Assembly (NCBI GenBank): GCA_902560315.1
Contig: CACELG010000001.1
Span: forward strand, 124,001-188,000
Source of the DNA: an uncultured SAR86 cluster bacterium
GTDB taxonomy: Bacteria; Pseudomonadota; Gammaproteobacteria; Magnimaribacterales; D2472
Length of the DNA: 64,000 nt
Direction of reading: 5' to 3'
The position numbers and the translations under genes were made by a program. A model generated the notes under the pieces. That model saw only the letters and a program-made list of their open reading frames with translations, made no database searches and was not told the origin of the DNA. Of this stretch, positions 1 through 64,000 are shown in pieces (within the stretch, counting starts at the first letter, position 1; each line of letters starts with the position of its first letter).

Positions 1-653
1 CAAAAATTGATGTTTATTCAGATTTTAGGAACTTTGACATTAGGAATGGAGGAATAGGTGCTCCTTTGATTCCAGCTTTTCACAAATATTTATATGCAGT
101 AGAAAAAGATAGACTTATATTTAATATAGGTGGTATTGCTAACGGGACTTACCTTAAAAAAGGGGAAGTTGCTATAGCATCAGATGTTGGTCCAGGTAAT
201 TGCCTATTAGATCATGTTTCCAGTAAAAGTTTTGATAAGCCTTTTGATGATAAAGGTGCTGAGGCGGCTAAAGGTGAAATTGACAATCTATTATTAAAAC
301 AACTAATTGATAAATGTGATGGGATGACATATCCAAGAGCAGATGATAAGCAAGACTATTACAGATTAGAAGAATTATTTACAAACATTGAACCAAATTC
401 ATTACTAAGAACCTTGGCGGAACTCAGTGCTGAAAAAATAAAGGACTTCTATGAATATTGTGGAAAGCCTGAGGAAGTTATATTTCATGGAGGTGGAACA
501 AAAAATAAATTTTTAATGAGCTTAATAAAAAATAAAATTAGTGGCTTTGTAAGAACAACAGATAATGAAATCTCATCAAAATTTGTTGAGGCTGCAGGAT
601 TCGCTTACCTAGCATATTTAAAAAAAGGAGAAATTTTTAAAACTAAATTGTAA
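1..653 (+). CDS. anmK: Anhydro-N-acetylmuramic acid kinase, C-terminal part
   Basis: The 5' end lies outside the window; the reading frame is open from base 3. AnmK phosphorylates and opens 1,6-anhydro-MurNAc to MurNAc-6-P in cytoplasmic peptidoglycan recycling. The visible part begins with a DFRN stretch followed by GGIGAPLIPAFH, the family's substrate-binding segment. Further on are NIGGIAN, DVGPGNCLLD and, near the end, FHGGGTKNKFLM and EAAGFAYLA, all AnmK-like. The last 11 bases overlap the 3' end of convergent erpA. The anmK-erpA pairing is common in gammaproteobacteria. An internal TTG at 66 is not the real start, because conserved sequence continues upstream of it. Confidence 0.93.
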   Translation, partial: KIDVYSDFRNFDIRNGGIGAPLIPAFHKYLYAVEKDRLIFNIGGIANGTYLKKGEVAIASDVGPGNCLLDHVSSKSFDKPFDDKGAEAAKGEIDNLLLKQLIDKCDGMTYPRADDKQDYYRLEELFTNIEPNSLLRTLAELSAEKIKDFYEYCGKPEEVIFHGGGTKNKFLMSLIKNKISGFVRTTDNEISSKFVEAAGFAYLAYLKKGEIFKTKL

Positions 654-987
654 AGGACTCTCCACATCCACAAGTAGTTTTAGCATTAGGATTGTTAATA
701 ACAAATTTAGAGCCTGACAAGTCTTCAACAAAATCTAAGGTTGATCCATATAAATATGGGTAAGACATAGAATCTAACAATACTGAAAAATTTTCAAATT
801 CGATAACATCGTCATCAAATGCTATTTCAGAATCAAATTTAAAGCCGTATTGAAACCCAGAACAACCACCTCCGGTAACATAAACTCTAAATCTAGTTCC
901 TTCACTTTCATTAGCATTCATGACATCACCAATCCTAGCTAAAGCATTTTTAGTTACTAAAATAGATTTGTTTACAGTTTTTTGCAT
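643..987 (-). CDS. erpA: Iron-sulfur cluster insertion protein ErpA
   Basis: A 114-residue A-type Fe-S carrier that delivers clusters to apoproteins, including enzymes of isoprenoid synthesis. The three cluster-binding cysteines are visible: C42 in TGGGCSGFQYGF, and C106 and C108 in the C-terminal CGCGESFTI. The GFQYGF context and the SFTI tail favour ErpA over IscA or SufA. Length matches the family. The gene is convergent with anmK (11-base overlap) and divergent from hemG across a 90-base AT-rich gap. No clear Shine-Dalgarno sequence precedes the ATG. Confidence 0.93.
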   Translation of the reverse strand: MQKTVNKSILVTKNALARIGDVMNANESEGTRFRVYVTGGGCSGFQYGFKFDSEIAFDDDVIEFENFSVLLDSMSYPYLYGSTLDFVEDLSGSKFVINNPNAKTTCGCGESFTI

Positions 988-1077
988 AACAACTAATTAA
1001 AATTTAAATATCAGTATAAAATATAATTATGTTTTATTCCTTTTTTTTCAAGACATTAAATATAAATTAATTAATAA

Positions 1078-1590
1078 ATGGATAAATCATTACTAATATA
1101 TTCTACTGTAGATGGGCAAACGGAAGCTATATGCAAACGAATGGCATCTTGTGCAAAAAATACCAGTGTAGATGTTATGTCAATATCAAATGTAAGAAAT
1201 CTTGATGATTATAAAACCATAATAATTGGCGCGAGCATTAGATATGGTAAATATAGAAATGAGTTATATAACTTTATTAATGAAAACTTCCTAGAATTGG
1301 AGTCTAAGAAAAATGCTTTCTTTTCTGTAAATGTTGTTGCAAGAAAACCTGAAAAAAATAGTCCAGATACAAATCCATATGTAATTAAGTTCTTAGAGAA
1401 AATTCATTGGAAACCAAAAAATATTGAAGTCTTCGCAGGAAAGATAGACTACCCTAAATATAAATTTATTGATAAATATGCAATAAAATTTATTATGTGG
1501 GTTACAAAAGGTCCAACAGACACTTCACAGTCCTATGAATTCACAGATTGGAATAAAGTAGAAGCTTTTGCAGAAAATTTAAATTTATGA
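1078..1590 (+). CDS. hemG: Quinone-dependent protoporphyrinogen IX oxidase (HemG type)
   Basis: A 170-residue flavodoxin-like protein. HemG oxidises protoporphyrinogen IX to protoporphyrin IX using FMN and passes electrons to the respiratory quinone pool. The N-terminal phosphate loop is YSTVDGQTEAI. The central IIGASIRYGKYRNEL and FFSVNVVARKPEKN stretches match HemG closely, and the C-terminal part has TKGPTDTSQSYEFTDW. Its stop overlaps the hemL start by 4 bases (ATGA), so two haem-pathway steps are translationally coupled. I see no transmembrane segment. Confidence 0.93.
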   Translation: MDKSLLIYSTVDGQTEAICKRMASCAKNTSVDVMSISNVRNLDDYKTIIIGASIRYGKYRNELYNFINENFLELESKKNAFFSVNVVARKPEKNSPDTNPYVIKFLEKIHWKPKNIEVFAGKIDYPKYKFIDKYAIKFIMWVTKGPTDTSQSYEFTDWNKVEAFAENLNL

Positions 1591-2876
1591 CAAAAATAAA
1601 AAAATCTATAGAGCTATTTAAAGAAGCAAAGTTGCACATGCCTGGAGGAGTGAATTCACCAGTACGAGCATTTAAGAATATTGATGGAAATCCAATTTTC
1701 TTAAAAAAAGCTAAAGGAGCTTACTTGTTTGATGCTGATAACAATAAATATATTGATTACATTGGTTCATGGGGTCCCATGATAATGGGGCACTCCAATC
1801 CAAAAATCATAAATGCAATTTCAAGACAACTTAAACTAGGAACAAGTTATGGCGCTCCAACTAGTATTGAATCTGAAACAGCAAAACTAATAAAACAATG
1901 TTTTCCATCTATAGAAAAAATAAGAATGGTTAACTCTGGAACTGAGGCAACTATGAGCGCAATAAGATTAGCAAGAGGATATACAAAAAGAGATAAGATT
2001 ATTAAATTTGATGGTTGTTATCATGGCCATGTAGACTCACTGCTTATAAAAGCTGGCTCAGGTGTAAGTACATTTGGACTTCCAGACTCACCAGGTATAC
2101 CGAATGAATTAGCAAAAAAAACTTTGAGTTGTGAATTTAATAACAAAGAAGAGTTCTTAAAGATTTTTAATAAAGTCAAAAATGATCTTGCTGCTGTAAT
2201 CGTCGAGCCGGTGGCAGGAAATATGGGTTTTATTCCAGGTGATAAGTCTTTTTTAAAGTTGCTTAGAAAAAAAACTTCTGAAAATAAATCATTGTTAATC
2301 TTTGATGAAGTAATGTCTGGTTTTAGAGTTTCACTTGGCGGTGCTCAAGAGCTTTACAAAATCAAACCTGACTTAACGACTTTAGGAAAGGTGATTGGTG
2401 GTGGTCTTCCAGTCGGTGCTTTCGGTGGAAAAAAGAAAATAATGGATTTTCTTGCTCCTAACGGACCTGTCTATCAAGCAGGCACCCTTTCTGGAAACCC
2501 ATTAGCCATGGCAGCAGGATCAATGCTTATTAAATTATTAATTAAAACTAACCCCTATAAAAAGCTTGAAGATAAAGCTACCAATCTTTTACAAGGAATG
2601 AAAAATGTCTTTGATGCTAATGATATCCCTTTTTCAGTAAATCAATTGGGAGGTATGTTTGGTTTCTTTTTTTCAGAAAAATTACCTAAAAACTTTAAAG
2701 ATGTCGTTAAAACTAATGATAAGCACTTTAAGAACTTTTTAAATCAGTGTATCGAGAATGGAATATACTTTGCGCCATCAAAATTTGAAGCAGGTTTTAT
2801 TTCAACAAAACATACTAAAACTGAAATTAATAATACAATTATGATTACAAAAAATATTATAAATAAAGGGATATAA
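1587..2876 (+). CDS. hemL: Glutamate-1-semialdehyde 2,1-aminomutase
   Basis: A PLP-dependent class III aminotransferase-fold enzyme that converts glutamate-1-semialdehyde to 5-aminolevulinate in the C5 haem pathway. It has 429 residues, full length for the family. Visible landmarks are the substrate-end PGGVNSPVRAF near residue 20, VNSGTEATMSAIRLARG around 115-131, FDEVMSGFR near 239 and the PLP lysine K268 in TTLGKVIGGGLPVG. It follows hemG with ATGA overlap and is one base from the next gene, indicating one transcript. Confidence 0.97.
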   Translation: MTKIKKSIELFKEAKLHMPGGVNSPVRAFKNIDGNPIFLKKAKGAYLFDADNNKYIDYIGSWGPMIMGHSNPKIINAISRQLKLGTSYGAPTSIESETAKLIKQCFPSIEKIRMVNSGTEATMSAIRLARGYTKRDKIIKFDGCYHGHVDSLLIKAGSGVSTFGLPDSPGIPNELAKKTLSCEFNNKEEFLKIFNKVKNDLAAVIVEPVAGNMGFIPGDKSFLKLLRKKTSENKSLLIFDEVMSGFRVSLGGAQELYKIKPDLTTLGKVIGGGLPVGAFGGKKKIMDFLAPNGPVYQAGTLSGNPLAMAAGSMLIKLLIKTNPYKKLEDKATNLLQGMKNVFDANDIPFSVNQLGGMFGFFFSEKLPKNFKDVVKTNDKHFKNFLNQCIENGIYFAPSKFEAGFISTKHTKTEINNTIMITKNIINKGI

Positions 2877-2877
2877 A

Positions 2878-3879
2878 ATGAAATACGATATTAGCGCTCT
2901 TGGAAATGCATTAGTAGATACTCAATACATGGTAGATTATGAGTTCTTAGATGCTATGGGTCTCGAACCAGACTCAATGACTCTCGCTAGCGCGGAAGAG
3001 CATGCACCAATAATAAAAAAACTTAAAGATATGGGTGTAGACTCCGTATCAGATTGTGGAGGATCGGCCACTAATTCCCTGGTAGCTGCCTCTAACTATG
3101 GATCAAAGTGTCACCACGTTTGTAGAGTTGCTAATGATGAAGATGGCAAAAAATACCTTGATAGTCTTCAAACTGCTGGGGTAAAGCATATAGGTTATAG
3201 CAAAGAGAATTCTGACTTACCAACTGGCAAGTGTTTAATATTCGTTACACCAGATGCAAAAAGAACTATGAGCAGTATGTTAGGAATAAGTGCTTTCCTT
3301 GGCTCTCAAGATATTGATTACGATGCTGTAGATAATTCTAAGATCTTCTATATAGAAGGTTATATGGTTACAAGTGATGAAAATTTTAGCGCAGTTACTT
3401 CAGTACTAAGTCATATTAAAAATGAGAATACTTTAAAAGCATTGTCTTTGTCTGATGCTGGAATAGTTCATGGGTTCAAAGATAAATTCAAGGAAATTGA
3501 ATCCTATGGAATTGATATGATATTTTGTAATGATGATGAAGCTGTAGCTTTTGCAGGCACCGAGACATTAGAAGAAGCAATTAATTTCTACAAAAGTCAA
3601 AATTATATGATTGCAATAACAAAGGGTTCAGAAGGTAGTATTGTTATTAAAGATGGAAAAGAAATATTTTCACCTGCAGTAACTATAACGCCAGTAGATA
3701 CTAATGGTGCTGGAGATATGTATGCTGGTTCATTTATGCACGCATTTCTAAATGGTTTTAATTTATCTAAATGTGCGGACTTTAGTAATTATGCTTCATC
3801 AAAGGTCGTTGAAACCTTTGGACCTCGATTAACCCCAGATGGATATAAAGAAGTTTCAAATAAATTGAGAAAAAGCTAG
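2878..3879 (+). CDS. PfkB-family sugar/nucleoside kinase, adenosine kinase-like
   Basis: A 333-residue cytoplasmic ribokinase-fold kinase. The N-terminal ALGNALVD and GGSATNSLVAASNYG segments form the substrate side. The C-terminal VDTNGAGDMYAGSF carries the PfkB signature with catalytic base D280. Proteins of this style are usually labelled adenosine kinase, but the PfkB family covers many sugars and nucleosides and the sequence alone does not fix the substrate. It begins one base after hemL, so it is probably cotranscribed with the haem genes. Confidence 0.8.
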   Translation: MKYDISALGNALVDTQYMVDYEFLDAMGLEPDSMTLASAEEHAPIIKKLKDMGVDSVSDCGGSATNSLVAASNYGSKCHHVCRVANDEDGKKYLDSLQTAGVKHIGYSKENSDLPTGKCLIFVTPDAKRTMSSMLGISAFLGSQDIDYDAVDNSKIFYIEGYMVTSDENFSAVTSVLSHIKNENTLKALSLSDAGIVHGFKDKFKEIESYGIDMIFCNDDEAVAFAGTETLEEAINFYKSQNYMIAITKGSEGSIVIKDGKEIFSPAVTITPVDTNGAGDMYAGSFMHAFLNGFNLSKCADFSNYASSKVVETFGPRLTPDGYKEVSNKLRKS

Positions 3880-3931
3880 CAAATTTCTCTACTATCTGAT
3901 ATTTTCACCACCTTAAAATTTTTTAAAACCT

Positions 3932-4474
3932 ATGGCTGTAAAAAAAGCAATCAAAACAAAAAAGAAACCAGTAAAAAAAGTGGTGCCTAAAAAAACTTCC
4001 ACAAAAAAAGTTGTGAAACATAAAAAAGTTTTAAAAGCAAAGCCTGTGGTTAGTATTGCAAATAATAAATCTAAGATTGCGCCATATAAACCAAAGAAAA
4101 ATGAGAAATATATGAGTGCAGCAATGAAAAGACATTTTATTGCTGTTCTTTTACTTTGGAAAGAGCATCTTAAAGACGAAATGCAAAAAACTTTTGATCA
4201 TTTAAAAACTAAAGGTGAAACATATGCAGATCCAATTGATAGAGCTTCTCAAGAAGAAGAATTTGCATTTGAACTTAGAACTAGAGACAGAGAAAGAAAG
4301 CTTATTAATAAAATTGCGATTTCAATTGAGAAAATAAAACAAGATGAATACGGTTGGTGTGAATCTTGTGGAGATGAAATTGGAGTAAAAAGACTTGAAG
4401 CAAGGCCAACTGCAACTCATTGCATAGACTGTAAAACCCTAGATGAAATTAAAGAAAAACAACTTGGCGGGTGA
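3932..4474 (+). CDS. dksA: RNA polymerase-binding transcription factor DksA
   Basis: DksA enters the RNA polymerase secondary channel and works with ppGpp in the stringent response. The C-terminal four-cysteine zinc finger uses C143, C146, C164 and C167. The coiled-coil tip motif DPIDRAS, with acidic residues D100 and D103, is present. At 180 residues it is longer than E. coli DksA (151) because of a roughly 50-residue lysine-rich N-terminal extension. No Shine-Dalgarno sequence is obvious before the ATG. It lies just upstream of pcnB, as in other gammaproteobacteria. Confidence 0.93.
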   Translation: MAVKKAIKTKKKPVKKVVPKKTSTKKVVKHKKVLKAKPVVSIANNKSKIAPYKPKKNEKYMSAAMKRHFIAVLLLWKEHLKDEMQKTFDHLKTKGETYADPIDRASQEEEFAFELRTRDRERKLINKIAISIEKIKQDEYGWCESCGDEIGVKRLEARPTATHCIDCKTLDEIKEKQLGG

Positions 4475-4501
4475 TTCTAAAATTTTTATCAAAAATTTAC
4501 T

Positions 4502-5734
4502 TTGATAAATAATAAAAAAATAAGTAAATTTGCGATCTCAATCATTGAAGATCTAAAAAAGAATAACTATCAAGGATACCTAGTTGGAGGTTGTGTTAGA
4601 GATCTTTTGTGCGGTCTTGAACCAAAAGATTTTGATATTGCAACTAATGCAACTCCTGAGCAAATAAGAAAAATTTTTAAAGCCTCCAGAATTATAGGAA
4701 AAAGGTTTAAGCTTGTTCATGTTTTTAATAGATCAGAGCTTATTGAGGTTGCTACATTTAGATCTGGTGATGATATAAATAATGATGGTAATCTAGTGCA
4801 AGATCAATCAGGTAAAATTATTAGAGATAATATTTGGGGTGGTCTTGAACAAGATAGTTATAGAAGAGATTTCACAATAAATTCACTTTACTACTGTCCT
4901 CTTTCTAAAAAAATTGTTGGTCATGAAGATGGTATGAAACATATTCATGAAAAAAAAGTTGTCTCAATTGGAGATCCAAAAAAGAGATTTGCTGAAGATC
5001 CTGTGAGGTGTTTAAGGGCTTTAAGGTTTAGTAATAAGCTTAATTTTAAGATTGATCCTAAAATAAAAGATGCGATTTATGAAAAGGGGCATTTACTCTC
5101 TGGTATTTCAAATGCAAGAATTTTTGATGAATTTTGTAAAATCTTTCTTAATGGAATGGCTGAAAAGAACTATAGAAAAATGACTTCTTTTGGTCTAAAT
5201 AAATATCTTGTAACAACTAACCCTGAGAAGAATGAATTTACAAGCAGGTTAATCATTGAAGCATTAAGAAACACTGATAAAAGATTAAAAAATAATCAAT
5301 CTGTAACCCCTGGTTTTCTTATTGCGGCACTTCTTTGGCCTGAACTGTTAGAAAAATCAATTGCTAAAGGTGAGATAAATCTTAGGAAATTCTTTAGATC
5401 TATGGACCAAGTTCTTAGAAAACAACAAAAAATTACAGCAATTCCAAGGAAATTTTATTCGTATATAAAAGATATATGGGTTTTGCAATTAAAGTTACAC
5501 AGTAGAATTGGTAGACAGCCTTATAAAACTTTAAAACATCCAAGGTTTAGAGCAGCTTATGATTTTATGCTTATTAGAGAAAAAGCTGCCAATGAAATTA
5601 ACAATTTAGGTAAATGGTGGACTAAATTTCAAAGAAATGATGATAATCTAAAAAAATCTCTTATAAAAATTATTAATGAAAATGATATACAAGAATCGTC
5701 TAAAACATTTGGTTTCTCTCAAGAGTTACGATAA
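4502..5734 (+). CDS. pcnB: Poly(A) polymerase I
   Basis: A class II nucleotidyltransferase that adds 3' poly(A) tails to RNA and promotes its decay. The signature LVGGCVRDLLCG (residues 27-38) is followed by catalytic aspartates D43 and D45 in KDFDIATNA. The RRDFTINSLYY and EDPVRCLRALRFS motifs follow, typical of PcnB/tRNA nucleotidyltransferases. At 410 residues it is somewhat shorter than E. coli PcnB. The start is TTG at 4502: a TAA at 4478 closes the frame upstream and no ATG precedes the conserved domain. The dksA neighbour supports PcnB over CCA-adding enzyme. Confidence 0.9.
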   Translation: MINNKKISKFAISIIEDLKKNNYQGYLVGGCVRDLLCGLEPKDFDIATNATPEQIRKIFKASRIIGKRFKLVHVFNRSELIEVATFRSGDDINNDGNLVQDQSGKIIRDNIWGGLEQDSYRRDFTINSLYYCPLSKKIVGHEDGMKHIHEKKVVSIGDPKKRFAEDPVRCLRALRFSNKLNFKIDPKIKDAIYEKGHLLSGISNARIFDEFCKIFLNGMAEKNYRKMTSFGLNKYLVTTNPEKNEFTSRLIIEALRNTDKRLKNNQSVTPGFLIAALLWPELLEKSIAKGEINLRKFFRSMDQVLRKQQKITAIPRKFYSYIKDIWVLQLKLHSRIGRQPYKTLKHPRFRAAYDFMLIREKAANEINNLGKWWTKFQRNDDNLKKSLIKIINENDIQESSKTFGFSQELR

Positions 5735-5761
5735 TCTATTAAATTAGAAACTATTATTGAA

Positions 5762-6427
5762 ATGAAGCCAGCTTTAAACGAACTACCTCTGCCAAAGTAT
5801 ATTGCAATAGAAGGACCAATTGGAGTAGGCAAAACAACTTTGGCAAATAAAATTGCTGAGACTTTCAATTACGATGCATTTTTAGAACAACCTGCAGAAA
5901 ACCCATTTCTTAAAAACTTTTATAGAAACCCTAGCCAGTCTGCTTTAGCTACTCAGCTTTTTTTCCTTTTCCAAAGAATGCAGCAAATTCAGGACCTAAA
6001 ACAAAGAAGTTTATTTGAGAATGTTCGTGTAGCTGACTTCTTAATAGAAAAAGATAGATTATTTGCAGAAGTTACATTATCAAATGAAGAAATGAGCCTT
6101 TATGACAAAGTTTATGAACACATTACTCTAGATGCCCCAACACCTGATTTAGTTATTTATTTGCAGGCTCCGATTGAAATATTAAAGGAGAGAATTACAA
6201 AAAGAGGAAATATAAACGAGCAGTATCTTACATTGGATTATCTAGAAAGACTAAATGACGCCTATTCTAGATTTTTTCTTGATTATAAATCTGCTCCTTT
6301 GTTAATTATTAATGCTGCAGATATTAATCTTGAATCTAATGAAGCTGACTACGAAGCTCTAGTAACAATGATAATGTCAAACCCTAAAGGCAAGAATTTT
6401 GTAAATCCGCAACCTTCTATTATTTAA
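5762..6427 (+). CDS. Deoxynucleoside kinase
   Basis: A 221-residue P-loop kinase of the deoxynucleoside kinase family, expected to phosphorylate salvaged deoxynucleosides with ATP. The Walker A motif GPIGVGKTT is at residues 18-26. The lid-like ILKERITKRG and the preceding LVIYLQAP strand fit the dNK/dGK fold. Substrate preference (dA, dG, dC or dT) cannot be read from the sequence. In many gammaproteobacteria folK follows pcnB; here this kinase does, with no FolK domain attached. Confidence 0.85.
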   Translation: MKPALNELPLPKYIAIEGPIGVGKTTLANKIAETFNYDAFLEQPAENPFLKNFYRNPSQSALATQLFFLFQRMQQIQDLKQRSLFENVRVADFLIEKDRLFAEVTLSNEEMSLYDKVYEHITLDAPTPDLVIYLQAPIEILKERITKRGNINEQYLTLDYLERLNDAYSRFFLDYKSAPLLIINAADINLESNEADYEALVTMIMSNPKGKNFVNPQPSII

Positions 6428-6436
6428 ATAATAGTC

Positions 6437-8359
6437 ATGGCTAAAGAACTAATAAAAGCTCAATCATTGAATCCTCATATTAAGGACTTTGATGAATATA
6501 AACAGCTATATGATGAATCAATAAATAATCCTCAAGGTTTTTTTAAAAAAATAGCTAAAGAAAATCTTTCTTGGATTAAAGATTTTAATGAAGTCCACAA
6601 TAATGAATTTGCTGAAAGCAAATGGTTTTATGATGGAAAAATTAACGTTAGTGAAAACTGCATAGATCGTCATCTAAAAGATTCATCAGAAAAGACAGCA
6701 TTAATTTGGGAAGGCGATGAACCAGATGATTCTAAAAAATATACATTTAAAGAATTACATGAGGAAGTCTGCAAATTTGCGAATGTCTTAAAAGATTTAC
6801 AGGTTTCAAAGGGCTCAAGAGTTTGTATTTATATGCCAATGATTCCTGAAGCTGCATTTGCAATGCTGGCATGTACAAGAATTGGAGCAATTCATTCCGT
6901 AGTATTTGGTGGTTTTTCACCTGAATCATTAAAAGATAGAATCCTTGATGCTGACTGCGAAATAGTTATCACTGCTGATGAAGGTATACGTGGCGGGAAA
7001 AAAATACCATTAAAATTAAATGTTGATAAAGCATTAAGAAAATGTCCAAATGTAAAACATACTATTGTTATTAAAAGGTCTGGGAGTGATGTACCTTGGA
7101 ATGAAGATAGAGATCTATACTATGAAGATCTTATTAAAAATGTATCTTCATCGTGTGATCCAGAACCAATGGATGCAGAAGATCCTTTGTTTATTCTTTA
7201 TACCTCAGGTTCTACTGGAAAACCAAAAGGAGTCCTACATACAACTGCAGGTTATCTGCTTGGTGCTCACATGAGCTTTAAATATTTGTTTGGCATAAAT
7301 GAATCAGATATATATTGGTGTACAGCTGATGTTGGGTGGATAACTGGTCATACATATATTTTGTATGGGCCTTTATCAAATGGAACAACTTCTATAATGT
7401 TTGAGGGTATTCCTACTTATCCTGATTCATCAAGATGTTGGGAAATATGTGACAAATATGACGTGAATGTTTTTTATACAGCACCGACTGCTATAAGAGC
7501 TTTAATGTCTCAAGGTGATGAGCCCGTGCTTAAAACTTCAAGAAAAAGCTTAAGAGTTCTGGGGACTGTCGGTGAACCTATTAATCCTGAAGCTTGGGAT
7601 TGGTATTACAAAGTAGTAGGTAATGGTGCTTGTGACGTTATTGACACATGGTGGCAAACAGAAACTGGATCTGTGCTAATTTCCCCAATTGCAGGGGTTA
7701 CTGAAGTTAAGCCTGGTTCAGCTACATTACCATTCTTAGGTGTAAAACCTGCGATATACGATGATGAAGGAAATGCTTTAGATGGCGCAACTTCTGGTAA
7801 TTTAGTCATTGAATCTTCTTGGCCAAGCCAAATTAGAAGTGTTTATGGAGATCATAAAAGAATGATTTCAACATATTTTAAAACCTATGAAAATGTTTAT
7901 TTTACTGGTGATGGCGCTAGAAGAGATGAAGATGGGTACTATTGGATAACAGGAAGGGTTGATGATGTATTAAATGTTTCTGGCCACAGATTAGGTACAG
8001 CTGAAATAGAAAGTGCTTTAGTACTTCATGATGCTGTTGCTGAGGCAGCTGTTGTTGGCTTCCAACATCCTATTAAAGGCCAAGGAATATATGCATTTGT
8101 TACATTAATGAAGGGAAAAGAGTTCGATGAATCTCTATCAGAAGAGCTTGTTAAATTTGTATCTAAAGAAATTGGTCCAATTGCAAAACCTGATCTTATT
8201 CAAAATGCTCCAGGCCTTCCCAAAACAAGATCAGGAAAAATTATGAGAAGAATTTTAAGAAAGATTGCTGAGGGTGACTTTGATAATCTTGGAGATACAA
8301 CCACTCTTGCTGAACCTGCAGTAGTGGAGTCTTTGCTTGAAAATAGTAAAAAATTGTGA
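6437..8359 (+). CDS. acs: Acetyl-coenzyme A synthetase
   Basis: An AMP-forming ligase that activates acetate to acetyl-CoA through acetyl-AMP. At 640 residues it matches the family. Visible motifs include the ATP loop [43 protein letters not shown] and C-terminal [14 protein letters not shown]601 in the last motif is the position regulated by lysine acetylation in known Acs enzymes. The stop codon overlaps the GTG start of the next gene. It allows growth on acetate, which fits an aerobic heterotroph. Confidence 0.97.
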
Positions 8360-8679
8360 AGAAACTAATTCCCCTTTTACTTTTATTTGGATGCAATACT
8401 AATCAAAATTATGACAAATCAATGCTACCAAATGCTGACCCTGCAATCCTGAGCAAGGTTAATTCTAGAGGATTGATTACGTGTATGCAGATTCCCACTC
8501 CTCTTCCTCCTGTTCCAATAAACAAAGACCACAAGGTTCCTCATGCAGAAGTTTACGATACTAATGATTGTATTGACAAAGAAATGGCTAGAAAAGATAC
8601 CAACGATATCAATAAAGAAAGAAAGGAAAAGAAAGAGTTTGAACTTGAGATTGATCTAGATTATCAAGATAAAGAATAG
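8356..8679 (+). CDS. Small putative lipoprotein, translationally coupled to acs
   Basis: I do not recognise this 107-residue protein. It starts with GTG overlapping the acs stop (GTGA). The N-terminus, [12 protein letters not shown], is a short lipoprotein signal with C13 as the likely lipidated cysteine. Two further cysteines follow (in LITCMQIP and TNDCIDK), separated by a proline-rich stretch, and the C-terminal third is highly charged ([16 protein letters not shown]). The last 16 bases overlap the 3' end of the convergent MBL-fold gene. Coupling to acs suggests co-expression, but I cannot assign a function. Confidence 0.65.
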
Positions 8680-9464
8680 TTATTTTTAGATTTATTTAAT
8701 TTTCCTTCATCTTCAAGCTTTATCAGATGTGCCAATAAGCTCATTTTTGCAATTGGATGAAGAACCTCAGGCACATCATCATAAACTAACAACAACAATT
8801 CATCTAAATTTGAGTTTTTTTGTTTCTCAACACACCTAAGCACTTTTGATTCTCTTGAGAGTCTATGTCTTATTATTGATTGAATGGTTTTGTCAGGCTC
8901 TTGCATAAAATTTCCATGTCCTGGAGCAAAATGATCAATATCATAATTTTCTAGAAGCCTTAACGAGTCGATATACTCAGTCATGTTTCCGTCTGGAGGA
9001 GCAATTACTACAGTAGATCCGTCCATTATATGATCACCTGTTAATAAGCATTTATTTTCTTTTAAATAAAAACAAAGATGGTTTGATGCATGTCCTGGGG
9101 TATGAATTGTCTCTAATGAATATTCATCTGTTGAAATTATATCTCCATGGCTTAAGACATTATCTGGTATGAAGGTTTCATCTTCCCATTGAGATTCTCT
9201 ATCAACCAATCTTCCAAACATGGGAATATTTAATTTTTTTGAAATCGGTAATGCGGCTGGGGAATGGTCAGTATGAGTATGAGTGACGAGAATTCTCTTG
9301 ATTTTATCTCCACCCTCAAGAAGAATTCTATCGATATGTTCAGGACTATTTGGGCCAGGATCAACTAAAGTAATGTCCTCATGTCCAATCAAATAAGTAT
9401 TGGTTCCATTCCCGGTAAAAACTCCGCCATTATTAGCAGTTATTTTTTTTATTACTTTATTCAC
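8664..9464 (-). CDS. MBL-fold metallo-hydrolase, LACTB2-like
   Basis: A 266-residue metallo-beta-lactamase-fold protein. The metal-binding motif is THTHTDH (H62, H64, D66, H67). A second histidine lies in HTPGHASNH, an aspartate in LLTGDHIMDG and a late histidine in APGHGNF. The C-terminal helical part resembles the winged-helix-like tail of LACTB2-type hydrolases; relatives act on nucleic acids or thioesters. The GTG start shares one base with the stop of the upstream NUDIX gene (TAGTG), so the two are a coupled pair. Confidence 0.8.
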   Translation of the reverse strand: MNKVIKKITANNGGVFTGNGTNTYLIGHEDITLVDPGPNSPEHIDRILLEGGDKIKRILVTHTHTDHSPAALPISKKLNIPMFGRLVDRESQWEDETFIPDNVLSHGDIISTDEYSLETIHTPGHASNHLCFYLKENKCLLTGDHIMDGSTVVIAPPDGNMTEYIDSLRLLENYDIDHFAPGHGNFMQEPDKTIQSIIRHRLSRESKVLRCVEKQKNSNLDELLLLVYDDVPEVLHPIAKMSLLAHLIKLEDEGKLNKSKNNYSLS

Positions 9465-10255
9465 TAATGATCCTCATAACCTTCGTCTCCAGGAAATGAT
9501 ACATTCCAATTTCCATTTTCTTTAAAAAACTTTGGCAATATAGGTTTTATATCATTTTTTGTCATATTTTTTTGGTTCTCAAGCATATCTTTTGCGCAAT
9601 TAAAACTTGAGCATAATTTAAGATTCTCAGTAGTAGGTAATATCATTTGCATGTCACCTTCCATTGCTTTTTTTAAGGCATCATTGGGATTAATCCATAG
9701 ACTCTGAGTAAGCTCCATGCCATCATGCTGAACAATTTGGTTATCAGGTAAATATGCAATAAAAAATCTAGTATCAAACCTTTTGATTTCAAAATCTGGA
9801 GTAATCCAATGTGACAATGGAGCAATATTCTCAGTTGATAACATTAAGTCTTCCTTCTCACATATTTCTAAAAAAGATATTTTTTGATTAATAAGATCTT
9901 TTCTATACACGTCAAATTTTTTTTTGTCATGGCCCTCTAAATTTAGTTTTTCCCCAGATTTTCTTTTAGCCAGCAATATACCAACTTCTTCAAAACTCTC
10001 TCTTATGCATGCAATCCAATAACTAAGACCATTGCTACTTAAACCAAGGGTTTCAGAGGCTTTAGAGTCATTATGTCCATCACAATGAAATTTCCAGTCT
10101 TTATGACAATCATCATCATCAATTTTACCCCCCGGAAAAACATATAAATTTCCAAAAGGTGATTTTTTAGATCTTTTAACCATTAAGACCTCAATACCAT
10201 CTTTTAAATCTCTTAAAAGAAGTACAGTTGCAGCAGGAATTAAATTTTTATTCAT
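9464..10255 (-). CDS. NUDIX hydrolase, NUDT19-like
   Basis: A 263-residue NUDIX protein. The glycine half of the Nudix box (FPGGKIDDDD) and the catalytic RESFEEVGILLA half are separated by an insertion of roughly 45 residues. This split box is typical of NUDT19/RP2p-like enzymes, some of which hydrolyse CoA or CoA esters. The N-terminal AATVLLLRD strand fits the fold. It is first of a two-gene minus-strand operon with the MBL-fold gene, and divergent from the alpha/beta hydrolase at 10288. Substrate is not determined. Confidence 0.82.
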   Translation of the reverse strand: MNKNLIPAATVLLLRDLKDGIEVLMVKRSKKSPFGNLYVFPGGKIDDDDCHKDWKFHCDGHNDSKASETLGLSSNGLSYWIACIRESFEEVGILLAKRKSGEKLNLEGHDKKKFDVYRKDLINQKISFLEICEKEDLMLSTENIAPLSHWITPDFEIKRFDTRFFIAYLPDNQIVQHDGMELTQSLWINPNDALKKAMEGDMQMILPTTENLKLCSSFNCAKDMLENQKNMTKNDIKPILPKFFKENGNWNVSFPGDEGYEDH

Positions 10256-10287
10256 ATATTTAATTGATATAGCTTAGAATACTGCTT

Positions 10288-11178
10288 ATGAGAATTACTG
10301 ACAATCTAATTGAAGACATATCAAATGCGCCTAATTGGTTTTTTGATGCTATTAAAATAGAACCAAAAGAATGTGAAATAAAAAATTCAAAGGGTAATCT
10401 CTCTTATTCAAAATGGGATTGTGACTCAGAAAGTAAAAGCCTACTTATATTCATCCATGGTACTGGTGCACATAAAAAATGGTGGTATCCAATAGCTCCG
10501 CATTTTACCGAAAATACTAACGTGATCGCAGTTGATCTTCCAGGCATGGGTGATTCTGGTTTTAGAGATAAATACAGTATCAAAGATTTTGGTCAATGTA
10601 TCATTTCAATTATTGAAAAAGAAAAGTCAGCTATGTTCATTGATAATGTTTTTATTGTTGGGCATTCTCTAGGTGGTCAAGTCGCGGCATATGTTGCTTC
10701 TGAAAAAAAAGAACTTGTATCTAGCTTAATAATGATTGATACCTTTATAAGGCCTCCTGACTGGGATCCTTCTCAACACGAGGGCGGTCCTCTAAGAATG
10801 ATCAAATATTATTCAGATAAGTCTACTATTTTAAAAAGGTTTAGGCTCTTGCCTGAACAGGAATGTCTTAATGATTGGTTTGTTAGATATATAGCAGAGC
10901 ACTCTGTTAGAGAAACTGATGAAGGATGGCGATGGAAATTTGATGATTCTATGTTTAATAGCTTGGAAAGATTGTTTGGTTATCAATTTTCATTTGGATG
11001 TCCTGCCCTATTTATTCATGGTGCAAATAGTTTACTGATGTTAGGCAATATCCTTGGCAACATAAAAAATATGTATTCAGATATCATGGAATTTGAAGAA
11101 ATTCCTGGCGCAGCCCATCATGTCCCACTCGATAAACCTTTAGAAATAGTTGATATAATTAAAAATCGTTTATTTTAA
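10288..11178 (+). CDS. Alpha/beta hydrolase
   Basis: A 296-residue cytoplasmic alpha/beta hydrolase without a signal peptide. The oxyanion strand-loop is FIHGTGAHKKWW, the nucleophile elbow is GHSLGGQ and the catalytic histidine is likely in GAAHHVP. The usual acid position after strand 7 reads FIHGANSLL with no aspartate, so the acid may instead be the aspartate of IMIDTF after strand 6. Substrate is unknown. The next gene starts two bases after its stop, so they are probably cotranscribed. Confidence 0.8.
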   Translation: MRITDNLIEDISNAPNWFFDAIKIEPKECEIKNSKGNLSYSKWDCDSESKSLLIFIHGTGAHKKWWYPIAPHFTENTNVIAVDLPGMGDSGFRDKYSIKDFGQCIISIIEKEKSAMFIDNVFIVGHSLGGQVAAYVASEKKELVSSLIMIDTFIRPPDWDPSQHEGGPLRMIKYYSDKSTILKRFRLLPEQECLNDWFVRYIAEHSVRETDEGWRWKFDDSMFNSLERLFGYQFSFGCPALFIHGANSLLMLGNILGNIKNMYSDIMEFEEIPGAAHHVPLDKPLEIVDIIKNRLF

Positions 11179-11180
11179 AT

Positions 11181-12551
11181 ATGAACTATTTCTATTTCTT
11201 CTTCTTTATTTTTTTAGGTATTTTGGTTTGGATTAAACCATTTGCTGAATTTTTAAAAAATAAGATTCTTTCAAGCAATAACATCAATGTTATTGCAGGC
11301 ATAACATTATTAATAGGTCTAATATGCGTTTATGCAGCTTTAATGGATGGATATTGGTTTGAAAGAGTATGGAGGATTGTTACTTTTTCTTTAGGGATAA
11401 TTTTGATTATAAGAGGTATTGCAGCGATGTTCTTTTTTAATCAAATAAAAAAAGCTATCCCTTTTGTCTTCCTGCATTATTTTAAATTTATGAGCATTAT
11501 TTCAGTAATGTTTTTTGCATTAGCGTTTTTTGTCGTTTCCTCTGACTATGTTGGACCTCAAAAAGATATAAGTAATTGTAGTTCAGATAATAAAGTTAAG
11601 CTTATTTGTGATTTTAAAAATCCTGAGGATATAGTGATAACGCCTGATAAAAAATTTCTGTTTATGTCTGAATTTGGAGGAATTGGTCCATATGAAGAGC
11701 AAAAATCAGGCTATTTTGCTTTATTAAATTTAGAAACAAAAACTAAAGTCATTCCAAATATAACAATTGAAGAAAATATTTGGGGGAATCCTGAATGCAC
11801 AAGAACAATTAATAAAAAATATGGTCCTCATGGAATTGACTTAATAAAAAGAAATGACGGACGTTATCAACTTGGAGTCATTAACCACTATCCAGATGAA
11901 ACTATAGAAATGTTTGAGATGGTAAAAAAGGAAAATTCATGGGATATGGTTTGGAGGGGATGTATAGATGTGCCTTATGAGTTTTATTTTAATGACATTA
12001 GTTTAAGAAAAAGTGGAAGCTTCTATGCTTCTCATATGTACGATAGGGATATAACTCTTAACGAATGGCTTTTCGTTTCAATAATAAAAACTAATACAGG
12101 GTTCCTTGTTGAGTGGAGAGAAAATAAATTCAAAAAAATTGATGGCTCTGATGGAAGCGGTCCTAATGGTATTGCTTTGGATGAAGACTCGAATATTATT
12201 TATATAAACTATAACCAAGGTGATTCGATAACAAAATTTGATCTTTCCCTTAATAAAAAATTAGGTAAAAAGTTTATTGAAGCACCAGATAATCCTTATA
12301 TAGATGGTAATGACATTTGGATTACTTCATTAGATTTTCAACCTAATGATTTTGGAGATTGTGAGTTTAAAAAAAGTTGTTCCCTACCATTTTCTATTTA
12401 TCAATTAGATAAAAATAATTTAGAAATAAAAAATGAATATTCATTTTCCAAAACTGTTTTTGGTCTTCCCACCGTTGCTGTTCCAATAGAGGATAAAGTT
12501 TTTTTAGGGTCATTCCATTCTGACAGATTAGGGATAATAGAAATTAACTAA
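11181..12551 (+). CDS. Membrane-anchored beta-propeller-like (SMP-30/paraoxonase-like) protein
   Basis: A 456-residue protein with about four N-terminal transmembrane helices (around residues 2-19, 36-54, 63-86 and 103-121). A large soluble domain follows. It has repeated propeller-like strands such as NPEDIVITPDKKFLFMSEFGG, YGPHGIDLIKRNDGRY and GPNGIALDEDSNIIYINYN. These resemble the calcium-dependent paraoxonase/SMP-30/strictosidine-synthase families, so a lactonase or esterase role is possible but unproven. I do not recognise the exact family. It sits in a tight run between an alpha/beta hydrolase and nnrD. Confidence 0.65.
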   Translation: MNYFYFFFFIFLGILVWIKPFAEFLKNKILSSNNINVIAGITLLIGLICVYAALMDGYWFERVWRIVTFSLGIILIIRGIAAMFFFNQIKKAIPFVFLHYFKFMSIISVMFFALAFFVVSSDYVGPQKDISNCSSDNKVKLICDFKNPEDIVITPDKKFLFMSEFGGIGPYEEQKSGYFALLNLETKTKVIPNITIEENIWGNPECTRTINKKYGPHGIDLIKRNDGRYQLGVINHYPDETIEMFEMVKKENSWDMVWRGCIDVPYEFYFNDISLRKSGSFYASHMYDRDITLNEWLFVSIIKTNTGFLVEWRENKFKKIDGSDGSGPNGIALDEDSNIIYINYNQGDSITKFDLSLNKKLGKKFIEAPDNPYIDGNDIWITSLDFQPNDFGDCEFKKSCSLPFSIYQLDKNNLEIKNEYSFSKTVFGLPTVAVPIEDKVFLGSFHSDRLGIIEIN

Positions 12552-13376
12552 ATGATAAAAGAATTCGACTTCGATTCACTTGAGAAAAGTATTCCAGAAA
12601 GATCTAGTAACTCTCATAAAGGTGATTTTGGAAAAGTGATAGTTGTTGGGGGTTCTGAAGGGATGGGAGGTGCCGCAATATTATCATCTGAAGCAAGTTT
12701 ATTTTCTGGTGCTGGACTAGTTCATCTCAGTACACATCCAATAAATGTAGAGGCAAGCCTAAAAAGAAATCCAGAAGTAATGGCATATGGAATTGATAAA
12801 AGTTTTTCTATGCCTGAGAACATTGATGTTTTGCTATGCGGTCCAGGATTAAGAAATAACGAATGGTCTAAAAATATCTTTAATGAAGTTATTTCAGCAA
12901 ATAATTTTGGGGTAGTAATATTGGATGCAGGTGCACTTCATTTTATAGGTGAGAACAATTTAGTGACAAGCAAAGATAAAGTTCTTACTCCTCATCCAGG
13001 CGAAGCTGCAAAGCTTTTAGGTATTTCAAATAATGAAGTTCAAGAGGATAGAATTAATGCCGCGAAATCAATATCAAATAAATTTTCAGCTTCTGTAATT
13101 CTTAAAGGTAAAGAGACAATTATTTGTTCTCATGGTGACGAGGAATTATTTATATGTACTGAAGGTGGTCCAGAGTTATCTTCCGGAGGCACAGGTGACG
13201 TTCTTGCTGGAGTTCTGTCAGCCCTTATAGCCCAAAAAGTTGATATTATTGATGCTTGCAAAATTTCTGTTGCTGTTCATGCTAGAGCAGGAGAAGAATT
13301 TAGAAATAAAACAGGTGAAATTGGCTTAAATGCATCATCATTGATACCAACCATAAGAGATTTACTTAATAAATGA
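12552..13376 (+). CDS. nnrD: ADP-dependent (S)-NAD(P)H-hydrate dehydratase
   Basis: NnrD repairs hydrated NAD(P)H by ADP-dependent dehydration. The 274 residues cover only the ribokinase-fold dehydratase domain. Visible motifs are HKGDFGKVIVVGGSEGMGGA near the start, LTPHPGEAAKLLG mid-protein and LSSGGTGDVLAGV toward the C-terminus. The epimerase half (NnrE) that is fused in E. coli Nnr is absent from this gene and window. The position directly before tsaE and amiC matches the known gammaproteobacterial order. Confidence 0.93.
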   Translation: MIKEFDFDSLEKSIPERSSNSHKGDFGKVIVVGGSEGMGGAAILSSEASLFSGAGLVHLSTHPINVEASLKRNPEVMAYGIDKSFSMPENIDVLLCGPGLRNNEWSKNIFNEVISANNFGVVILDAGALHFIGENNLVTSKDKVLTPHPGEAAKLLGISNNEVQEDRINAAKSISNKFSASVILKGKETIICSHGDEELFICTEGGPELSSGGTGDVLAGVLSALIAQKVDIIDACKISVAVHARAGEEFRNKTGEIGLNASSLIPTIRDLLNK

Positions 13377-13834
13377 ATAAAATTTACCTAGAAAATGACG
13401 GGTCAACCAATAAGCTTGGTGCACTAATATCAGAGAAACTGAAAGAAATTAATAAATCTACAATTGAGATCCATCTTGAGGGTGATCTTGGTGCTGGAAA
13501 GACATTTTTAACAAGGTCGATAATATCTAATTCAGGATGGAGCGGCTTGGTAAAAAGCCCAACTTATACCTTATGCGAAGAATATGACCTTGGAGATGTG
13601 ATTTTCTTACATATTGACTTATATAGAACTGATGAACCAGAGGACATTCATATTTTCGATTTAGATAGAAAAACTCACTTAAAAAAAATTATAATTATTG
13701 AATGGCCACAGAAGCTTGCTATAAAAAGAAATTTTGACTTGAAAATATCTTTTGAGCACTTCGAGGATGGTAGAAAAGTATTGATTAATGATAGTGATGA
13801 ATTATTTTCAAGTTTGATTAAACATTATGAATAA
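13373..13834 (+). CDS. tsaE: tRNA threonylcarbamoyladenosine synthesis ATPase TsaE
   Basis: A 153-residue P-loop ATPase that works with TsaB and TsaD to make t6A37 in ANN-decoding tRNAs. The Walker A motif GDLGAGKT is at residues 37-44. SPTYTLCEEY and the FLHIDLYR strand follow as expected. It overlaps nnrD by 4 bases and amiC by 8 bases, so the three are translationally linked. Confidence 0.95.
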   Translation: MNKIYLENDGSTNKLGALISEKLKEINKSTIEIHLEGDLGAGKTFLTRSIISNSGWSGLVKSPTYTLCEEYDLGDVIFLHIDLYRTDEPEDIHIFDLDRKTHLKKIIIIEWPQKLAIKRNFDLKISFEHFEDGRKVLINDSDELFSSLIKHYE

Positions 13835-15080
13835 AATTTTATCTTTTTTATTGCTTCTTTCTTCACTTGTGTACTCAAATGAAATTTCGTTTTATGAAAT
13901 AAAAGATTCTGATGATCAATCTTCTGAAATATCCTTTCTTTTAGACAAGGTTTCTTTTATAAAATCTTATTCTCTCGGAGATCCCTCAAGAATTGTAATA
14001 GACGTATACCAAAGTGATTTAAAGTCAGGCGTTGAGGAAAAATATAACTACCCTATTAAGCTAATAAGGGCTTCTTCAAAAGAGGACTTAACAAGAATAG
14101 TTATTGATTTATATGAATATGTTAATTGGAGTAAACCAACTCAAGAGAAAACGGATGAAGGAATTTTATTAAAGATTAATGTCAAAAAAAATAAGAAGCT
14201 AAAAAATAATACAAGAGATATTGTAGTAGCAATTGATGCTGGACATGGTGGAAAAGATCCTGGAGCTGTAAGTAGTAACAATGTTTTAGAAAAAGATATT
14301 ACTTTGTTGATAGCTAAAGAGTTGCAGAGAACTCTTAGAGATACAGAGGGGTATGAAGCAGTTTTAATTAGAAATGATGACAGTACTGTAAGTCTTAATG
14401 ATAGATATCAAAATGCGAGAAAGTTTGGTGCCGATGCATTTATTTCAATCCATGCAGATGGTTTCAGACTGGCATCTGTTAAAGGTGCTTCAGTTTTCAT
14501 ATGGTCAGAAGAATCTTCAAGCAGCGTTGCTAGAAATCTTTCAGAAAAAGAGCGTAAGAGGATTCAAGCTCAAATAAAAAATATAAAGTCTTACGATTTC
14601 AATGAAGATGCTGCAAGAGATCTTTATCCAAATACCTATAAGAAAAAGGTCGATCAAAGCAAAGAATTAGGTACAAAGATCTTAGATCAGCTAAAAAGAG
14701 ATCCATTCACTAAGATTCATAAACAAAATGTTGAATACGCTGATTTTAGAGTACTTAAATCAGTTGATATACCATCTGTCTTGGTTGAGTCTGGATTTAT
14801 AACCAATCCAGAAGACGCAAAAAGACTTAAAACTAAGGCAGGAAGAAGAATGATTGCTAGGTCGATTTTTCTTGGCATTCACAATTATTTCAAAGAAGCG
14901 CCAGTTTCAGGCACCCTTCTAGAAAATTATCAAAACTATCTTAATTACGAAATTCAAAAAGGTGATGTGTTATCCGAGATTGCTATCAGATTTGGCGTGA
15001 CGGTAGATTCTATTAACAAAACTAATAATCTAGAAAATAAATCTATATTTCCTGGCCAAATAATTAGAATAGAAATATAG
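13827..15080 (+). CDS. amiC: N-acetylmuramoyl-L-alanine amidase, AmiC/AmiB type, with LysM domain
   Basis: A periplasmic zinc amidase that cleaves septal peptidoglycan for daughter-cell separation. The 417 residues comprise an N-terminal signal peptide, an AMIN-like beta domain (about 20-115) and an Amidase_3 domain beginning IDAGHGGKDPGA. The last continues through FISIHADGF and SVLVESGFITNPEDA. One C-terminal LysM motif (IQKGDVLSEIAIRFGV to PGQIIRI) ends the protein. The nnrD-tsaE-amidase order is conserved, though mutL, which often follows, is replaced here by convergent priA. Confidence 0.93.
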   Translation: MNKILSFLLLLSSLVYSNEISFYEIKDSDDQSSEISFLLDKVSFIKSYSLGDPSRIVIDVYQSDLKSGVEEKYNYPIKLIRASSKEDLTRIVIDLYEYVNWSKPTQEKTDEGILLKINVKKNKKLKNNTRDIVVAIDAGHGGKDPGAVSSNNVLEKDITLLIAKELQRTLRDTEGYEAVLIRNDDSTVSLNDRYQNARKFGADAFISIHADGFRLASVKGASVFIWSEESSSSVARNLSEKERKRIQAQIKNIKSYDFNEDAARDLYPNTYKKKVDQSKELGTKILDQLKRDPFTKIHKQNVEYADFRVLKSVDIPSVLVESGFITNPEDAKRLKTKAGRRMIARSIFLGIHNYFKEAPVSGTLLENYQNYLNYEIQKGDVLSEIAIRFGVTVDSINKTNNLENKSIFPGQIIRIEI

Positions 15081-15084
15081 ACAC

Positions 15085-17064
15085 CTAAGACATGTCATAT
15101 GGATCGATGTCATAAGTCCATTTAACTTTCTTTGTTTCAGGCCAAGTTTGAATTTCATTAGTTAGATACTTAAGCACTCTATTTAAATAAGTTCTTGTGT
15201 CAGACTTAATAATCAGATGATTTCTTGTATTACCTTTCACCTTTAGGGGTATTGATGGGAGTGGCCCAATAACATAAATATTTTTCTTATCATTTAAGAG
15301 GTTGTTAGCCTTATCTAAAAATTTATAACAGCTTGCTATATTAGGTGAAGTTGCTCTTAGTATTGCAACTTTTGAGTAAGGAGGCATGCCCAAAGCTTTG
15401 TTCGTTTTAAGGCATTGTTCAGAAACCAGCCTATAGTCTCCAGTTTTAATTTGTTTGAGATTTTCATCATTAGGATATCTGGTCTGAATAATTACCTTTG
15501 CAAGATTATTATTTCTCCCTGCTCTTCCAGAAACCTGAATTAATTGTTGTGAAATTTTTTCAATTGCATTTATTTCTGGACTTAATAAACCTCCATCAGC
15601 GTTAAGAATTACACATAGAGTAACTTTAGGAAAGTCATGGCCTTTTGATAGCATTTGTGTTCCCACTAATATTGCTTCTTTACTTTTACTAGCCTTTTCA
15701 TAGATTGCTTCAATCGATCCTTTTAATCTTGTAGAGTCATAATCCATTCTAATAATAGGCACTTTTTTAAATGTACGCCTCAGCACCTCCTCAACTCTTT
15801 CAGTTCCTGTTCCAAGAGTATTTATTTCATTTGATTGGCAATCTGGGCATGTTTTATTTACCCCGTAAACAGATTCACATTTATGGCAAATTAATCTATT
15901 TTTTGACTTGTGAAAGACTAAATTTGATTCGCATGATGGGCATTTGGCTACCCACCCACAGTTGTCACATTCATATAATGGTGCGAAACCTCTTCTATTC
16001 AGAAAAATCAACACTTGCTCTCCTTTATTGATTGCTGCTTCAATAATGCTCATGGTTTGAATAGCAATTCCTCCAAGCAGAGGAGAGTCGCTAATATCCA
16101 AAGGAATTAATTTTGGTGGCTTTTTGCCATCTACTCTTCTTAATAAATTAAACTTTTTAAACTTCTTTTCTTTAACAAGCTTTAACGTTTGTAATGATGG
16201 TGTGGCAGATCCAAGGAAAACTGGGATGTTTTCAATTTGTGCTCTTTTTAAAGCCAAATCTCTTCCTGAAAATTTGAAACCTTCAGCTTGCTTGTATGAC
16301 TGATCATGCTCCTCATCAATAACTATTGCTCCTAAATTTTTTAAAGGCATTAAAACCGAAGATCTTGTTCCAATAACAATTCTTATTCCGCCAAATTTAG
16401 ATCGCAACCAAACCTTCAACCTTTGATTTGGAGTTTGTCTTGAATGATATACGCCAATATCACCATTAAAACGATCCTTAAATCTCTTTTCTAGTTGAGG
16501 TATAAGATTGATTTCTGGCACTAGGATCAAAATTGATTTATTTTTAAGAATAAATTTTTCAGCTAGTTGAAGATATATTTCTGTTTTACCAGACCCTGTA
16601 ACTCCATATATTAATGAAGGGCTAAATTTTTCAACTTTATTAAGTTTAGATAAATTAATATTTTGTTCTTTTGTTAATTTTAATTTTTTATCTTCTGCGT
16701 TTAACTTATATTCAGTGTCATCATTTAAGTCATAAATAATTTTATCGTTTTGTTTTCTTAAAAGAGTTGGCATAAAAGAAAAGAATACCTCTCCAATTGG
16801 ATGATGATAGTAATCTGAAGCCCATGTGATTGTTTTAAATATCGATCCATCAAAGCAGGAATAGTCATCAGCTATTGAGATTATTTCTTTTAAACCATTT
16901 AACGATTTGGGTTTAGATATTTTCTTTACTACTATTCCAACAATAGACTTACTTCCAAATGGAACCATCACCCTAGTGCCTTTTTTAATTTCGTCTTTTG
17001 ATTTGTAGGTAAAACATTGTCTTAATGGCAATCCAACAGCAATGTCATAGAAAAAAATATTCAT
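15085..17064 (-). CDS. priA: Primosomal protein N' (replication restart helicase PriA)
   Basis: A superfamily 2 3'-to-5' DNA helicase that reloads the replisome at stalled forks. The 659 residues, somewhat shorter than E. coli PriA (732), include Walker A GVTGSGKTEIY and the Walker B/DEAH-like VIDEEHDQSY. A cysteine-rich zinc region follows (CDNCGW, CPSCESN, CHKCES, CPDCQS), then the helicase GTQMLSKGHDFPKV and QVSGRAGR motifs. It is divergent from rpmE2, the same arrangement as priA-rpmE in E. coli. Confidence 0.96.
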   Translation of the reverse strand: MNIFFYDIAVGLPLRQCFTYKSKDEIKKGTRVMVPFGSKSIVGIVVKKISKPKSLNGLKEIISIADDYSCFDGSIFKTITWASDYYHHPIGEVFFSFMPTLLRKQNDKIIYDLNDDTEYKLNAEDKKLKLTKEQNINLSKLNKVEKFSPSLIYGVTGSGKTEIYLQLAEKFILKNKSILILVPEINLIPQLEKRFKDRFNGDIGVYHSRQTPNQRLKVWLRSKFGGIRIVIGTRSSVLMPLKNLGAIVIDEEHDQSYKQAEGFKFSGRDLALKRAQIENIPVFLGSATPSLQTLKLVKEKKFKKFNLLRRVDGKKPPKLIPLDISDSPLLGGIAIQTMSIIEAAINKGEQVLIFLNRRGFAPLYECDNCGWVAKCPSCESNLVFHKSKNRLICHKCESVYGVNKTCPDCQSNEINTLGTGTERVEEVLRRTFKKVPIIRMDYDSTRLKGSIEAIYEKASKSKEAILVGTQMLSKGHDFPKVTLCVILNADGGLLSPEINAIEKISQQLIQVSGRAGRNNNLAKVIIQTRYPNDENLKQIKTGDYRLVSEQCLKTNKALGMPPYSKVAILRATSPNIASCYKFLDKANNLLNDKKNIYVIGPLPSIPLKVKGNTRNHLIIKSDTRTYLNRVLKYLTNEIQTWPETKKVKWTYDIDPYDMS

Positions 17065-17122
17065 TTTTTAATTGTAATGGATTTAATTTTTGATATAGTT
17101 CTCATCCTAAATATATTTTATT

Positions 17123-17368
17123 ATGAAAAAAGATATACATCCCGAATACCGCGAAGTTCTATTCCATGATATCAGTGTGGATGAATATTTTTTACTTCGT
17201 TCAACTCTAAAGACAGACAAAACAAAGGAATGGGAAGGAAAAGAGTACCCATACTATACTGTTGAGGTTTCTTCTGCCTCACATCCTTTTTATACTGGAA
17301 AACAAAAAATTATTGATACTGGTGGTAGAGTTCAAAAATTTGAAGAAAGATTCGGTAAGAAAAAATAA
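17123..17368 (+). CDS. rpmE2: 50S ribosomal protein L31, type B
   Basis: An 81-residue L31 without any cysteine. The zinc-binding cysteines of type A L31 are missing, and the N-terminal [12 protein letters not shown] and [10 protein letters not shown] segments match the zinc-independent type B form. [12 protein letters not shown] and the basic C-terminus are typical. It occupies the place beside priA where E. coli carries type A rpmE, so it may be the main L31 of this organism rather than a zinc-starvation backup. Confidence 0.95.
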
Positions 17369-17370
17369 AC

Positions 17371-17826
17371 CTAATCTATACCAGAGCTGCCAAAACCTTT
17401 AGCACCCCTTTCTGATTTCTTAAAATCTTCAACTATTTCAAAATTTGCTTGAACTATTGGGACTATTATCATTTGAGCAATTCGATCACCAGAATTAATC
17501 GCAAATTCCTGTTCTGATCTATTCCATGCAGGAACCATTAATTCACCTTGATAATCAGAGTCTATCAACCCAACTAAATTACCCAGCACTATCCCATATT
17601 TCGAACCAAGACCCGATCTAGGAACAACAAGAGCTGCCAAACTCTCATCCTCGAGATGCATTGCAAATCCCATTGGAATCATCTCAGTTTTTCCTGGTTT
17701 CAATATTAATTTTTCTTTAATGCAAGCTCTAAGATCTAGACCTGCAGAGCCTTTTGTCTCGTATTTGGGAATGGGTATTTCATTACCTATAAGTGGATTT
17801 AATATTTTTAATTTTACCTGTTTCAA
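17371..17826 (-). CDS. dut: Deoxyuridine 5'-triphosphate nucleotidohydrolase
   Basis: A trimeric dUTPase that hydrolyses dUTP to dUMP and pyrophosphate, keeping uracil out of DNA. The 151 residues hold the five family motifs: [42 protein letters not shown] and the glycine-rich C-terminal [10 protein letters not shown]. The start is TTG and overlaps the sixA stop (TTGA), so it is coupled to sixA. It ends two bases from the convergent L31 gene. Confidence 0.97.
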
Positions 17827-18317
17827 TTGTTTAATTCCTTTGGTCTAATTAATGATTTTAAACTACATTGTTGTGAGTTTAATGAAACCCATTCACCATC
17901 ATGAGAAATTGTTGCTAAATTACATGTTGTGAATCTGTTAATTGACTCATTAGTTAATATTTCTACTAAATAATGAAGTGTGGGATTATGTCCAACTATT
18001 AAAATATTATTTAAGCTTTCGTCCAGTTCTTTCAAGTCTTGAATAATGGTTGTCGTATCACCAAAATATAATTTATCTAAATAGGTTGCTTTATCAATTT
18101 CAAAATTAAATCCATCAGCAGTTAAGTCAAAAGTTTCTTTTGCTCTAATAGCATTTGAGCATAGAACCTTATCTATCTTTATATTCATATCTTTTAAAAA
18201 ATTAGACATTTTCTTTGCATCACTTATGCCTCTGTTTGCAAGAGGTCTTTCAAAATCACTTAGATTTGAATTATCCCATGAAGATTTAGCATGCCTAAGT
18301 ACATATATTTCTTTCAT
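17823..18317 (-). CDS. sixA: Phosphohistidine phosphatase SixA
   Basis: A 164-residue histidine phosphatase (phosphoglycerate mutase-like fold). The catalytic N-terminal motif is VLRHAKSSW with H8. The second conserved site is [10 protein letters not shown]. SixA removes phosphate from phosphohistidine on HPt or PTS proteins in E. coli; the target here is unknown. It is upstream of and coupled to dut, and divergent from rpmB. Confidence 0.88.
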
Positions 18318-18373
18318 ATTAAATTCATTATAGTATTGATATGTCGGCTTCTGTTCTATAAAATCGCGATTCT

Positions 18374-18610
18374 ATGAGTAAAAAATGCCAAGTAACAGGA
18401 AAGATTCCTCAAACAGGAAATAACGTTTCTCACGCTAATAATAGAACTAAAAGAAAGTTCTTTCCTAATCTACATTCGCACAAATTCTGGGTTGAATCTG
18501 AAAATAGATTTGTAAACCTAAAAGTATCTGCTAAAGGTATGCGTATCATTGATAAAAAAGGTATAAGCCAAGTTCTTACAGAAATAAGAGCGCGCGGCGA
18601 AAAAGTTTAA
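18374..18610 (+). CDS. rpmB: 50S ribosomal protein L28
   Basis: A 78-residue L28, full length. The N-terminal [21 protein letters not shown] and RRFFPNL-like segment (here [17 protein letters not shown]) are diagnostic. In most gammaproteobacteria rpmG (L33) follows directly; here only five bases separate the stop from the end of a convergent iron-transporter gene, so rpmG is not at this locus. Confidence 0.97.
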
Positions 18611-18615
18611 TTAGA

Positions 18616-19614
18616 TCATTTGTATCCAGCTTCTTGAGCTAACAAAACAGCTTTTTTCTGCAAAGAACCTAATTTGCTGACATTTATATTATCTTCATAA
18701 AAGTCTCCCCATACCTGAATAGACTCGTGCGCTTTCGCGCCCATTAGGACTGGGAATTCTTTGTTTGCGAGGGCATAAAGATTTTGAGCTTTTTCAGACG
18801 ACAGATACTCTAATAGTAAAATAGCATTTTCCTTATTTTTTGAAGTTTTAACAATTCCAGCGCCAGATATATTTACATGCACTCCTCTATCATTCTGATT
18901 TGCCCAAAATAGATTCAAATTATTGTATTGGGGATCATCTAACAATCTTGCTAAGTAATATGTATTAACAATAGTAACGCCACACTGTCCACTTGATACT
19001 GCTTTTAGAGCATTTGTATCATTTGAAAAAACTTCTGTTGCTAAATTTGATATCCAACCAGACACAACTTCTTTTGCTTGATCGAAACCATATTCATCAA
19101 TCATGCTTGCTATAAGAGATCTGTTGTAGACTTTCTTTGATGTTCTTAAACAAAGTTTTCCCTTCCACTTAGGATCAGCTAAATCTTCATAGGTAGAAAA
19201 ATCATTTGATATAAATTGATCACTAGAAAATACAATGGTTCTTGCTCTTTTTGAAAGGCCAAACCATTTATTTTCAAGATCTTTTAGATACGAAGGTATA
19301 TTTCTTTCTAATATTTCTGAATCAATTTTGATGAAAATATCTCTTTCTGCTGCTTGCCATAATACACCTGCATCCACAGTCATAAAAATGTCGGCCATTG
19401 AATCGCTTCCCTCAATGTCAATTCGTTCCATGAGCTCTTGAGCGTTTCCCGATAGCAAGTTTACCTTGATGCCTGTATCTTTATAGAAATCTTCTATGAT
19501 TGGTTCTAATAGTTGTGGTTGTCTAGATGTGTATATTGTGAGTTCTTGTATTTCATTTTCAGTAGAGCATGAAACAAGTAAAAGCACAGAAAGTAATATC
19601 GAAATTTTCTTCAT
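18616..19614 (-). CDS. Iron(III) ABC transporter substrate-binding lipoprotein (FutA/FbpA-like)
   Basis: A periplasmic ferric iron-binding protein of the transferrin-like FbpA/FutA family. The N-terminal lipoprotein signal is ISILLSVLLLVSC. The mature protein begins with LTIYTSRQPQLLEPI, and the iron-ligand tyrosine pair is in NTYYLARLL. I place the start at the ATG at 19614, preceded by GAGG six bases away. An upstream in-frame ATG at 19626 overlaps that Shine-Dalgarno sequence and is less likely. No permease or ATPase gene is adjacent. Confidence 0.9.
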   Translation of the reverse strand: MKKISILLSVLLLVSCSTENEIQELTIYTSRQPQLLEPIIEDFYKDTGIKVNLLSGNAQELMERIDIEGSDSMADIFMTVDAGVLWQAAERDIFIKIDSEILERNIPSYLKDLENKWFGLSKRARTIVFSSDQFISNDFSTYEDLADPKWKGKLCLRTSKKVYNRSLIASMIDEYGFDQAKEVVSGWISNLATEVFSNDTNALKAVSSGQCGVTIVNTYYLARLLDDPQYNNLNLFWANQNDRGVHVNISGAGIVKTSKNKENAILLLEYLSSEKAQNLYALANKEFPVLMGAKAHESIQVWGDFYEDNINVSKLGSLQKKAVLLAQEAGYK

Positions 19615-19660
19615 TTTATACCTCATTTAATTTGAGTTACTTTTAGGTGTGCTAAATAAA

Positions 19661-20818
19661 TTATATCTTATTCTTTCCAGCAGCATGATTAATAAAAAAC
19701 TTTTTTAAGAACTGTGTTTTATTTACTCCAGACAATCCAAAATTTCTTAATAGCTTTATATACAAATTTTTTGAACCAAAAAGATTTACAAAAAAATCCA
19801 TAGATTTGAGCATAAGGAGATTCATATTTTTTCTCCTAATTTCATATCTTTTAAGCGTTAAAGCTTGATCAATGTGAATAGATTTTTCATATGAATTTAT
19901 AATTTCCTCACATAAAGCATCTGCATCTGCTAATCCTAAATTTATACCCTGTCCTGCTAATGGATGAATAGAATGAGCTGCATCACCAACAAGGACAACA
20001 TGTCCAGAAATATAGTTTTCAAAATGATGACTAAATAACTTAAAGGTTAATATGGATGAATTAACCTTAATTCTTGTTGAAAGCTTTTGTTCGAAATAAG
20101 AAATATTATTTTTAACATAATCTTTAATATCAATATCATGAAAATTTTCATTATCAACAGACCAAACAATTGTATGTGTAGATTTATTATGATTTTTAGG
20201 TAATGGCATAATTGCAAATATTCCTTTATCTGAAAATATTTGATGAGCTAAATGTAAATCTTTGGTTGCACAGCTTGCTGTAAATGTAATCGCTGTTTGA
20301 TTATAGCTAGATTTTTTTTCATTTAATTTAGCTATCTTAGCAACATTTGAATTTCTTCCATCGCAACCCGCAACAAATTTTGTTTTGATTTTATCTTTAC
20401 TTGAAAGTTTTAATTCTGAACAGTTGTTTTCATTATCTTGAATAATCTCTTCAATTTGATTTTCAAAAAAAACTTGGTGACTCCCTTGATCTTGTAGCTT
20501 TTTTTGAAGGTCATTAAAAAAAACTACATATGAAAGATTTTCTTCATTAATTTCTTTTGAAGAGAAGTGAATGCTGCCAGATCCATCACCATCAAATACG
20601 CTTATTTCTTTTATTGGAGCATAGGGTACATTTATGCCGACATCATCTAAAAGTTTTTTTGAGAATGAGTTAAGAGTTAATGTCCTTATGTTTTCGTTTG
20701 TAACGTTTTTATTTTTTGACTTCTCAACTATTACTGACTCTATATTATTTTTACTAAGCCTGGTTGAAATATAATTTCCAATTATTCCACCACCAGATAC
20801 GGTAACAACAGGATTCAC
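19661..20818 (-). CDS. FAD-dependent ubiquinone biosynthesis monooxygenase (UbiH/UbiI/UbiF family)
   Basis: A 385-residue flavoprotein hydroxylase expected to hydroxylate the ubiquinone precursor ring. The N-terminal dinucleotide-binding motif is VSGGGIIGNYIS. The second FAD motif is VLVGDAAHSIHPLAGQGINLGLADADAL, the UbiH/COQ6 signature (written here as two adjoining parts: GDAAHSIHPLAGQG and INLGLADADAL). The start is GTG. It follows pepP by four bases. E. coli has ubiH and ubiI in tandem here; only one copy is present, so it may cover more than one ring position. Confidence 0.87.
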   Translation of the reverse strand: MNPVVTVSGGGIIGNYISTRLSKNNIESVIVEKSKNKNVTNENIRTLTLNSFSKKLLDDVGINVPYAPIKEISVFDGDGSGSIHFSSKEINEENLSYVVFFNDLQKKLQDQGSHQVFFENQIEEIIQDNENNCSELKLSSKDKIKTKFVAGCDGRNSNVAKIAKLNEKKSSYNQTAITFTASCATKDLHLAHQIFSDKGIFAIMPLPKNHNKSTHTIVWSVDNENFHDIDIKDYVKNNISYFEQKLSTRIKVNSSILTFKLFSHHFENYISGHVVLVGDAAHSIHPLAGQGINLGLADADALCEEIINSYEKSIHIDQALTLKRYEIRRKNMNLLMLKSMDFFVNLFGSKNLYIKLLRNFGLSGVNKTQFLKKFFINHAAGKNKI

Positions 20819-20822
20819 AATA

Positions 20823-22118
20823 CTAAGACATTAATGATTCTATCTCAGCAGGATCAGATGGAACTTTCTTGGTTAAATTTTCATTTCCATTTTTAGTAAC
20901 AAGAATGTCATCCTCAATTCTTATTCCAATTCCTTTCCATTTATCATCCACATCCAGAGAGCTGCTTATATATATTCCTGGTTCGATAGTAGTAATCATT
21001 CCTGGTTTGAATTTCATATAATTTTCTCCCTCCATATAGTCACCTGCATCATGAACATCAAGACCAAGCCAGTGTCCTATCTTATGCATATAAAAATCTT
21101 TAAAGGCGCCTTTTTTATGAAGTTCGTCTGGATCTCCATCAAGCAAGCCTAAACTAACCAAACCTTTAGTAATTACTTTTTCAGATATTTCTTGAGGTTT
21201 CATAATATCATTACCAGGTTTTACATTATCTATTGCAGCATTCATGGCCTCTAGTACAATTTCGTAAATTTTTAACTGCTCTTTAGAAAATTTTCCATTT
21301 ATTGGAAATGTTCTTGTTATATCTGATGCATACATCTCATACTCGCATCCAGCATCAACTAAAAGCAAGTCTGATTTTTTTAGTTTTTGATTATTTTCAA
21401 CATAATGAAGAGTGCAGGCGTTTTCCCCTCCAGCAACTATTGGAGTGTAAGCCTGAAATCGCCCTCCTCTTTTTGAAAATTCGTTTATATATAAACCTTC
21501 AATATCTTGTTCTGAGCTAACATCTTTTACATTTTTCATAGCTTCAATATGTGCCTCAGCAGAAATATTGCATGCTTTTCTTATTAAGTTGATTTCATGT
21601 TCATCCTTAATAAGTCTTGCATTGCCAATCAATGATGATGCATCAATTATATTTATGGACTTACTGTGTCTATCCTTTGAACTTGCATTGGTTGACCAAT
21701 CAATCACCTTCTGATCAAACCCTGATTTTTTTCCAATAGCATAGAGGACTTGACTAGATCCACTTAGAATATCTGGCATCATTGTGTCAATCTGGGTATT
21801 GTCATACGCCTTATCAAATAAAAATTCATCGACTGCTCCAATAGGCCCAGCTCTATTTCCATCCCATATCTCTTTAAGCTTATCTTTTGGTTGAACAAAA
21901 ACTATTGAGCTTATGCCTTCTTTGTTATTAACAATAGCAATAAGAGAGGCAGGTTCAGAAAATCCAGAGAAGTAATAGAAGCTACTATCTTGTCTAAAAG
22001 CATAGGCTGAGTCTGCATTTCTATATTGCATATCGGCGCCAGGAATCAATAAAACAGAATTCTCTGGGAGTGATTTTTCTAAATTATTCCTTCTATTTTT
22101 ATATATAGTATTGTCCAT
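20823..22118 (-). CDS. pepP: Xaa-Pro aminopeptidase
   Basis: A dinuclear metal aminopeptidase that removes N-terminal residues preceding proline. The 431 residues match PepP. The AMP_N domain at the N-terminus (SVLLIPGADMQYRNAD) is followed by the pita-bread catalytic domain. Its metal ligands lie in LLVDAGCEYEMYASDITRTF, GHWLGLDVHD, TIEPGIYI and IRIEDDILVT. It is divergent from the zapA cluster, as in other gammaproteobacteria. Confidence 0.95.
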   Translation of the reverse strand: MDNTIYKNRRNNLEKSLPENSVLLIPGADMQYRNADSAYAFRQDSSFYYFSGFSEPASLIAIVNNKEGISSIVFVQPKDKLKEIWDGNRAGPIGAVDEFLFDKAYDNTQIDTMMPDILSGSSQVLYAIGKKSGFDQKVIDWSTNASSKDRHSKSINIIDASSLIGNARLIKDEHEINLIRKACNISAEAHIEAMKNVKDVSSEQDIEGLYINEFSKRGGRFQAYTPIVAGGENACTLHYVENNQKLKKSDLLLVDAGCEYEMYASDITRTFPINGKFSKEQLKIYEIVLEAMNAAIDNVKPGNDIMKPQEISEKVITKGLVSLGLLDGDPDELHKKGAFKDFYMHKIGHWLGLDVHDAGDYMEGENYMKFKPGMITTIEPGIYISSSLDVDDKWKGIGIRIEDDILVTKNGNENLTKKVPSDPAEIESLMS

Positions 22119-22180
22119 GAGGTTATTTTACTCATTTAAACAAACTTTCCAATTCATTAAAGTAGAATTAAACTATTCGA

Positions 22181-22372
22181 ATGCCTAAAAATAGTGAATT
22201 AAGTTCAAAAGACCTAGAAAAGAAATTAGATTTACTAATAAAAAGATTTGAAGAACAAAAAGGTATTATTAACTCATATATAAAAAGAGAAAGGGATTGG
22301 AAAAAAGATAAAGTTTTGCATAAAAAAGAACTATCTCAACTTGAAAGAAATTTAAATAAGGACAAAAAATGA
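22181..22372 (+). CDS. Small coiled-coil protein upstream of zapA (TIGR02449-like)
   Basis: A 63-residue, highly charged, cysteine-free protein predicted to be almost entirely coiled coil (LEKKLDLLIKRFEEQ, HKKELSQLERNL). Gammaproteobacteria often carry a short ZapB-like or TIGR02449-type coiled-coil gene directly before zapA, and the ATGA overlap with zapA supports a cell-division partner role. Family membership is inferred from size, position and coiled-coil character rather than a diagnostic motif. Confidence 0.7.
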   Translation: MPKNSELSSKDLEKKLDLLIKRFEEQKGIINSYIKRERDWKKDKVLHKKELSQLERNLNKDKK

Positions 22373-22638
22373 GTAAAGTTGACACTGTATCACTAAGAAT
22401 TTTTGGAAGAGATCTTACTATTGCATGCCCTCCTAAAGAAAAGAAAAACCTAATTAAAGCCGCCAATCTTTTAAACGAAGAGCTTGATAATATAGATGAT
22501 AAGAATAATGCCTTAGTTATTGCAGGTCTCACATTAGCGAACAAGTTTTTGACAAGTGGCTCTGAAAATAAAAATAACAATTCTGATATAGACTTTATAA
22601 AACTGATTAAAAAAATTGATCAAGCTCTTGAAAAATAG
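22369..22638 (+). CDS. zapA: Cell division protein ZapA
   Basis: An 89-residue FtsZ-ring stabiliser. The N-terminal domain has VSLRIFGRDLTIACPPKEK followed by a KAANLLNEELD helix. The middle VIAGLTLANKFL matches the conserved ALNI/TLANELL-type helix, and a short coiled-coil tail follows. It overlaps the upstream coiled-coil gene by 4 bases and lies directly before 6S RNA, as in E. coli. Confidence 0.92.
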   Translation: MSKVDTVSLRIFGRDLTIACPPKEKKNLIKAANLLNEELDNIDDKNNALVIAGLTLANKFLTSGSENKNNNSDIDFIKLIKKIDQALEK

Positions 22639-22640
22639 TC

Positions 22641-22669
22641 TTTAACTTAAATAACAACTCAACTATACT
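22641..22669 (+). promoter_or_regulatory. Putative sigma-70 promoter of 6S RNA
   Basis: A -10 box TATACT lies at 22664-22669 and a weaker -35 box TTTAAC at 22641-22646, with 17-base spacing. It places transcription start near 22676, exactly where the 5' arm of the 6S terminal stem begins. The promoter starts immediately after the zapA stop. Confidence 0.55.
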
Positions 22670-22675
22670 TTAAAA

Positions 22676-22847
22676 ACATTCTGGTTCATTTGCTAATGTG
22701 TTAATAAATTTGAACCGATACTATTAAATAGGTGATATTCCACTGTCATTGTTGAGCAATACCACATAGGGAAGCCTGATCTGACAAGATATTCACCACC
22801 TGAACTTTCGGTTCAGGTATAACACATGGCGGTGATCTGGATTGTTA
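22676..22847 (+). ncRNA. ssrS: 6S RNA
   Basis: 6S RNA mimics an open promoter and sequesters sigma-70 RNA polymerase. The gene sits between zapA and fau, its standard gammaproteobacterial location. Segments shared with E. coli 6S include ATACCACA, GAAGCCT, ATTCACC and the hairpin ACCTGAAC-TTTCG-GTTCAGGT at 22798-22818. The terminal stem can be drawn: 22676-22690 pairs with 22831-22845 in 13 of 15 positions, counting G-U pairs. The length of about 172 nt is close to the 184 nt of E. coli. Exact ends are inferred. Confidence 0.9.
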
Positions 22848-22862
22848 GCCTCTGCAAAAATT

Positions 22863-23432
22863 ATGGTGAAAAATAATATTAGAAAATCACTTCTTGAGCA
22901 GGGGCAGCTTTTATCAGATAAATTTATAATTGATGCGAATAATGAAATCCAATCTACTGCAATCAATAAAATTAATTTAAAAGATTCTTTAAATAACTTG
23001 CTTTACTTTCCGTTTAGAAAAGAAGTTACATTAGAAGTTGTAACTGAAGAACTAAAAAAATATTCTCAAAATATATATATGCCAAGGATTATTTCTGAAA
23101 CCAAAATCAAATTTAATCTTTTAGATAGCAAAAGTCTGATTCATAAAAATAAGTATGGAATACATGAAATTATAAATGAGAATTATCTCGACCCAGTTTT
23201 TTTTAACACAATGTTCGTTCCATTTGTTGGTGTTGATATAAAAGGATATAGACTCGGCTATGGAGGTGGTTATTTTGATAGAGCATTAGAAAAAATAACT
23301 AAATCAATTGATAAACCTCTCTTAGTTGGTCTTGGTTATAACTATCAAATAATTGATGAAGATTTTGGTGAGAAACATGATATTAAATACGATATCGTGA
23401 TTACAGAAACAGATATACTTTCATTTAGCTGA
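22863..23432 (+). CDS. fau: 5-formyltetrahydrofolate cyclo-ligase
   Basis: An ATP-dependent enzyme that converts 5-formyl-THF to 5,10-methenyl-THF (also called YgfA). The signature GYRLGYGGGYFDRAL is present, as is the C-terminal VGLGYNYQ. I choose the ATG at 22863, which gives 189 residues with basic KNNIRKSLL at the front. An upstream in-frame TTG at 22842 would lie inside the 6S terminal stem. The gene is immediately downstream of 6S RNA and may be transcribed by readthrough from it, as known in E. coli. Confidence 0.93.
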   Translation: MVKNNIRKSLLEQGQLLSDKFIIDANNEIQSTAINKINLKDSLNNLLYFPFRKEVTLEVVTEELKKYSQNIYMPRIISETKIKFNLLDSKSLIHKNKYGIHEIINENYLDPVFFNTMFVPFVGVDIKGYRLGYGGGYFDRALEKITKSIDKPLLVGLGYNYQIIDEDFGEKHDIKYDIVITETDILSFS

Positions 23433-23452
23433 AATATAGAATGTGACCTTTA

Positions 23453-25738
23453 ATGATGAATAAAATCTTTAAAATTCTAATAAGCTTTTCTGCTCAAACT
23501 ATTTTAGCTGGATCAATAATGCTTGACGGTAATTTAGATGAGATAGAGTGGGACAGTGCATACGAAATAAATGATTATTTTGAAATATCTCCATACACCT
23601 TAAAACCTGCTGAGGTAAAAACCGTAACTAAAGTATTTTCAAATGAGGATGGAATATATATTGGTTTCACAAACTTTCAAGAAAATTCATCAATGTTGTC
23701 TAATAAGTCTTTAAGAGATGAAATGGGTGTTATAGCTGAACAAAATGGGGTTGCCATCGATTTTGATAGCGATGGGTCAAAAGCCTATATGTTTATGGTG
23801 ACACTCGCCAATATCAAGAAAGATGGCATCAGACCATTGGGTGGGTGGCCGGAGATGGATTGGGATGGGGATTGGGAAGCTGAAACAAGAAAACATAATG
23901 GTTATTGGGTATCAGAATTCTATATTCCTTGGAATGTAGTACTAATGAAAAAAGTTGAAGGAAATAAAAGAAGAATAAATTTAACAACATTCAGATATTT
24001 AGGTGAAAAACAGATCTGGTTAAATGATAATAAGACTAGTGGATACAGAGTAAATTTCTTATCAAGTTTGAGGACGCTTGATGTAGATAATTATTCAAAA
24101 GGTAAGACTAACTTCTTCCCATTCATTTCAAAAACATATAATTCAGTATCTGGTTTTAATGAAAATAAAGTTGGTGCAGAAATCTTTATAAATACAGGAA
24201 CTGGTAAGCAAATTAATCTAACGGTTAATCCAGATTTTGGACAAGCTGAAAGTGATGAAGTAATTGTAAACTTTTCTGCGCAAGAAACCTTTTATTCTGA
24301 AAAAAGAGCCTTCTTCAATGAAAATCAGTCTTTGTTTGATTTATCTCATTACGATAGATACAGAATAATTAATACCAGAAGAATTGGTGCAAAAAGTAAC
24401 TATGAGTGTTCATCTTCTTTGAATGAGAATGATTGTATTGATTCAAAGAAGAACTATACCGATATTGATTATGCGATGAGATATACACAAAAGAACGATG
24501 ATTTAGATTTAGGTATCTTTATTGCTCAAGAATCAGATGAAAGATACACAAAAGGAAAAGATTTTTATGCTCTTAGAACTAAGAAAAAGATCGATACTAG
24601 AACAATTGGGTATTTCTTAACCCATGTTGTAGATAATTTTTCTGATGAAAAAGCCAGTGTGAATGTTGTTGATTTTACAAATGTAAAATCAAGGAAAATA
24701 ACCTTGTATCACGATATTATCTCTTCTAAAAAAGAAGATGAGGCAGGTTTTGGATTCCGATCACAGTTTAATTACAAGCCAACAGACTTGAGCAGAAGAT
24801 CTGGAAGTATCTTATATTTTGATGATAGTCTAATGCTTAATGATTTTGGTTATTTAAAAAGAAATGATTGGTTTCATTTGGGGGCCGGAACAGATATTTC
24901 TAAAATAAACTTTAAAGATGATAGTCAAATTAAAGAGTTTAAATTTGGAATAGATCTTAATTATGATTCTGATACTTCAGGAAATTCCAATCCAATAAAA
25001 ATTGGTCAAAAAAATGAGTTCACATTTTTAGACTCGTCTGAATTTCAATTTACTTGGGATCTTAAAACTTCTGGAAAAGATACTACTATTACAAGAAAAA
25101 ATATTGATTACCCATTTGTTAAAACAAAAGGTAGTTTGAGCTTTAATTTAGATTATGAGTCGCCAAGCTATGGATTCTGGGAATACGATTGGAGAATTGG
25201 ATACGAGAATGCTGAAAAATATAATTCATTTAATTCAGAAGGTTATGAAAGAAGATTTGCAAAAATAGCAGGCTCACTCTACCCCACAGATAATTTCAAA
25301 TTAGGGTATTCATTTAGAGTAAGGGAAGAAGATGAATGGCTAAATTGGTTAAAAGATAATGAACTAGCAACATATGATCTTACCCAAAAGATTTTTTCGA
25401 TTAACATGAATTGGTATAAAGGAATAAAACATGAAATAAGATTGAAAAGTCAATTTGTTGCATTGGAAGCCTTAAATCCTAGAAGTCTAATTGTTGATAA
25501 TGAAGGATATCTATTAAGTCACAATGCAGACGTAAAAGCATTTTCTGAAGGCATAACATCATTTCAAATAAGATATAAATATGAAATTGCACCCCTATCA
25601 TACATATATTTAGTATATACAAAGGGTGGCAACGTATATGATGATGAAAATAATAAAGATACATCAGAAATCTTCAAAGATCCGTGGGATAACCCAGACA
25701 ACGAGATATTCTCTATTAAATTTAGATTGAAATATTAA
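23453..25738 (+). CDS. Exported CBM9-like/DUF5916-type protein, putative outer-membrane beta-barrel
   Basis: A 761-residue protein with an N-terminal signal peptide (KIFKILISFSAQTILAGS). A domain resembling carbohydrate-binding family 9 follows: LDGNLDEIEWDSA, VFSNEDGIYIGF and WVSEFYIPWNVV. The remainder shows alternating aromatic/polar strands and ends in an aromatic-rich strand, FSIKFRLKY, typical of outer-membrane barrels. This architecture matches what is usually annotated DUF5916. Function is unknown; surface binding or uptake of an oligomer is a guess. It stands alone between fau and convergent ilvA. Confidence 0.72.
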   Translation: MMNKIFKILISFSAQTILAGSIMLDGNLDEIEWDSAYEINDYFEISPYTLKPAEVKTVTKVFSNEDGIYIGFTNFQENSSMLSNKSLRDEMGVIAEQNGVAIDFDSDGSKAYMFMVTLANIKKDGIRPLGGWPEMDWDGDWEAETRKHNGYWVSEFYIPWNVVLMKKVEGNKRRINLTTFRYLGEKQIWLNDNKTSGYRVNFLSSLRTLDVDNYSKGKTNFFPFISKTYNSVSGFNENKVGAEIFINTGTGKQINLTVNPDFGQAESDEVIVNFSAQETFYSEKRAFFNENQSLFDLSHYDRYRIINTRRIGAKSNYECSSSLNENDCIDSKKNYTDIDYAMRYTQKNDDLDLGIFIAQESDERYTKGKDFYALRTKKKIDTRTIGYFLTHVVDNFSDEKASVNVVDFTNVKSRKITLYHDIISSKKEDEAGFGFRSQFNYKPTDLSRRSGSILYFDDSLMLNDFGYLKRNDWFHLGAGTDISKINFKDDSQIKEFKFGIDLNYDSDTSGNSNPIKIGQKNEFTFLDSSEFQFTWDLKTSGKDTTITRKNIDYPFVKTKGSLSFNLDYESPSYGFWEYDWRIGYENAEKYNSFNSEGYERRFAKIAGSLYPTDNFKLGYSFRVREEDEWLNWLKDNELATYDLTQKIFSINMNWYKGIKHEIRLKSQFVALEALNPRSLIVDNEGYLLSHNADVKAFSEGITSFQIRYKYEIAPLSYIYLVYTKGGNVYDDENNKDTSEIFKDPWDNPDNEIFSIKFRLKY

Positions 25739-25744
25739 ATATAG

Positions 25745-27295
25745 CTACTTTAGAAAATCTAAATATGCTCTATTATTGCTTACTTCATTAAATAGAGCGC
25801 CGCATTTATTTATATGCTTAAAAAGTGATGCTTTATTCTTACTTGGGTCTTCAATGCCAATAAGAATATTTCCATATGCTGATCCTATATTTCTATAGTG
25901 AAATAATGAAATGTTCCATCTATTTCCAAAATTTTCTAAGAATTCTAACAATGCGCCTGGTTTTTCAGGAAACTCACCATTAAAAATCCTTTCTATATTA
26001 TTTGTTTTGTTTGATACATTGCCCCTGCCACCAACCATATGCCTCAAATGATCATTTGAAATCTCATTAGAAGTATAATCGTCAAACTTGTACTTAAGTT
26101 TTTTAAGTTTTTGTTTTAATTTTAAAAAACTATCTTCTGATGTTGTTCTTATTCCTACCAATACATAAGCATTATCATCATTAGATTTCCTATAGTTAAA
26201 TTCAGTTACTGAGAGCTTTCCAAATACTTTAGCCAATTTCAAAAAACTTCCAGGTTTTTCAGGAATTTTTATACTAAGTATTTTTTCACGGTTCTCACCA
26301 ATCTCAGATCTTTCTACAATGAATCCAAGTTTTTGGAAATTTATATTTGCACCTGAGCTAATGGCAAGTAAATTTTTATTCTTCATTCTCTTAGAGTAAA
26401 TTTTTAAGCCTGCTAAGGCGACTGCTCCTGATGGCTCAGAAAGAACTCTAGTATCTTCAAAGATATCTTTCACAGCTGCACAAACCTCGTCGATGTTTAC
26501 GGTTACTACCTCATCAACACATTCTTTGATTACATCAAGATTATTTTTACCTACTTGAGAAACCGCAACACCATCTGCAAATAAACCTACTTTTTTTAAT
26601 ATAACTCTTTTATTTGATTTAAGTGCTTCTGTTAAGCATGCTGAATCATTGACTTCTACTCCAACAATTTTTATTTTCTTATTATGCTGTCTGATCCATG
26701 CTGAAATACCTGCAAGAAGTCCCCCGCCTCCCACTGGAACAAATATTGCATTGTAATCAATACCATCTTCTAAAATTTCTCTTCCAACCGTTCCTTGCCC
26801 AGCAATTGTATATTGATCATCAAAAGGATGAACGAATGTATATTTAAATTTTTTTGAAATTTCTGCAGCTTTAACAAGAGCCTCAGCAAGATTTTCTCCA
26901 TATAATGTTACTTTTGCTCCAAGTCTTTTTACAGCATTTAATTTATTTTCTGGTGCAGTGACTGGCATTACAATGTTGCATTTTAGTTTTAATTTTTTAC
27001 ATGCCAGTGCTACGCCTTGCGCATGATTACCAGCTGAGGCTGCAATAATACCAAGAGCTTTTTTCTTTTCAGATAAATTAACTATTTTGTTATAAGCCCC
27101 CCTATTTTTAAATGAGAATATAGGTTGTAAATCTTCTCTTTTAAGAAAAATATTATTATTTTCTTTTATAGATAAATTTATGGCATGAGTAGTTGGTGAA
27201 TCAATTGCAACATCATAGACTGATGCTCTATCAATTAATTTTAAGTACTTTTTAGAATACTTAAACTTTCCAGTCTTATTTATTTTTAATCTCAA
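25745..27295 (-). CDS. ilvA: Threonine ammonia-lyase, biosynthetic
   Basis: A PLP enzyme that deaminates threonine to 2-oxobutanoate, the first step of isoleucine synthesis. The PLP lysine is K63 in [10 protein letters not shown]. The phosphate-binding loop is [11 protein letters not shown]. The C-terminal third carries two ACT-like regulatory domains (each with an EKPG motif: [12 protein letters not shown] and [12 protein letters not shown]), so feedback inhibition by isoleucine is likely. At 516 residues it is the long, regulated form. Divergent from rpiA. Confidence 0.95.
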
Positions 27296-27334
27296 TTTAA
27301 ATCACATGTAATAATTTTCTTGTATTATAACTGT

Positions 27335-27973
27335 ATGAGCGCCTCAAAGATAAGTGTTGCAAAAAAAGCAATAAGCCATATTGAAAAAAAACTGACTAGT
27401 GAAGTTGTTCTGGGAATTGGTACAGGATCTACTGTAAATTTTTTTATTGAAGAATTAGGAAAGTTTACAAGTCATTTCCGAGGTGCTGTCTCAAGCTCTG
27501 AAGCATCAACTCAACTTTTAAAAGCCAAAAATATTGAGGTATTTAGTCTCAATGATGTTAATGAAATAGAATTTTATATAGATGGTGCTGATGAAGTGTC
27601 GCCTGATAACTTCTTAATTAAAGGGGGTGGAGGTGCACATACAAGAGAAAAAATTGTAGCTGCAGCAGCAAAAGAATTTATATGTATTGTTGATGATTCT
27701 AAATTAGTTGAAGTTCTTGGATCCTTCCCTCTTCCAGTAGAGGTAATTCCAGAAAGTAGAAGCATGGTATCAAGAAAAATAGTTGCAATCGGAGGTAGGC
27801 CAGTTTACCGATCAGGATTTGTAACTGATCAAGGCAACCAGATATTAGATATACATGATATAAGAATTAACAATCCTGAAGAAATGGAAATACTTCTAAA
27901 TAATATTCCTGGTGTTGTTGATAATGGAATATTTGCATTTGATAAACCAGAAATTGTTTTAGTTGGAGACTAA
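27335..27973 (+). CDS. rpiA: Ribose-5-phosphate isomerase A
   Basis: Interconverts ribose-5-P and ribulose-5-P in the pentose phosphate pathway. Family motifs are [20 protein letters not shown] and [15 protein letters not shown] choose the ATG at 27335 (MSASKIS), giving 212 residues; an in-frame TTG at 27320 falls in promoter-like sequence. The ilvA-rpiA divergent pair is known from E. coli-related genomes. Confidence 0.95.
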
Positions 27974-27979
27974 AAATAT

Positions 27980-28504
27980 TTAAAGAAGTTCTTTTATTTT
28001 AGATATTAGTTCTGGTGAATCTGGTTTAACTTTTGATCCAAATGTTGATGCTACTTTTCCATCTCTTGTAATTAGATATTTATTAAAATTCCAAGAAGGA
28101 CTTACCCCGCTTTGATCAATTAACTTTTTATATAAAGCATTGGCTTTCTTGCCTCTGACTTTTGAAGTAGCAAACATAGGGAAATCTACGCCATATTCAG
28201 TTGAACAAAATTCAGCAACGTCAGTTTCATCAGAATATTCTTGCATAAAATCTCTCGATGGCACTCCAAGAACAACAAATCCATCATCTTTATAATCTTC
28301 ATATAATTTTTGTAATGAGGCATATTGATAGGTATACCCGCATCTGCTTGCAACATTAACTACTAGAACAACTTGATCACTATACTCACAAAGATTTACA
28401 GTTTCGCTTGAATCTAAAATACGCATTTCAGTATCCATTAAATCCGAACAAGCATATGAATAAGAGGAAACAAATAATACAGAAACTAGGATAAGCTTTT
28501 TCAT
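27980..28504 (-). CDS. Exported glutathione peroxidase-family thiol peroxidase
   Basis: A 174-residue thioredoxin-fold peroxidase with an N-terminal signal peptide (KKLILVSVLFVSSYSYAC), so it acts in the periplasm or as a surface lipoprotein. The peroxidatic cysteine is C55 in NVASRCGYTYQY. WNFNKYLITRDG supplies the conserved tryptophan/asparagine. The usual NQF(G) glutamine motif is replaced by PSRDFMQEY, a departure from canonical members. A short ORF and a candidate small RNA lie directly upstream on the same strand. Confidence 0.88.
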   Translation of the reverse strand: MKKLILVSVLFVSSYSYACSDLMDTEMRILDSSETVNLCEYSDQVVLVVNVASRCGYTYQYASLQKLYEDYKDDGFVVLGVPSRDFMQEYSDETDVAEFCSTEYGVDFPMFATSKVRGKKANALYKKLIDQSGVSPSWNFNKYLITRDGKVASTFGSKVKPDSPELISKIKELL

Positions 28505-28519
28505 GATATATATTTTAAT

Positions 28520-28606
28520 CTAAGAAATAGGTGTTATTGCAGATAATGATGAAATAAATATTGTTATTAAAAAAATAACCTCGATTTTGTCTTTATATTT
28601 CTCCAT
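28520..28606 (-). CDS. Possible 28-residue single-pass membrane peptide
   Basis: A very short ATG-initiated frame. It begins MEKYKDKIEV, continues as a hydrophobic run of about 15 residues (VIFLITIFISSLSAI) and ends TPIS. An AAGGA Shine-Dalgarno-like sequence lies seven bases before the ATG, and the stop is 15 bases before the glutathione peroxidase start, so it would be the first gene of that transcript. The charged N-terminus and hydrophobic helix look like a real membrane peptide, but chance is possible at this length. I do not recognise it. Confidence 0.45.
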   Translation of the reverse strand: MEKYKDKIEVIFLITIFISSLSAITPIS

Positions 28607-28621
28607 TAAATAATCCTTTTT

Positions 28622-28696
28622 AAAAGATATGGAGGGCTGGGCCCTCCACAATTCCAGAGTGTCAGCATATAAAATAGGGGAGAGGAGTGCTGACAT
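28622..28696 (-). ncRNA. Candidate small RNA with CU-rich loop and its own terminator
   Basis: Read on the minus strand, an 8-bp hairpin comes first. TGTCAGCA (28695-28688) pairs with TGCTGACA (28667-28660) around a 20-base loop starting CTCCTCTCCCC. An 11-base linker follows, then a perfect GC-rich hairpin TGGAGGGC-CCA-GCCCTCCA (28648-28630) followed by TATCTTTT, an intrinsic-terminator shape. The loop is complementary to Shine-Dalgarno-like GGAGAGGAG. About 75 nt in all. It could instead be an attenuator in the leader of the downstream peptide/peroxidase genes. Inference from sequence only; I know no family match. Confidence 0.5.
28630..28648 (-). terminator. GC-rich hairpin, likely Rho-independent terminator
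   Basis: A perfect 8-bp stem with a 3-base loop, exceptional in GC content for this AT-rich region. On the minus strand it is followed within three bases by a T-rich TCTTTT. No protein gene lies upstream on that strand, since the next gene, fadB-like, points away. It therefore terminates either a small RNA or a leader transcript. Confidence 0.5.
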
Positions 28697-28701
28697 GTAC
28701 T

Positions 28702-28729
28702 ATTATGCATATTTATAATATATTATCAA
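28702..28729 (-). promoter_or_regulatory. Putative sigma-70 promoter for the minus-strand small RNA/leader
   Basis: Read on the minus strand, TTGATA (28729-28724) and CATAAT (28707-28702) are separated by 16 bases. Each matches consensus at five of six positions. The expected start is near 28695, at the first base of the CU-rich-loop hairpin. Confidence 0.45.
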
Positions 28730-28761
28730 CTATATTTATAAAATAAATCATGTTTTTTTTA

Positions 28762-28769
28762 TGTATAAT
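28762..28769 (+). promoter_or_regulatory. Putative extended -10 promoter of the fadB-like gene
   Basis: A perfect TATAAT at 28764-28769 is preceded directly by TG, about 30 bases before the TTG start. The -35 region is weak. A GGAGA Shine-Dalgarno sequence follows, before the start codon. Confidence 0.4.
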
Positions 28770-28798
28770 GCTTTTTTAAATAAATTTGGAGAAATACT

Positions 28799-30952
28799 TT
28801 GAAAGGAACAGTTTTATATGAGGTTCAAGGCGATGTAGCAGTATTAACAGTTGATAACCCTCCTGTGAACCCACTAAGTGATGGTGTTAGGAACGGTTTA
28901 TATGAATCACTTCAAAAAGCAGAAGATGATGAGACTATTAAGGGTGTTGTTTTAACTGGCAATGGAAGAGCTTTTATAGCGGGAGCTGATATATCAGAAT
29001 TTGGCGGTAATGTTGAAGGTAAAAGCCTCAATGAAGTGTTTCAAAAGCTTGAATTCTGTAAAAAACCTGTTGTTGCAGCAATTAATGGGATTGCCTTAGG
29101 TGGCGGCCTGGAAACTGCATTATGTTGTAATTACAGAATAATTGATAAAAATGCCATTGTAGGCCTTCCAGAGGTTAATTTAGGCCTATTACCTGGAGGT
29201 GGTGGAACTCAAAGACTCCCAAGACTTACAGGGCCAAGTGAGGCATTAAAAATGATGCTTACAGGATCACATGTGCCAGCTTCAAAAGCTTTAAATATGG
29301 GTATTGTAGATAGCATGTCAGATAACGTGGTTGCTGATTCTATTGAATTTATAAAGAACGTGGCTGAAAAATCAGATAGTCATCCAAAAGTACGTGATAT
29401 TAATGAAAAAATGATTGAAGCAAGAGGAGACGATAAGGTTCTTCTAGAAGCACAAGCAATGGCAGCAAAAGGAAGAAAAGGACAATTTGCACCTGGACAA
29501 ATAATTAAATGTGTTGAATCAGCAATAAATTTAGATGATTTTGATGAAGGACTTAAAAAGGAAGGTGAGTATTTTCTTGAATGCTTAATGCATCCTCAAA
29601 GGGAAGCTATGATTCATATTTTCTTTGGAGAAAGAGCAGCATCAAAAATTGCAGATGTACCAAAAGAAACAAAAATTATGGACATAAAAAAAGCTGGAAT
29701 CGTTGGTTCAGGAACAATGGGAGGTGGAATCGCTATGTGTTTTGCAAATGCAGGCATTCCGGTTCATATAATTGATCAAGATGAGGAAAACTTAAAAAGA
29801 GGTATTTCGGTCATAGAAAAAAATTATGATTTTATGGTCGGTAGAGGAAGATTAAGTGCCGAACAGAAAGATGCTGTTTTTGGGCTTGTATCATCATCAT
29901 TAAAGTACGAAGATCTTTCAGATTGCGATATTGTAATTGAAGCTGTGTATGAAAACTTAGAACTTAAACATGAGATATTTAAGTCTTTAGACGAACATGT
30001 TAAGGACGGTGCTATACTTGCTAGTAATACATCAGGTTTAAATATAGATTCAATAGCATCAGTTACCAATAGGCCTGAAAAGGTAGTGGGTACTCACTTT
30101 TTTAGCCCAGCTAACATAATGAGACTATTAGAAGTTGTAAGAGGCGAAGAAACTTCTGACGAAACATTAGCAACGGTAATGTCAGTTGGTAAGCGCCTTA
30201 AAAAAGCAGCTGTTGTGTCATTAAACGCTCCTGGCTTTATTGGAAACAGGATGTTATTTGGTTATACAGCCCAGGCAAATATGTTACTTCTTGAAGGTGC
30301 CCTTCCCCATCAAATTGATCAAGCATTAGAATCATTTGGTCTAAATATGGGTCCATTTAGAATGATGGATCTTGTTGGTTTAGATTTAGGATGGAGAGCA
30401 AGGAAATTGAGTGGAAAGGAATCTCCTCTTCATGCAAAAATTGGTGATGAACTTTGTGAACAAAATAGATATGGTCAAAAAAATGGAGCTGGCTATTATA
30501 ACTATTCTGAGGGGTCACGTGCTCCAAATCCCGCGCCAGAAAATGAATCTACATATGAAAAGATATCATCTGATAATGGTTTCACAAGAAGAGAAATATC
30601 TGACGAAGAGATAGTAGATAGGTGTGTATTAGCACTTATAAACGAAGGGGCTGATATTTTATCTGAAGGAGTTGCCCAAAGAGCTGCTGACATAGATGTT
30701 GTTTACATTAACGGATATGGTTTTCCAATATGGAGAGGTGGTCCAATGCATCATGCAAATGCAATGGGGTTAGATAAAGTTATTGAAAAACTAGAGAAAT
30801 ATAGAGAATTAACAGGTAATGATGTCTATAAACCTAGTGAAATGCTTATAACGCTTGCTAAAAATGGAGAAAGATTAGGAGAAGCGCCTAAAAAAGAAGA
30901 TAGAAAACAAAAATTGGACTTTGAAATGTCTTCAGTTGCGAATAATTTCTAA
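28799..30952 (+). CDS. 3-hydroxyacyl-CoA dehydrogenase/enoyl-CoA hydratase multifunctional enzyme
   Basis: A FadB/FadJ-type beta-oxidation enzyme of 717 residues. The N-terminal crotonase domain has GRAFIAGADISEF, the oxyanion GIALGGGLETAL and catalytic LPEVNLGLLPGGGGTQRL. From about residue 300 the dehydrogenase begins with the NAD loop GIVGSGTMGGGIA and carries THFFSPANIMRLLEVV. C-terminal dehydrogenase repeats follow. The start is TTG after GGAGA. No thiolase gene (fadA) follows, so the thiolase partner must lie elsewhere. The single-gene layout resembles stand-alone bifunctional enzymes more than fadBA operons. Confidence 0.93.
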   Translation: MKGTVLYEVQGDVAVLTVDNPPVNPLSDGVRNGLYESLQKAEDDETIKGVVLTGNGRAFIAGADISEFGGNVEGKSLNEVFQKLEFCKKPVVAAINGIALGGGLETALCCNYRIIDKNAIVGLPEVNLGLLPGGGGTQRLPRLTGPSEALKMMLTGSHVPASKALNMGIVDSMSDNVVADSIEFIKNVAEKSDSHPKVRDINEKMIEARGDDKVLLEAQAMAAKGRKGQFAPGQIIKCVESAINLDDFDEGLKKEGEYFLECLMHPQREAMIHIFFGERAASKIADVPKETKIMDIKKAGIVGSGTMGGGIAMCFANAGIPVHIIDQDEENLKRGISVIEKNYDFMVGRGRLSAEQKDAVFGLVSSSLKYEDLSDCDIVIEAVYENLELKHEIFKSLDEHVKDGAILASNTSGLNIDSIASVTNRPEKVVGTHFFSPANIMRLLEVVRGEETSDETLATVMSVGKRLKKAAVVSLNAPGFIGNRMLFGYTAQANMLLLEGALPHQIDQALESFGLNMGPFRMMDLVGLDLGWRARKLSGKESPLHAKIGDELCEQNRYGQKNGAGYYNYSEGSRAPNPAPENESTYEKISSDNGFTRREISDEEIVDRCVLALINEGADILSEGVAQRAADIDVVYINGYGFPIWRGGPMHHANAMGLDKVIEKLEKYRELTGNDVYKPSEMLITLAKNGERLGEAPKKEDRKQKLDFEMSSVANNF

Positions 30953-30963
30953 TATATTCAGTA

Positions 30964-31530
30964 TTAAGCTTTAATATAGACTTTTGTTCCCTTTTTTACT
31001 ATGTCATATAAATATATGACATCATTATTAAACATTCTTATACACCCGTGAGAAGCTTTCGTACCAATTAAGCCTTCTTCGTGTGTACCATGTATATAAA
31101 TATATCTATTAAAGGAATCAACCCCTTGCCCCTTATTTACACCGTCTTCTAAACCATCAAGCCATAATATTCTAGATGTTACATGATCATCTTCTGTATC
31201 TTGGGGCAAAGTAATTATTTCTGATTCTTTTTTTGTATCTAATCTGGCTACAAAAATAGTGTTAATCTTAGCTCCCTCGCCTATCTTCTCTTTGATTTCA
31301 TGCTTTCCTAAAGGTGTTTTATATGAGTTTTCTTCTTCGCCTTCACCATATTTTGAAGTTGAGACTGGAAAACTCTCTTTAACAAGGTCTTTTTCTATAA
31401 CAAATAGCCTCTGTTCAGAGATATCAACAATAATTTCAAGCTCATTTGCGTTTAAATAGAATGGATAAGAAAATAAAATTATTGTTAATATTATTTTTAA
31501 ATTTAACGCGCTTTTAAATGATTTTTCCAT
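30964..31530 (-). CDS. L,D-transpeptidase (YkuD domain)
   Basis: A 188-residue exported protein whose signal segment (LKIILTIILFSYPFYLNA) leads into a YkuD catalytic domain. The active-site motif is SHGCIRM with nucleophile C163, preceded by IYIHGTH. Such enzymes form 3-3 peptidoglycan cross-links or attach proteins to the wall. Its start overlaps the 3' end of lnt by 28 bases, placing it last in the miaB-lnt operon. Confidence 0.9.
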   Translation of the reverse strand: MEKSFKSALNLKIILTIILFSYPFYLNANELEIIVDISEQRLFVIEKDLVKESFPVSTSKYGEGEEENSYKTPLGKHEIKEKIGEGAKINTIFVARLDTKKESEIITLPQDTEDDHVTSRILWLDGLEDGVNKGQGVDSFNRYIYIHGTHEEGLIGTKASHGCIRMFNNDVIYLYDIVKKGTKVYIKA

Positions 31531-32966
31531 AAAGATAAGCTAATTATGATAAATACTATCATAAACGACAATAAATAAATAAATTTGTACCCGGTTAAAG
31601 AATAAAAGCTGCTTTCGTAGGTTAGTTCCACTTGACCTTCAAGTATATCAGATCTTCCTTTATCTAAATAATCAACTATTGTCCCTTTATTTGATATAAT
31701 TGCTGAAACTCCATCATTTGTTGATCTTATTGTCCATTTATTATTTTCTATAGCTCTTACTCTAGCAATGCTTAAATGTTGATAAGGTCCTATTGAATTT
31801 CCAAACCATGTATCATTTGATATATTAATCATCAATAAGGAACTTTTGTTCATTTTTCTTACTGTATTTGGAAATGCTATATCAAAACAAATTGGGGATG
31901 AAACTTCTATACCATCAAGAATACGTATAGTTTGCTGATTTTTGTTGCCATGAGAAACATTTGACATAGGTAAATCAAAAAAGTTTATCAACCCTCTAAG
32001 TCCATCTATAAAAGGAATGTACTCTCCAAATGGAACTAAATGGCTTTTTTTATACAATTCATTATATTTTGGGCTGTATATTGAGTTGTAAAGCTTATTA
32101 TCCTCATACACCCATGCACCAATTAACATTTTTTTTGAAATAGAGGTCTTATTAATTAAATTATTAAATCTTGGGCTTTCAAGTGGATATGGCAACTCTG
32201 CTTCTGGAATAACTATTAATTTTGTATCTTCTGAAACTTTAGTAATTAATTTGTTTAAGTTTTCTTCTATTTGATAATAATAATTACTTTCATACTTTAA
32301 AAAAGGATCTGATGCTGGCTGAATTATTGAAATTTTAATACCTTTATCAATGTCAAAAGATTTATATTCTGGTATCAAACTTAAAACAATTAGTATTAAG
32401 GCTAAATAAGATAAATTTTTATTTCTATAAACAATAAATAAGGAGCATAAAAAATATATTAATAAAGATGCTGCTGTGACCCCAAATATTGGATAAATAT
32501 TTTGTACATAAGTGTCTAAATAAATATTGCCAGGAATTAACCAAGGAACGCCGTTTAAAAAATAATATCTACTTAATTCACTAATTATTAATATGGATGA
32601 TATAAATAAAACTCGTATTAAATTATTTTTAGTATTTATGAATTTTAATAACGGCTTTAATAACAAAAGAGGGAGTGTAAATACCAAAGTTAATATAGTT
32701 ATTAATAAAGTGTATATTAACAAAGATATCGCTATTGTTGTCTCTCCGTAATAGTAAACACTTACTATTATCCAAGACATCCCAAATCCCCAATGACCTA
32801 AACCCCAGGCAAAAACATTCCAAAAAGAATTACTATTTTTAAACAGTAATAGATTTATAAGGTAAGCATATGAAATAAATATAAATAATTTAATTGAGAA
32901 GGGCGCAAAGGAAAAAATTCCAATTAGACCAAATAAAAATGGTGTAATTAGTCTAATTATTTTCAT
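31503..32966 (-). CDS. lnt: Apolipoprotein N-acyltransferase
   Basis: An inner-membrane enzyme that adds the third acyl chain to lipoproteins. The first half holds about six to seven transmembrane helices. The nitrilase-fold periplasmic domain follows, with catalytic glutamate in VIPEAELPYP, lysine region KSHLVPFGEYIPF and cysteine in SPICFDIAFP. A last hydrophobic helix closes the protein at 487 residues. It overlaps corC by 4 bases. Consistent with the several lipoproteins in this window. Confidence 0.95.
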   Translation of the reverse strand: MKIIRLITPFLFGLIGIFSFAPFSIKLFIFISYAYLINLLLFKNSNSFWNVFAWGLGHWGFGMSWIIVSVYYYGETTIAISLLIYTLLITILTLVFTLPLLLLKPLLKFINTKNNLIRVLFISSILIISELSRYYFLNGVPWLIPGNIYLDTYVQNIYPIFGVTAASLLIYFLCSLFIVYRNKNLSYLALILIVLSLIPEYKSFDIDKGIKISIIQPASDPFLKYESNYYYQIEENLNKLITKVSEDTKLIVIPEAELPYPLESPRFNNLINKTSISKKMLIGAWVYEDNKLYNSIYSPKYNELYKKSHLVPFGEYIPFIDGLRGLINFFDLPMSNVSHGNKNQQTIRILDGIEVSSPICFDIAFPNTVRKMNKSSLLMINISNDTWFGNSIGPYQHLSIARVRAIENNKWTIRSTNDGVSAIISNKGTIVDYLDKGRSDILEGQVELTYESSFYSLTGYKFIYLLSFMIVFIIISLSLWKNHLKAR

Positions 32967-33820
32967 TTATTTTTTGAAACAGTAAATCTCTTTATTCTTC
33001 TATTATCTGTATCAGATACTTCAATATAGATGTCTTCAATTTTAATCTTGTCTCCAATATTTGGAAGGACTCCAAATTCAGATATAAATAAACCTCCAAG
33101 AGTCTCAGCATCTACTGACAAAGGATCTAAATCCAGCTCAAAGAATCCAATAAACTCTTCTAATTCAATCTTTGCATCTACTCTATATTTATTTGAGTCA
33201 ATTTCAATTATCTCTTCTTCGTCAACATCATGCTCATCTTCGATTTCCCCAACTAACTCCTCTAAAATATCTTCAATAGTAATTAACCCGCAGATTTCTC
33301 CATATTCATCTATTACAACTGCTAAGTGAGATCTGTCTTGTTTGAACTCTTCAAGTAAAGAATCAGCCTTTTTAGTCTCTGGCACAACATTAGGGTCTCT
33401 TAGCATTTCATTTATATCAAAATCAGTCGTTCCCTTAAATAATTTAGGCAAGATATCTTTTGCAAGAAGTATGCCTGCTACTTCATTTCTTTCATTTCCT
33501 AAAACTGGGTATCTTGAATGACCAGAATCAATTATTTTTTTAATTATATCTTTAGTATTTTCTCCAATTTGGATATTCACCATGTCAACCTTGGGTATCA
33601 TTATTTCTTTAACAGTAATATCACCAAGTCTAATTGCTTTAATTGCTATTGACTCAGCTTCTTTATCTATAACGTTTCTATCAACGGCATCTTTTAAGAA
33701 ATCAGTAACTTCTGTGACACTCTGAGTTTTTATAAAAAATGGGTTTCTAAAAAATTTCTTTAATTTTTCAATAGCGCTCGAGGGAGGCTGGCTTTCTTCC
33801 TGATTGTTTTTTTCGTTCAT
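32963..33820 (-). CDS. corC: CBS-domain protein CorC/YbeX
   Basis: A 285-residue cytoplasmic protein with two CBS domains (about residues 70-185) and a C-terminal CorC_HlyC domain. The latter includes DEYGEICGLITIEDILEELVGEIEDEHD and ETLGGLFISEFGVLP (shown here as separate motifs of shorter length: GLITIEDILEELVG and ETLGGLFISEFG). Linked to magnesium/cobalt efflux or ribosome-related functions in E. coli. No membrane DUF21 domain is present. Fourth in miaB-phoH-ybeY-corC-lnt. Confidence 0.94.
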   Translation of the reverse strand: MNEKNNQEESQPPSSAIEKLKKFFRNPFFIKTQSVTEVTDFLKDAVDRNVIDKEAESIAIKAIRLGDITVKEIMIPKVDMVNIQIGENTKDIIKKIIDSGHSRYPVLGNERNEVAGILLAKDILPKLFKGTTDFDINEMLRDPNVVPETKKADSLLEEFKQDRSHLAVVIDEYGEICGLITIEDILEELVGEIEDEHDVDEEEIIEIDSNKYRVDAKIELEEFIGFFELDLDPLSVDAETLGGLFISEFGVLPNIGDKIKIEDIYIEVSDTDNRRIKRFTVSKNK

Positions 33821-33823
33821 ATA

Positions 33824-34270
33824 TTAATAAGGGTTTCTAATATTAAGTTTTTTTAAAAGCTTGATTTCTTTATTTTCCATTACTTCAGCCATTTTATTAT
33901 TATTGTGATCAAACCCTAATATATGATATACCCCATGAATTAACATGTGAATCATATGATCATCAAATTCTATATCGAGTTCGACTGATTCTCTCTTAAC
34001 AAATTGATAACTTATTGCAATATCACCTAAATTTCCTGTTATTGTTTTAGAGATATCTTCATTAGTAAATGATAGAACATTTGTTGAAGTATCTTTACTT
34101 CTATACTTTTTATTAAGCTTTTGCATGGACTTATCGCTTATTACTTTCAAGTTTATTGAACATTCTTTAATTTTTTCTTCATCACAAATTAATTTGAAAG
34201 CATCATTCATTTTAATTTTTAAATCATTATCAACATGAAAATCTTTATCAGATGAAATAAATATACTCAC
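33824..34270 (-). CDS. ybeY: Endoribonuclease YbeY (rRNA maturation factor)
   Basis: A 148-residue metalloprotein needed for 16S rRNA 3'-end processing and ribosome quality control. The zinc-binding motif HGVYHILGFDH (H-x3-H-x5-H) is near residue 112-123, preceded by TNVLSFTNED and GDIAIS. It begins immediately after phoH and ends three bases before corC starts. Confidence 0.96.
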   Translation of the reverse strand: MSIFISSDKDFHVDNDLKIKMNDAFKLICDEEKIKECSINLKVISDKSMQKLNKKYRSKDTSTNVLSFTNEDISKTITGNLGDIAISYQFVKRESVELDIEFDDHMIHMLIHGVYHILGFDHNNNKMAEVMENKEIKLLKKLNIRNPY

Positions 34271-35230
34271 TTAAGTACCGATTTTTTCTTCAAAAAATTT
34301 ATAGGCATCAATAATCTTTTTAACAAGAGGATGCCTTACAACATCTGATGATGAGAATCTTGTAAAACCAATTCCTTCAGTGCCTTCAACTACTTCTATC
34401 GCATGAGACAAACCTGACTTAATGTTTTTTGGAAGATCTATTTGGGTTAGATCGCCATTAATGACTAAACATGATCCAAAACCCATCCTTGTTAAGACCA
34501 TCTTCATTTGCTCCTTTGTGGTATTTTGACTTTCATCAACAATAATAAATGAATTATTCAGGGTTCTGCCTCGCATATATGCTAATGGAGCAATCTCAAC
34601 AATACCTTTATTAATGAGCTTGTCTGTTTTTTCTGTTCCTAGCATCTCGTATAGAGCATCATAAAGAGGGCGCAAATATGGATCTACTTTTTGTGATAAA
34701 TCTCCTGGAAGAAATCCAAGCTTTTCGCCCGCCTCAACTGCAGGCCTTATAAGAATAATTCTATCTACTTTTTCATTTAAAAGCGCATCAATAGAGGCTG
34801 CAACTGCTAAGTAAGTTTTTCCAGTTCCTGCAGGACCAATACCAAAATTTATTTCATTTGATTGAATGTTATTTATATATGTTTTTTGATTTTTCCCTCT
34901 TGGAATAATACTTTTTTTTGGAGTTTTAATATTTATTTCTCTTTGAGTGGTACTTTTATCTGGTTCTTGAATGCATAAATGCAATATTTCGTTTGTAATT
35001 TCTATGCCTTTTCCTGCAGCTTCATATAATCTTTTAAGAGCATCGACAGACAAACTAACATCTGAACTACTTCCTTGGATTTTTAGAATGTTTCCATTTT
35101 GAAAAATCTTTACATTGAAATTTTTTTCAACAAATTTGAGGTTCTCATTGAGTTCTCCAACAAATCTAACCATGACATTTGCGTCAGGCGGTGTGAGCTC
35201 AAGATTGGTTAGAGCAGAATCTTTTGGCAT
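34271..35230 (-). CDS. ybeZ: PhoH-like ATPase YbeZ
   Basis: A PhoH-family P-loop protein that partners YbeY. The Walker A motif is GPAGTGKTYLAVA, Walker B is in SFIIVDESQNT and GDLTQIDLP follows. An N-terminal KH-like region precedes the ATPase. I start it at the ATG at 35230, which shares one base with the miaB stop (TGATG), giving 319 residues; a TTG one codon upstream is also possible. Confidence 0.94.
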   Translation of the reverse strand: MPKDSALTNLELTPPDANVMVRFVGELNENLKFVEKNFNVKIFQNGNILKIQGSSSDVSLSVDALKRLYEAAGKGIEITNEILHLCIQEPDKSTTQREINIKTPKKSIIPRGKNQKTYINNIQSNEINFGIGPAGTGKTYLAVAASIDALLNEKVDRIILIRPAVEAGEKLGFLPGDLSQKVDPYLRPLYDALYEMLGTEKTDKLINKGIVEIAPLAYMRGRTLNNSFIIVDESQNTTKEQMKMVLTRMGFGSCLVINGDLTQIDLPKNIKSGLSHAIEVVEGTEGIGFTRFSSSDVVRHPLVKKIIDAYKFFEEKIGT

Positions 35231-36555
35231 CAATTTTGCAAATTACCTCTTAAACAATTTGGAAGTGCTTCATTTATTTGAATATTAACTAATTGTCCAA
35301 CTAAATCAATATCATTTGAAGAGAAATTAACAATTCGATTGCATATTGTTCTTCCTTGAAGCTGACCTGGATCTCTTTTTGATTGTCCATGAATAAGACA
35401 ATTTTGAACAGTTCCAACTTTCTTTCTACTAAATCCAAATGAAAGTTGATTGAGCCTGTCTTGAAGAATATTTAATCTTTCTTTTTTTTCTTCTTGTGTA
35501 ACATCATCAGGCATATCTGATGCAGTTGTATTCGGTCTTGAACTGTAAATAAAACTAAATGATTCATCAAATCTTACTTCATTGATTACATCCATAGTGC
35601 CCATAAAATCATCTTTTGTTTCGCCAGGAAAACCAACAATAAAATCAGAAGAAAAGCTCATATCTGGTCTTACCTGCTTAATTTTTTCTATGAGAAGTAA
35701 ATACTTTTCAACGTTATATCTTCTTCTCATAAGTTTTAAAATTCTGTCGGAGCCACTTTGAATTGGCAAATGAACATGGCTTACTAGTTCAGGAACCTTA
35801 TCGTAAACTTCAACCAAGTCATCTCTAAATTCATGAGGATGGCTGGTTGTATACCTAATTCTTTCGATATTTTCTATCTTTGCGGTAAGCTCAATTAGCC
35901 TAGCTAGTGATGACTTTTCACCCTTATATGTTCCTTTGAAGTTATTAACATTTTGTCCCAATAAATGTATTTCTCTTGTGCCTTCTTCTGCGAGTGCAGA
36001 TATTTCATTTAATATATCTTCTATTGTTCTCGATACTTCATGACCCCTAGTCTTAGGGACAACACAAAATGAACAATATTTATTACAGCCTTCAATTATT
36101 GATACAAATGCTGAAGGTTCTCCTGTTCCATGGACTGGCAAGTGATTAAATTTTTCCAATTTTGGAAATGATATATCAACTTGATTAATATTGGTTTCAT
36201 CTTTCTTTTTATATAATTCAGGGAGCTTATGAAGCGTTTGTGGGCCAAAAACAATATCGACTGCAGGAGCTCTCTTGATAATCTTTTCACCTTCTTGTGA
36301 AGCGACACAGCCACCAATTGCAATTTTTAGATCTGGTTTTTTATCTTTTATCTTTCTCCATCTACCTATTTGATGGAAGACTTTTTCCTGAGCCTTTTCC
36401 CTTATCGAGCAAGTATTTAATACAAGTAAATCTGCATCCTCTTCTGTTTCTGCTAGCTCAAAATTTTCTTTTTCTTCAAGTAAATCAAACATTTTTGCAG
36501 AATCATACTCGTTCATCTGACAGCCATGCGTTTTTATAAATAATTTTTTCGTCAT
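35230..36555 (-). CDS. miaB: tRNA-2-methylthio-N6-dimethylallyladenosine synthase
   Basis: A radical SAM methylthiotransferase that modifies A37 of tRNAs reading UNN codons. The N-terminal cluster cysteines are in [22 protein letters not shown] and GGCVASQEG. The radical-SAM triad is in [13 protein letters not shown], and a C-terminal TRAM domain ends the 441 residues. First gene of the minus-strand operon through lnt and the L,D-transpeptidase; the order equals that of E. coli. Confidence 0.97.
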
Positions 36556-36614
36556 ATTTAATTATTCATCGATAACTTTAATTCTCAAACTTTATTCCCA
36601 TATAATTAAGTATT

Positions 36615-36941
36615 ATGAAAACTAAAAGTGTTTACAAGATAATTTTCATTCAACTTGGTGAAATTTACGAAGTTTTTGCAAAGCAAATATACCAAAGTGA
36701 TATGTACGGTTTTATCGAGGTGGAAGAGTATATCTTCAATAAAGATAAACAGCTAGTGGTTGACCCAAGTTCTGAAAAGTTAAAAAATGAGTTTTCTAAA
36801 GTTGAAAGAAGCTATATACCAATTAACTCAGTAATTAGAATAGATGAGGTTAATGAATCAGGTGAGGCTAAAATAAAAGAAAATAAAGGCCAAGTAAGCC
36901 CATTTCCCTTAAACATTCAACCATCAAATAAAAAAGATTAG
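36615..36941 (+). CDS. DUF1820 family protein
   Basis: A 108-residue cytoplasmic protein of the DUF1820 type found across gammaproteobacteria. Features are YKIIFIQLGEIYEVFAKQ at the N-terminus, FIEVEEYIF and RSYIPINSVIRIDEV. Function is unknown; family members are short, single-domain and basic-poor. It is convergent with orn one base away and divergent from miaB. Confidence 0.78.
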   Translation: MKTKSVYKIIFIQLGEIYEVFAKQIYQSDMYGFIEVEEYIFNKDKQLVVDPSSEKLKNEFSKVERSYIPINSVIRIDEVNESGEAKIKENKGQVSPFPLNIQPSNKKD

Positions 36942-36942
36942 A

Positions 36943-37491
36943 TTATTCGGGCATAAATAGTTTTTTATAGAATCTTAATTCCTCTACAGATTCTTTAATG
37001 TCTCCGAGCGCTCTATGAGAACCCTTCTTCTCATAAACCTGAGCTTCGTTCATCCATCTAACAGCTACTTCTTTAAATGATGAAACATCTATATGTCTAT
37101 AATTAAAATAAGCTTCTAATCTAGGCATATATTTAGATAAAAATCTTCTATCATGAGAAACGGTGTTACCACACATAGGAGAGGCTTTTTCTCCAACATA
37201 CTTAGAAATAAAATCTAATGTTTCAATTTCTGCTATTTGTTCAGTTATATCACTCTTAATTACTTCCTGAATTAAGCCAGATGAGCCATGCTGATTTTGG
37301 TTCCATTCATCCATTGAATCTAGAAGTTCTTTAGATTGAGAAATAATTAAATTAGGTCCTTCAGCAATAAGATTAAGATCAGAATCAGTAACCAATGTTG
37401 CTACTTCAATAATCCTTTCCGTCTCTGGATCTAAACCGGTCATTTCTAAGTCAATCCAGATAAGGTTATCTCTTGATTTTAAAGTCTTCAT
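36943..37491 (-). CDS. orn: Oligoribonuclease
   Basis: A 3'-to-5' exonuclease that degrades 2-5 nt RNAs and linear pGpG. It is a DEDDh enzyme: WIDLEMTGLDPE carries the first two acidic residues, CGNTVSHDRRFL the third and HRALGDIKES the catalytic histidine and last aspartate. Length (182) is standard. Divergent from rsgA, as in E. coli. Confidence 0.97.
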   Translation of the reverse strand: MKTLKSRDNLIWIDLEMTGLDPETERIIEVATLVTDSDLNLIAEGPNLIISQSKELLDSMDEWNQNQHGSSGLIQEVIKSDITEQIAEIETLDFISKYVGEKASPMCGNTVSHDRRFLSKYMPRLEAYFNYRHIDVSSFKEVAVRWMNEAQVYEKKGSHRALGDIKESVEELRFYKKLFMPE

Positions 37492-37532
37492 ATCTTTTTA
37501 TAATTGCTTCTTTAGTGTATTTTGTTCCTATT

Positions 37533-38393
37533 ATGAAAAAAGTTCAAACTGGGCAAGTTATAGAGTTTTATTCAAATAGCTGTTTGGTAAAGACAGAATT
37601 TGGAAAATTCTCGACCTTGGCAATAAAAAATATCGTCGTTGGTGACTATGTCGAATTAGAAATTATCCAAGATAGCAAAAAAATTACAGGTAAAATTCTA
37701 AATATTCTAAATAGAGAAACAAAGCTTTCTAAGACACTGGGTAGCAAAAGAAAATTATTTGCAGCCAACATAAGTCATGTTGGTATCATTGTTACGCCTA
37801 AACCGAAAACCTCCACAGAATTTATTGATAAATGGATATTAAAATCAAAATTATCAAAGATTGAACCTTTCATTATAAATAACAAAATTGATATCGATTC
37901 TAATAGGGAATATAAAGATAAACTGGATATTTATAAAAAAATTAATATTAAAGTCATTAATTGTTCTGCAAAGAATGGGGATAATATTGGAGAGCTTTTA
38001 AGTTTTTTAAAAGATAAATGTTCTCTTTTTGTTGGTAATTCAGGTGCTGGTAAATCCACTCTCACATCTAGGCTTATTGGAGAAAATCTAAAAACAAATA
38101 CCCTATCTAATGATCAAGGAGTCCATACAACTTCCATATCTTCTCTTTATGAGATTGAGGATAATATAAAAATTATTGATTCACCCGGAATGCGTGACAT
38201 TGAAATAACTGATTATCCAAAAGAACAAATTATTAATGGATTTGAAGAAATTCTGGATGCTGCAAAATATTGTAAATTTTCAGATTGTAATCATATTAAT
38301 AATGAAGGATGTTTTGTCCTTGAAAGCTTGGCTAATGGTCAAATTAATCAAAGCAGATACAATAACTTTATTAAATTTAGAGATCACGGGTAA
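37533..38393 (+). CDS. rsgA: Small ribosomal subunit biogenesis GTPase RsgA
   Basis: A circularly permuted GTPase that matures the 30S subunit. Motif order is G4 NNKID (116-120), then G1 GNSGAGKS (168-175), then G3 DSPGMRD, with an N-terminal OB fold. A zinc site follows: CKFSDCNH and EGC. I start it at the ATG at 37533 (MKKVQTGQ), giving 286 residues. An upstream in-frame start at 37473 would add a non-conserved hydrophobic stretch and overlap orn. The family is usually longer (E. coli 350), so this is a compact version. Confidence 0.93.
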   Translation: MKKVQTGQVIEFYSNSCLVKTEFGKFSTLAIKNIVVGDYVELEIIQDSKKITGKILNILNRETKLSKTLGSKRKLFAANISHVGIIVTPKPKTSTEFIDKWILKSKLSKIEPFIINNKIDIDSNREYKDKLDIYKKINIKVINCSAKNGDNIGELLSFLKDKCSLFVGNSGAGKSTLTSRLIGENLKTNTLSNDQGVHTTSISSLYEIEDNIKIIDSPGMRDIEITDYPKEQIINGFEEILDAAKYCKFSDCNHINNEGCFVLESLANGQINQSRYNNFIKFRDHG

Positions 38394-38394
38394 T

Positions 38395-39135
38395 ATGAAT
38401 AAAAAGACTCATTTTGGATATCGCCAAGTTGATAAGGCTAAAAAAAGTAACTATGTTGGTGATGTGTTTACTTCTGTAGCTAAGAATTATGACATTATGA
38501 ATGATGCGATGTCTTTTGGAATGCACAGGCTATGGAAGAAGATTTTAGTTGAGCTTGCTGCAATTGGAGAAAAAGACATTATTTTGGATATTGCAAGTGG
38601 CACAGGAGATATTTCAAAATTAATATCAAAAGAATACCCTAATACAACCATTTATATGAGTGATATCAACTATGACATGCTTAATGAGGGTAGAAATAGG
38701 GCAATTGACGAGACCTTTGATTCTAATTGCTCTTTCTGCCAATTAAGTGGTGAAAATTTGCCTTTTAAAGATCGATCTTTTGATTTAATTACAGTTGGAT
38801 TTGGGCTAAGAAATTTCACAGATAAAAAAAAGGGACTTTCAGAAATGAGAAGATGTCTTTCTAAAAATGGAAAGCTAATGGTGTTAGAATTTTCTAAGCC
38901 AATCAATCCTGTATTCTCAAAAATATATGATTGGTATTCTTTTAATATACTTCCAAAACTTGGATCAATGCTTGCAAATGACTCAGAAAGCTATCAATAT
39001 CTTGCTGAGTCGATAAGAATGCATCCTGACCAAGAATCGCTAAAAAAAATAATCATTGAGTCCGGATTTAATGAATGTAAATTTTATAATCTTTTAAATG
39101 GGATAGTGGCTATACATATTGCTTATAATGATTAA
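38395..39135 (+). CDS. ubiE: Ubiquinone/menaquinone biosynthesis C-methyltransferase UbiE
   Basis: A SAM-dependent methyltransferase for the ring carbon of demethyl-quinol precursors. Motif I is LDIASGTGDISK (about 64-75), and the UbiE signatures NYDIMNDAMSFGMHRLWK and GFGLRNFTDKKKGL are present. The real start is the ATG at 38395, one base after the rsgA stop (246 residues). A longer in-frame reading from 38236 would lie inside rsgA. It overlaps ubiJ by 8 bases. Confidence 0.96.
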   Translation: MNKKTHFGYRQVDKAKKSNYVGDVFTSVAKNYDIMNDAMSFGMHRLWKKILVELAAIGEKDIILDIASGTGDISKLISKEYPNTTIYMSDINYDMLNEGRNRAIDETFDSNCSFCQLSGENLPFKDRSFDLITVGFGLRNFTDKKKGLSEMRRCLSKNGKLMVLEFSKPINPVFSKIYDWYSFNILPKLGSMLANDSESYQYLAESIRMHPDQESLKKIIIESGFNECKFYNLLNGIVAIHIAYND

Positions 39136-39625
39136 TTTAAATAAATTATTTGTACAATTTCTTAAAGACTTTAAAGAATCATCTCCTAATCTTAAAAAGT
39201 CTTTAGAAGAAATTTCCCCAATAGAGTTCTGCATAAATATCAAAGGGCATAAAAAAATCTTCATCAAGATTGACGATGAAGATTCTGATATTTCTTTTTC
39301 AAAAAATAATTATCAATTTGAGGTAAAGGGATCTCTAATTGAATTATTGAGCCTATTAGCAACAAAAAAATTAAATAAAAATTTAATTTACGGGGATGCA
39401 GAACTGGCTATCATTTTTGTTAATATTATTCTTAAGTCAAATGTTGATGTTGTTTACTTGATTGATAAATATTTTGGAGATGTACCAGCTGTTCTTGCAT
39501 ACAGTGTTTTAAAGATATTTAATTCATCTGATGATAATTCAGATATCGAATATAAAAACATTAGAAAGCGACTTAGAGATATTTCAATTAGACTAGATAG
39601 ACTCGAAGCACTTAAGATAATATGA
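39128..39625 (+). CDS. ubiJ: Ubiquinone biosynthesis accessory factor UbiJ
   Basis: An SCP2-fold lipid-binding protein that binds ubiquinone intermediates for the Ubi complex. The FEVKGSLIELLSLLA and LIYGDAELAIIF stretches match the SCP2 core, and the C-terminal part (YKNIRKRLRDISIRLDRLEAL) is a helical tail typical of UbiJ. I start it at the ATG at 39128. The position between ubiE and ubiB is decisive. Confidence 0.88.
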   Translation: MINLNKLFVQFLKDFKESSPNLKKSLEEISPIEFCINIKGHKKIFIKIDDEDSDISFSKNNYQFEVKGSLIELLSLLATKKLNKNLIYGDAELAIIFVNIILKSNVDVVYLIDKYFGDVPAVLAYSVLKIFNSSDDNSDIEYKNIRKRLRDISIRLDRLEALKII

Positions 39626-41103
39626 ATTTTATAGTTGTCATTTATGAATTATTGAGGATGTCTATCATTGGCGTCCAAAAAGGAATATTTTATAACCCTA
39701 ATGGAAGTAAGCTTGCCTCATATTTAGAGTCTTTAGGTCCAATATTTACAAAATTTGGACAACTGCTTTCTACTAGAACAGATATACTTGACGCAGAAAC
39801 GGCAAAAGAATTAGAAAGTTTAACAGATAGCTGTAAGCCATTTAATGTTGAAAAACTTATAAATATAGTCGAGTCAGAACTTGGCGATTCAATTGAAAAT
39901 ATCTTTGAGTCATTCGATAAAGAGCCCTTAGCAGCTGCGTCATTAGCACAAGTTCATTCTGCAAAACTTAAAAATGGTGACCAAGTTGTTATCAAAGTTC
40001 TTAGGCCAAACATAGAAAAAAAGGTTAAAAAGAATCTCAGATTACTTAAAGCAGCTGCAAAAATATTTTCTTATGTTTATAAAGACAGTTATCGGTTAAA
40101 GCCGAATGAGGTTGTTCTAGATTATGAATCTACAATAAGAAAAGAATTAGATTTAAAACTAGAAGCTTCTAATACAAATCTCACTAGAAAAAATTTTTTA
40201 AATTCGAGTGAACTATATATACCAGAAGTATATTGGGATCTAACAACTTCTAAAGTTATGGTTCTTGAAAAAATAGATGGCATTCCATGTACGGATATTA
40301 AGCAAATAGAAAAATATGGCATAAATAAAAAATTGCTCGCTGAAAATGGGGTAATGATATTTCTTAATCAAGTATTTAGAGATAACTTCTTTCATGCAGA
40401 TATGCATCCTGGAAATATTTTTGTTTCAAAGACAAATGTTGAAAACCCAGGATATATTGCGGTCGATTGCGCAATAACAGGATCCTTGTCAAATGAGGAA
40501 AGATATATTCTGGCAAGGATGTTGCAGTCTGTTCTGAAACAGAACTATAAAACTCTAGCTAATTTATTTATAAGTTCAGGATGGGTTGATGTAAATACTA
40601 ATAATATTGAACTTGAAAATACTTTAAGAGCTTGTTGTGAACCTATATTTGAAAAACCCTTGTCAGAAATTGAGTTTGGTAAGTTGCTTTTATATCTCTT
40701 TCAAAGCACAAGGCAATATGGATTATCGCTACAGACTTCTCTTGTGTTATTGCAAAAAACACTGATTCATATCGAGGGCATGGGAAGGCAAATATATCCT
40801 GATCTTGATTTTTGGGGTATTGCAGAGCCTTATCTTGATAATTGGTTAAATGAACAATTTAGTCCATTAAAATTGAAGGATTATATTATTGAAAATAAAG
40901 AAGATATTTTGCTCAAGGCATCAGAAATTCCAACTATTATTTTTGAAACTCTTGATGAGATAAGAAGCTATTCTAATAATAAGTATGTAAATAATGACAG
41001 AGTTAAAGATTTGGAAAAGCAATTATCTAAACAAAAATATCTTAATAGAGTATTTGGTTTAGGTATAATTGTAGTTATAGCTATTATAGTAATAGTTACT
41101 TAG
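39622..41103 (+). CDS. ubiB: Ubiquinone biosynthesis kinase-like protein UbiB
   Basis: An ABC1/ADCK atypical kinase required for ubiquinone synthesis, probably as an ATPase. The KxGQ motif KFGQ (44-47), the alanine-rich AAAS loop (104-107), VVIKVLRP with K125, and [10 protein letters not shown] are visible. A C-terminal transmembrane helix (about 474-492) anchors it. It overlaps ubiJ by 4 bases and precedes tatA, the standard gammaproteobacterial order. Confidence 0.96.
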
Positions 41104-41111
41104 GAGTTTTT

Positions 41112-41276
41112 ATGGGTTTTGGCGGAATAAGTATATGGCAATTATTAATAATCTTAGTTGTCGTGCTTCTTATATTTGGTAGTGGAAAACTTAAGTCTCT
41201 TGGATCAGACTTGGGTTCTAGCATAAAAGGCTTTAAAAAAGCAGTAAAAGAAGATTCTAAAAAAGAAGAAGACTAA
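41112..41276 (+). CDS. tatA: Twin-arginine translocase subunit TatA
   Basis: A 54-residue protein. A short periplasmic start ([10 protein letters not shown]) is followed by one transmembrane helix ([12 protein letters not shown]), the hinge [14 protein letters not shown], an amphipathic helix and a lysine/glutamate tail. GGAG lies before the ATG. It is shorter than E. coli TatA (89), mainly in the tail. TatA forms the translocation pore with TatBC. It lies between ubiB and tatB. Confidence 0.95.
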
Positions 41277-41278
41277 AA

Positions 41279-41524
41279 TTGTTTCAAATTGGCTTTCTTG
41301 AAATTCTAATTATTTTTATATTAGGGCTCATAATTATTGGTCCTAAAAGATTGCCTGAGGTTATCAAAACACTAATTAAGTTTTATAAAAGAATTGAAAG
41401 TAAGCTAGGTGCCTTCAAAAAAGACATTGAAAAAGATATTGGAACTGATGAACTCAAAAAAGATGTTTTTAATGAATTAAGAATGGAAGAGCTTGAAAAC
41501 AATAAAGATTCAAAAAATGACTAA
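41279..41524 (+). CDS. tatB: Twin-arginine translocase subunit TatB
   Basis: An 81-residue membrane protein with an N-terminal helix (GFLEILIIFILGLIIIGP), the conserved GPKRLPEVIK hinge and a charged amphipathic helix. The start is TTG at 41279, two bases after the tatA stop. The protein is less than half the length of E. coli TatB (171), with a reduced C-terminal tail. It overlaps tatC by 8 bases. Confidence 0.93.
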   Translation: MFQIGFLEILIIFILGLIIIGPKRLPEVIKTLIKFYKRIESKLGAFKKDIEKDIGTDELKKDVFNELRMEELENNKDSKND

Positions 41525-42218
41525 AGAGTCTGTCTCAAATCACTTGCTTGAACTCAGAGCTCGATTGCTAAAATTTATAATCCTATTTGGTTTTTTTGTA
41601 ATCATAGGTATTCCATTTGCGGGTGAAATATATTCATTTGTTGCAGCTCCTTTAATAAGCTTGCTCCCTGATGGAAGCTCTATGATTGCAACTGAAGTTG
41701 CTTCACCATTCATGGCGCCAATTAAGTTAGTTATATATGTGGCTCTTTTGTTTTCAATGCCATGGCTGTTTTACCAAACGTGGATGTTTATATCTCCTGG
41801 GTTGTATAAAAACGAAAAAAAATTTACTGCGCCATTAATGCTTTCAACTGTAATTTTATTTTTTAGTGGTGTTAGCTTTGCTTTTTTTATAGTTTGTCCA
41901 ATTATCTTTAAATTCTTTATTGGGATGGCACCAGATTCCATTCAAGTGATGACAGACATAAGTCAATATTTAAGCTTTATTTTTAAACTTGTTTTTGCTT
42001 TTGGCATAGCTTTTGAAATTCCAATAGCAACTATTCTTCTAGTAAATAGTGGTATAACTTCAAAAGCATCTTTAGTTAAAGCAAGACCATATATGATTGT
42101 ACTTTTCTTGGTTATTGGAATGCTATTAACTCCACCTGACGTATTCTCACAATTATTTCTTGCAATTCCTATGTGGGCTTTATTTGAAATTGGAATTCTT
42201 TTCTCTAAAGAGAAATAA
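41517..42218 (+). CDS. tatC: Sec-independent protein translocase TatC
   Basis: The six-helix core receptor of the Tat system. The N-terminal NHLLELRARLLK, the PWLFYQTWMFISPGLY segment and the late LTPPDVFSQ motif are diagnostic. I start it at the ATG at 41517 (MTKESVS, 233 residues); an in-frame ATG at 41493 lies inside tatB. Its likely substrate in this window is the SRRTFLK-bearing protein at 59296. Confidence 0.96.
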   Translation: MTKESVSNHLLELRARLLKFIILFGFFVIIGIPFAGEIYSFVAAPLISLLPDGSSMIATEVASPFMAPIKLVIYVALLFSMPWLFYQTWMFISPGLYKNEKKFTAPLMLSTVILFFSGVSFAFFIVCPIIFKFFIGMAPDSIQVMTDISQYLSFIFKLVFAFGIAFEIPIATILLVNSGITSKASLVKARPYMIVLFLVIGMLLTPPDVFSQLFLAIPMWALFEIGILFSKEK

Positions 42219-42809
42219 TTATTTATTAAGATTTATTAAAGTTCGGTAAAAAAACCATGGCAATATTAACCAAGGCATTTGAGATTGGAGCATGATTGTT
42301 CGATCGTTAAATTCAAAAAGTATGGGATTAAAGTATGGTCCAAGTGGTGATAGGGGAGCCCATGATAAAGGCTTACCATCTGCTAATTGATCATGATACA
42401 AAAACATCTCAACTAGAATATTTTGACCAACGCACCAGAACATTAAAACGCTGAAGGCACTCCATTTCCATTTCTTAAAAACTATTGAATCTTTTCTGTG
42501 AGATATCCACATAAGCCATGTACCGCCTAATAAAACAGTTCCAGCATCTCCCATAGAGTTCATTAGCCAATTCGCATTCTTTGGTAACCACTTATTTAAA
42601 GCTTCGGATCTTCTTATATCTACTGAATCTCCGTCTATCCAACCATAGGTAAACCAAAGTTCCCAACTTAGTGCACAAACTGCTACGCCAATAATATAAA
42701 AAGTTGGAATCCAATTAGGTAATTTAGTTTTATTTTTAAAATAAATTATAAGTGGTAAAAAAACTGCTAAGTAAACAACAATTATTACTCTGATCTCTTC
42801 ATGAGACAT
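42219..42809 (-). CDS. Unknown multi-pass membrane protein
   Basis: I do not recognise this 196-residue protein. It has about five hydrophobic helices (near residues 8-24, 33-52, 88-103, 115-137 and 178-192). The loops are unusually rich in tryptophan and proline: WELWFTYGWIDGDS, GGTWLMWISH, LSWAPLSPLGPYFNP and QMPWLILPWFF. No catalytic motif is apparent. It abuts tatC tail-to-tail and ends the minus-strand run LOG/dtd/aldolase/pgk/tkt, three bases from the LOG gene. Confidence 0.7.
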   Translation of the reverse strand: MSHEEIRVIIVVYLAVFLPLIIYFKNKTKLPNWIPTFYIIGVAVCALSWELWFTYGWIDGDSVDIRRSEALNKWLPKNANWLMNSMGDAGTVLLGGTWLMWISHRKDSIVFKKWKWSAFSVLMFWCVGQNILVEMFLYHDQLADGKPLSWAPLSPLGPYFNPILFEFNDRTIMLQSQMPWLILPWFFYRTLINLNK

Positions 42810-42812
42810 TAA

Positions 42813-43394
42813 TTATAAGCCAAGTCTTTTTGTCCAATTGTCATCTGAAGGTTTCTGATGATTTACAACCATCTCTACTAGCTCATCTGGGCAGTCAGAA
42901 ATTAATAATTCTTTTAAATTTTCAGATGAAATAAACCCCTCATCAACTGCTTTATGAAACCATTTAATTAGATAATCATAATATCCATCAGTATTAAGAA
43001 TGCCAACAGGTTTATTTATGATTCCTAATTGGTTGCTTGCCATAATCTCTGCAAGCTCATCCAGCGATCCCACACCGCCAGGTAAAACAATAAATGCGTC
43101 TGATCTAGACATAAACTCATCTTTTCTATCAAGTAAAGTCTTTGATACAACTATCTCGTTTAATCTCGGATTAGCAAGCTCTAACGCATGCAGTGATTCA
43201 AGAGATATTCCTAAAACTTCAACTCCATTATCCAAAGCAGTATCAGAAATAATTTTCATAAGGCCAACATTACCTCCTCCAAAAACTACGTTGATTCCTT
43301 TTTTAGCAATTAATTCTGCAATAGACTTAGCTGCTTTAGCATATTCTGGATTTTTGCCCTCGTGCGCTCCACAAAAAATTGAAATATTCTTCAT
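42813..43394 (-). CDS. LOG-family nucleotide phosphoribohydrolase (TIGR00730 type)
   Basis: A 193-residue Rossmann-fold protein. The motifs FGGGNVGLM and LPGGVGSLDELAEI correspond to the LOG family GGGxxGLM and PGGxGTxxE, with serine in place of the threonine. Family members release cytokinin-type bases or AMP ribose-5-phosphate; in bacteria the physiological role is often unclear. It starts after dtd by 7 bases. Confidence 0.87.
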   Translation of the reverse strand: MKNISIFCGAHEGKNPEYAKAAKSIAELIAKKGINVVFGGGNVGLMKIISDTALDNGVEVLGISLESLHALELANPRLNEIVVSKTLLDRKDEFMSRSDAFIVLPGGVGSLDELAEIMASNQLGIINKPVGILNTDGYYDYLIKWFHKAVDEGFISSENLKELLISDCPDELVEMVVNHQKPSDDNWTKRLGL

Positions 43395-43401
43395 AAATTA
43401 T

Positions 43402-43839
43402 TTAAGTTTTAAAGTTAAAAGTTACTGGTCCTTTGTTGACCAAATTAATTTCCATAAATGCCCCAAACTTTCCTTCTTTAACTTTAGGAAATGAGTTTCT
43501 AAACTCTGTTAGAAATTTATCATACAATAATTTTGCCTCATCAGGTTTAGCAGCTTTGTGAAAACTTGGCTTGGTGCCTTTGTTAGTGATTGCAGCTAAA
43601 GTAAATTGGCTAACAATCAAAACCTCTTCATTAGAATCTTTTAAAGATTTTGATGATATGCCTTTTGGGCCATCAAGCATTCTGAAATTTATTATCTTGT
43701 TAGTCATTTCTTTAACTTTCTCAAAAGAATCGCTTTCTTCAATACATACAAAGAGCAAGCAGCCGCTTCCGATAGAAGAAAAAGTTTTATCATCAATGAT
43801 AATTTCAGCACTTGAAACTATTTGAGCGGTTGCTAACAA
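43402..43839 (-). CDS. dtd: D-aminoacyl-tRNA deacylase
   Basis: A 145-residue proofreading enzyme that hydrolyses D-aminoacyl-tRNA. The active-site SQFTLAA motif and the C-terminal gly-cisPro motif in NKGPVTFNF are present, with TKPSFHKAA. The start is TTG at 43839, three bases after the aldolase stop; no ATG precedes the conserved AQIVSSAEI beginning. Confidence 0.92.
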   Translation of the reverse strand: MLATAQIVSSAEIIIDDKTFSSIGSGCLLFVCIEESDSFEKVKEMTNKIINFRMLDGPKGISSKSLKDSNEEVLIVSQFTLAAITNKGTKPSFHKAAKPDEAKLLYDKFLTEFRNSFPKVKEGKFGAFMEINLVNKGPVTFNFKT

Positions 43840-43842
43840 ATT

Positions 43843-44859
43843 TTATCTGTCTTCAAGTTCTTCTTCCCATTGGCCAAGAGAAGCAAGTTTGTTCATCTCT
43901 GCCCTATGAGATAATTCATCCTGAGAAATGAATACATTTTCTGGTTTTCCACTCCAAGCTTTTAAAGCTGCCGCTTGAAGAGCTCTTCCATAAGAAAAAC
44001 TTAACTTCCACGAAAAACCTCCAATTTTATTCATAGCATCTAGATGAGCTGTTGCAAGAACATCTGACTGACCTCCAGAAAGAAAAGTTATCCCTGGAAG
44101 TTCTACAGGAACATTTTTAATTAGGCATTCCAAGGTTTTTGTTGCCACTTCATCAATCCCTGCTTGATCATTAGAATCTTTTCCAGAAGTAACCATATTA
44201 GGCTTTAAAAGTGTTCCTTTGATATTAATGTCATTTTTTTCTAAATGAGCAAATAGAGATTTTAATGACCGATCGGTTGCTGCATAACAATCGTCGATAG
44301 AATGTTCTCCATCCATTAACACTTCAGGCTCAACTATTGGAACCATTCCGTTATCTTGGGCACATTTTGCATAATTAGCTAAGGCCTGCATATTTGCATC
44401 AATACATTTATCTGTTGGGATTCCATCGCCAATATTGATAACAGCTCTCCATTTTGTGAATTTTGCTTCCATTGATGCATACTCTTTTAGTCTTTCGTCC
44501 AAGCCATCTAGTCCGATAGTTACCGTCTCGCCTGGGCAATCTTCAATTGGTTGCAATCCCTTATCGACTTTAATTCCAGGAAGGGCGCCTTGATTCAAAA
44601 TTAAATCTCTAAGCAGCGTTCCATCTTCTGATGTCTGTCTTATGGTTTCATCGAAAAGTATTACGCCGCCAATATTGCCATTCATGCCTTTTGATCTAAA
44701 AAGCATTTCTCTATAGTCTCTTCTATTTTCTTCTGTTGATTCAACACCTATAGAATCAAATCTTTTCCCACAGGTTGGATTGCTCTCATCCGCTGCAAGA
44801 ATACCTTTTCCATCTTCAACTATAAAGCTAGCTATTTCTTCAATATTATTAAGTGTCAT
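43843..44859 (-). CDS. Fructose-bisphosphate aldolase, class I
   Basis: A Schiff-base aldolase that cleaves or forms fructose-1,6-bisphosphate. At 338 residues it is close to eukaryotic-type class I enzymes. GILAADESNPTCGKRF, KWRAVINIGDGIPT, VEPEVLMDGEHS and the Schiff-base lysine in TLLKPNMVTSGK are visible, and SGGQSD closes the site. It needs no metal, unlike the class II FbaA common in Gammaproteobacteria. It follows pgk by six bases. Confidence 0.95.
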   Translation of the reverse strand: MTLNNIEEIASFIVEDGKGILAADESNPTCGKRFDSIGVESTEENRRDYREMLFRSKGMNGNIGGVILFDETIRQTSEDGTLLRDLILNQGALPGIKVDKGLQPIEDCPGETVTIGLDGLDERLKEYASMEAKFTKWRAVINIGDGIPTDKCIDANMQALANYAKCAQDNGMVPIVEPEVLMDGEHSIDDCYAATDRSLKSLFAHLEKNDINIKGTLLKPNMVTSGKDSNDQAGIDEVATKTLECLIKNVPVELPGITFLSGGQSDVLATAHLDAMNKIGGFSWKLSFSYGRALQAAALKAWSGKPENVFISQDELSHRAEMNKLASLGQWEEELEDR

Positions 44860-44865
44860 TTTTAT

Positions 44866-46020
44866 TTAGCCCCCTGTAACCTTTGAATTCAAAACATCTA
44901 TTGATGGTAATATCTTGCCTTCCATAAATTCTAAAAAGGCTCCTCCACCTGTTGAACAATATGATACATCATCTGATTTAATATATTTATTAATTGCCGA
45001 CAACGTTTCACCACCGCCTGCTAAAGAAAATGCTTTGGATTTTGCTATTACTTCTGACAGATTCTTAGTACCTTTTGAAAAAGCTTCATTTTCAAACACG
45101 CCCATTGGACCATTCCATAAAATGGTTTTAGCTTGATCTATCAAAGCAACTGTTTCGTCACTTAAATAAACATCTAAAATCATTTCTTCATCTAAAACTT
45201 TATTAATAGGAATTTCTTTTATATCCTCGCCCTCAAATGTTTTAGATGTTATTACTGTATTTGGTAAAACTATTTTTCCTTTACCAAGTATTTCTTTTGC
45301 AATATCTATCATCGAATCTTCAGCAAGAGATTTCCCAATATTTAAACCAGAAGCCTTCAAGAAAGTATTTGCAATGCCGCCTCCAACAATTATGTAATCA
45401 GCGACTGAACTAATGTGTTTTAATAATTCAAGTTTGGTAGAAACTTTTGCTCCTCCAATTATTGCTACGTATGGACTTTCATAGTTATTTAACGTTTGAG
45501 ATAAAAATTCATTTTCTCTTTCTAAAAGAAGGCCCGCACATGCTATAGGCGCATTTTTAATTGCTGAGTGGGTTGAAGCCTGCTCTCTGTGAGCCGTCCC
45601 AAAAGCATCAAAAACATATATATCTCCTAGACTAGCCAGTTTATTTCCTAGTTCTTGGCAATTTTCTTTTTCTCCTTTAAAAAATCTTATATTTTCTAAA
45701 AATTGAATATCTGTTTCACCATTAAAAATTTCATCAGATTCCAAGCTAGCAATTAACTCACAAGGCCTATTAATAATTGTTCCTAAATATTCTGTAACTG
45801 GCTTTAATGAAAATTTTTCATCAAAATTTCCTTCAATTGGTCTACCGAGATGACTTACCAATAAAACTTTTGCATTGTTTTCCAAAACATAATTAATTGT
45901 AGGTATACAAGATTCTATTCTTGTAGCATCTAAAATATTGCCGTCTTTTATTGGCACATTCATATCAACTCGTATTACAAGATTTTTATTTGCTATATCT
46001 ATGGAAGATAGATTAATCAT
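44866..46020 (-). CDS. pgk: Phosphoglycerate kinase
   Basis: A 384-residue glycolytic/gluconeogenic kinase. Substrate-side motifs are VIRVDMNVPIKDG and SHLGRPIEG. The C-terminal nucleotide side has IGGAKVSTKLELL, WNGPMGVFENEAF and GGGETLSAI. It overlaps tkt by 8 bases, giving the order tkt-pgk-aldolase. No gapA/epd lies in between. Confidence 0.97.
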   Translation of the reverse strand: MINLSSIDIANKNLVIRVDMNVPIKDGNILDATRIESCIPTINYVLENNAKVLLVSHLGRPIEGNFDEKFSLKPVTEYLGTIINRPCELIASLESDEIFNGETDIQFLENIRFFKGEKENCQELGNKLASLGDIYVFDAFGTAHREQASTHSAIKNAPIACAGLLLERENEFLSQTLNNYESPYVAIIGGAKVSTKLELLKHISSVADYIIVGGGIANTFLKASGLNIGKSLAEDSMIDIAKEILGKGKIVLPNTVITSKTFEGEDIKEIPINKVLDEEMILDVYLSDETVALIDQAKTILWNGPMGVFENEAFSKGTKNLSEVIAKSKAFSLAGGGETLSAINKYIKSDDVSYCSTGGGAFLEFMEGKILPSIDVLNSKVTGG

Positions 46021-48001
46021 TGATTAGTGATTTTGCTGCCTGTATTACATTGTCTTTATTAAATCCAAAGTGTTCAAGCAATTCACTTCCCGGCGCAGAT
46101 TCTCCAAATGTTTCCATACCGATTACTTTATCGTTTCTATTTAAAATCTTATACCAAGAGTTAGGGTGCGCACATTCTATAACAAGGACTGGTTTGTTAG
46201 GGTTAATAACTTTATCTTGTAATTTATTGCTTTGTTTTAAAAAGACATCCAAACATGGCATTGAAACAACATTCGCATTAATTGATTCATTCTTTAACTC
46301 TTTCGCAGCATCTATAGCTAGCTGAACCTCACTTCCAGAAGCAACTATAGTTATATTTGGGTCTTCGTGTTCTTCAAGAAGATATCCGCCTATATTAATA
46401 GAAGAAAGTTGTTCAGGCGTTCGCTCTATTGCTGAGGTTCCCTGTCTGCTAAAAATAAGACACGTGGGGGTTGTTGCTGAACTCACAGCATTATTCCAAG
46501 CAACAGCTGTCTCAACGAGATCAGCAGGTCTCCAACTATTCAAGTTAGGAGTTGATCTTAAAGTAACTAAATGTTCAATAGGTTGATGAGTTGGTCCATC
46601 TTCGCCCAAAGCTACTGAGTCATGTGTGTAAACAAATATATTTGGCAAACCCATTAGCGCTGATAATCTGACTGCATTCCTTGCATAGTCAGTAAAAACT
46701 AAGAAAGTTGCCCCGTAAGGCTTAATGCCTCCATGAAGAACCATGCCATTCATAATTGCTGACATTCCAAATTCTCTAACACCATAATTAATATGATTTC
46801 CTGATGGATTCTCATTAGAAAATGTTGAACTTGAAGCTGAAAAGGTATTGTTAGAAGGAGTTAGATCAGCTGAGCCGCCAACAAGCTCAGGCATCTCTTT
46901 TACAAAAAAATCTAAACAAGCTTTAGAAGCTTTTCTTGTTGCCATAGATGAATTATTTGAGTTGCAATCATTAAGAAAATTAAGGAAGCTCTGTTGAAAG
47001 TTTTCTGGTAAATCGCCTTTTATTCTTCTTTCTAATTCCAATGACTCGTTAGGATATTTTTCTTTATAATTTTTTATTAAATCATCCCAAATAGAATTTA
47101 TACCAGCTCCTGACTTTTTAGAGTCCCAAAAATCATATACCTCTTTTGGAACTTCAAAAGCCGAATAATTCCAACCTAGAGCCTCTCTTGTTTTTTCAAT
47201 TTCTTCATCTCCTAGAGGTGCTCCATGAACATCAGCTGTTCCGGATTTATTTGGCGAACCAAAACCAATTGTCGTCTTGCAAAAAATCATTGTTGGTTTA
47301 TTAGGTTCTTCTTTTGCTTTGGAAATAGCATCGCTGACCTCTTCAACATTATGACCATCTACGCAAATTGTTTGCCAACCATAACTATCAAACCTCTTAA
47401 CAGAGTCATCTGTGAACCAATTATCTATTTCTCCATCAATTGAAATTCCATTTTGATCATAAAAACAAATCAATTTCCCAAGATTGTGAGTTGCTGCAAA
47501 AGAGCATGCTTCATGAGAAACACCTTCCATTAGACAGCCATCTCCCAAAAAAACATATGTGTAATGATCAATGGGTTTTATGTCATCTTTATTAAACTCT
47601 GCTGCCAAAATCTTTTCTGAGATTGCCATACCAACAGCATTTGCAATCCCCTGACCTAGTGGACCTGTAGTTGTTTCAACACCAATATCTATATCGTATT
47701 CAGGATGTCCTGGTGTTTTTGATTTAAGCTGTCTAAAGTCTTTAATATCTTCAATTGAGAGATCATAACCAGTCAAATGCAACAAGCTATACAAAAGCAT
47801 AGAGCCGTGACCATTTGAAAGCACAAATCTATCTCTATCAAACCAAGTTGGATTTGAAGGGTTATGTTTTAAATGTTTGCTCCATAAAGCGGTAGCGATT
47901 TCTGCCATCCCCATTGGCATTCCAGGGTGACCAGAATTTGCTTTTTGAACAGCATCAGCAGATAAAAATCTTAGAGCATTTATTGGTTCTGATTTTTGCA
48001 A
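46013..48001 (-). CDS. tkt: Transketolase
   Basis: A thiamine-diphosphate enzyme of the pentose phosphate pathway, 662 residues, full length. Motifs include NSGHPGMPMGMAEI, TTGPLGQGIANAVGMA, the ThDP/metal motif GDGCLMEGVSHE and later THDSVALGEDGPTHQPIEH. The start is TTG at 48001, preceded by AAGGGGA. Divergent from metK across 153 bases. Confidence 0.97.
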   Translation of the reverse strand: MQKSEPINALRFLSADAVQKANSGHPGMPMGMAEIATALWSKHLKHNPSNPTWFDRDRFVLSNGHGSMLLYSLLHLTGYDLSIEDIKDFRQLKSKTPGHPEYDIDIGVETTTGPLGQGIANAVGMAISEKILAAEFNKDDIKPIDHYTYVFLGDGCLMEGVSHEACSFAATHNLGKLICFYDQNGISIDGEIDNWFTDDSVKRFDSYGWQTICVDGHNVEEVSDAISKAKEEPNKPTMIFCKTTIGFGSPNKSGTADVHGAPLGDEEIEKTREALGWNYSAFEVPKEVYDFWDSKKSGAGINSIWDDLIKNYKEKYPNESLELERRIKGDLPENFQQSFLNFLNDCNSNNSSMATRKASKACLDFFVKEMPELVGGSADLTPSNNTFSASSSTFSNENPSGNHINYGVREFGMSAIMNGMVLHGGIKPYGATFLVFTDYARNAVRLSALMGLPNIFVYTHDSVALGEDGPTHQPIEHLVTLRSTPNLNSWRPADLVETAVAWNNAVSSATTPTCLIFSRQGTSAIERTPEQLSSINIGGYLLEEHEDPNITIVASGSEVQLAIDAAKELKNESINANVVSMPCLDVFLKQSNKLQDKVINPNKPVLVIECAHPNSWYKILNRNDKVIGMETFGESAPGSELLEHFGFNKDNVIQAAKSLIND

Positions 48002-48154
48002 ATTATTTTCCCCTTTTGCTTAGTTGGATAATAATGTTTTTGAGATGAAATGCATAGATAAAATTGAATTTTTTCATATAAAGTAGTTAAATTGTATCTC
48101 GAATTCTTTTTTTAAAGAGTATCGTCATATTCAAAAGTTTCAGGGAGAGCAAAT
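48002..48154. promoter_or_regulatory. tkt/metK divergent control region
   Basis: A 153-base AT-rich gap that must hold both promoters. The metK start has a strong GGGAGAG Shine-Dalgarno sequence. I find no recognisable SAM riboswitch, no MetJ-like box and no convincing hairpin. A short 13-codon frame inside it looks like chance. Confidence 0.4.
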
Positions 48155-49309
48155 ATGAGTTATATTTTTACGTCAGAATCTGTTTCCGCAGGACACCCAG
48201 ATAAAGTCTGTGATCAAATTTCAGATGCAGTTTTAGACGCATACCTAGCCGAAGATCCAAACAGTAGAGTTGCATGTGAAACAATGATCAAAAATAACAT
48301 GGTTTATATTGCCGGTGAAATAACATCATTAGGCAGCCCAGATTTAGAGCCTGTTGTTAGAAAAACCATTAATGATATTGGTTACGATACTGACGAATAT
48401 GGTTTTAATGGCGATACTTGTGAATTTACTAATCTTGTTTTTGAACAATCACCAGATATATCTCAAGGTGTAACTGAGGGTGAAGGAGAAAATCTTGAGC
48501 AAGGGGCTGGAGATCAAGGATTAATGTTTGGCTATGCTTGTACTGAAACTGATTCATTAATGCCTCTTCCAATTGATCTTTCTCATAGACTAGTAAAAAA
48601 ACAAGCTGATGTAATGAAAAGTAATGAATTATCTTGGTTAAGACCAGATGCAAAAAGCCAAGTTAGTGCAATTTATTCAGATGATGGTAAATCTATTGAA
48701 GGTTTATCAGCAATTGTACTTTCAACACAACATGATGAAGATGTAACCCAAGAAGAAATTAAAGAAGGGGTTATGGAAAAAATTATCAAGCCCATAGTTC
48801 CTGAAGAGTGGATCTTAGATTCTACAAAAATCTATATTAACCCAACTGGTAAATTTGTGATTGGAGGGCCTGTTGGAGATTGTGGCCTAACTGGAAGAAA
48901 AATAATTGTGGATACATATGGCGGAATGGCTAGACATGGTGGAGGAGCCTTTTCTGGGAAAGATCCATCAAAAGTGGATCGTTCTGCTGCTTACGCTGCA
49001 AGATATGTTGCAAAGAATATTGTTGCTGCTGGCTTAGCCGATTATTGTGAAATACAAGTTTCTTACGCCATCGGTGTAGCAAAGCCTACATCAATAAATG
49101 TTAATACTTTTAATAGCGAAAAGATATCTAAAGAAGCAATTGAAAAAATTGTTGAAGAGAAGTTTGATTTACGACCAAAGAGTCTTATCAACATGCTTGA
49201 TCTAAAAAGACCTATTTACCTTCCAACAGCTGCATATGGACACTTTGGAAGAACAGATATTGATCTTTCATGGGAGAGAACTGATAAGGCTTCAGAAATT
49301 TCACAATAA
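48155..49309 (+). CDS. metK: S-adenosylmethionine synthetase
   Basis: Makes SAM from methionine and ATP. At 384 residues it matches E. coli length. Motifs are [46 protein letters not shown] and [11 protein letters not shown]. With ahcY 25 bases downstream it forms a SAM-cycle pair, feeding UbiE and the other methyltransferases. Confidence 0.98.
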
Positions 49310-49334
49310 ATATTAATTAAAATAAGGAAATAAA

Positions 49335-50729
49335 ATGGAAAATGACTATAAAGTTGCCGATATAAATCTTGCTGAATTTGGAAGAAGAGAAATTTCTCTT
49401 GCTGAGAATGAAATGCCAGCGTTAATGGCTTTAAGAGATAAATACAGAGCAGAACAGCCTCTTGCTGGAGCTAAAATCATGGGCTGCATTCACATGACAA
49501 TTCAAACTGCTGTTTTAATGGAAACATTAATAGATCTGGGAGCAGAATTGAGATGGTCTTCTTGTAATATTTTTTCAACCCAAGATCATGCTGCTGCAGC
49601 TATGGCGGCAAAAGGTATTCCTGTTTTTGCCTGGAAAGGTGAAACTGATGAAGAATATGAATGGTGTATTGAACAAACAATATGCAAAGATGGAAATCCA
49701 TGGGATGCAAATATGATTCTTGATGATGGGAGTGATCTTACATCAATGGTTCATGCAAAATTTCCAGATATGTTAGAAACTATTCATGGTGTATCTGAAG
49801 AGACTACTACAGGGGTTCATAGGTTAAAAGAAATGCTTGAGAAAGGTGAGCTAAAGGTTCCTGCAATTAATGTAAATGATTCAGTTACAAAAGCAAAAAA
49901 TGATAATAAGTATGGTTGTAGGCATAGTCTTAATGATGCACTTAAAAGAGGAACTGACATGCTTCTTTCTGGAAAGAAAGGGCTTGTAATTGGTTACGGT
50001 GATGTTGGCAAAGGTTCTGCCGCGAGTTTAGCTCAAGAAGGAATGATCGTGAGTGTTGTTGAATCTGATCCCATCTGTGCAATGCAAGCTTGTATGGATG
50101 GTTTTTCAGTTGTTTCTTGCTATAAAGATGGAGTTGTTACAAGAGACCCTAAAGACATAAATATGACTGTTATGGGCGATACTGATCTAGTAGTAACAAC
50201 AACTGGTAATGTGAATGTTTGTGATTCTGCAATGATTAGTACTCTTAAAAATACTGCGGTGGTATGCAATATTGGTCATTTTGATAATGAAATAGATACA
50301 GCCTTTATGAGAGAGAATTACTATTGGGATGAAATTAAGCCACAAGTTCATAGAGTATTTAGAGATACTGCACCAGATGGAACTCCTGATCTTTCGAGCA
50401 AAAACTACATAATCTTACTTGCTGAAGGAAGGCTGGTTAATTTGGGAAATGCGACAGGGCATCCAAGTAGAATTATGGATGGTTCTTTTGCTAATCAGGT
50501 TCTTGCACAAATACATTTATATAAACAAGGCTTTGCTAATGTAAATGATGCCGATAAAAGAGCTGAAATGATAACTGTTGAAGTGCTTCCGAAAAAATTA
50601 GATGAAGAGGTTGCGAGTTTAATGGTTGAAGGTTTTGGTGGGACTGTAACAAAGCTTACTCAGGATCAAGCAGACTATATTAATGTTCCTCAAGATGGGC
50701 CCTTCAAAGAAGAAAGTTATAAATATTAA
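49335..50729 (+). CDS. ahcY: Adenosylhomocysteinase
   Basis: An NAD-dependent enzyme that hydrolyses S-adenosylhomocysteine to homocysteine and adenosine, clearing the product of SAM methylations. The 464 residues include [10 protein letters not shown] near residue 76, the NAD loop [13 protein letters not shown] and C-terminal [17 protein letters not shown] precedes the start. E. coli uses Pfs/LuxS instead, so this is the alternative route common in marine bacteria. I see no SAH riboswitch in the short leader. Confidence 0.97.
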
Positions 50730-50743
50730 AATATAAAGTTCAA

Positions 50744-50767
50744 ATTATGAGTATTTATGCTCATAAT
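50744..50767. repeat. Perfect inverted repeat after ahcY
   Basis: ATTATGAG and CTCATAAT, 8 bases each, flank an 8-base centre. It lies between the ahcY stop and the lptM start. No T-tract follows on either strand, so it is not a typical terminator. It may be an mRNA end-protecting hairpin or a binding site. Confidence 0.35.
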
Positions 50768-50774
50768 ATGGACT

Positions 50775-50861
50775 GTGAATATCTATAAAAAAATCTTTGT
50801 CTTTTCTATTTTGATTATTCTCTATGGTTGTGGAGTTAAAGGACCCATAATCTTTTACTAG
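50775..50861 (+). CDS. lptM: LPS-assembly lipoprotein LptM (YifL-like)
   Basis: A 28-residue lipoprotein preceding lysA, where gammaproteobacteria carry lptM/yifL. The signal helix (KKIFVFSILIILYG) ends at lipobox cysteine C19. The mature part begins CGVKGP, equivalent to the conserved CGQKGPLY of LptM. LptM helps mature the LptD outer-membrane translocon. The start is GTG; no in-frame ATG precedes it. The mature peptide is only about ten residues, much shorter than in E. coli. Confidence 0.8.
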   Translation: MNIYKKIFVFSILIILYGCGVKGPIIFY

Positions 50862-50873
50862 TCTGAGATAAAA

Positions 50874-52112
50874 ATGGACTATTTTGCATACAAAAATAAG
50901 AATCTTTATTGTGAGGACGTTAATCTTCAAGAAATAGTTGAAGAATATGGAACTCCAACCTATGTCTATTCAAAAAAAACTATAGAGAGGCATGTAGATG
51001 TATATAAAAATGCTTTTAAACTGCATAAAAACCTTATTTGTTTTTCAGTTAAATCTTTAAGCAATATTTCAATACTTGATCTAATTAACAAAAAAGGTTG
51101 CGGTTTTGATGTTGTTTCAGGAGGGGAGCTGAAAAGATCGTTGCATGCGGGAGCTGATCCTAAAAAAATAATTTTTAGTGGAGTTGGTAAATCTTATGAT
51201 GAAATTCTTTTGGGCATTAAATATGAAATTCTATCTTTTAACATTGAATCAGAATCAGAAGTAAACAGAATTGAAGAAATAGCGTCATCTCAAAATAAAA
51301 TTGCAAATGTTGCCATAAGGTTTAATCCAGAAGTTGATTCTGGCGGTCATGAATATATAAAAACTGGAAGAAAAGGAGATAAATTTGGAATATCCTCGGA
51401 AGAGTCTGTATTAAAAATAGCTGAATATATTTATAAATCAAATCATCTAAAGCTTGTTGGTTTAGCATGTCATATTGGATCTCAAATATTAGATCTTCAG
51501 AGTTACAAACTAACTGCAAAAAATATTAAAGACCTCTCATTTAAAATTAAAGATTTAGGTAATGAATTAGATTTTCTAGATTTAGGTGGAGGACTTGGAA
51601 TTCCATATGAACAAGATGAGACCCCATCACCTCAAGATTTAATTTCAATAATTGAAGAAGAATTAAAAGACATGGAAGAAAGAATTATCCTTGAACCAGG
51701 TAGAAGTATTTCTGGAAATGCTGGAATATTACTTACAAAAGTTGAATACATAAAAGATGACTTCCTTATAGTGGATGCTGCTATGAATGATCTTTTAAGG
51801 CCCGCATTATATAAAGCTAAGCATGATGTATGGAGCTTAAAAAAAGATGATACTAACTCTAAAGCTATGACAATAGCTGGTCCAGTATGTGAATCATCAG
51901 ATATTATTGCAAAAGACATACATACTAACGCTGGAGAGGGAGATATTCTTGCAATTAAAACAGCTGGTGCTTATGGATTTGTAATGTCTTCGAACTATAA
52001 CTCTAGAATGCGTTCAGCTGAGGTACTCGTAGACCAAAAAGAATTTAATATAGTACGAACAAGAGAAACATTTGAAGATCTAATTAAAAATGAGATAGGT
52101 CTATATGATTGA
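50874..52112 (+). CDS. lysA: Diaminopimelate decarboxylase
   Basis: A PLP enzyme of fold type III that converts meso-DAP to lysine. The PLP lysine is in ICFSVKSLSN, HIGSQI and FLDLGGGLGIPY are in the barrel, and EPGRSISGNAG and the late GPVCESSD complete the site. It has 412 residues. It lies 12 bases after lptM and overlaps dapF by 8 bases. Confidence 0.97.
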   Translation: MDYFAYKNKNLYCEDVNLQEIVEEYGTPTYVYSKKTIERHVDVYKNAFKLHKNLICFSVKSLSNISILDLINKKGCGFDVVSGGELKRSLHAGADPKKIIFSGVGKSYDEILLGIKYEILSFNIESESEVNRIEEIASSQNKIANVAIRFNPEVDSGGHEYIKTGRKGDKFGISSEESVLKIAEYIYKSNHLKLVGLACHIGSQILDLQSYKLTAKNIKDLSFKIKDLGNELDFLDLGGGLGIPYEQDETPSPQDLISIIEEELKDMEERIILEPGRSISGNAGILLTKVEYIKDDFLIVDAAMNDLLRPALYKAKHDVWSLKKDDTNSKAMTIAGPVCESSDIIAKDIHTNAGEGDILAIKTAGAYGFVMSSNYNSRMRSAEVLVDQKEFNIVRTRETFEDLIKNEIGLYD

Positions 52113-52887
52113 TTTCGAAAAATGGCATGGCAATGGAAATGATTTTGTAATTGTTAATTCAATTGAAACCAAAACGAAGATAAGTAAAAACTTAATAAAA
52201 AGAATATCCGATCGAAATAAAGGAATTGGTTTTGATCAGCTTATAAATATCTGCCTTCCAACAAAGGATGATAAAGATTTTTTTATTAAATTCTTTAATT
52301 CTGATGGTTCTGAAGCTGGGATGTGTCTTAATGGTATTAGATGTGCATCAAGTTATATATGGAATAATGAATTTGCTCCAAAGAAAGCAATTAATATACA
52401 GACAAAATCTAAAAATCTTATGTGTACTCCTGAAAAAAATAATATGGTCAGAGTTGCAATAGATTTTCCAGCAACTTTTGAAGGAAATAATCTTGCTACT
52501 AAAATTAAAAATAAGATTAATGATGATTTTTTTATGTTGAACATTGGGAATAATCATCTTTGTATAAAAAAAGAGTCTATAGAAAAAGTTAATTTAAATA
52601 AAATATATAAAAAACTAGAAGCAATCATTAAAAAATCAGATATAAATTTATCAATTTATAAAAAAAAAGGTGCTCTGATTAATATTAGAACATATGAAAA
52701 TGGTGTTGGAGAAACTTTGTCATGTGGCTCAGCCTCATTATGTGTAGCTTCAAATTTCTTGACTGAGGATGGTTCATCCGTGAAGACTAAGTCAATGGGT
52801 GGAGAATTAGTTTTTAAAAAAGATGAAAATGTTATATTAATGTCAGGTCCAGCAAGTTTTATATATAAGGGTAATATCAATGAGTAA
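52105..52887 (+). CDS. dapF: Diaminopimelate epimerase
   Basis: A cofactor-free racemase producing meso-DAP for lysine and peptidoglycan. WHGNGNDFVIV opens the protein. The two catalytic cysteines lie in GMCLNGIRCA and GETLSCGSASLCVA; the first motif reads CLNG where most members have CGNG. At 260 residues it is a little short. Coupled to lysA upstream and to the DUF484 gene downstream (8-base overlap). Confidence 0.94.
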   Translation: MIDFEKWHGNGNDFVIVNSIETKTKISKNLIKRISDRNKGIGFDQLINICLPTKDDKDFFIKFFNSDGSEAGMCLNGIRCASSYIWNNEFAPKKAINIQTKSKNLMCTPEKNNMVRVAIDFPATFEGNNLATKIKNKINDDFFMLNIGNNHLCIKKESIEKVNLNKIYKKLEAIIKKSDINLSIYKKKGALINIRTYENGVGETLSCGSASLCVASNFLTEDGSSVKTKSMGGELVFKKDENVILMSGPASFIYKGNINE

Positions 52888-53500
52888 AAAGTTAGATTCT
52901 AAAGAAGTAGAGCTATTCTTATTAGATAATCTAGATTTTTTTGAGACTAGAGAGTCTTTAGTAAGTGAAATGAGTTTCAAACACTCATCAAGTTCCGCTT
53001 CATCTATTCTTGAAAGACAGGTCAATAAATTAAGAGAAGATCATAAAAGTCTTATAAATATGCTTACTTCTTTTATGGAAACTGCATCTATTAATGAAGA
53101 TCTTTTTAATAAGTCAAAAAATTTAACCCTTCAAATACTTGAATCAAACACAAGAAAACAAATTATTAATAAGGTAGAAAATAGTTTTAGCAAAGACTTT
53201 AAGGTAGATAAGCCTTTGCTTAAATTCCACAAAAATAAAAAAATTGATGAACTTGAAAAATTAACTGGGCTCTCTTTACATAAAGGGGCTATTCATTGTG
53301 GTTCTTTATCATCTGAAAAGATGAATATTCTTTTTAATGATAAGAAAATTGGATCAATGGTCGTTGCTGTTATAGTCGTTGGTGACGAAATAGGCCTACT
53401 AATGCTTGGTAGTTTTGATAGATCAAAATATCTTGGAGATGAAGATACTACTTTTATTGAATATATTAGAGATGTTTTGGAGAAAAAATTAGCAAAATAA
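52880..53500 (+). CDS. DUF484 family protein
   Basis: A 206-residue cytoplasmic protein. An N-terminal helical part (VELFLLDNLDFFE, then a coiled-coil-like LERQVNKLREDHKSL) leads to a GAF-like domain (HCGSLSSEKMNILF, GLLMLGSFD). DUF484 proteins lie between dapF and xerC in gammaproteobacteria and their function is unknown. Three bases separate it from xerC. Confidence 0.85.
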   Translation: MSKKLDSKEVELFLLDNLDFFETRESLVSEMSFKHSSSSASSILERQVNKLREDHKSLINMLTSFMETASINEDLFNKSKNLTLQILESNTRKQIINKVENSFSKDFKVDKPLLKFHKNKKIDELEKLTGLSLHKGAIHCGSLSSEKMNILFNDKKIGSMVVAVIVVGDEIGLLMLGSFDRSKYLGDEDTTFIEYIRDVLEKKLAK

Positions 53501-53503
53501 TTT

Positions 53504-54400
53504 ATGAACAATAATTCATTTATTCTTAACGATATAAAAGAATACTTGGTATTTGTGTCACAGGTTAAAAATCTTTCTGAAAATACTTCTAAGTCTTATG
53601 AAAGGGACTTAAAAAAACTTGATTCATTTCTAAAAGATATAAATATTTCAAATTATTCACAAATTAATGTTGAAACCTGCTCTGCATGGATAGGAAGTCT
53701 TTATTCTCAGAATAATAATCCTAGGAGTATTCAAAGACACTTATCATCAGCAAAAGGTTTTTTTAGATTTTTAAAAAAGAATAATCTAATAGATTCCTCG
53801 CCTTTTGATTTAGTTACAGCTCCTAAATCTTCTAGCACCCTTCCTGAAGTTTTGTCACCAGAGGATGTTGAGCAACTCTTAAATTTTAAGCCAACAAATA
53901 TGATAGAGATTAGGGATATGGCAATTGTAGAACTTATGTATTCATCAGGATTAAGAGTTTCAGAAACAGTAAATATAAATATAAATGATTTTGAAGAGAA
54001 TAAATCTTTCTTACGTGTTCTTGGAAAAGGTGCAAAAACTAGATTGGTTCCAATGGGAAGGTTTGCAATAAATGCAATTGATGATTGGTTAAAAGAAAGG
54101 GATAAAATCCAAAACAATACGGATGCTCTTTTTTTAAATACTAAAGGAACAAGATTAACTGTAAGGAGTATTCAATTAAGGCTTAAAAAAATGGCTGTTA
54201 AACAGGGACTTCCTCCAATTCATCCTCATATGCTAAGACATAGTTTTGCAACTCACATGCTAGAATCAAGTGGTGACCTCAGAACAATCCAAGAACTATT
54301 AGGTCACAGCTCTTTATCCACAACACAAATTTATACTAAGTTAGATTATCAACATCTGGCAAAGATTTATGATCAATCTCACCCTAGAGCTAAAAAATGA
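53504..54400 (+). CDS. xerC: Tyrosine recombinase XerC
   Basis: Resolves chromosome dimers at dif with XerD. The 298 residues contain an N-terminal core-binding SAM-like domain and a catalytic domain with R151, K175, H242, R245, H268 and nucleophile Y277 (motifs SSGLRVSE, HPHMLRHSFATHML, LGHSSLSTTQIYTKLD). The context dapF-DUF484-xerC-yigB identifies XerC rather than XerD. It overlaps yigB by 4 bases. Confidence 0.96.
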   Translation: MNNNSFILNDIKEYLVFVSQVKNLSENTSKSYERDLKKLDSFLKDINISNYSQINVETCSAWIGSLYSQNNNPRSIQRHLSSAKGFFRFLKKNNLIDSSPFDLVTAPKSSSTLPEVLSPEDVEQLLNFKPTNMIEIRDMAIVELMYSSGLRVSETVNININDFEENKSFLRVLGKGAKTRLVPMGRFAINAIDDWLKERDKIQNNTDALFLNTKGTRLTVRSIQLRLKKMAVKQGLPPIHPHMLRHSFATHMLESSGDLRTIQELLGHSSLSTTQIYTKLDYQHLAKIYDQSHPRAKK

Positions 54401-55104
54401 TTAAGCAAATCAAAATGATAACTTTTGATCTTGATGATACCCTTTGGGACAACCATCCAACCATCATGAAAGCTGAAGTTGATACTAGAAAATGGATTGA
54501 GAATAAAGTTGGAGAAGTTGAATGGGGAGATTTTAATGACTTCATAAATCTTCGTGCTGATCTAATTAGAGAAGATGAGACTATAGAATGGGATATAAGC
54601 AAACTTAGAAAAGAGATTTTTAGAAAAAAACTTAGTCATGTCACTCCAGAGAATCTTAGAAACGAAATTGTAGATAAAGCTTTCGACATCTTCATTGAAA
54701 AAAGGCATGAAATCAAATTGTTTGATGGAGTTAAAGAGTCTATAAAGAACTTGTCAGAAAAATATATTTTAGGGGTTCTAACTAATGGCAATGCAGATGT
54801 GTATAAGTTTGATATAGGTAAGTATTTTAGGTTTTCTATAAGTTCTCTTGAGGCAAAAAATAGCAAGCCAAATCGTGCTCACTTTGATATGGCAATTTCG
54901 CGAGTGAGTAATATTTCATTCGATAATATTCTTCATATTGGCGACCATCAAATTAATGATATTTTTTGTGCATATAATCTTGGTATAGATACACTATGGT
55001 TTAATAATAATAATGTTAGTTGGGCTCAAGATTTTAAGAAACCTGATGAATTTTCTTCTTGGCATGATTTGGAACAGACTATAAGAAATAAATATGAACG
55101 ATAA
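54397..55104 (+). CDS. yigB: HAD-family phosphatase YigB
   Basis: A 235-residue haloacid-dehalogenase hydrolase. Motif I is FDLDDTLWDN, motif II is VLTNGNA and motif IV is HIGDHQINDIF. In E. coli YigB dephosphorylates a riboflavin-pathway intermediate and FMN. Its place after xerC supports this name. It overlaps the UbiK-like gene by 11 bases. Confidence 0.88.
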   Translation: MIKQIKMITFDLDDTLWDNHPTIMKAEVDTRKWIENKVGEVEWGDFNDFINLRADLIREDETIEWDISKLRKEIFRKKLSHVTPENLRNEIVDKAFDIFIEKRHEIKLFDGVKESIKNLSEKYILGVLTNGNADVYKFDIGKYFRFSISSLEAKNSKPNRAHFDMAISRVSNISFDNILHIGDHQINDIFCAYNLGIDTLWFNNNNVSWAQDFKKPDEFSSWHDLEQTIRNKYER

Positions 55105-55324
55105 AAATCTTTCGGAAGCGATCAAAAATATTATTGAAAAAGAACTTAAAGCTATTAGTAAATTATTACCTAAAGAAGTTATATCTAATATAGAAAGTAA
55201 AATATCACCACAAGTTGAAAAAATAATTGATCAAAGTGGGTATATAAAGAAATCAAAATATAAAAACTTTGAGAAAATAATTAATGAGCTTGAGAGTAGA
55301 ATTTCTGAACTAGAAAAGAACTAA
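55094..55324 (+). CDS. UbiK-like (YqiC/BMFP family) ubiquinone accessory factor
   Basis: A 76-residue helical protein with LPKEVISNIESKI in the middle and a C-terminal coiled coil (INELESRISELEK). Size and layout match UbiK/YqiC, which binds UbiJ and membrane in the ubiquinone synthesis complex. No catalytic motif exists in this family, so the call rests on overall pattern. Its stop overlaps the convergent cupredoxin gene by 4 bases. Confidence 0.68.
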   Translation: MNDKNLSEAIKNIIEKELKAISKLLPKEVISNIESKISPQVEKIIDQSGYIKKSKYKNFEKIINELESRISELEKN

Positions 55325-55908
55325 AGTTGGCTTAAGTAAGTGTCGATTCTTTCAGGGTTCATTACAAAACTTGGTTTAAGCTTAGTTGATGCTTCTTTAA
55401 TTTCATCTAGGTTTACAGCTTCGCCAACCTGAATAACCCCAATCATTGCCATCATTACGTGAGGATCACATTGATAAACATATATGCCTTCTGTATCAAG
55501 GGTGACGCTAATATCCATATTCATTTGACCAGCCCAATTTTCAGCTCCTTCTGGAACCATTCCATCAATGGATGCAGAATTATGAGACATATCTACAGCC
55601 TTAAAATTAATTGTATCTCCTACAGAAACTTTTATTACAGCTGGTTCAAATATCATTTGTCCGCCTTCGCCTGAATTCAACATTTTTATAGTATGTTCAG
55701 AACCTTGAGATAACTCTACTTTTTTAACCTCAATCGGAGCTGAGGCCATAACTTGAGTCGCTTGAGCGGCACTTCCACAATCTTGTCCTTCCAAACATAG
55801 TTTTACAGGTACAGATAATCTATCTATAACTGCTTCTTCATACTTCTTTCCATTAAAAAGAACTAAGAAAAATAAAGGAAGTATTAGTAAAAATTTTCTA
55901 TCAATCAT
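55321..55908 (-). CDS. Exported pseudoazurin-like blue copper protein with cysteine-bearing N-terminal extension
   Basis: A 195-residue cupredoxin. The type 1 copper ligands are H109, C147, H150 and M155, with the C-x2-H-x4-M spacing of pseudoazurin. An N-terminal hydrophobic segment exports it. Between the signal and the cupredoxin domain lies VKLCLEGQDCG (C38, C44). This motif resembles the pre-haem segment of some cytochrome c5-type proteins. A roughly 30-residue C-terminal tail follows the copper domain. Probably a periplasmic electron carrier; it neighbours dsbA and cytochrome c4. Confidence 0.85.
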   Translation of the reverse strand: MIDRKFLLILPLFFLVLFNGKKYEEAVIDRLSVPVKLCLEGQDCGSAAQATQVMASAPIEVKKVELSQGSEHTIKMLNSGEGGQMIFEPAVIKVSVGDTINFKAVDMSHNSASIDGMVPEGAENWAGQMNMDISVTLDTEGIYVYQCDPHVMMAMIGVIQVGEAVNLDEIKEASTKLKPSFVMNPERIDTYLSQL

Positions 55909-55912
55909 ATTT

Positions 55913-56536
55913 TTAAGAATTAGGTCTTTGCAGCTCTACGACGTGATCTACAACTTTTAATAACTTTTCGTAAGAACCTTTTGGTTCAATTATATATTTA
56001 CCGTCAACAATTATCATTGGTACTGATGAAACTTTAAGCTGCCTTGCATGCTTGATTGCTCTATTAACTTGCTGTTTAACAGTAAAGGAATTTAGATATT
56101 GCGATGAAACCTCTGGAGCTACTCCAAATTTTTCTAAAAAATCTTGAATAGTATTTGGGTTTTGTAAAAAATTACCTTCTTTATGAATGGTTACAAAAAC
56201 AGCATTATGTGTGGATGGATCTAGTTTTAATGCCTCAATGGTGAAATACAAAGAAGCGTGGAGTTGATGAATGCCTCCCCACGTAACGGGTATTTTGGAT
56301 AGCTTTACATCATCTGTTTGTCTTGATTCCCATGCGTTAATTACAGGATCAAATTGATAGCAAGCATTGCATCCATACCAAAACGTTTCAGAAACCTCAA
56401 CAACACCATCTCTTTTGACAGGTAAAGGATTGTCGACAATCCGATAATCTACGCCAAGCCTGAATTCAGCATTAGTAAGTGCTGTAAAAGATATGATAAA
56501 TATGAAAATTAAACTATTCTTTATGTATTTTTTCAT
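55913..56536 (-). CDS. dsbA: Periplasmic thiol:disulfide interchange protein DsbA
   Basis: A thioredoxin-fold oxidase that introduces disulfides into exported proteins. The 207 residues have a signal peptide, active site C56-N-A-C59 in FWYGCNACYQF and the cis-proline loop SSVPMIIVDG. The dipeptide NA replaces the PH of E. coli, which should lower oxidising power. It overlaps cytochrome c4 by 4 bases. A dsbB-like gene at the window end could recharge it. Confidence 0.92.
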   Translation of the reverse strand: MKKYIKNSLIFIFIISFTALTNAEFRLGVDYRIVDNPLPVKRDGVVEVSETFWYGCNACYQFDPVINAWESRQTDDVKLSKIPVTWGGIHQLHASLYFTIEALKLDPSTHNAVFVTIHKEGNFLQNPNTIQDFLEKFGVAPEVSSQYLNSFTVKQQVNRAIKHARQLKVSSVPMIIVDGKYIIEPKGSYEKLLKVVDHVVELQRPNS

Positions 56537-57198
56537 TGATATAACCCATGCATATAATTGGCCAAAGCATCTATTTCATAATCAGAAAGGTTTTCAGAAA
56601 TTGACTGCATAATATTTGAAGATTCTCCAGCATTTCTTTCTTTAGATCTATAAGCTTTCAGCGTTGATGTTAAATACCCAACTTGTTGTCCTGCTATAGA
56701 GGGATAGCCAGCTAAACTATTCCCTTCTCCGTAGACAGAATGGCAGGATGTACAAGCAGGTATTTGTTTTTTCATATTTCCAAATCTATATAGCTGTGTA
56801 CCTAGTGCTAATAGCTCCTCATCATTTTTTGCCTGGCCTACGGTTGAATTATATTGAGAATAAAAAGCAGCAATATCTTTTAAGTCATCATCACTTAATG
56901 TCTGAAGGTAGGGAGTAACTGACATCATAAGAACGTTCATCCTATCTCCATCTCTAAAATATTTTAGTTGCTCATAAAGATATCTTTGATTCTGGCCTGA
57001 AAGTTTTGGCCAATCAGTACTAATACTATTTCCATCTACTCCATGACATGCAGCGCATGTTTCAACCAACAAAGATCCTTTATTTGCATTGCCTGAAATA
57101 AAAGACTCTGGCATTTCTATTTCTTTAGTTTTATCATCAGCAGCACTTAATACGCCAGTAAAGCTAAAGAAAATATAGAATATTAGAAAATACTTCAT
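56533..57198 (-). CDS. Dihaem cytochrome c4
   Basis: A periplasmic electron carrier with two c-type haem sites: C48-A-A-C51-H52 and a second CTSCH in IPACTSCHSV. The halves are homologous domains. The signal peptide is KYFLIFYIFFSFTGVLSA. I start it at the ATG at 57198 (221 residues). An in-frame ATG at 57240 would place a perfect TATAAT promoter box inside the gene. Likely donor to cytochrome oxidase. The c4-dsbA order beside engB is typical of gammaproteobacteria. Confidence 0.92.
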   Translation of the reverse strand: MKYFLIFYIFFSFTGVLSAADDKTKEIEMPESFISGNANKGSLLVETCAACHGVDGNSISTDWPKLSGQNQRYLYEQLKYFRDGDRMNVLMMSVTPYLQTLSDDDLKDIAAFYSQYNSTVGQAKNDEELLALGTQLYRFGNMKKQIPACTSCHSVYGEGNSLAGYPSIAGQQVGYLTSTLKAYRSKERNAGESSNIMQSISENLSDYEIDALANYMHGLYQ

Positions 57199-57229
57199 TG
57201 AATATAAATTGTGTGTCTTGTAGGTGTGT

Positions 57230-57235
57230 ATTATA
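57230..57235 (-). promoter_or_regulatory. Putative -10 box for cytochrome c4/dsbA
   Basis: Reading on the minus strand, TATAAT occurs 31 bases before the chosen cytochrome c4 start. It supports starting the gene at 57198 rather than at the in-frame ATG at 57240. Confidence 0.4.
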
Positions 57236-57265
57236 AACATAGGTTGATATGATATAAACGGTTAA

Positions 57266-57847
57266 ATGAAAAACCTTTTTAAAAATACAGAGTTTGTTTT
57301 TGGCGTTACAAGCTATAGAAATCTTCCAGAAGATATTGGAAGCGAGGTTTTGCTTGCTGGTAGATCTAATGCTGGTAAATCTAGTGCACTTAATATACTG
57401 ACTGATAATCCAAAGCTAGCAAGAATCAGTAAAACTCCAGGCAGGACAACAGAAATTAATTTCTTTAAAGTAAATGAAGGGCTTATGCTGTTAGACCTTC
57501 CTGGATATGGCTTTGCAAAATCTAGTAAAGCAAAAAAGAAAGATTGGGGCCCATTATTAGGAGAATATTTTCAAAAAAGAAGAGCTTTAACTGCTGTGGT
57601 AATATTTATGGATATTCGTCATCCGCTTAAAGAAAGTGATTGGGAGATGATTCACCTTTGTAGGAATTTTAATGTTCCTTTTATACCGGCTCTTACAAAA
57701 AGCGACAAACTATCAAATAATAATATAAACAAGGCAATTACCTTCATTAAAGATAAGATTCCTGAATCAAATCCCATTGCTATATCTACTAAAGATAAAA
57801 ATGGTTTTGACAAGCTTTCCAAAGAAATAATAAACTTTGTAAAGTAA
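57266..57847 (+). CDS. engB: Ribosome biogenesis GTPase EngB/YsxC
   Basis: A 193-residue GTPase for 50S assembly. G1 is GRSNAGKSS, G3 is DLPGYGFA, G4 is TKSDKL, and the switch region has TPGRTTEINFF. Length is normal. It is divergent from cytochrome c4, as in Pseudomonas-like genomes. Its stop shares one base with the Coq4-like start (TAATG), so the following genes are probably cotranscribed. Confidence 0.96.
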   Translation: MKNLFKNTEFVFGVTSYRNLPEDIGSEVLLAGRSNAGKSSALNILTDNPKLARISKTPGRTTEINFFKVNEGLMLLDLPGYGFAKSSKAKKKDWGPLLGEYFQKRRALTAVVIFMDIRHPLKESDWEMIHLCRNFNVPFIPALTKSDKLSNNNINKAITFIKDKIPESNPIAISTKDKNGFDKLSKEIINFVK

Positions 57848-58350
57848 TGCTTGAATATCAAAAACAAAACTGTGATCTTACCTTGCAAGAAGGATTAGAG
57901 TGTTACTACAACTCTTTTCCTGAGACCACAGAAATATTTGGAGATAATAATGAGTCTGGAACCCTTCTCAGAGACCATGACTGTACACATGTAATTTTTG
58001 GGCTAGATATTTCTATTGAGCAAGAGTCTATTCTTGATAGTTGGGTATTATGGGGAAGCAAATGGGAATTAAAATATTTATTAGGCTATCAAAAACTTCC
58101 CCAGATAAAAAAACTTTATAAAGACTTAGTAAATGAAATAGGATATTTTGGATTCATTAAAATTCTATGGAAGCTTAGTGGTATTAAAAGAAAGGTCATA
58201 TTTAGAACCTTTAAGATGAAGAAGAAATGGCCATTTAAAATGCCCGAAGAGTATCTCTCAATGAAAATTTCGGATCTAAGAGAAATGCATGGTATTAAAG
58301 TTCTTCTTCCTGAAGAAATGATTTATATTCCATTAGAGAGAGTTCATTAA
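57847..58350 (+). CDS. Coq4-like ubiquinone biosynthesis protein
   Basis: A 167-residue protein with the Coq4 metal-binding motif HDxxH-x11-E: H44, D45, H48 and E60 in RDHDCTHVIFGLD and following residues. Eukaryotic Coq4 acts in the ubiquinone pathway, reportedly at ring C1, and bacterial homologues are known. Nearby GSKWELKYLLGY and a basic C-terminal part (KRKVIFRTFKMKKKWPF) fit the family, in which this end contacts membranes. Coupled to engB. Function in this organism is inferred. Confidence 0.72.
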   Translation: MLEYQKQNCDLTLQEGLECYYNSFPETTEIFGDNNESGTLLRDHDCTHVIFGLDISIEQESILDSWVLWGSKWELKYLLGYQKLPQIKKLYKDLVNEIGYFGFIKILWKLSGIKRKVIFRTFKMKKKWPFKMPEEYLSMKISDLREMHGIKVLLPEEMIYIPLERVH

Positions 58351-59292
58351 TTGAAAAGGGTTCTCTTCCTTATCTCAATATTGATTATTATTCCAGGTTG
58401 CTTATATCTCGCTCTAAACAGGGAAAATATTGATATAAATGAATTTAGGTTAAATTCTGGATACGAAGAAGTTAAGTTAAGTGATGGTATAACTTCTTAT
58501 AAAGATATTGGAGATAAAAATAACAAAGTTATTGTTTTAGTTCATGGCGCCACTTTTGGATCACTTGCATATGAAGAATATGTAAATGTCTTTATTGAAA
58601 ATAACTATAGAGTAATAACCTATGACCAATATGGCAGAGGATATTCAGATAGAATACACAGTAACGTAAGTATTGAACTTATGGAAAAACAACTAAAAGA
58701 ACTGATTGAGCATTGTGAAGTTGAAGATGTAATATTATATGGTGTATCTTTTGGTGCTGCAGTTGTAGCTAAATATGCATCAAATAACCCAAAAAACATT
58801 AGTTTTATAGGCTATCAAGTTCCAGTTATTAATTCTGCAAATGTTCCTCTATTATCAATAGTAAAAATTCCTTTATACGGTGACTTATTATCTAGAGGTT
58901 TTTTAGTTCCTGGTGTTTTAAAAAGAATAGAAGAATATGAGGATTTAATGAGTAAAAAGCTATTAGATCATTACATTGGGCAATTTGAGGTCAAAGGAAC
59001 TGAAAAATTTTTTAAAAAATTCTTTTTAGGAAATGCTATGGGGAATAGGCTTAAAGACCATAGCATTATCGGAAATAATTATATACCAAGCTATTTTGCC
59101 TATGCAGAAGATGATATAGAAATAGATTCAAAACTTGTTGATGAAGCAATTAAAAAATACCACAACCCAACAGTTAAAAAATATTCTGGCGGTCATTTTT
59201 TTTCCACTGGGATAGAAAGAGAAGTAGCTCAGGAATTCATTGATAGTATGAAAAATAAAATACCTTCGCAAATAGAAAGGCATATAAATTAA
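58351..59292 (+). CDS. Membrane-anchored alpha/beta hydrolase (possible lipoprotein)
   Basis: A 313-residue hydrolase that starts at TTG next to the Coq4-like stop. The N-terminal hydrophobic segment RVLFLISILIIIPGC ends in a lipobox-like cysteine. The catalytic core has VHGATFG, the GRGYSD turn after DQYG, the nucleophile elbow GVSFGAA, acid candidate in AYAEDDIEID and histidine in GGHFFSTG. Substrate unknown. It may be part of an engB-Coq4-hydrolase-PhoD operon. Confidence 0.82.
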   Translation: MKRVLFLISILIIIPGCLYLALNRENIDINEFRLNSGYEEVKLSDGITSYKDIGDKNNKVIVLVHGATFGSLAYEEYVNVFIENNYRVITYDQYGRGYSDRIHSNVSIELMEKQLKELIEHCEVEDVILYGVSFGAAVVAKYASNNPKNISFIGYQVPVINSANVPLLSIVKIPLYGDLLSRGFLVPGVLKRIEEYEDLMSKKLLDHYIGQFEVKGTEKFFKKFFLGNAMGNRLKDHSIIGNNYIPSYFAYAEDDIEIDSKLVDEAIKKYHNPTVKKYSGGHFFSTGIEREVAQEFIDSMKNKIPSQIERHIN

Positions 59293-59295
59293 CTA

Positions 59296-60888
59296 GTGTA
59301 TTCAAGAAGAACTTTCTTAAAAATTACAGCAGGAATAATTGGCTTGTTTAGTGGAGGGTTCATATTACGAAACTCTAATAATCAAAAAGTAAAACACATA
59401 TTGGCCTCAGCCAGTCATGAGAAATTAGCGCTTAGTGTATCTTTGTCTAAAAAAACTTCGAGGTTAGAGTTGGTATTGGATGATAGGGTTGTTATTAAAG
59501 GGATTCAAACAGATAGGATAGGAACAAACTGGAAATTCATATCGAACAAGCTTCTATCGAATAACACATATAAACTTCGATTGATGTCAGAAGGTGAAGG
59601 TATTTATAAGTCATGGAACCTTAAGACCTTCCCTAGTCCAGATGCTAAAGTTGAAAATGTTTCAATAATGTCTTTCACTTGTGCTGGTGGTCCGGAGGGA
59701 TTTAAAATCTCAGGTAAAGAGTTCTTTAAACCTTTTAGATTTCGACAAAAAGTCTTTGATGAAGGATTGTCTATGAACCCAGATTTTGCAATTTCTATAG
59801 GTGATCACATTTACTGGGATCTTAGAGGTCAAAATGCTCCTCAGATTGGTCGTAGAAATAAGTTAATAAAATTTTTTTTAGGAAGTTATATTGGTCTTGT
59901 CTATGGTTCTTTTAATAGATCTGAAAAAGCGAATAGCTCAAAAAATGAAAAAGTTCTTAAGAATATTGGTAATGAACAAATAGCATCTCTTTATGGGACA
60001 AGATTTAAGAGTACGCCGATTTTCTTTATTCCTGATGATCATGATTATTTTGAAAATGATGATGCTGAAAAAGAACTTGTGACATTCCCTGCAGATAACT
60101 TCAGTAAAGATATTTTTAAAAAAATGGCTGACTTATTTTATCCTCCTTTATTAGATACTCCAGATGGAAAGCCCGGTAGAAAAATTGGCAGGATTAGATA
60201 TGGAAATGTTTTTGAGGGTTTGATGGCAGATTGTGCAGGTGATATGACCTTAGGCGATAAAAACGCTGTATTAATTTCTAAGCAAAATGAAGAATGGCTC
60301 TTATCTAGAATAAAAGATTCTCAAGTCAAGCATTTAGCATTTATTCCCTCGCATCCTTTTGGATACACTGCCGGCAAATGGCGAGAGTGGTATCCGGATG
60401 TAGTAGCTGAAGAAGGAGCTACTGGAACTATATCTAATGAGCTGCTCTCTGAAGTAAAAGGATCTCTTACGACTGATGTAAGTAAATATCTTTGGCAGGA
60501 GGGATGGTTTCTTCAGCACCAAAGGTTGATCAAATCTATTTCTAAAAGAAAAGGCTCAAGATTAATATTTTCCGGTGATATACATGCAATTGGTGCTGCT
60601 TCAATAATGCAATCAGGTGATATTAAATTAAAAAATGAAGTAAGAACTTTCTTAGTAGGGCCTGTCGGAAGCTCTAGTGCCGGGTGGCCATCCTTTGCAA
60701 GAGGCATAACAGCAGACAATCCTAAATCCTTGATATGTAATCCGGTCTTCAAAACTATAGAAGAAAACGGGTTTACTTTTTTTAAATTTGGCAAGGAATC
60801 TGTAGCAGAGATTATATCCTGTGGAGGTCATGATTCAGAAAATGAAGATACTGGAGAAATAGTTTCTAATAACAAGGTTTATTTATAA
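59296..60888 (+). CDS. Tat-exported PhoD-like metallophosphoesterase
   Basis: A 530-residue alkaline phosphatase/PhoD-like protein. The N-terminus is a twin-arginine signal: SRRTFLK followed by hydrophobic ITAGIIGLFSGGF. Metal-binding motifs are GDHIYW (D170), DDHDYF (D248, H249) and SGDIHAIG (D428, H430). The start is GTG, three bases after the upstream hydrolase. It likely cleaves phosphate mono- or diesters outside the cytoplasm, useful for phosphorus scavenging. Exact substrate is unknown. Confidence 0.83.
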   Translation: MYSRRTFLKITAGIIGLFSGGFILRNSNNQKVKHILASASHEKLALSVSLSKKTSRLELVLDDRVVIKGIQTDRIGTNWKFISNKLLSNNTYKLRLMSEGEGIYKSWNLKTFPSPDAKVENVSIMSFTCAGGPEGFKISGKEFFKPFRFRQKVFDEGLSMNPDFAISIGDHIYWDLRGQNAPQIGRRNKLIKFFLGSYIGLVYGSFNRSEKANSSKNEKVLKNIGNEQIASLYGTRFKSTPIFFIPDDHDYFENDDAEKELVTFPADNFSKDIFKKMADLFYPPLLDTPDGKPGRKIGRIRYGNVFEGLMADCAGDMTLGDKNAVLISKQNEEWLLSRIKDSQVKHLAFIPSHPFGYTAGKWREWYPDVVAEEGATGTISNELLSEVKGSLTTDVSKYLWQEGWFLQHQRLIKSISKRKGSRLIFSGDIHAIGAASIMQSGDIKLKNEVRTFLVGPVGSSSAGWPSFARGITADNPKSLICNPVFKTIEENGFTFFKFGKESVAEIISCGGHDSENEDTGEIVSNNKVYL

Positions 60889-60917
60889 ATAATTTGAGGC
60901 ATTATTTAATATGTTAT

Positions 60918-63590
60918 TTAGTGAGCTTCATTCCAATTATTTCCAATAGCAGCTTCTGCAATCAATGGAATATTTAATTCTACTGTTTGCTCCATAGTAT
61001 CTTTCATCATTTTCATAACTTTATCAGCATTTTCCTTTGGGCATTCAAAAACTAATTCATCGTGAACCTGCATAATCATTTTTACTTCTTGCATTTCATT
61101 TAATAAAAGCTGATCAATGTCGAGCATAGCCTTCTTGATAATATCTGCTGCTGAACCCTGAAGCGGAGCATTAATGGCAGCTCTTTCCGCTGCTTGTCTT
61201 CTCAAACCATTAGCTGCGTTAATTTCATTTAAATAAAGTCGTCTACCCATAATAGTTTCAACAAACTTATCTTCTTTTGCCTTAGCTTTTATATTATCCA
61301 TATAGTCTCTAACACCAGTGTATCTAGCAAAATAAGTATCGAGGTATTCTTGTGCTTCTGCTCTAGGAATGCCAAGCTGCCTTGTTAAACCAAAAGCTGA
61401 CATCCCATACATTAGACCAAAGTTAATTGCTTTTGCGCTTCTTCTTTGATCTTGACTTACATCGTCTATTGAAACACCAAAAACTTCTGCGGCAGTTGAC
61501 GAGTGAACATCAATATTGTTGTTGAAGGCATGAGTCAGATTTTTATCATTAGATAAATGAGCCATAATTCTTAATTCAATTTGAGAATAATCTGCTGATA
61601 TAAGAGTATTGCCTTTCTCTGGAACAAAAGCCTCTCTAATTCTTCTACCTTCTGCAGTCTTAATTGGAATATTTTGAAGATTGGGTTCGGTGGATGAAAG
61701 CCTTCCAGTTGAAGTTACAGCCTGCTGGTAAGAGGTATGAATTCTTTCTGTTTTTGGATTCTCTATGTTTATCAGGCTATCGGTATAAGTAGATTTTAGT
61801 TTTGCTAACGTTCTATATTGCAAAATAATCTTTGGTAGCTCATATTCTTCTGAAAGCCTTTTAAGAGTATCTTCATTTGTTGAGGGTTGTCCTTTTGGAG
61901 TCTTTTTTAGAACAGGAAGTTTTTGTTTCTCATATAAAATTTCTAGTAATTGCTTTGGAGAATCTAGATTAAACTCTTCACCAGCAATCTTATATGCTTG
62001 AGATGAAAGGTCGTCTATTTTTAAACCAAGTTCTTTCGAATGTTTGGCTAATTTTTTCTTATCTATCTTTGCTCCATTTTGTTCTACTCTAGATAAAACA
62101 TGAACAAGTGGATATTCAATGTCATGTAATAGCTTTTCTTGATTTGGCTTTTCTTTGAGCATTGGTGCTAAAACGTTATAAAGTCTCAAAGTTATATCGG
62201 CATCTTCAGCAGCATAATCAGATGCAACATCTAGTTTAACTTCTGAAAAGCTTATTTGTTTTGATGCTGTTCCAGTCACATCAGTATATTTAGTAGTTGT
62301 ATAATTTAAATAATAGTCTGCAAGCCTATCCATTCCATGACGAGTTGCTGTGCTATTTAATACATATGACATAAGCATAGTGTCAGCAAGAAATTTTGTG
62401 ATTTTAATTCCATGTCTAGCTAAGATAGGTATATCAAATTTTAAATTTTGTCCTATTGCCTTATCCTGATTTTTTTCTATTATTGGTCCTAGGTTATCTA
62501 CCACATAATCCATACTCAATTGTTTTGGACAATCTTCATAAGAGTGAGCTATTGGGATATAGCATGCCTCGTTCTCAGAAATAGAAAGAGATATACCTAT
62601 TAAGTTGGCTGACACTGTATCTACAGAATCGGTCTCTGTATCAATTGCAAAAGCTTTAGACTTATTAATCTTTGTAATCCAGTCTCTTAGGCTTTTTTCA
62701 TCCAGTACTGTTTCATAATTTGAATCCTTCTTTGAATCTTCTTTTTGTTTGCCTTTATTGACTGATTTAAATTCCAAGTTTGAAAAAATTTTATCTAATT
62801 CTTCATCATTAGGATTAAAAACCAAAAGATCTTCAAATTTTTGATTCAAATCAACATCAGTTTTTAACGATACCAATTCAATATTCCTATCAATGTCATC
62901 AAGTGCATTTCTAAGATTTTCTCCAACAACACCTGTTATTGAATCAGCGTTATCTTTAATACCTTGTATATCACCATATTCATTTAACCATTTGGCTGCT
63001 GTTTTTTGTCCAACTTTTGGAACTCCAGGAATATTATCTGAGGCATCACCTACTAGTGCGAGCATATCTCTTATTTGGTTAGGCTTTACGCCAAACTTTT
63101 CAAGTACGCTCTCTTCATTGAAGATTTTGTGCTTCATAGTGTCCATAATTGTTGTGTGGGGATCTTCAACAAGCTGCATCAAATCTTTATCCAATGAAGA
63201 TATAACACATTTATATTTGGCATCTTTTGCCATCCGTGAAATGGTTGCTATGACATCATCAGCTTCAACTCCTTCAATTTCAATTAAAGGGAATCCTATT
63301 GCACGGCATATTGATTTAACAGGAATAAGTTGATCTCTTAATTCATCTGGCATAGGCGGTCTGTTGGCTTTATATTCTGAATAAATATCGCTTCTAAAAG
63401 TTTTACCTTTTGCATCAAACACAACAATTATTGGAGAGCCTTCGCTATCCTTTTTAAGATTCATTAGCATATTTGTTACTCCCTTTACTGCGCCTGTAGG
63501 TTTGCCAGAGGAAGTGCTCAGGGGTGGCATTGCATGAAATGCCCTATATAAATATGAGGATCCGTCTATTACAAAAATTCTATCTTTCAT
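60918..63590 (-). CDS. polA: DNA polymerase I
   Basis: An 890-residue polymerase for Okazaki-fragment processing and repair. The N-terminal 5'-3' exonuclease domain begins with FVIDGSSYLYRAFHAMP. The 3'-5' proofreading domain keeps its acidic residues (AFAIDTETDS, GQNLKFDIPIL, YAAEDADITLRLY). The polymerase domain has SADYSQIELRIMAHLS, RRSAKAINFGLMYGMS and MQVHDELVFE. All three activities appear intact. Close to engB, as in many gammaproteobacteria. Confidence 0.98.
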   Translation of the reverse strand: MKDRIFVIDGSSYLYRAFHAMPPLSTSSGKPTGAVKGVTNMLMNLKKDSEGSPIIVVFDAKGKTFRSDIYSEYKANRPPMPDELRDQLIPVKSICRAIGFPLIEIEGVEADDVIATISRMAKDAKYKCVISSLDKDLMQLVEDPHTTIMDTMKHKIFNEESVLEKFGVKPNQIRDMLALVGDASDNIPGVPKVGQKTAAKWLNEYGDIQGIKDNADSITGVVGENLRNALDDIDRNIELVSLKTDVDLNQKFEDLLVFNPNDEELDKIFSNLEFKSVNKGKQKEDSKKDSNYETVLDEKSLRDWITKINKSKAFAIDTETDSVDTVSANLIGISLSISENEACYIPIAHSYEDCPKQLSMDYVVDNLGPIIEKNQDKAIGQNLKFDIPILARHGIKITKFLADTMLMSYVLNSTATRHGMDRLADYYLNYTTTKYTDVTGTASKQISFSEVKLDVASDYAAEDADITLRLYNVLAPMLKEKPNQEKLLHDIEYPLVHVLSRVEQNGAKIDKKKLAKHSKELGLKIDDLSSQAYKIAGEEFNLDSPKQLLEILYEKQKLPVLKKTPKGQPSTNEDTLKRLSEEYELPKIILQYRTLAKLKSTYTDSLINIENPKTERIHTSYQQAVTSTGRLSSTEPNLQNIPIKTAEGRRIREAFVPEKGNTLISADYSQIELRIMAHLSNDKNLTHAFNNNIDVHSSTAAEVFGVSIDDVSQDQRRSAKAINFGLMYGMSAFGLTRQLGIPRAEAQEYLDTYFARYTGVRDYMDNIKAKAKEDKFVETIMGRRLYLNEINAANGLRRQAAERAAINAPLQGSAADIIKKAMLDIDQLLLNEMQEVKMIMQVHDELVFECPKENADKVMKMMKDTMEQTVELNIPLIAEAAIGNNWNEAH

Positions 63591-63629
63591 GTTTGTCTTT
63601 TATATAATGTATTATGACTCCTGTTTTTC

Positions 63630-63635
63630 TATAAT
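63630..63635 (+). promoter_or_regulatory. Putative -10 box upstream of dsbB
   Basis: A perfect TATAAT lies 18 bases before the ATG. The -35 region is not clear. The gap to polA is only 63 bases. Confidence 0.35.
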
Positions 63636-63653
63636 GGAAAAAATTAAATAAAA

Positions 63654-64000
63654 ATGTACAAAACAATTTCAATCTTAATAAAAAAGATATTTCAAGATTA
63701 TTTTGAATGGGCTATAGCAATTTCAGCTATTTTAATAATCTTGATAGCTGTTGCAATGGATAAGTTTTTATATTTACAGGCTTGTCCGTTATGCATACTA
63801 ACTAGATACGTTTTTGGGCTAATTGGTATCTCAGCATTAATCGGACTTTTAATTAAGAAAAAACTTTTTGGTGGAATTTTGATTATGCTCTCATCAGTAA
63901 TTGGTTTATTCGTTACCTCAAGGCAGATATATATTCAGAATATGTCGATTGATGAAATTGCTCAACTTTCAGGATGCAGTATGCCTTTTAACACTCAAGT
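63654..64000 (+). CDS. dsbB: Disulfide bond formation protein DsbB family, N-terminal part
   Basis: The gene runs off the window end; 115 codons are visible. A basic start (TISILIKKIF) precedes a transmembrane helix. The redox motif ACPLCILTRY follows, with the conserved arginine, then two more helices. A later loop cysteine, in AQLSGCSMPF, would be in the second periplasmic loop. DsbB re-oxidises DsbA and passes electrons to quinone. Divergent from polA. Confidence 0.9.
   Translation, partial: MYKTISILIKKIFQDYFEWAIAISAILIILIAVAMDKFLYLQACPLCILTRYVFGLIGISALIGLLIKKKLFGGILIMLSSVIGLFVTSRQIYIQNMSIDEIAQLSGCSMPFNTQ

Follow-up and report, generated by a model that had tools for sequence, protein, structure and literature searches.

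The window, a stretch of 64,000 nucleotides from the 1.08 Mb genome of a SAR86 cluster bacterium, carries on its minus strand a putative small RNA, followed by a reading frame for a small membrane protein and by a glutathione peroxidase gene (gpx), with a fadB-like gene diverging upstream and rpiA converging downstream (Table 1). A sequence-only reading had proposed an independent small RNA at this place, and the elements it named are all there: the TTGATA and CATAAT boxes 16 bases apart exactly as given, the 8-bp stem with its 20-base loop, the 11-base linker, the perfect 8-bp GC-rich hairpin and the TCTTTT tail; the adjoining peroxidase is the glutathione peroxidase. The RNA would be ~75 nt long, with a predicted 5′ end at about 28694–28697 and a 3′ end at about 28621. 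The gpx gene starts 15 bases downstream of the microprotein stop codon, and RNA, microprotein and gpx together look like one transcription unit.

Table 1. Features of the small RNA locus and of related sites, in positions of the window (arms and boxes on the minus strand are given 5′ to 3′).
Feature	Positions	Strand	Basis
6S RNA	22675-22847	+	Rfam, gathering score (59.2 bits)
Convergent ribose-5-phosphate isomerase A gene (rpiA)	27320..27973	+	context
Glutathione peroxidase gene (GSHPx, gpx)	27980..28504	-	PF00255, E 3.9e-27
28-aa membrane microprotein MEKYKDKIEVIFLITIFISSLSAITPIS	28520..28606	-	translation
Small RNA	28621..28697	-	covariance-model match (89.2 bits, E 1.1e-20 in cmsearch; the model's 34 source sequences include that of the window)
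Broken U-tract (tail) TATCTTTT	28622..28629	-	sequence
Terminator-like GC hairpin, 5′ arm TGGAGGGC	28630..28648	-	fold and terminator scan
Arms of its 8-bp stem, TGGAGGGC and GCCCTCCA	28648-28641 and 28637-28630	-	
Linker, 11 nt, contains CTCTGGA	28649..28659	-	sequence reading
Hairpin 1, 8-bp stem and 20-nt loop	28660..28695	-	fold
Arms of hairpin 1 stem, TGTCAGCA and TGCTGACA	28695-28688 and 28667-28660	-	
Loop of hairpin 1, starts CTCCTCTCCCC	28687-28668	-	
CU-rich loop segment CTCCTCTCCCC, candidate pairing site	28677..28687	-	conservation
Plus-strand promoter-like site, for the divergent fadB-like gene	28690-28719	+	11/12 matches
Promoter and upstream element	28696..28750	-	R2 match, E 3.0e-8 in G000 (sequence itself in the profile)
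-10 box CATAAT	28707-28702	-	
-35 box TTGATA	28729-28724	-	
Divergent FadB/FadJ-like enoyl-CoA hydratase/3-hydroxyacyl-CoA dehydrogenase gene	28799..30952	+	context

The RNA is predicted to fold into two hairpins, the second, terminator-like one closing on a loop of 3 nt, with a minimum free energy of −27.5 kcal/mol (z = −3.63; 1/200 shuffles as low). Its U-tract is broken, and as a terminator it is probably leaky. Scans of the surroundings returned promoter-like and terminator-like sites at chance level (15 against 15.3 expected and 2 against 1.7 expected, respectively), so that the reading of a single sequence is insufficient and the case rests on comparison. At gathering score no Rfam family was found in the RNA region, nor was anything relevant there up to E 10; the only family reaching that score in the window was 6S RNA. 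Among the open-access papers listed on SAR86 small or non-coding RNAs, on SAR86 and pseudoazurin and on small RNAs of marine metatranscriptomes, no report of such an RNA was found, and the word SAR86 is absent from the main text of PMC5069720, as far as that source was available. The SAR86 RNA thus appears to be uncatalogued.

Conservation of both stems in relatives had been set beforehand as a test of the proposal, and both recur. The RNA with its promoter was recovered by blastn at E ≤ 1e-20 from 30 of 34 genomes of the same genus, the four without a match being 60–82% complete. In one of the four (G027) the contig begins in the RNA tail and the microprotein is intact; in the other three, a search for gpx gave only distant paralogues (38–42% identity), so that either the assembly or the genome lacks the locus. 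Contigs of the incomplete genomes G027 and G106 (L230, L232) break within or beside the RNA. When the covariance model, R1, was run over 203 genomes of the order, 95 of the 107 from family f1 gave a match at E ≤ 1e-5, each carrying one to three copies at dispersed sites; at least two copies were present in 15 of these 95, 13 of the 15 belonging to genus g17. Model matches on the opposite strand were discarded as an artefact of the palindromic terminator.

Beyond f1, the family f4 (TMED112-like) has a shorter form of the RNA, with weaker matches (E ≤ 0.1) in 20 genomes. All six f4 loci read were genuine, with the same TTGATA promoter, gpx downstream, a first hairpin in which GTCAGT precedes a loop with CTCTCCTCTCCCCC, and a terminator of GGGGC, loop and GCCCC followed by five or more T. 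Weak matches were also seen in 25 genomes of family f3 and nine of family f2 (E 0.0018–0.072, f2 loci unread). Two of the six f3 loci read (L095, L099) were spurious terminator matches; the other four (L094, L096–L098) have a similar stem and loop but neither the TTGATA motif nor the terminator hairpin, and were excluded from the family counts as unproven. The stem and CU loop of these four are very similar to those of the RNA, and the hairpin lies (at about 1936–2085) between polA (PF00476) and engB, a GTPase gene, presumably the place that Spot 42 occupies in E. coli; the L096 hairpin gave no match to Rfam Spot 42.

Outside SAR86 the model reached E ≤ 0.001 in only two genomes of an even sample of 369 from the class, about the number expected by chance. 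The hairpin 1 pattern, run over the species collection, returned 72 stretches. Almost all were labelled SAR86 cluster or Gammaproteobacteria bacterium in their titles; five had titles that looked foreign. Re-scored with the model, one of the five (L126, WB7 Proteobacteria MAG) is a full member at 87.4 bits and is probably mislabelled SAR86; a Bradyrhizobium stretch (L129) has hairpin 1 only (24.7 bits; GTCAG, CTCCTCTCCCC and CTGAC at 5316–5365), possibly a chance hairpin or an alphaproteobacterial CU-loop RNA; L124 scored 14.7 bits, and the two remaining stretches fell short of E 0.5. As far as searched, the RNA family appears confined to two SAR86 families, f1 and f4.

Sixty-eight loci of f1 and f4 were read, comprising 66 distinct sequences; four f3 loci were left out. 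In 60 of the 68 (54 from f1 and 6 from f4, here type A) the RNA is followed by gpx and convergent rpiA, the latter cut by the contig end at L016, and preceded by a divergent fadB-like gene in f1 or by a same-strand gene read as lnt in f4. A microprotein of 24–33 aa lies between RNA and gpx at 54/54 f1 type A loci, and one of 27–29 aa at the four f4 loci where one was read (L100–L103). Although neither Pfam nor NCBIfam gave a match, its conserved E, L, F and P positions and a mean pS of 0.65 vs pN of 0.15 across 28 same-genus sequences, when in the other two frames pS was below pN, identify it as a real protein. Ten gpx loci of f2 and f3 gave no convincing RNA model match with the search filters off, and at the eight of the ten that were read upstream (L239 and L240 being outside that set) gpx closely follows a reading frame judged by eye to be L,D-transpeptidase-like, without a microprotein.

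Seven further copies (type B; genera g17, g2 and g3) stand alone: each ends at or a few bases from the stop codon of a convergent exonuclease gene (PF08411 in the one protein scanned, the other six assigned by blastp cluster), with no adjoining gene on the RNA's own strand, and a third copy in G154 (L088) lies at yet another place. These copies keep the promoter and the stem-loop and are without the type A linker, microprotein and gpx. The RNA, facing an exonuclease gene at the type B loci, need not be a leader. The proposal that the RNA is independent is supported by the stand-alone copies in other genomes; in the window itself, though, the RNA is also the 5′ portion of the apparent gpx transcription unit.

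Because the 3′ arm of hairpin 1 is misplaced in the MAFFT alignment (A4), base pairs were counted sequence by sequence; two loci (L042, L043), promoter-only or chance matches, had been dropped from alignment A1. The 6-bp core of hairpin 1 was fully paired in 65 of 66 distinct sequences, counting G-U, across 16 stem variants, and compensatory change was found at all six core pairs (for example GTCAGC/GCTGAC, ACCAAC/GTTGGT, TCCAAC/GTTGGA and GCTAGC/GCTAGC). In a 34-sequence alignment none of 500 shuffles, which ignore relatedness, reached any of five covariation measures. Sequence comparison leaves almost no doubt about the existence of the RNA and its structure: conservation and covariation argue for a real, structured minus-strand RNA with its own promoter and a CU-rich single-stranded loop, as had been proposed.

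The loop is strongly conserved. Most copies begin it with ACTCCTCTCCCC; in genus g14 it is mainly the CCCCCTAT part that is constant while the 5′ half drifts, and two copies (L088, L112) are without the full motif. Exact CTCCTCTCCCC was present in 38/54 f1 type A, 5/7 type B and 6/6 f4 copies and not in the third copy (0/1), and five pyrimidines followed by CCCC in 52/54, 7/7, 6/6 and 0/1, respectively. In 52 of 65 folded sequences the loop was mostly unpaired (mean probability over 0.8). The 5′ arm of the f1 terminator is also constant, reading GGAGGG, GGAGAG or GGAGGA in 54/54 type A copies, 7/7 type B copies and the third copy (0/6 in f4, which has GGGGC instead), and this constancy is stricter than a terminator should need. 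The linker motif CTCTGGA, present in 45/54 f1 type A copies, was found in none of the type B (0/7), third (0/1) or f4 (0/6) copies; being limited to the gpx locus, it suggests that the RNA may have an added cis role there.

These features bear on whether the RNA is mainly a cis-acting leader, in which hairpin 1 and the terminator-like one would attenuate transcription of the genes downstream, microprotein and gpx, until a signal (pairing of the loop with the GGAGGG terminator arm, a protein, or translation) lets polymerase pass. Such a leader would fit the 60 of 68 loci, in both f1 and f4, that have gpx downstream (the microprotein lying in between at 54/54 of those in f1), the weak U-tract in the genus of the window, a linker motif seen in type A only, and a GGAGRR arm that every f1 copy read retains and that is able to base-pair with the loop (duplex of −8.8 kcal/mol). 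However, the terminator hairpin is the stronger of the two pairings in the window sequence (−14.0 vs −8.8), some copies (L107, L112), judged by eye, do not retain the loop-arm pairing, and the stand-alone copies end at or close to a convergent gene's stop codon with no same-strand gene adjoining. We regard a mainly cis-acting role as unlikely, albeit deserving serious consideration; an independent, trans-acting role is likely, because the stand-alone copies keep promoter and stem-loop.

In some relatives the promoter motif also precedes genes other than that of the RNA. TTGATA lies upstream of the RNA in 54/54 type A f1, 7/7 type B, 1/1 third and 6/6 f4 copies, and a profile of the upstream 59 bases (R2), searched in 25 SAR86 genomes, matched at E ≤ 0.05 in 23 of them, with one to five sites in each. 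Nine sites away from the RNA at E below 1e-4 were read, and all precede protein genes in the same orientation: five lie before a pseudoazurin-type copper protein (G007, G011, G015, G034 and G130; PF00127 in 5/5, and both of the two scanned with NCBIfam above the curated cut-off for pseudoazurin), three before a membrane protein of 60–70 aa (G133, G144 and G160), and one before etfB, encoding an electron transfer flavoprotein subunit (PF01012; G130). No convincing Pfam family was found for the 60–70-aa membrane protein (L221, L226, L087). The distribution is patchy: a strong non-RNA site is present in 9 of 19 f1 genomes searched (counting G151, unread), two other genomes of the genus have none, and the window's own genome shows only a weak second site (E 0.05) without a clear gene. 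Where the motif recurs, a regulator common to the RNA and the other genes is likely, and the set of genes under it points, perhaps, to redox control.

Fur was considered as this regulator and is not supported. The half-sites of the Fur consensus are one base apart; in the motif the half-sites TGATAAT and ATTATAA are two bases apart and the second is missing in f4. Fur itself was present in 35 of 40 relatives and was not found in the window's own genome. The plus-strand promoter-like site for the divergent fadB-like gene overlaps the stem and promoter of the RNA, making promoter interference possible.

Inverted repeats can be protein sites, and the chance-level scores of the promoter and terminator scans would equally suit an untranscribed DNA element, a regulator site or terminator pair between divergent genes. 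Nevertheless, a loop conserved between compensating stems, a second GC hairpin, a promoter motif oriented alike before the RNA and before protein genes, and copies at other loci together render a purely DNA-level repeat highly improbable.

Hfq was found in none of 40 relatives (24 of the same genus and 16 from f2, f3 and f4, with the other f1 genera outside the sample), the search control being positive in five named genomes, and ProQ in none of 22 genomes, six f1 genera included. These absences make a GC-rich loop that pairs without a chaperone plausible, as for RepG of Helicobacter, to judge from the available part of PMC8295292.

CsrA is a translational repressor that binds GGA at ribosome binding sites. 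It was found in 63 of 203 genomes of the SAR86 order, 34 from f3 and 29 from f2 (most of both families), in none of 107 f1 genomes and in none from f4, and a cytochrome b tree (26 rows, midpoint root, with a warning for long branches) set f1 and f4 apart from f2 and f3 with full support. Absence of CsrA thus coincides with presence of the RNA across families, but as one event. That this multi-copy CU-loop RNA replaced CsrA, acting by pairing with GGAG or GGGAG as an RNA-only global regulator of translation where a streamlined genome has no Hfq, ProQ or CsrA, is a speculative idea to which we give little credence: since the distribution looks like a single evolutionary event, the correlation is a correlation of one, and it would be broken if the similar f3 hairpin at the other locus were the same RNA. 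A CsrA-binding RNA on the plus strand was rejected, the promoter motif and the U-tract pointing to the minus strand and CsrA not having been found.

It had further been proposed that the loop could mask Shine-Dalgarno sequences and so repress many mRNAs. Targets were sought among 386 start regions in 400 kb of G015, roughly one third of that genome, against 1000 permutations of the loop, and complements of the real loop showed no significant excess over those of permuted loops: 28 6-mers vs 21.2 expected (177/1000 permutations as high), nine 7-mers vs 5.2 (130/1000) and two 8-mers vs 1.19 (352/1000). The 1% tail of duplex energies was slightly better for the real loop (−15.3 vs −12.3 to −14.6 for eight permutations and the reversed loop), and its best single duplexes were no better than those of permuted or reversed loops. 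Near matches to the loop complement numbered 23 in the window, one being the RNA itself, vs 20 expected. The best-looking site, GGAGAGGA before the cytochrome b gene, appears to fall in the coding end of the preceding gene (as read at 16 of 26 loci, all from f1). Repression of many mRNAs is therefore not supported by this search of one relative.

A loop conserved while target enrichment was not found could instead be a binding or decoy site for protein, for example one that titrates an RNA-binding protein or imitates the anti-Shine-Dalgarno tail of 16S rRNA. However, none of the usual partners (Hfq, ProQ, CsrA) turned up in the RNA-bearing genomes searched for them, and the GGA bound by CsrA is on the other strand of the loop. 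We consider such a site improbable, and hold that the RNA probably acts by pairing with G-rich stretches of mRNA.

Among known systems, Yfr1 of cyanobacteria is close in design. In the part of PMC2190773 available, Yfr1 is described as 54–69 nt long, with an ultraconserved, CU-rich ACUCCUCACAC held single-stranded, a GC-rich terminator hairpin and a U-tail, and with trxA, a thiol-redox gene, downstream in 27 of 31 genomes. By that description the SAR86 RNA shares its small size, a single-stranded CU-rich motif starting ACUCCUC, a GC-rich terminator and a redox neighbour (in SAR86, glutathione peroxidase), whereas ACUCCUCACAC of Yfr1 is unpaired between two hairpins and ACUCCUCUCCCC of SAR86 stands at the start of a hairpin loop. 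The motifs part after ACUCCUC, and the phylum is different. The covariance model of Yfr1, which we take to be Rfam RF01115, gave no match in the RNA region at gathering score or among the six matches listed up to E 10.

By the features tested, the SAR86 RNA belongs to neither of the families, RepG and CcsR, to which the sequence-only reading had likened it. The CU-rich terminator loop of RepG pairs with G-rich mRNA leader sequences, according to the available part of PMC8295292. The CU-rich loop of SAR86, unlike that of RepG so described, belongs to hairpin 1; the terminator loop of the SAR86 RNA is short and not CU-rich. Both RNAs have a CU-rich loop, and a further likeness lies in Hfq, which was not found in the SAR86 genomes searched and which, to our knowledge, H. 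pylori lacks. The CcsR1–4 RNAs of Rhodobacter also have CU-rich loops. Within the portions available of PMC8307010 and PMC8625941, they are four homologous, co-transcribed RNAs from the 3′ UTR of ccaF1, an upstream gene for an RNA-binding small protein, and interact with Hfq. Set against that account, the SAR86 RNA resembles them in its link to oxidative stress and glutathione and in having a small-protein gene as partner, but it has its own conserved promoter directly upstream rather than deriving from a 3′ UTR, its microprotein is hydrophobic, without a Pfam match and downstream, where the CcaF1 gene is upstream, its copies are dispersed where CcsR1–4 are transcribed together, and Hfq was not found in SAR86 (0/40).

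Taken together, the evidence favours, with reasonable though not full confidence, an Hfq-independent base-pairing small RNA, perhaps redox-linked, with a leaky terminator; its independence is suggested by the conserved promoter and terminator signals and by the stand-alone copies. The RNA's own promoter would give rise to a transcript of ~75 nt, in which stem 1 would present the CU-rich loop single-stranded. The loop would then pair in trans with G-rich stretches of mRNA, which most likely lie at ribosome binding sites or close by, and pairing would alter translation or stability of the mRNA without Hfq. Some transcripts would read through the broken U-tract into the 28-aa membrane protein and gpx, which would place a peroxide defence gene and the RNA under the same promoter signal.

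Bacteria of the SAR86 cluster rank among the commonest in sunlit ocean waters, and few regulators are known in their streamlined genomes. Where searches failed to find Hfq, ProQ and CsrA, an RNA that is conserved and at times duplicated would offer a rare handle on gene regulation, and would add, after cyanobacterial Yfr1 and Helicobacter RepG, a further lineage in which a CU-rich single-stranded segment forms the conserved core. The microprotein, gpx and, in some relatives, the promoter shared with pseudoazurin make a role in oxidative or electron-transfer stress testable.
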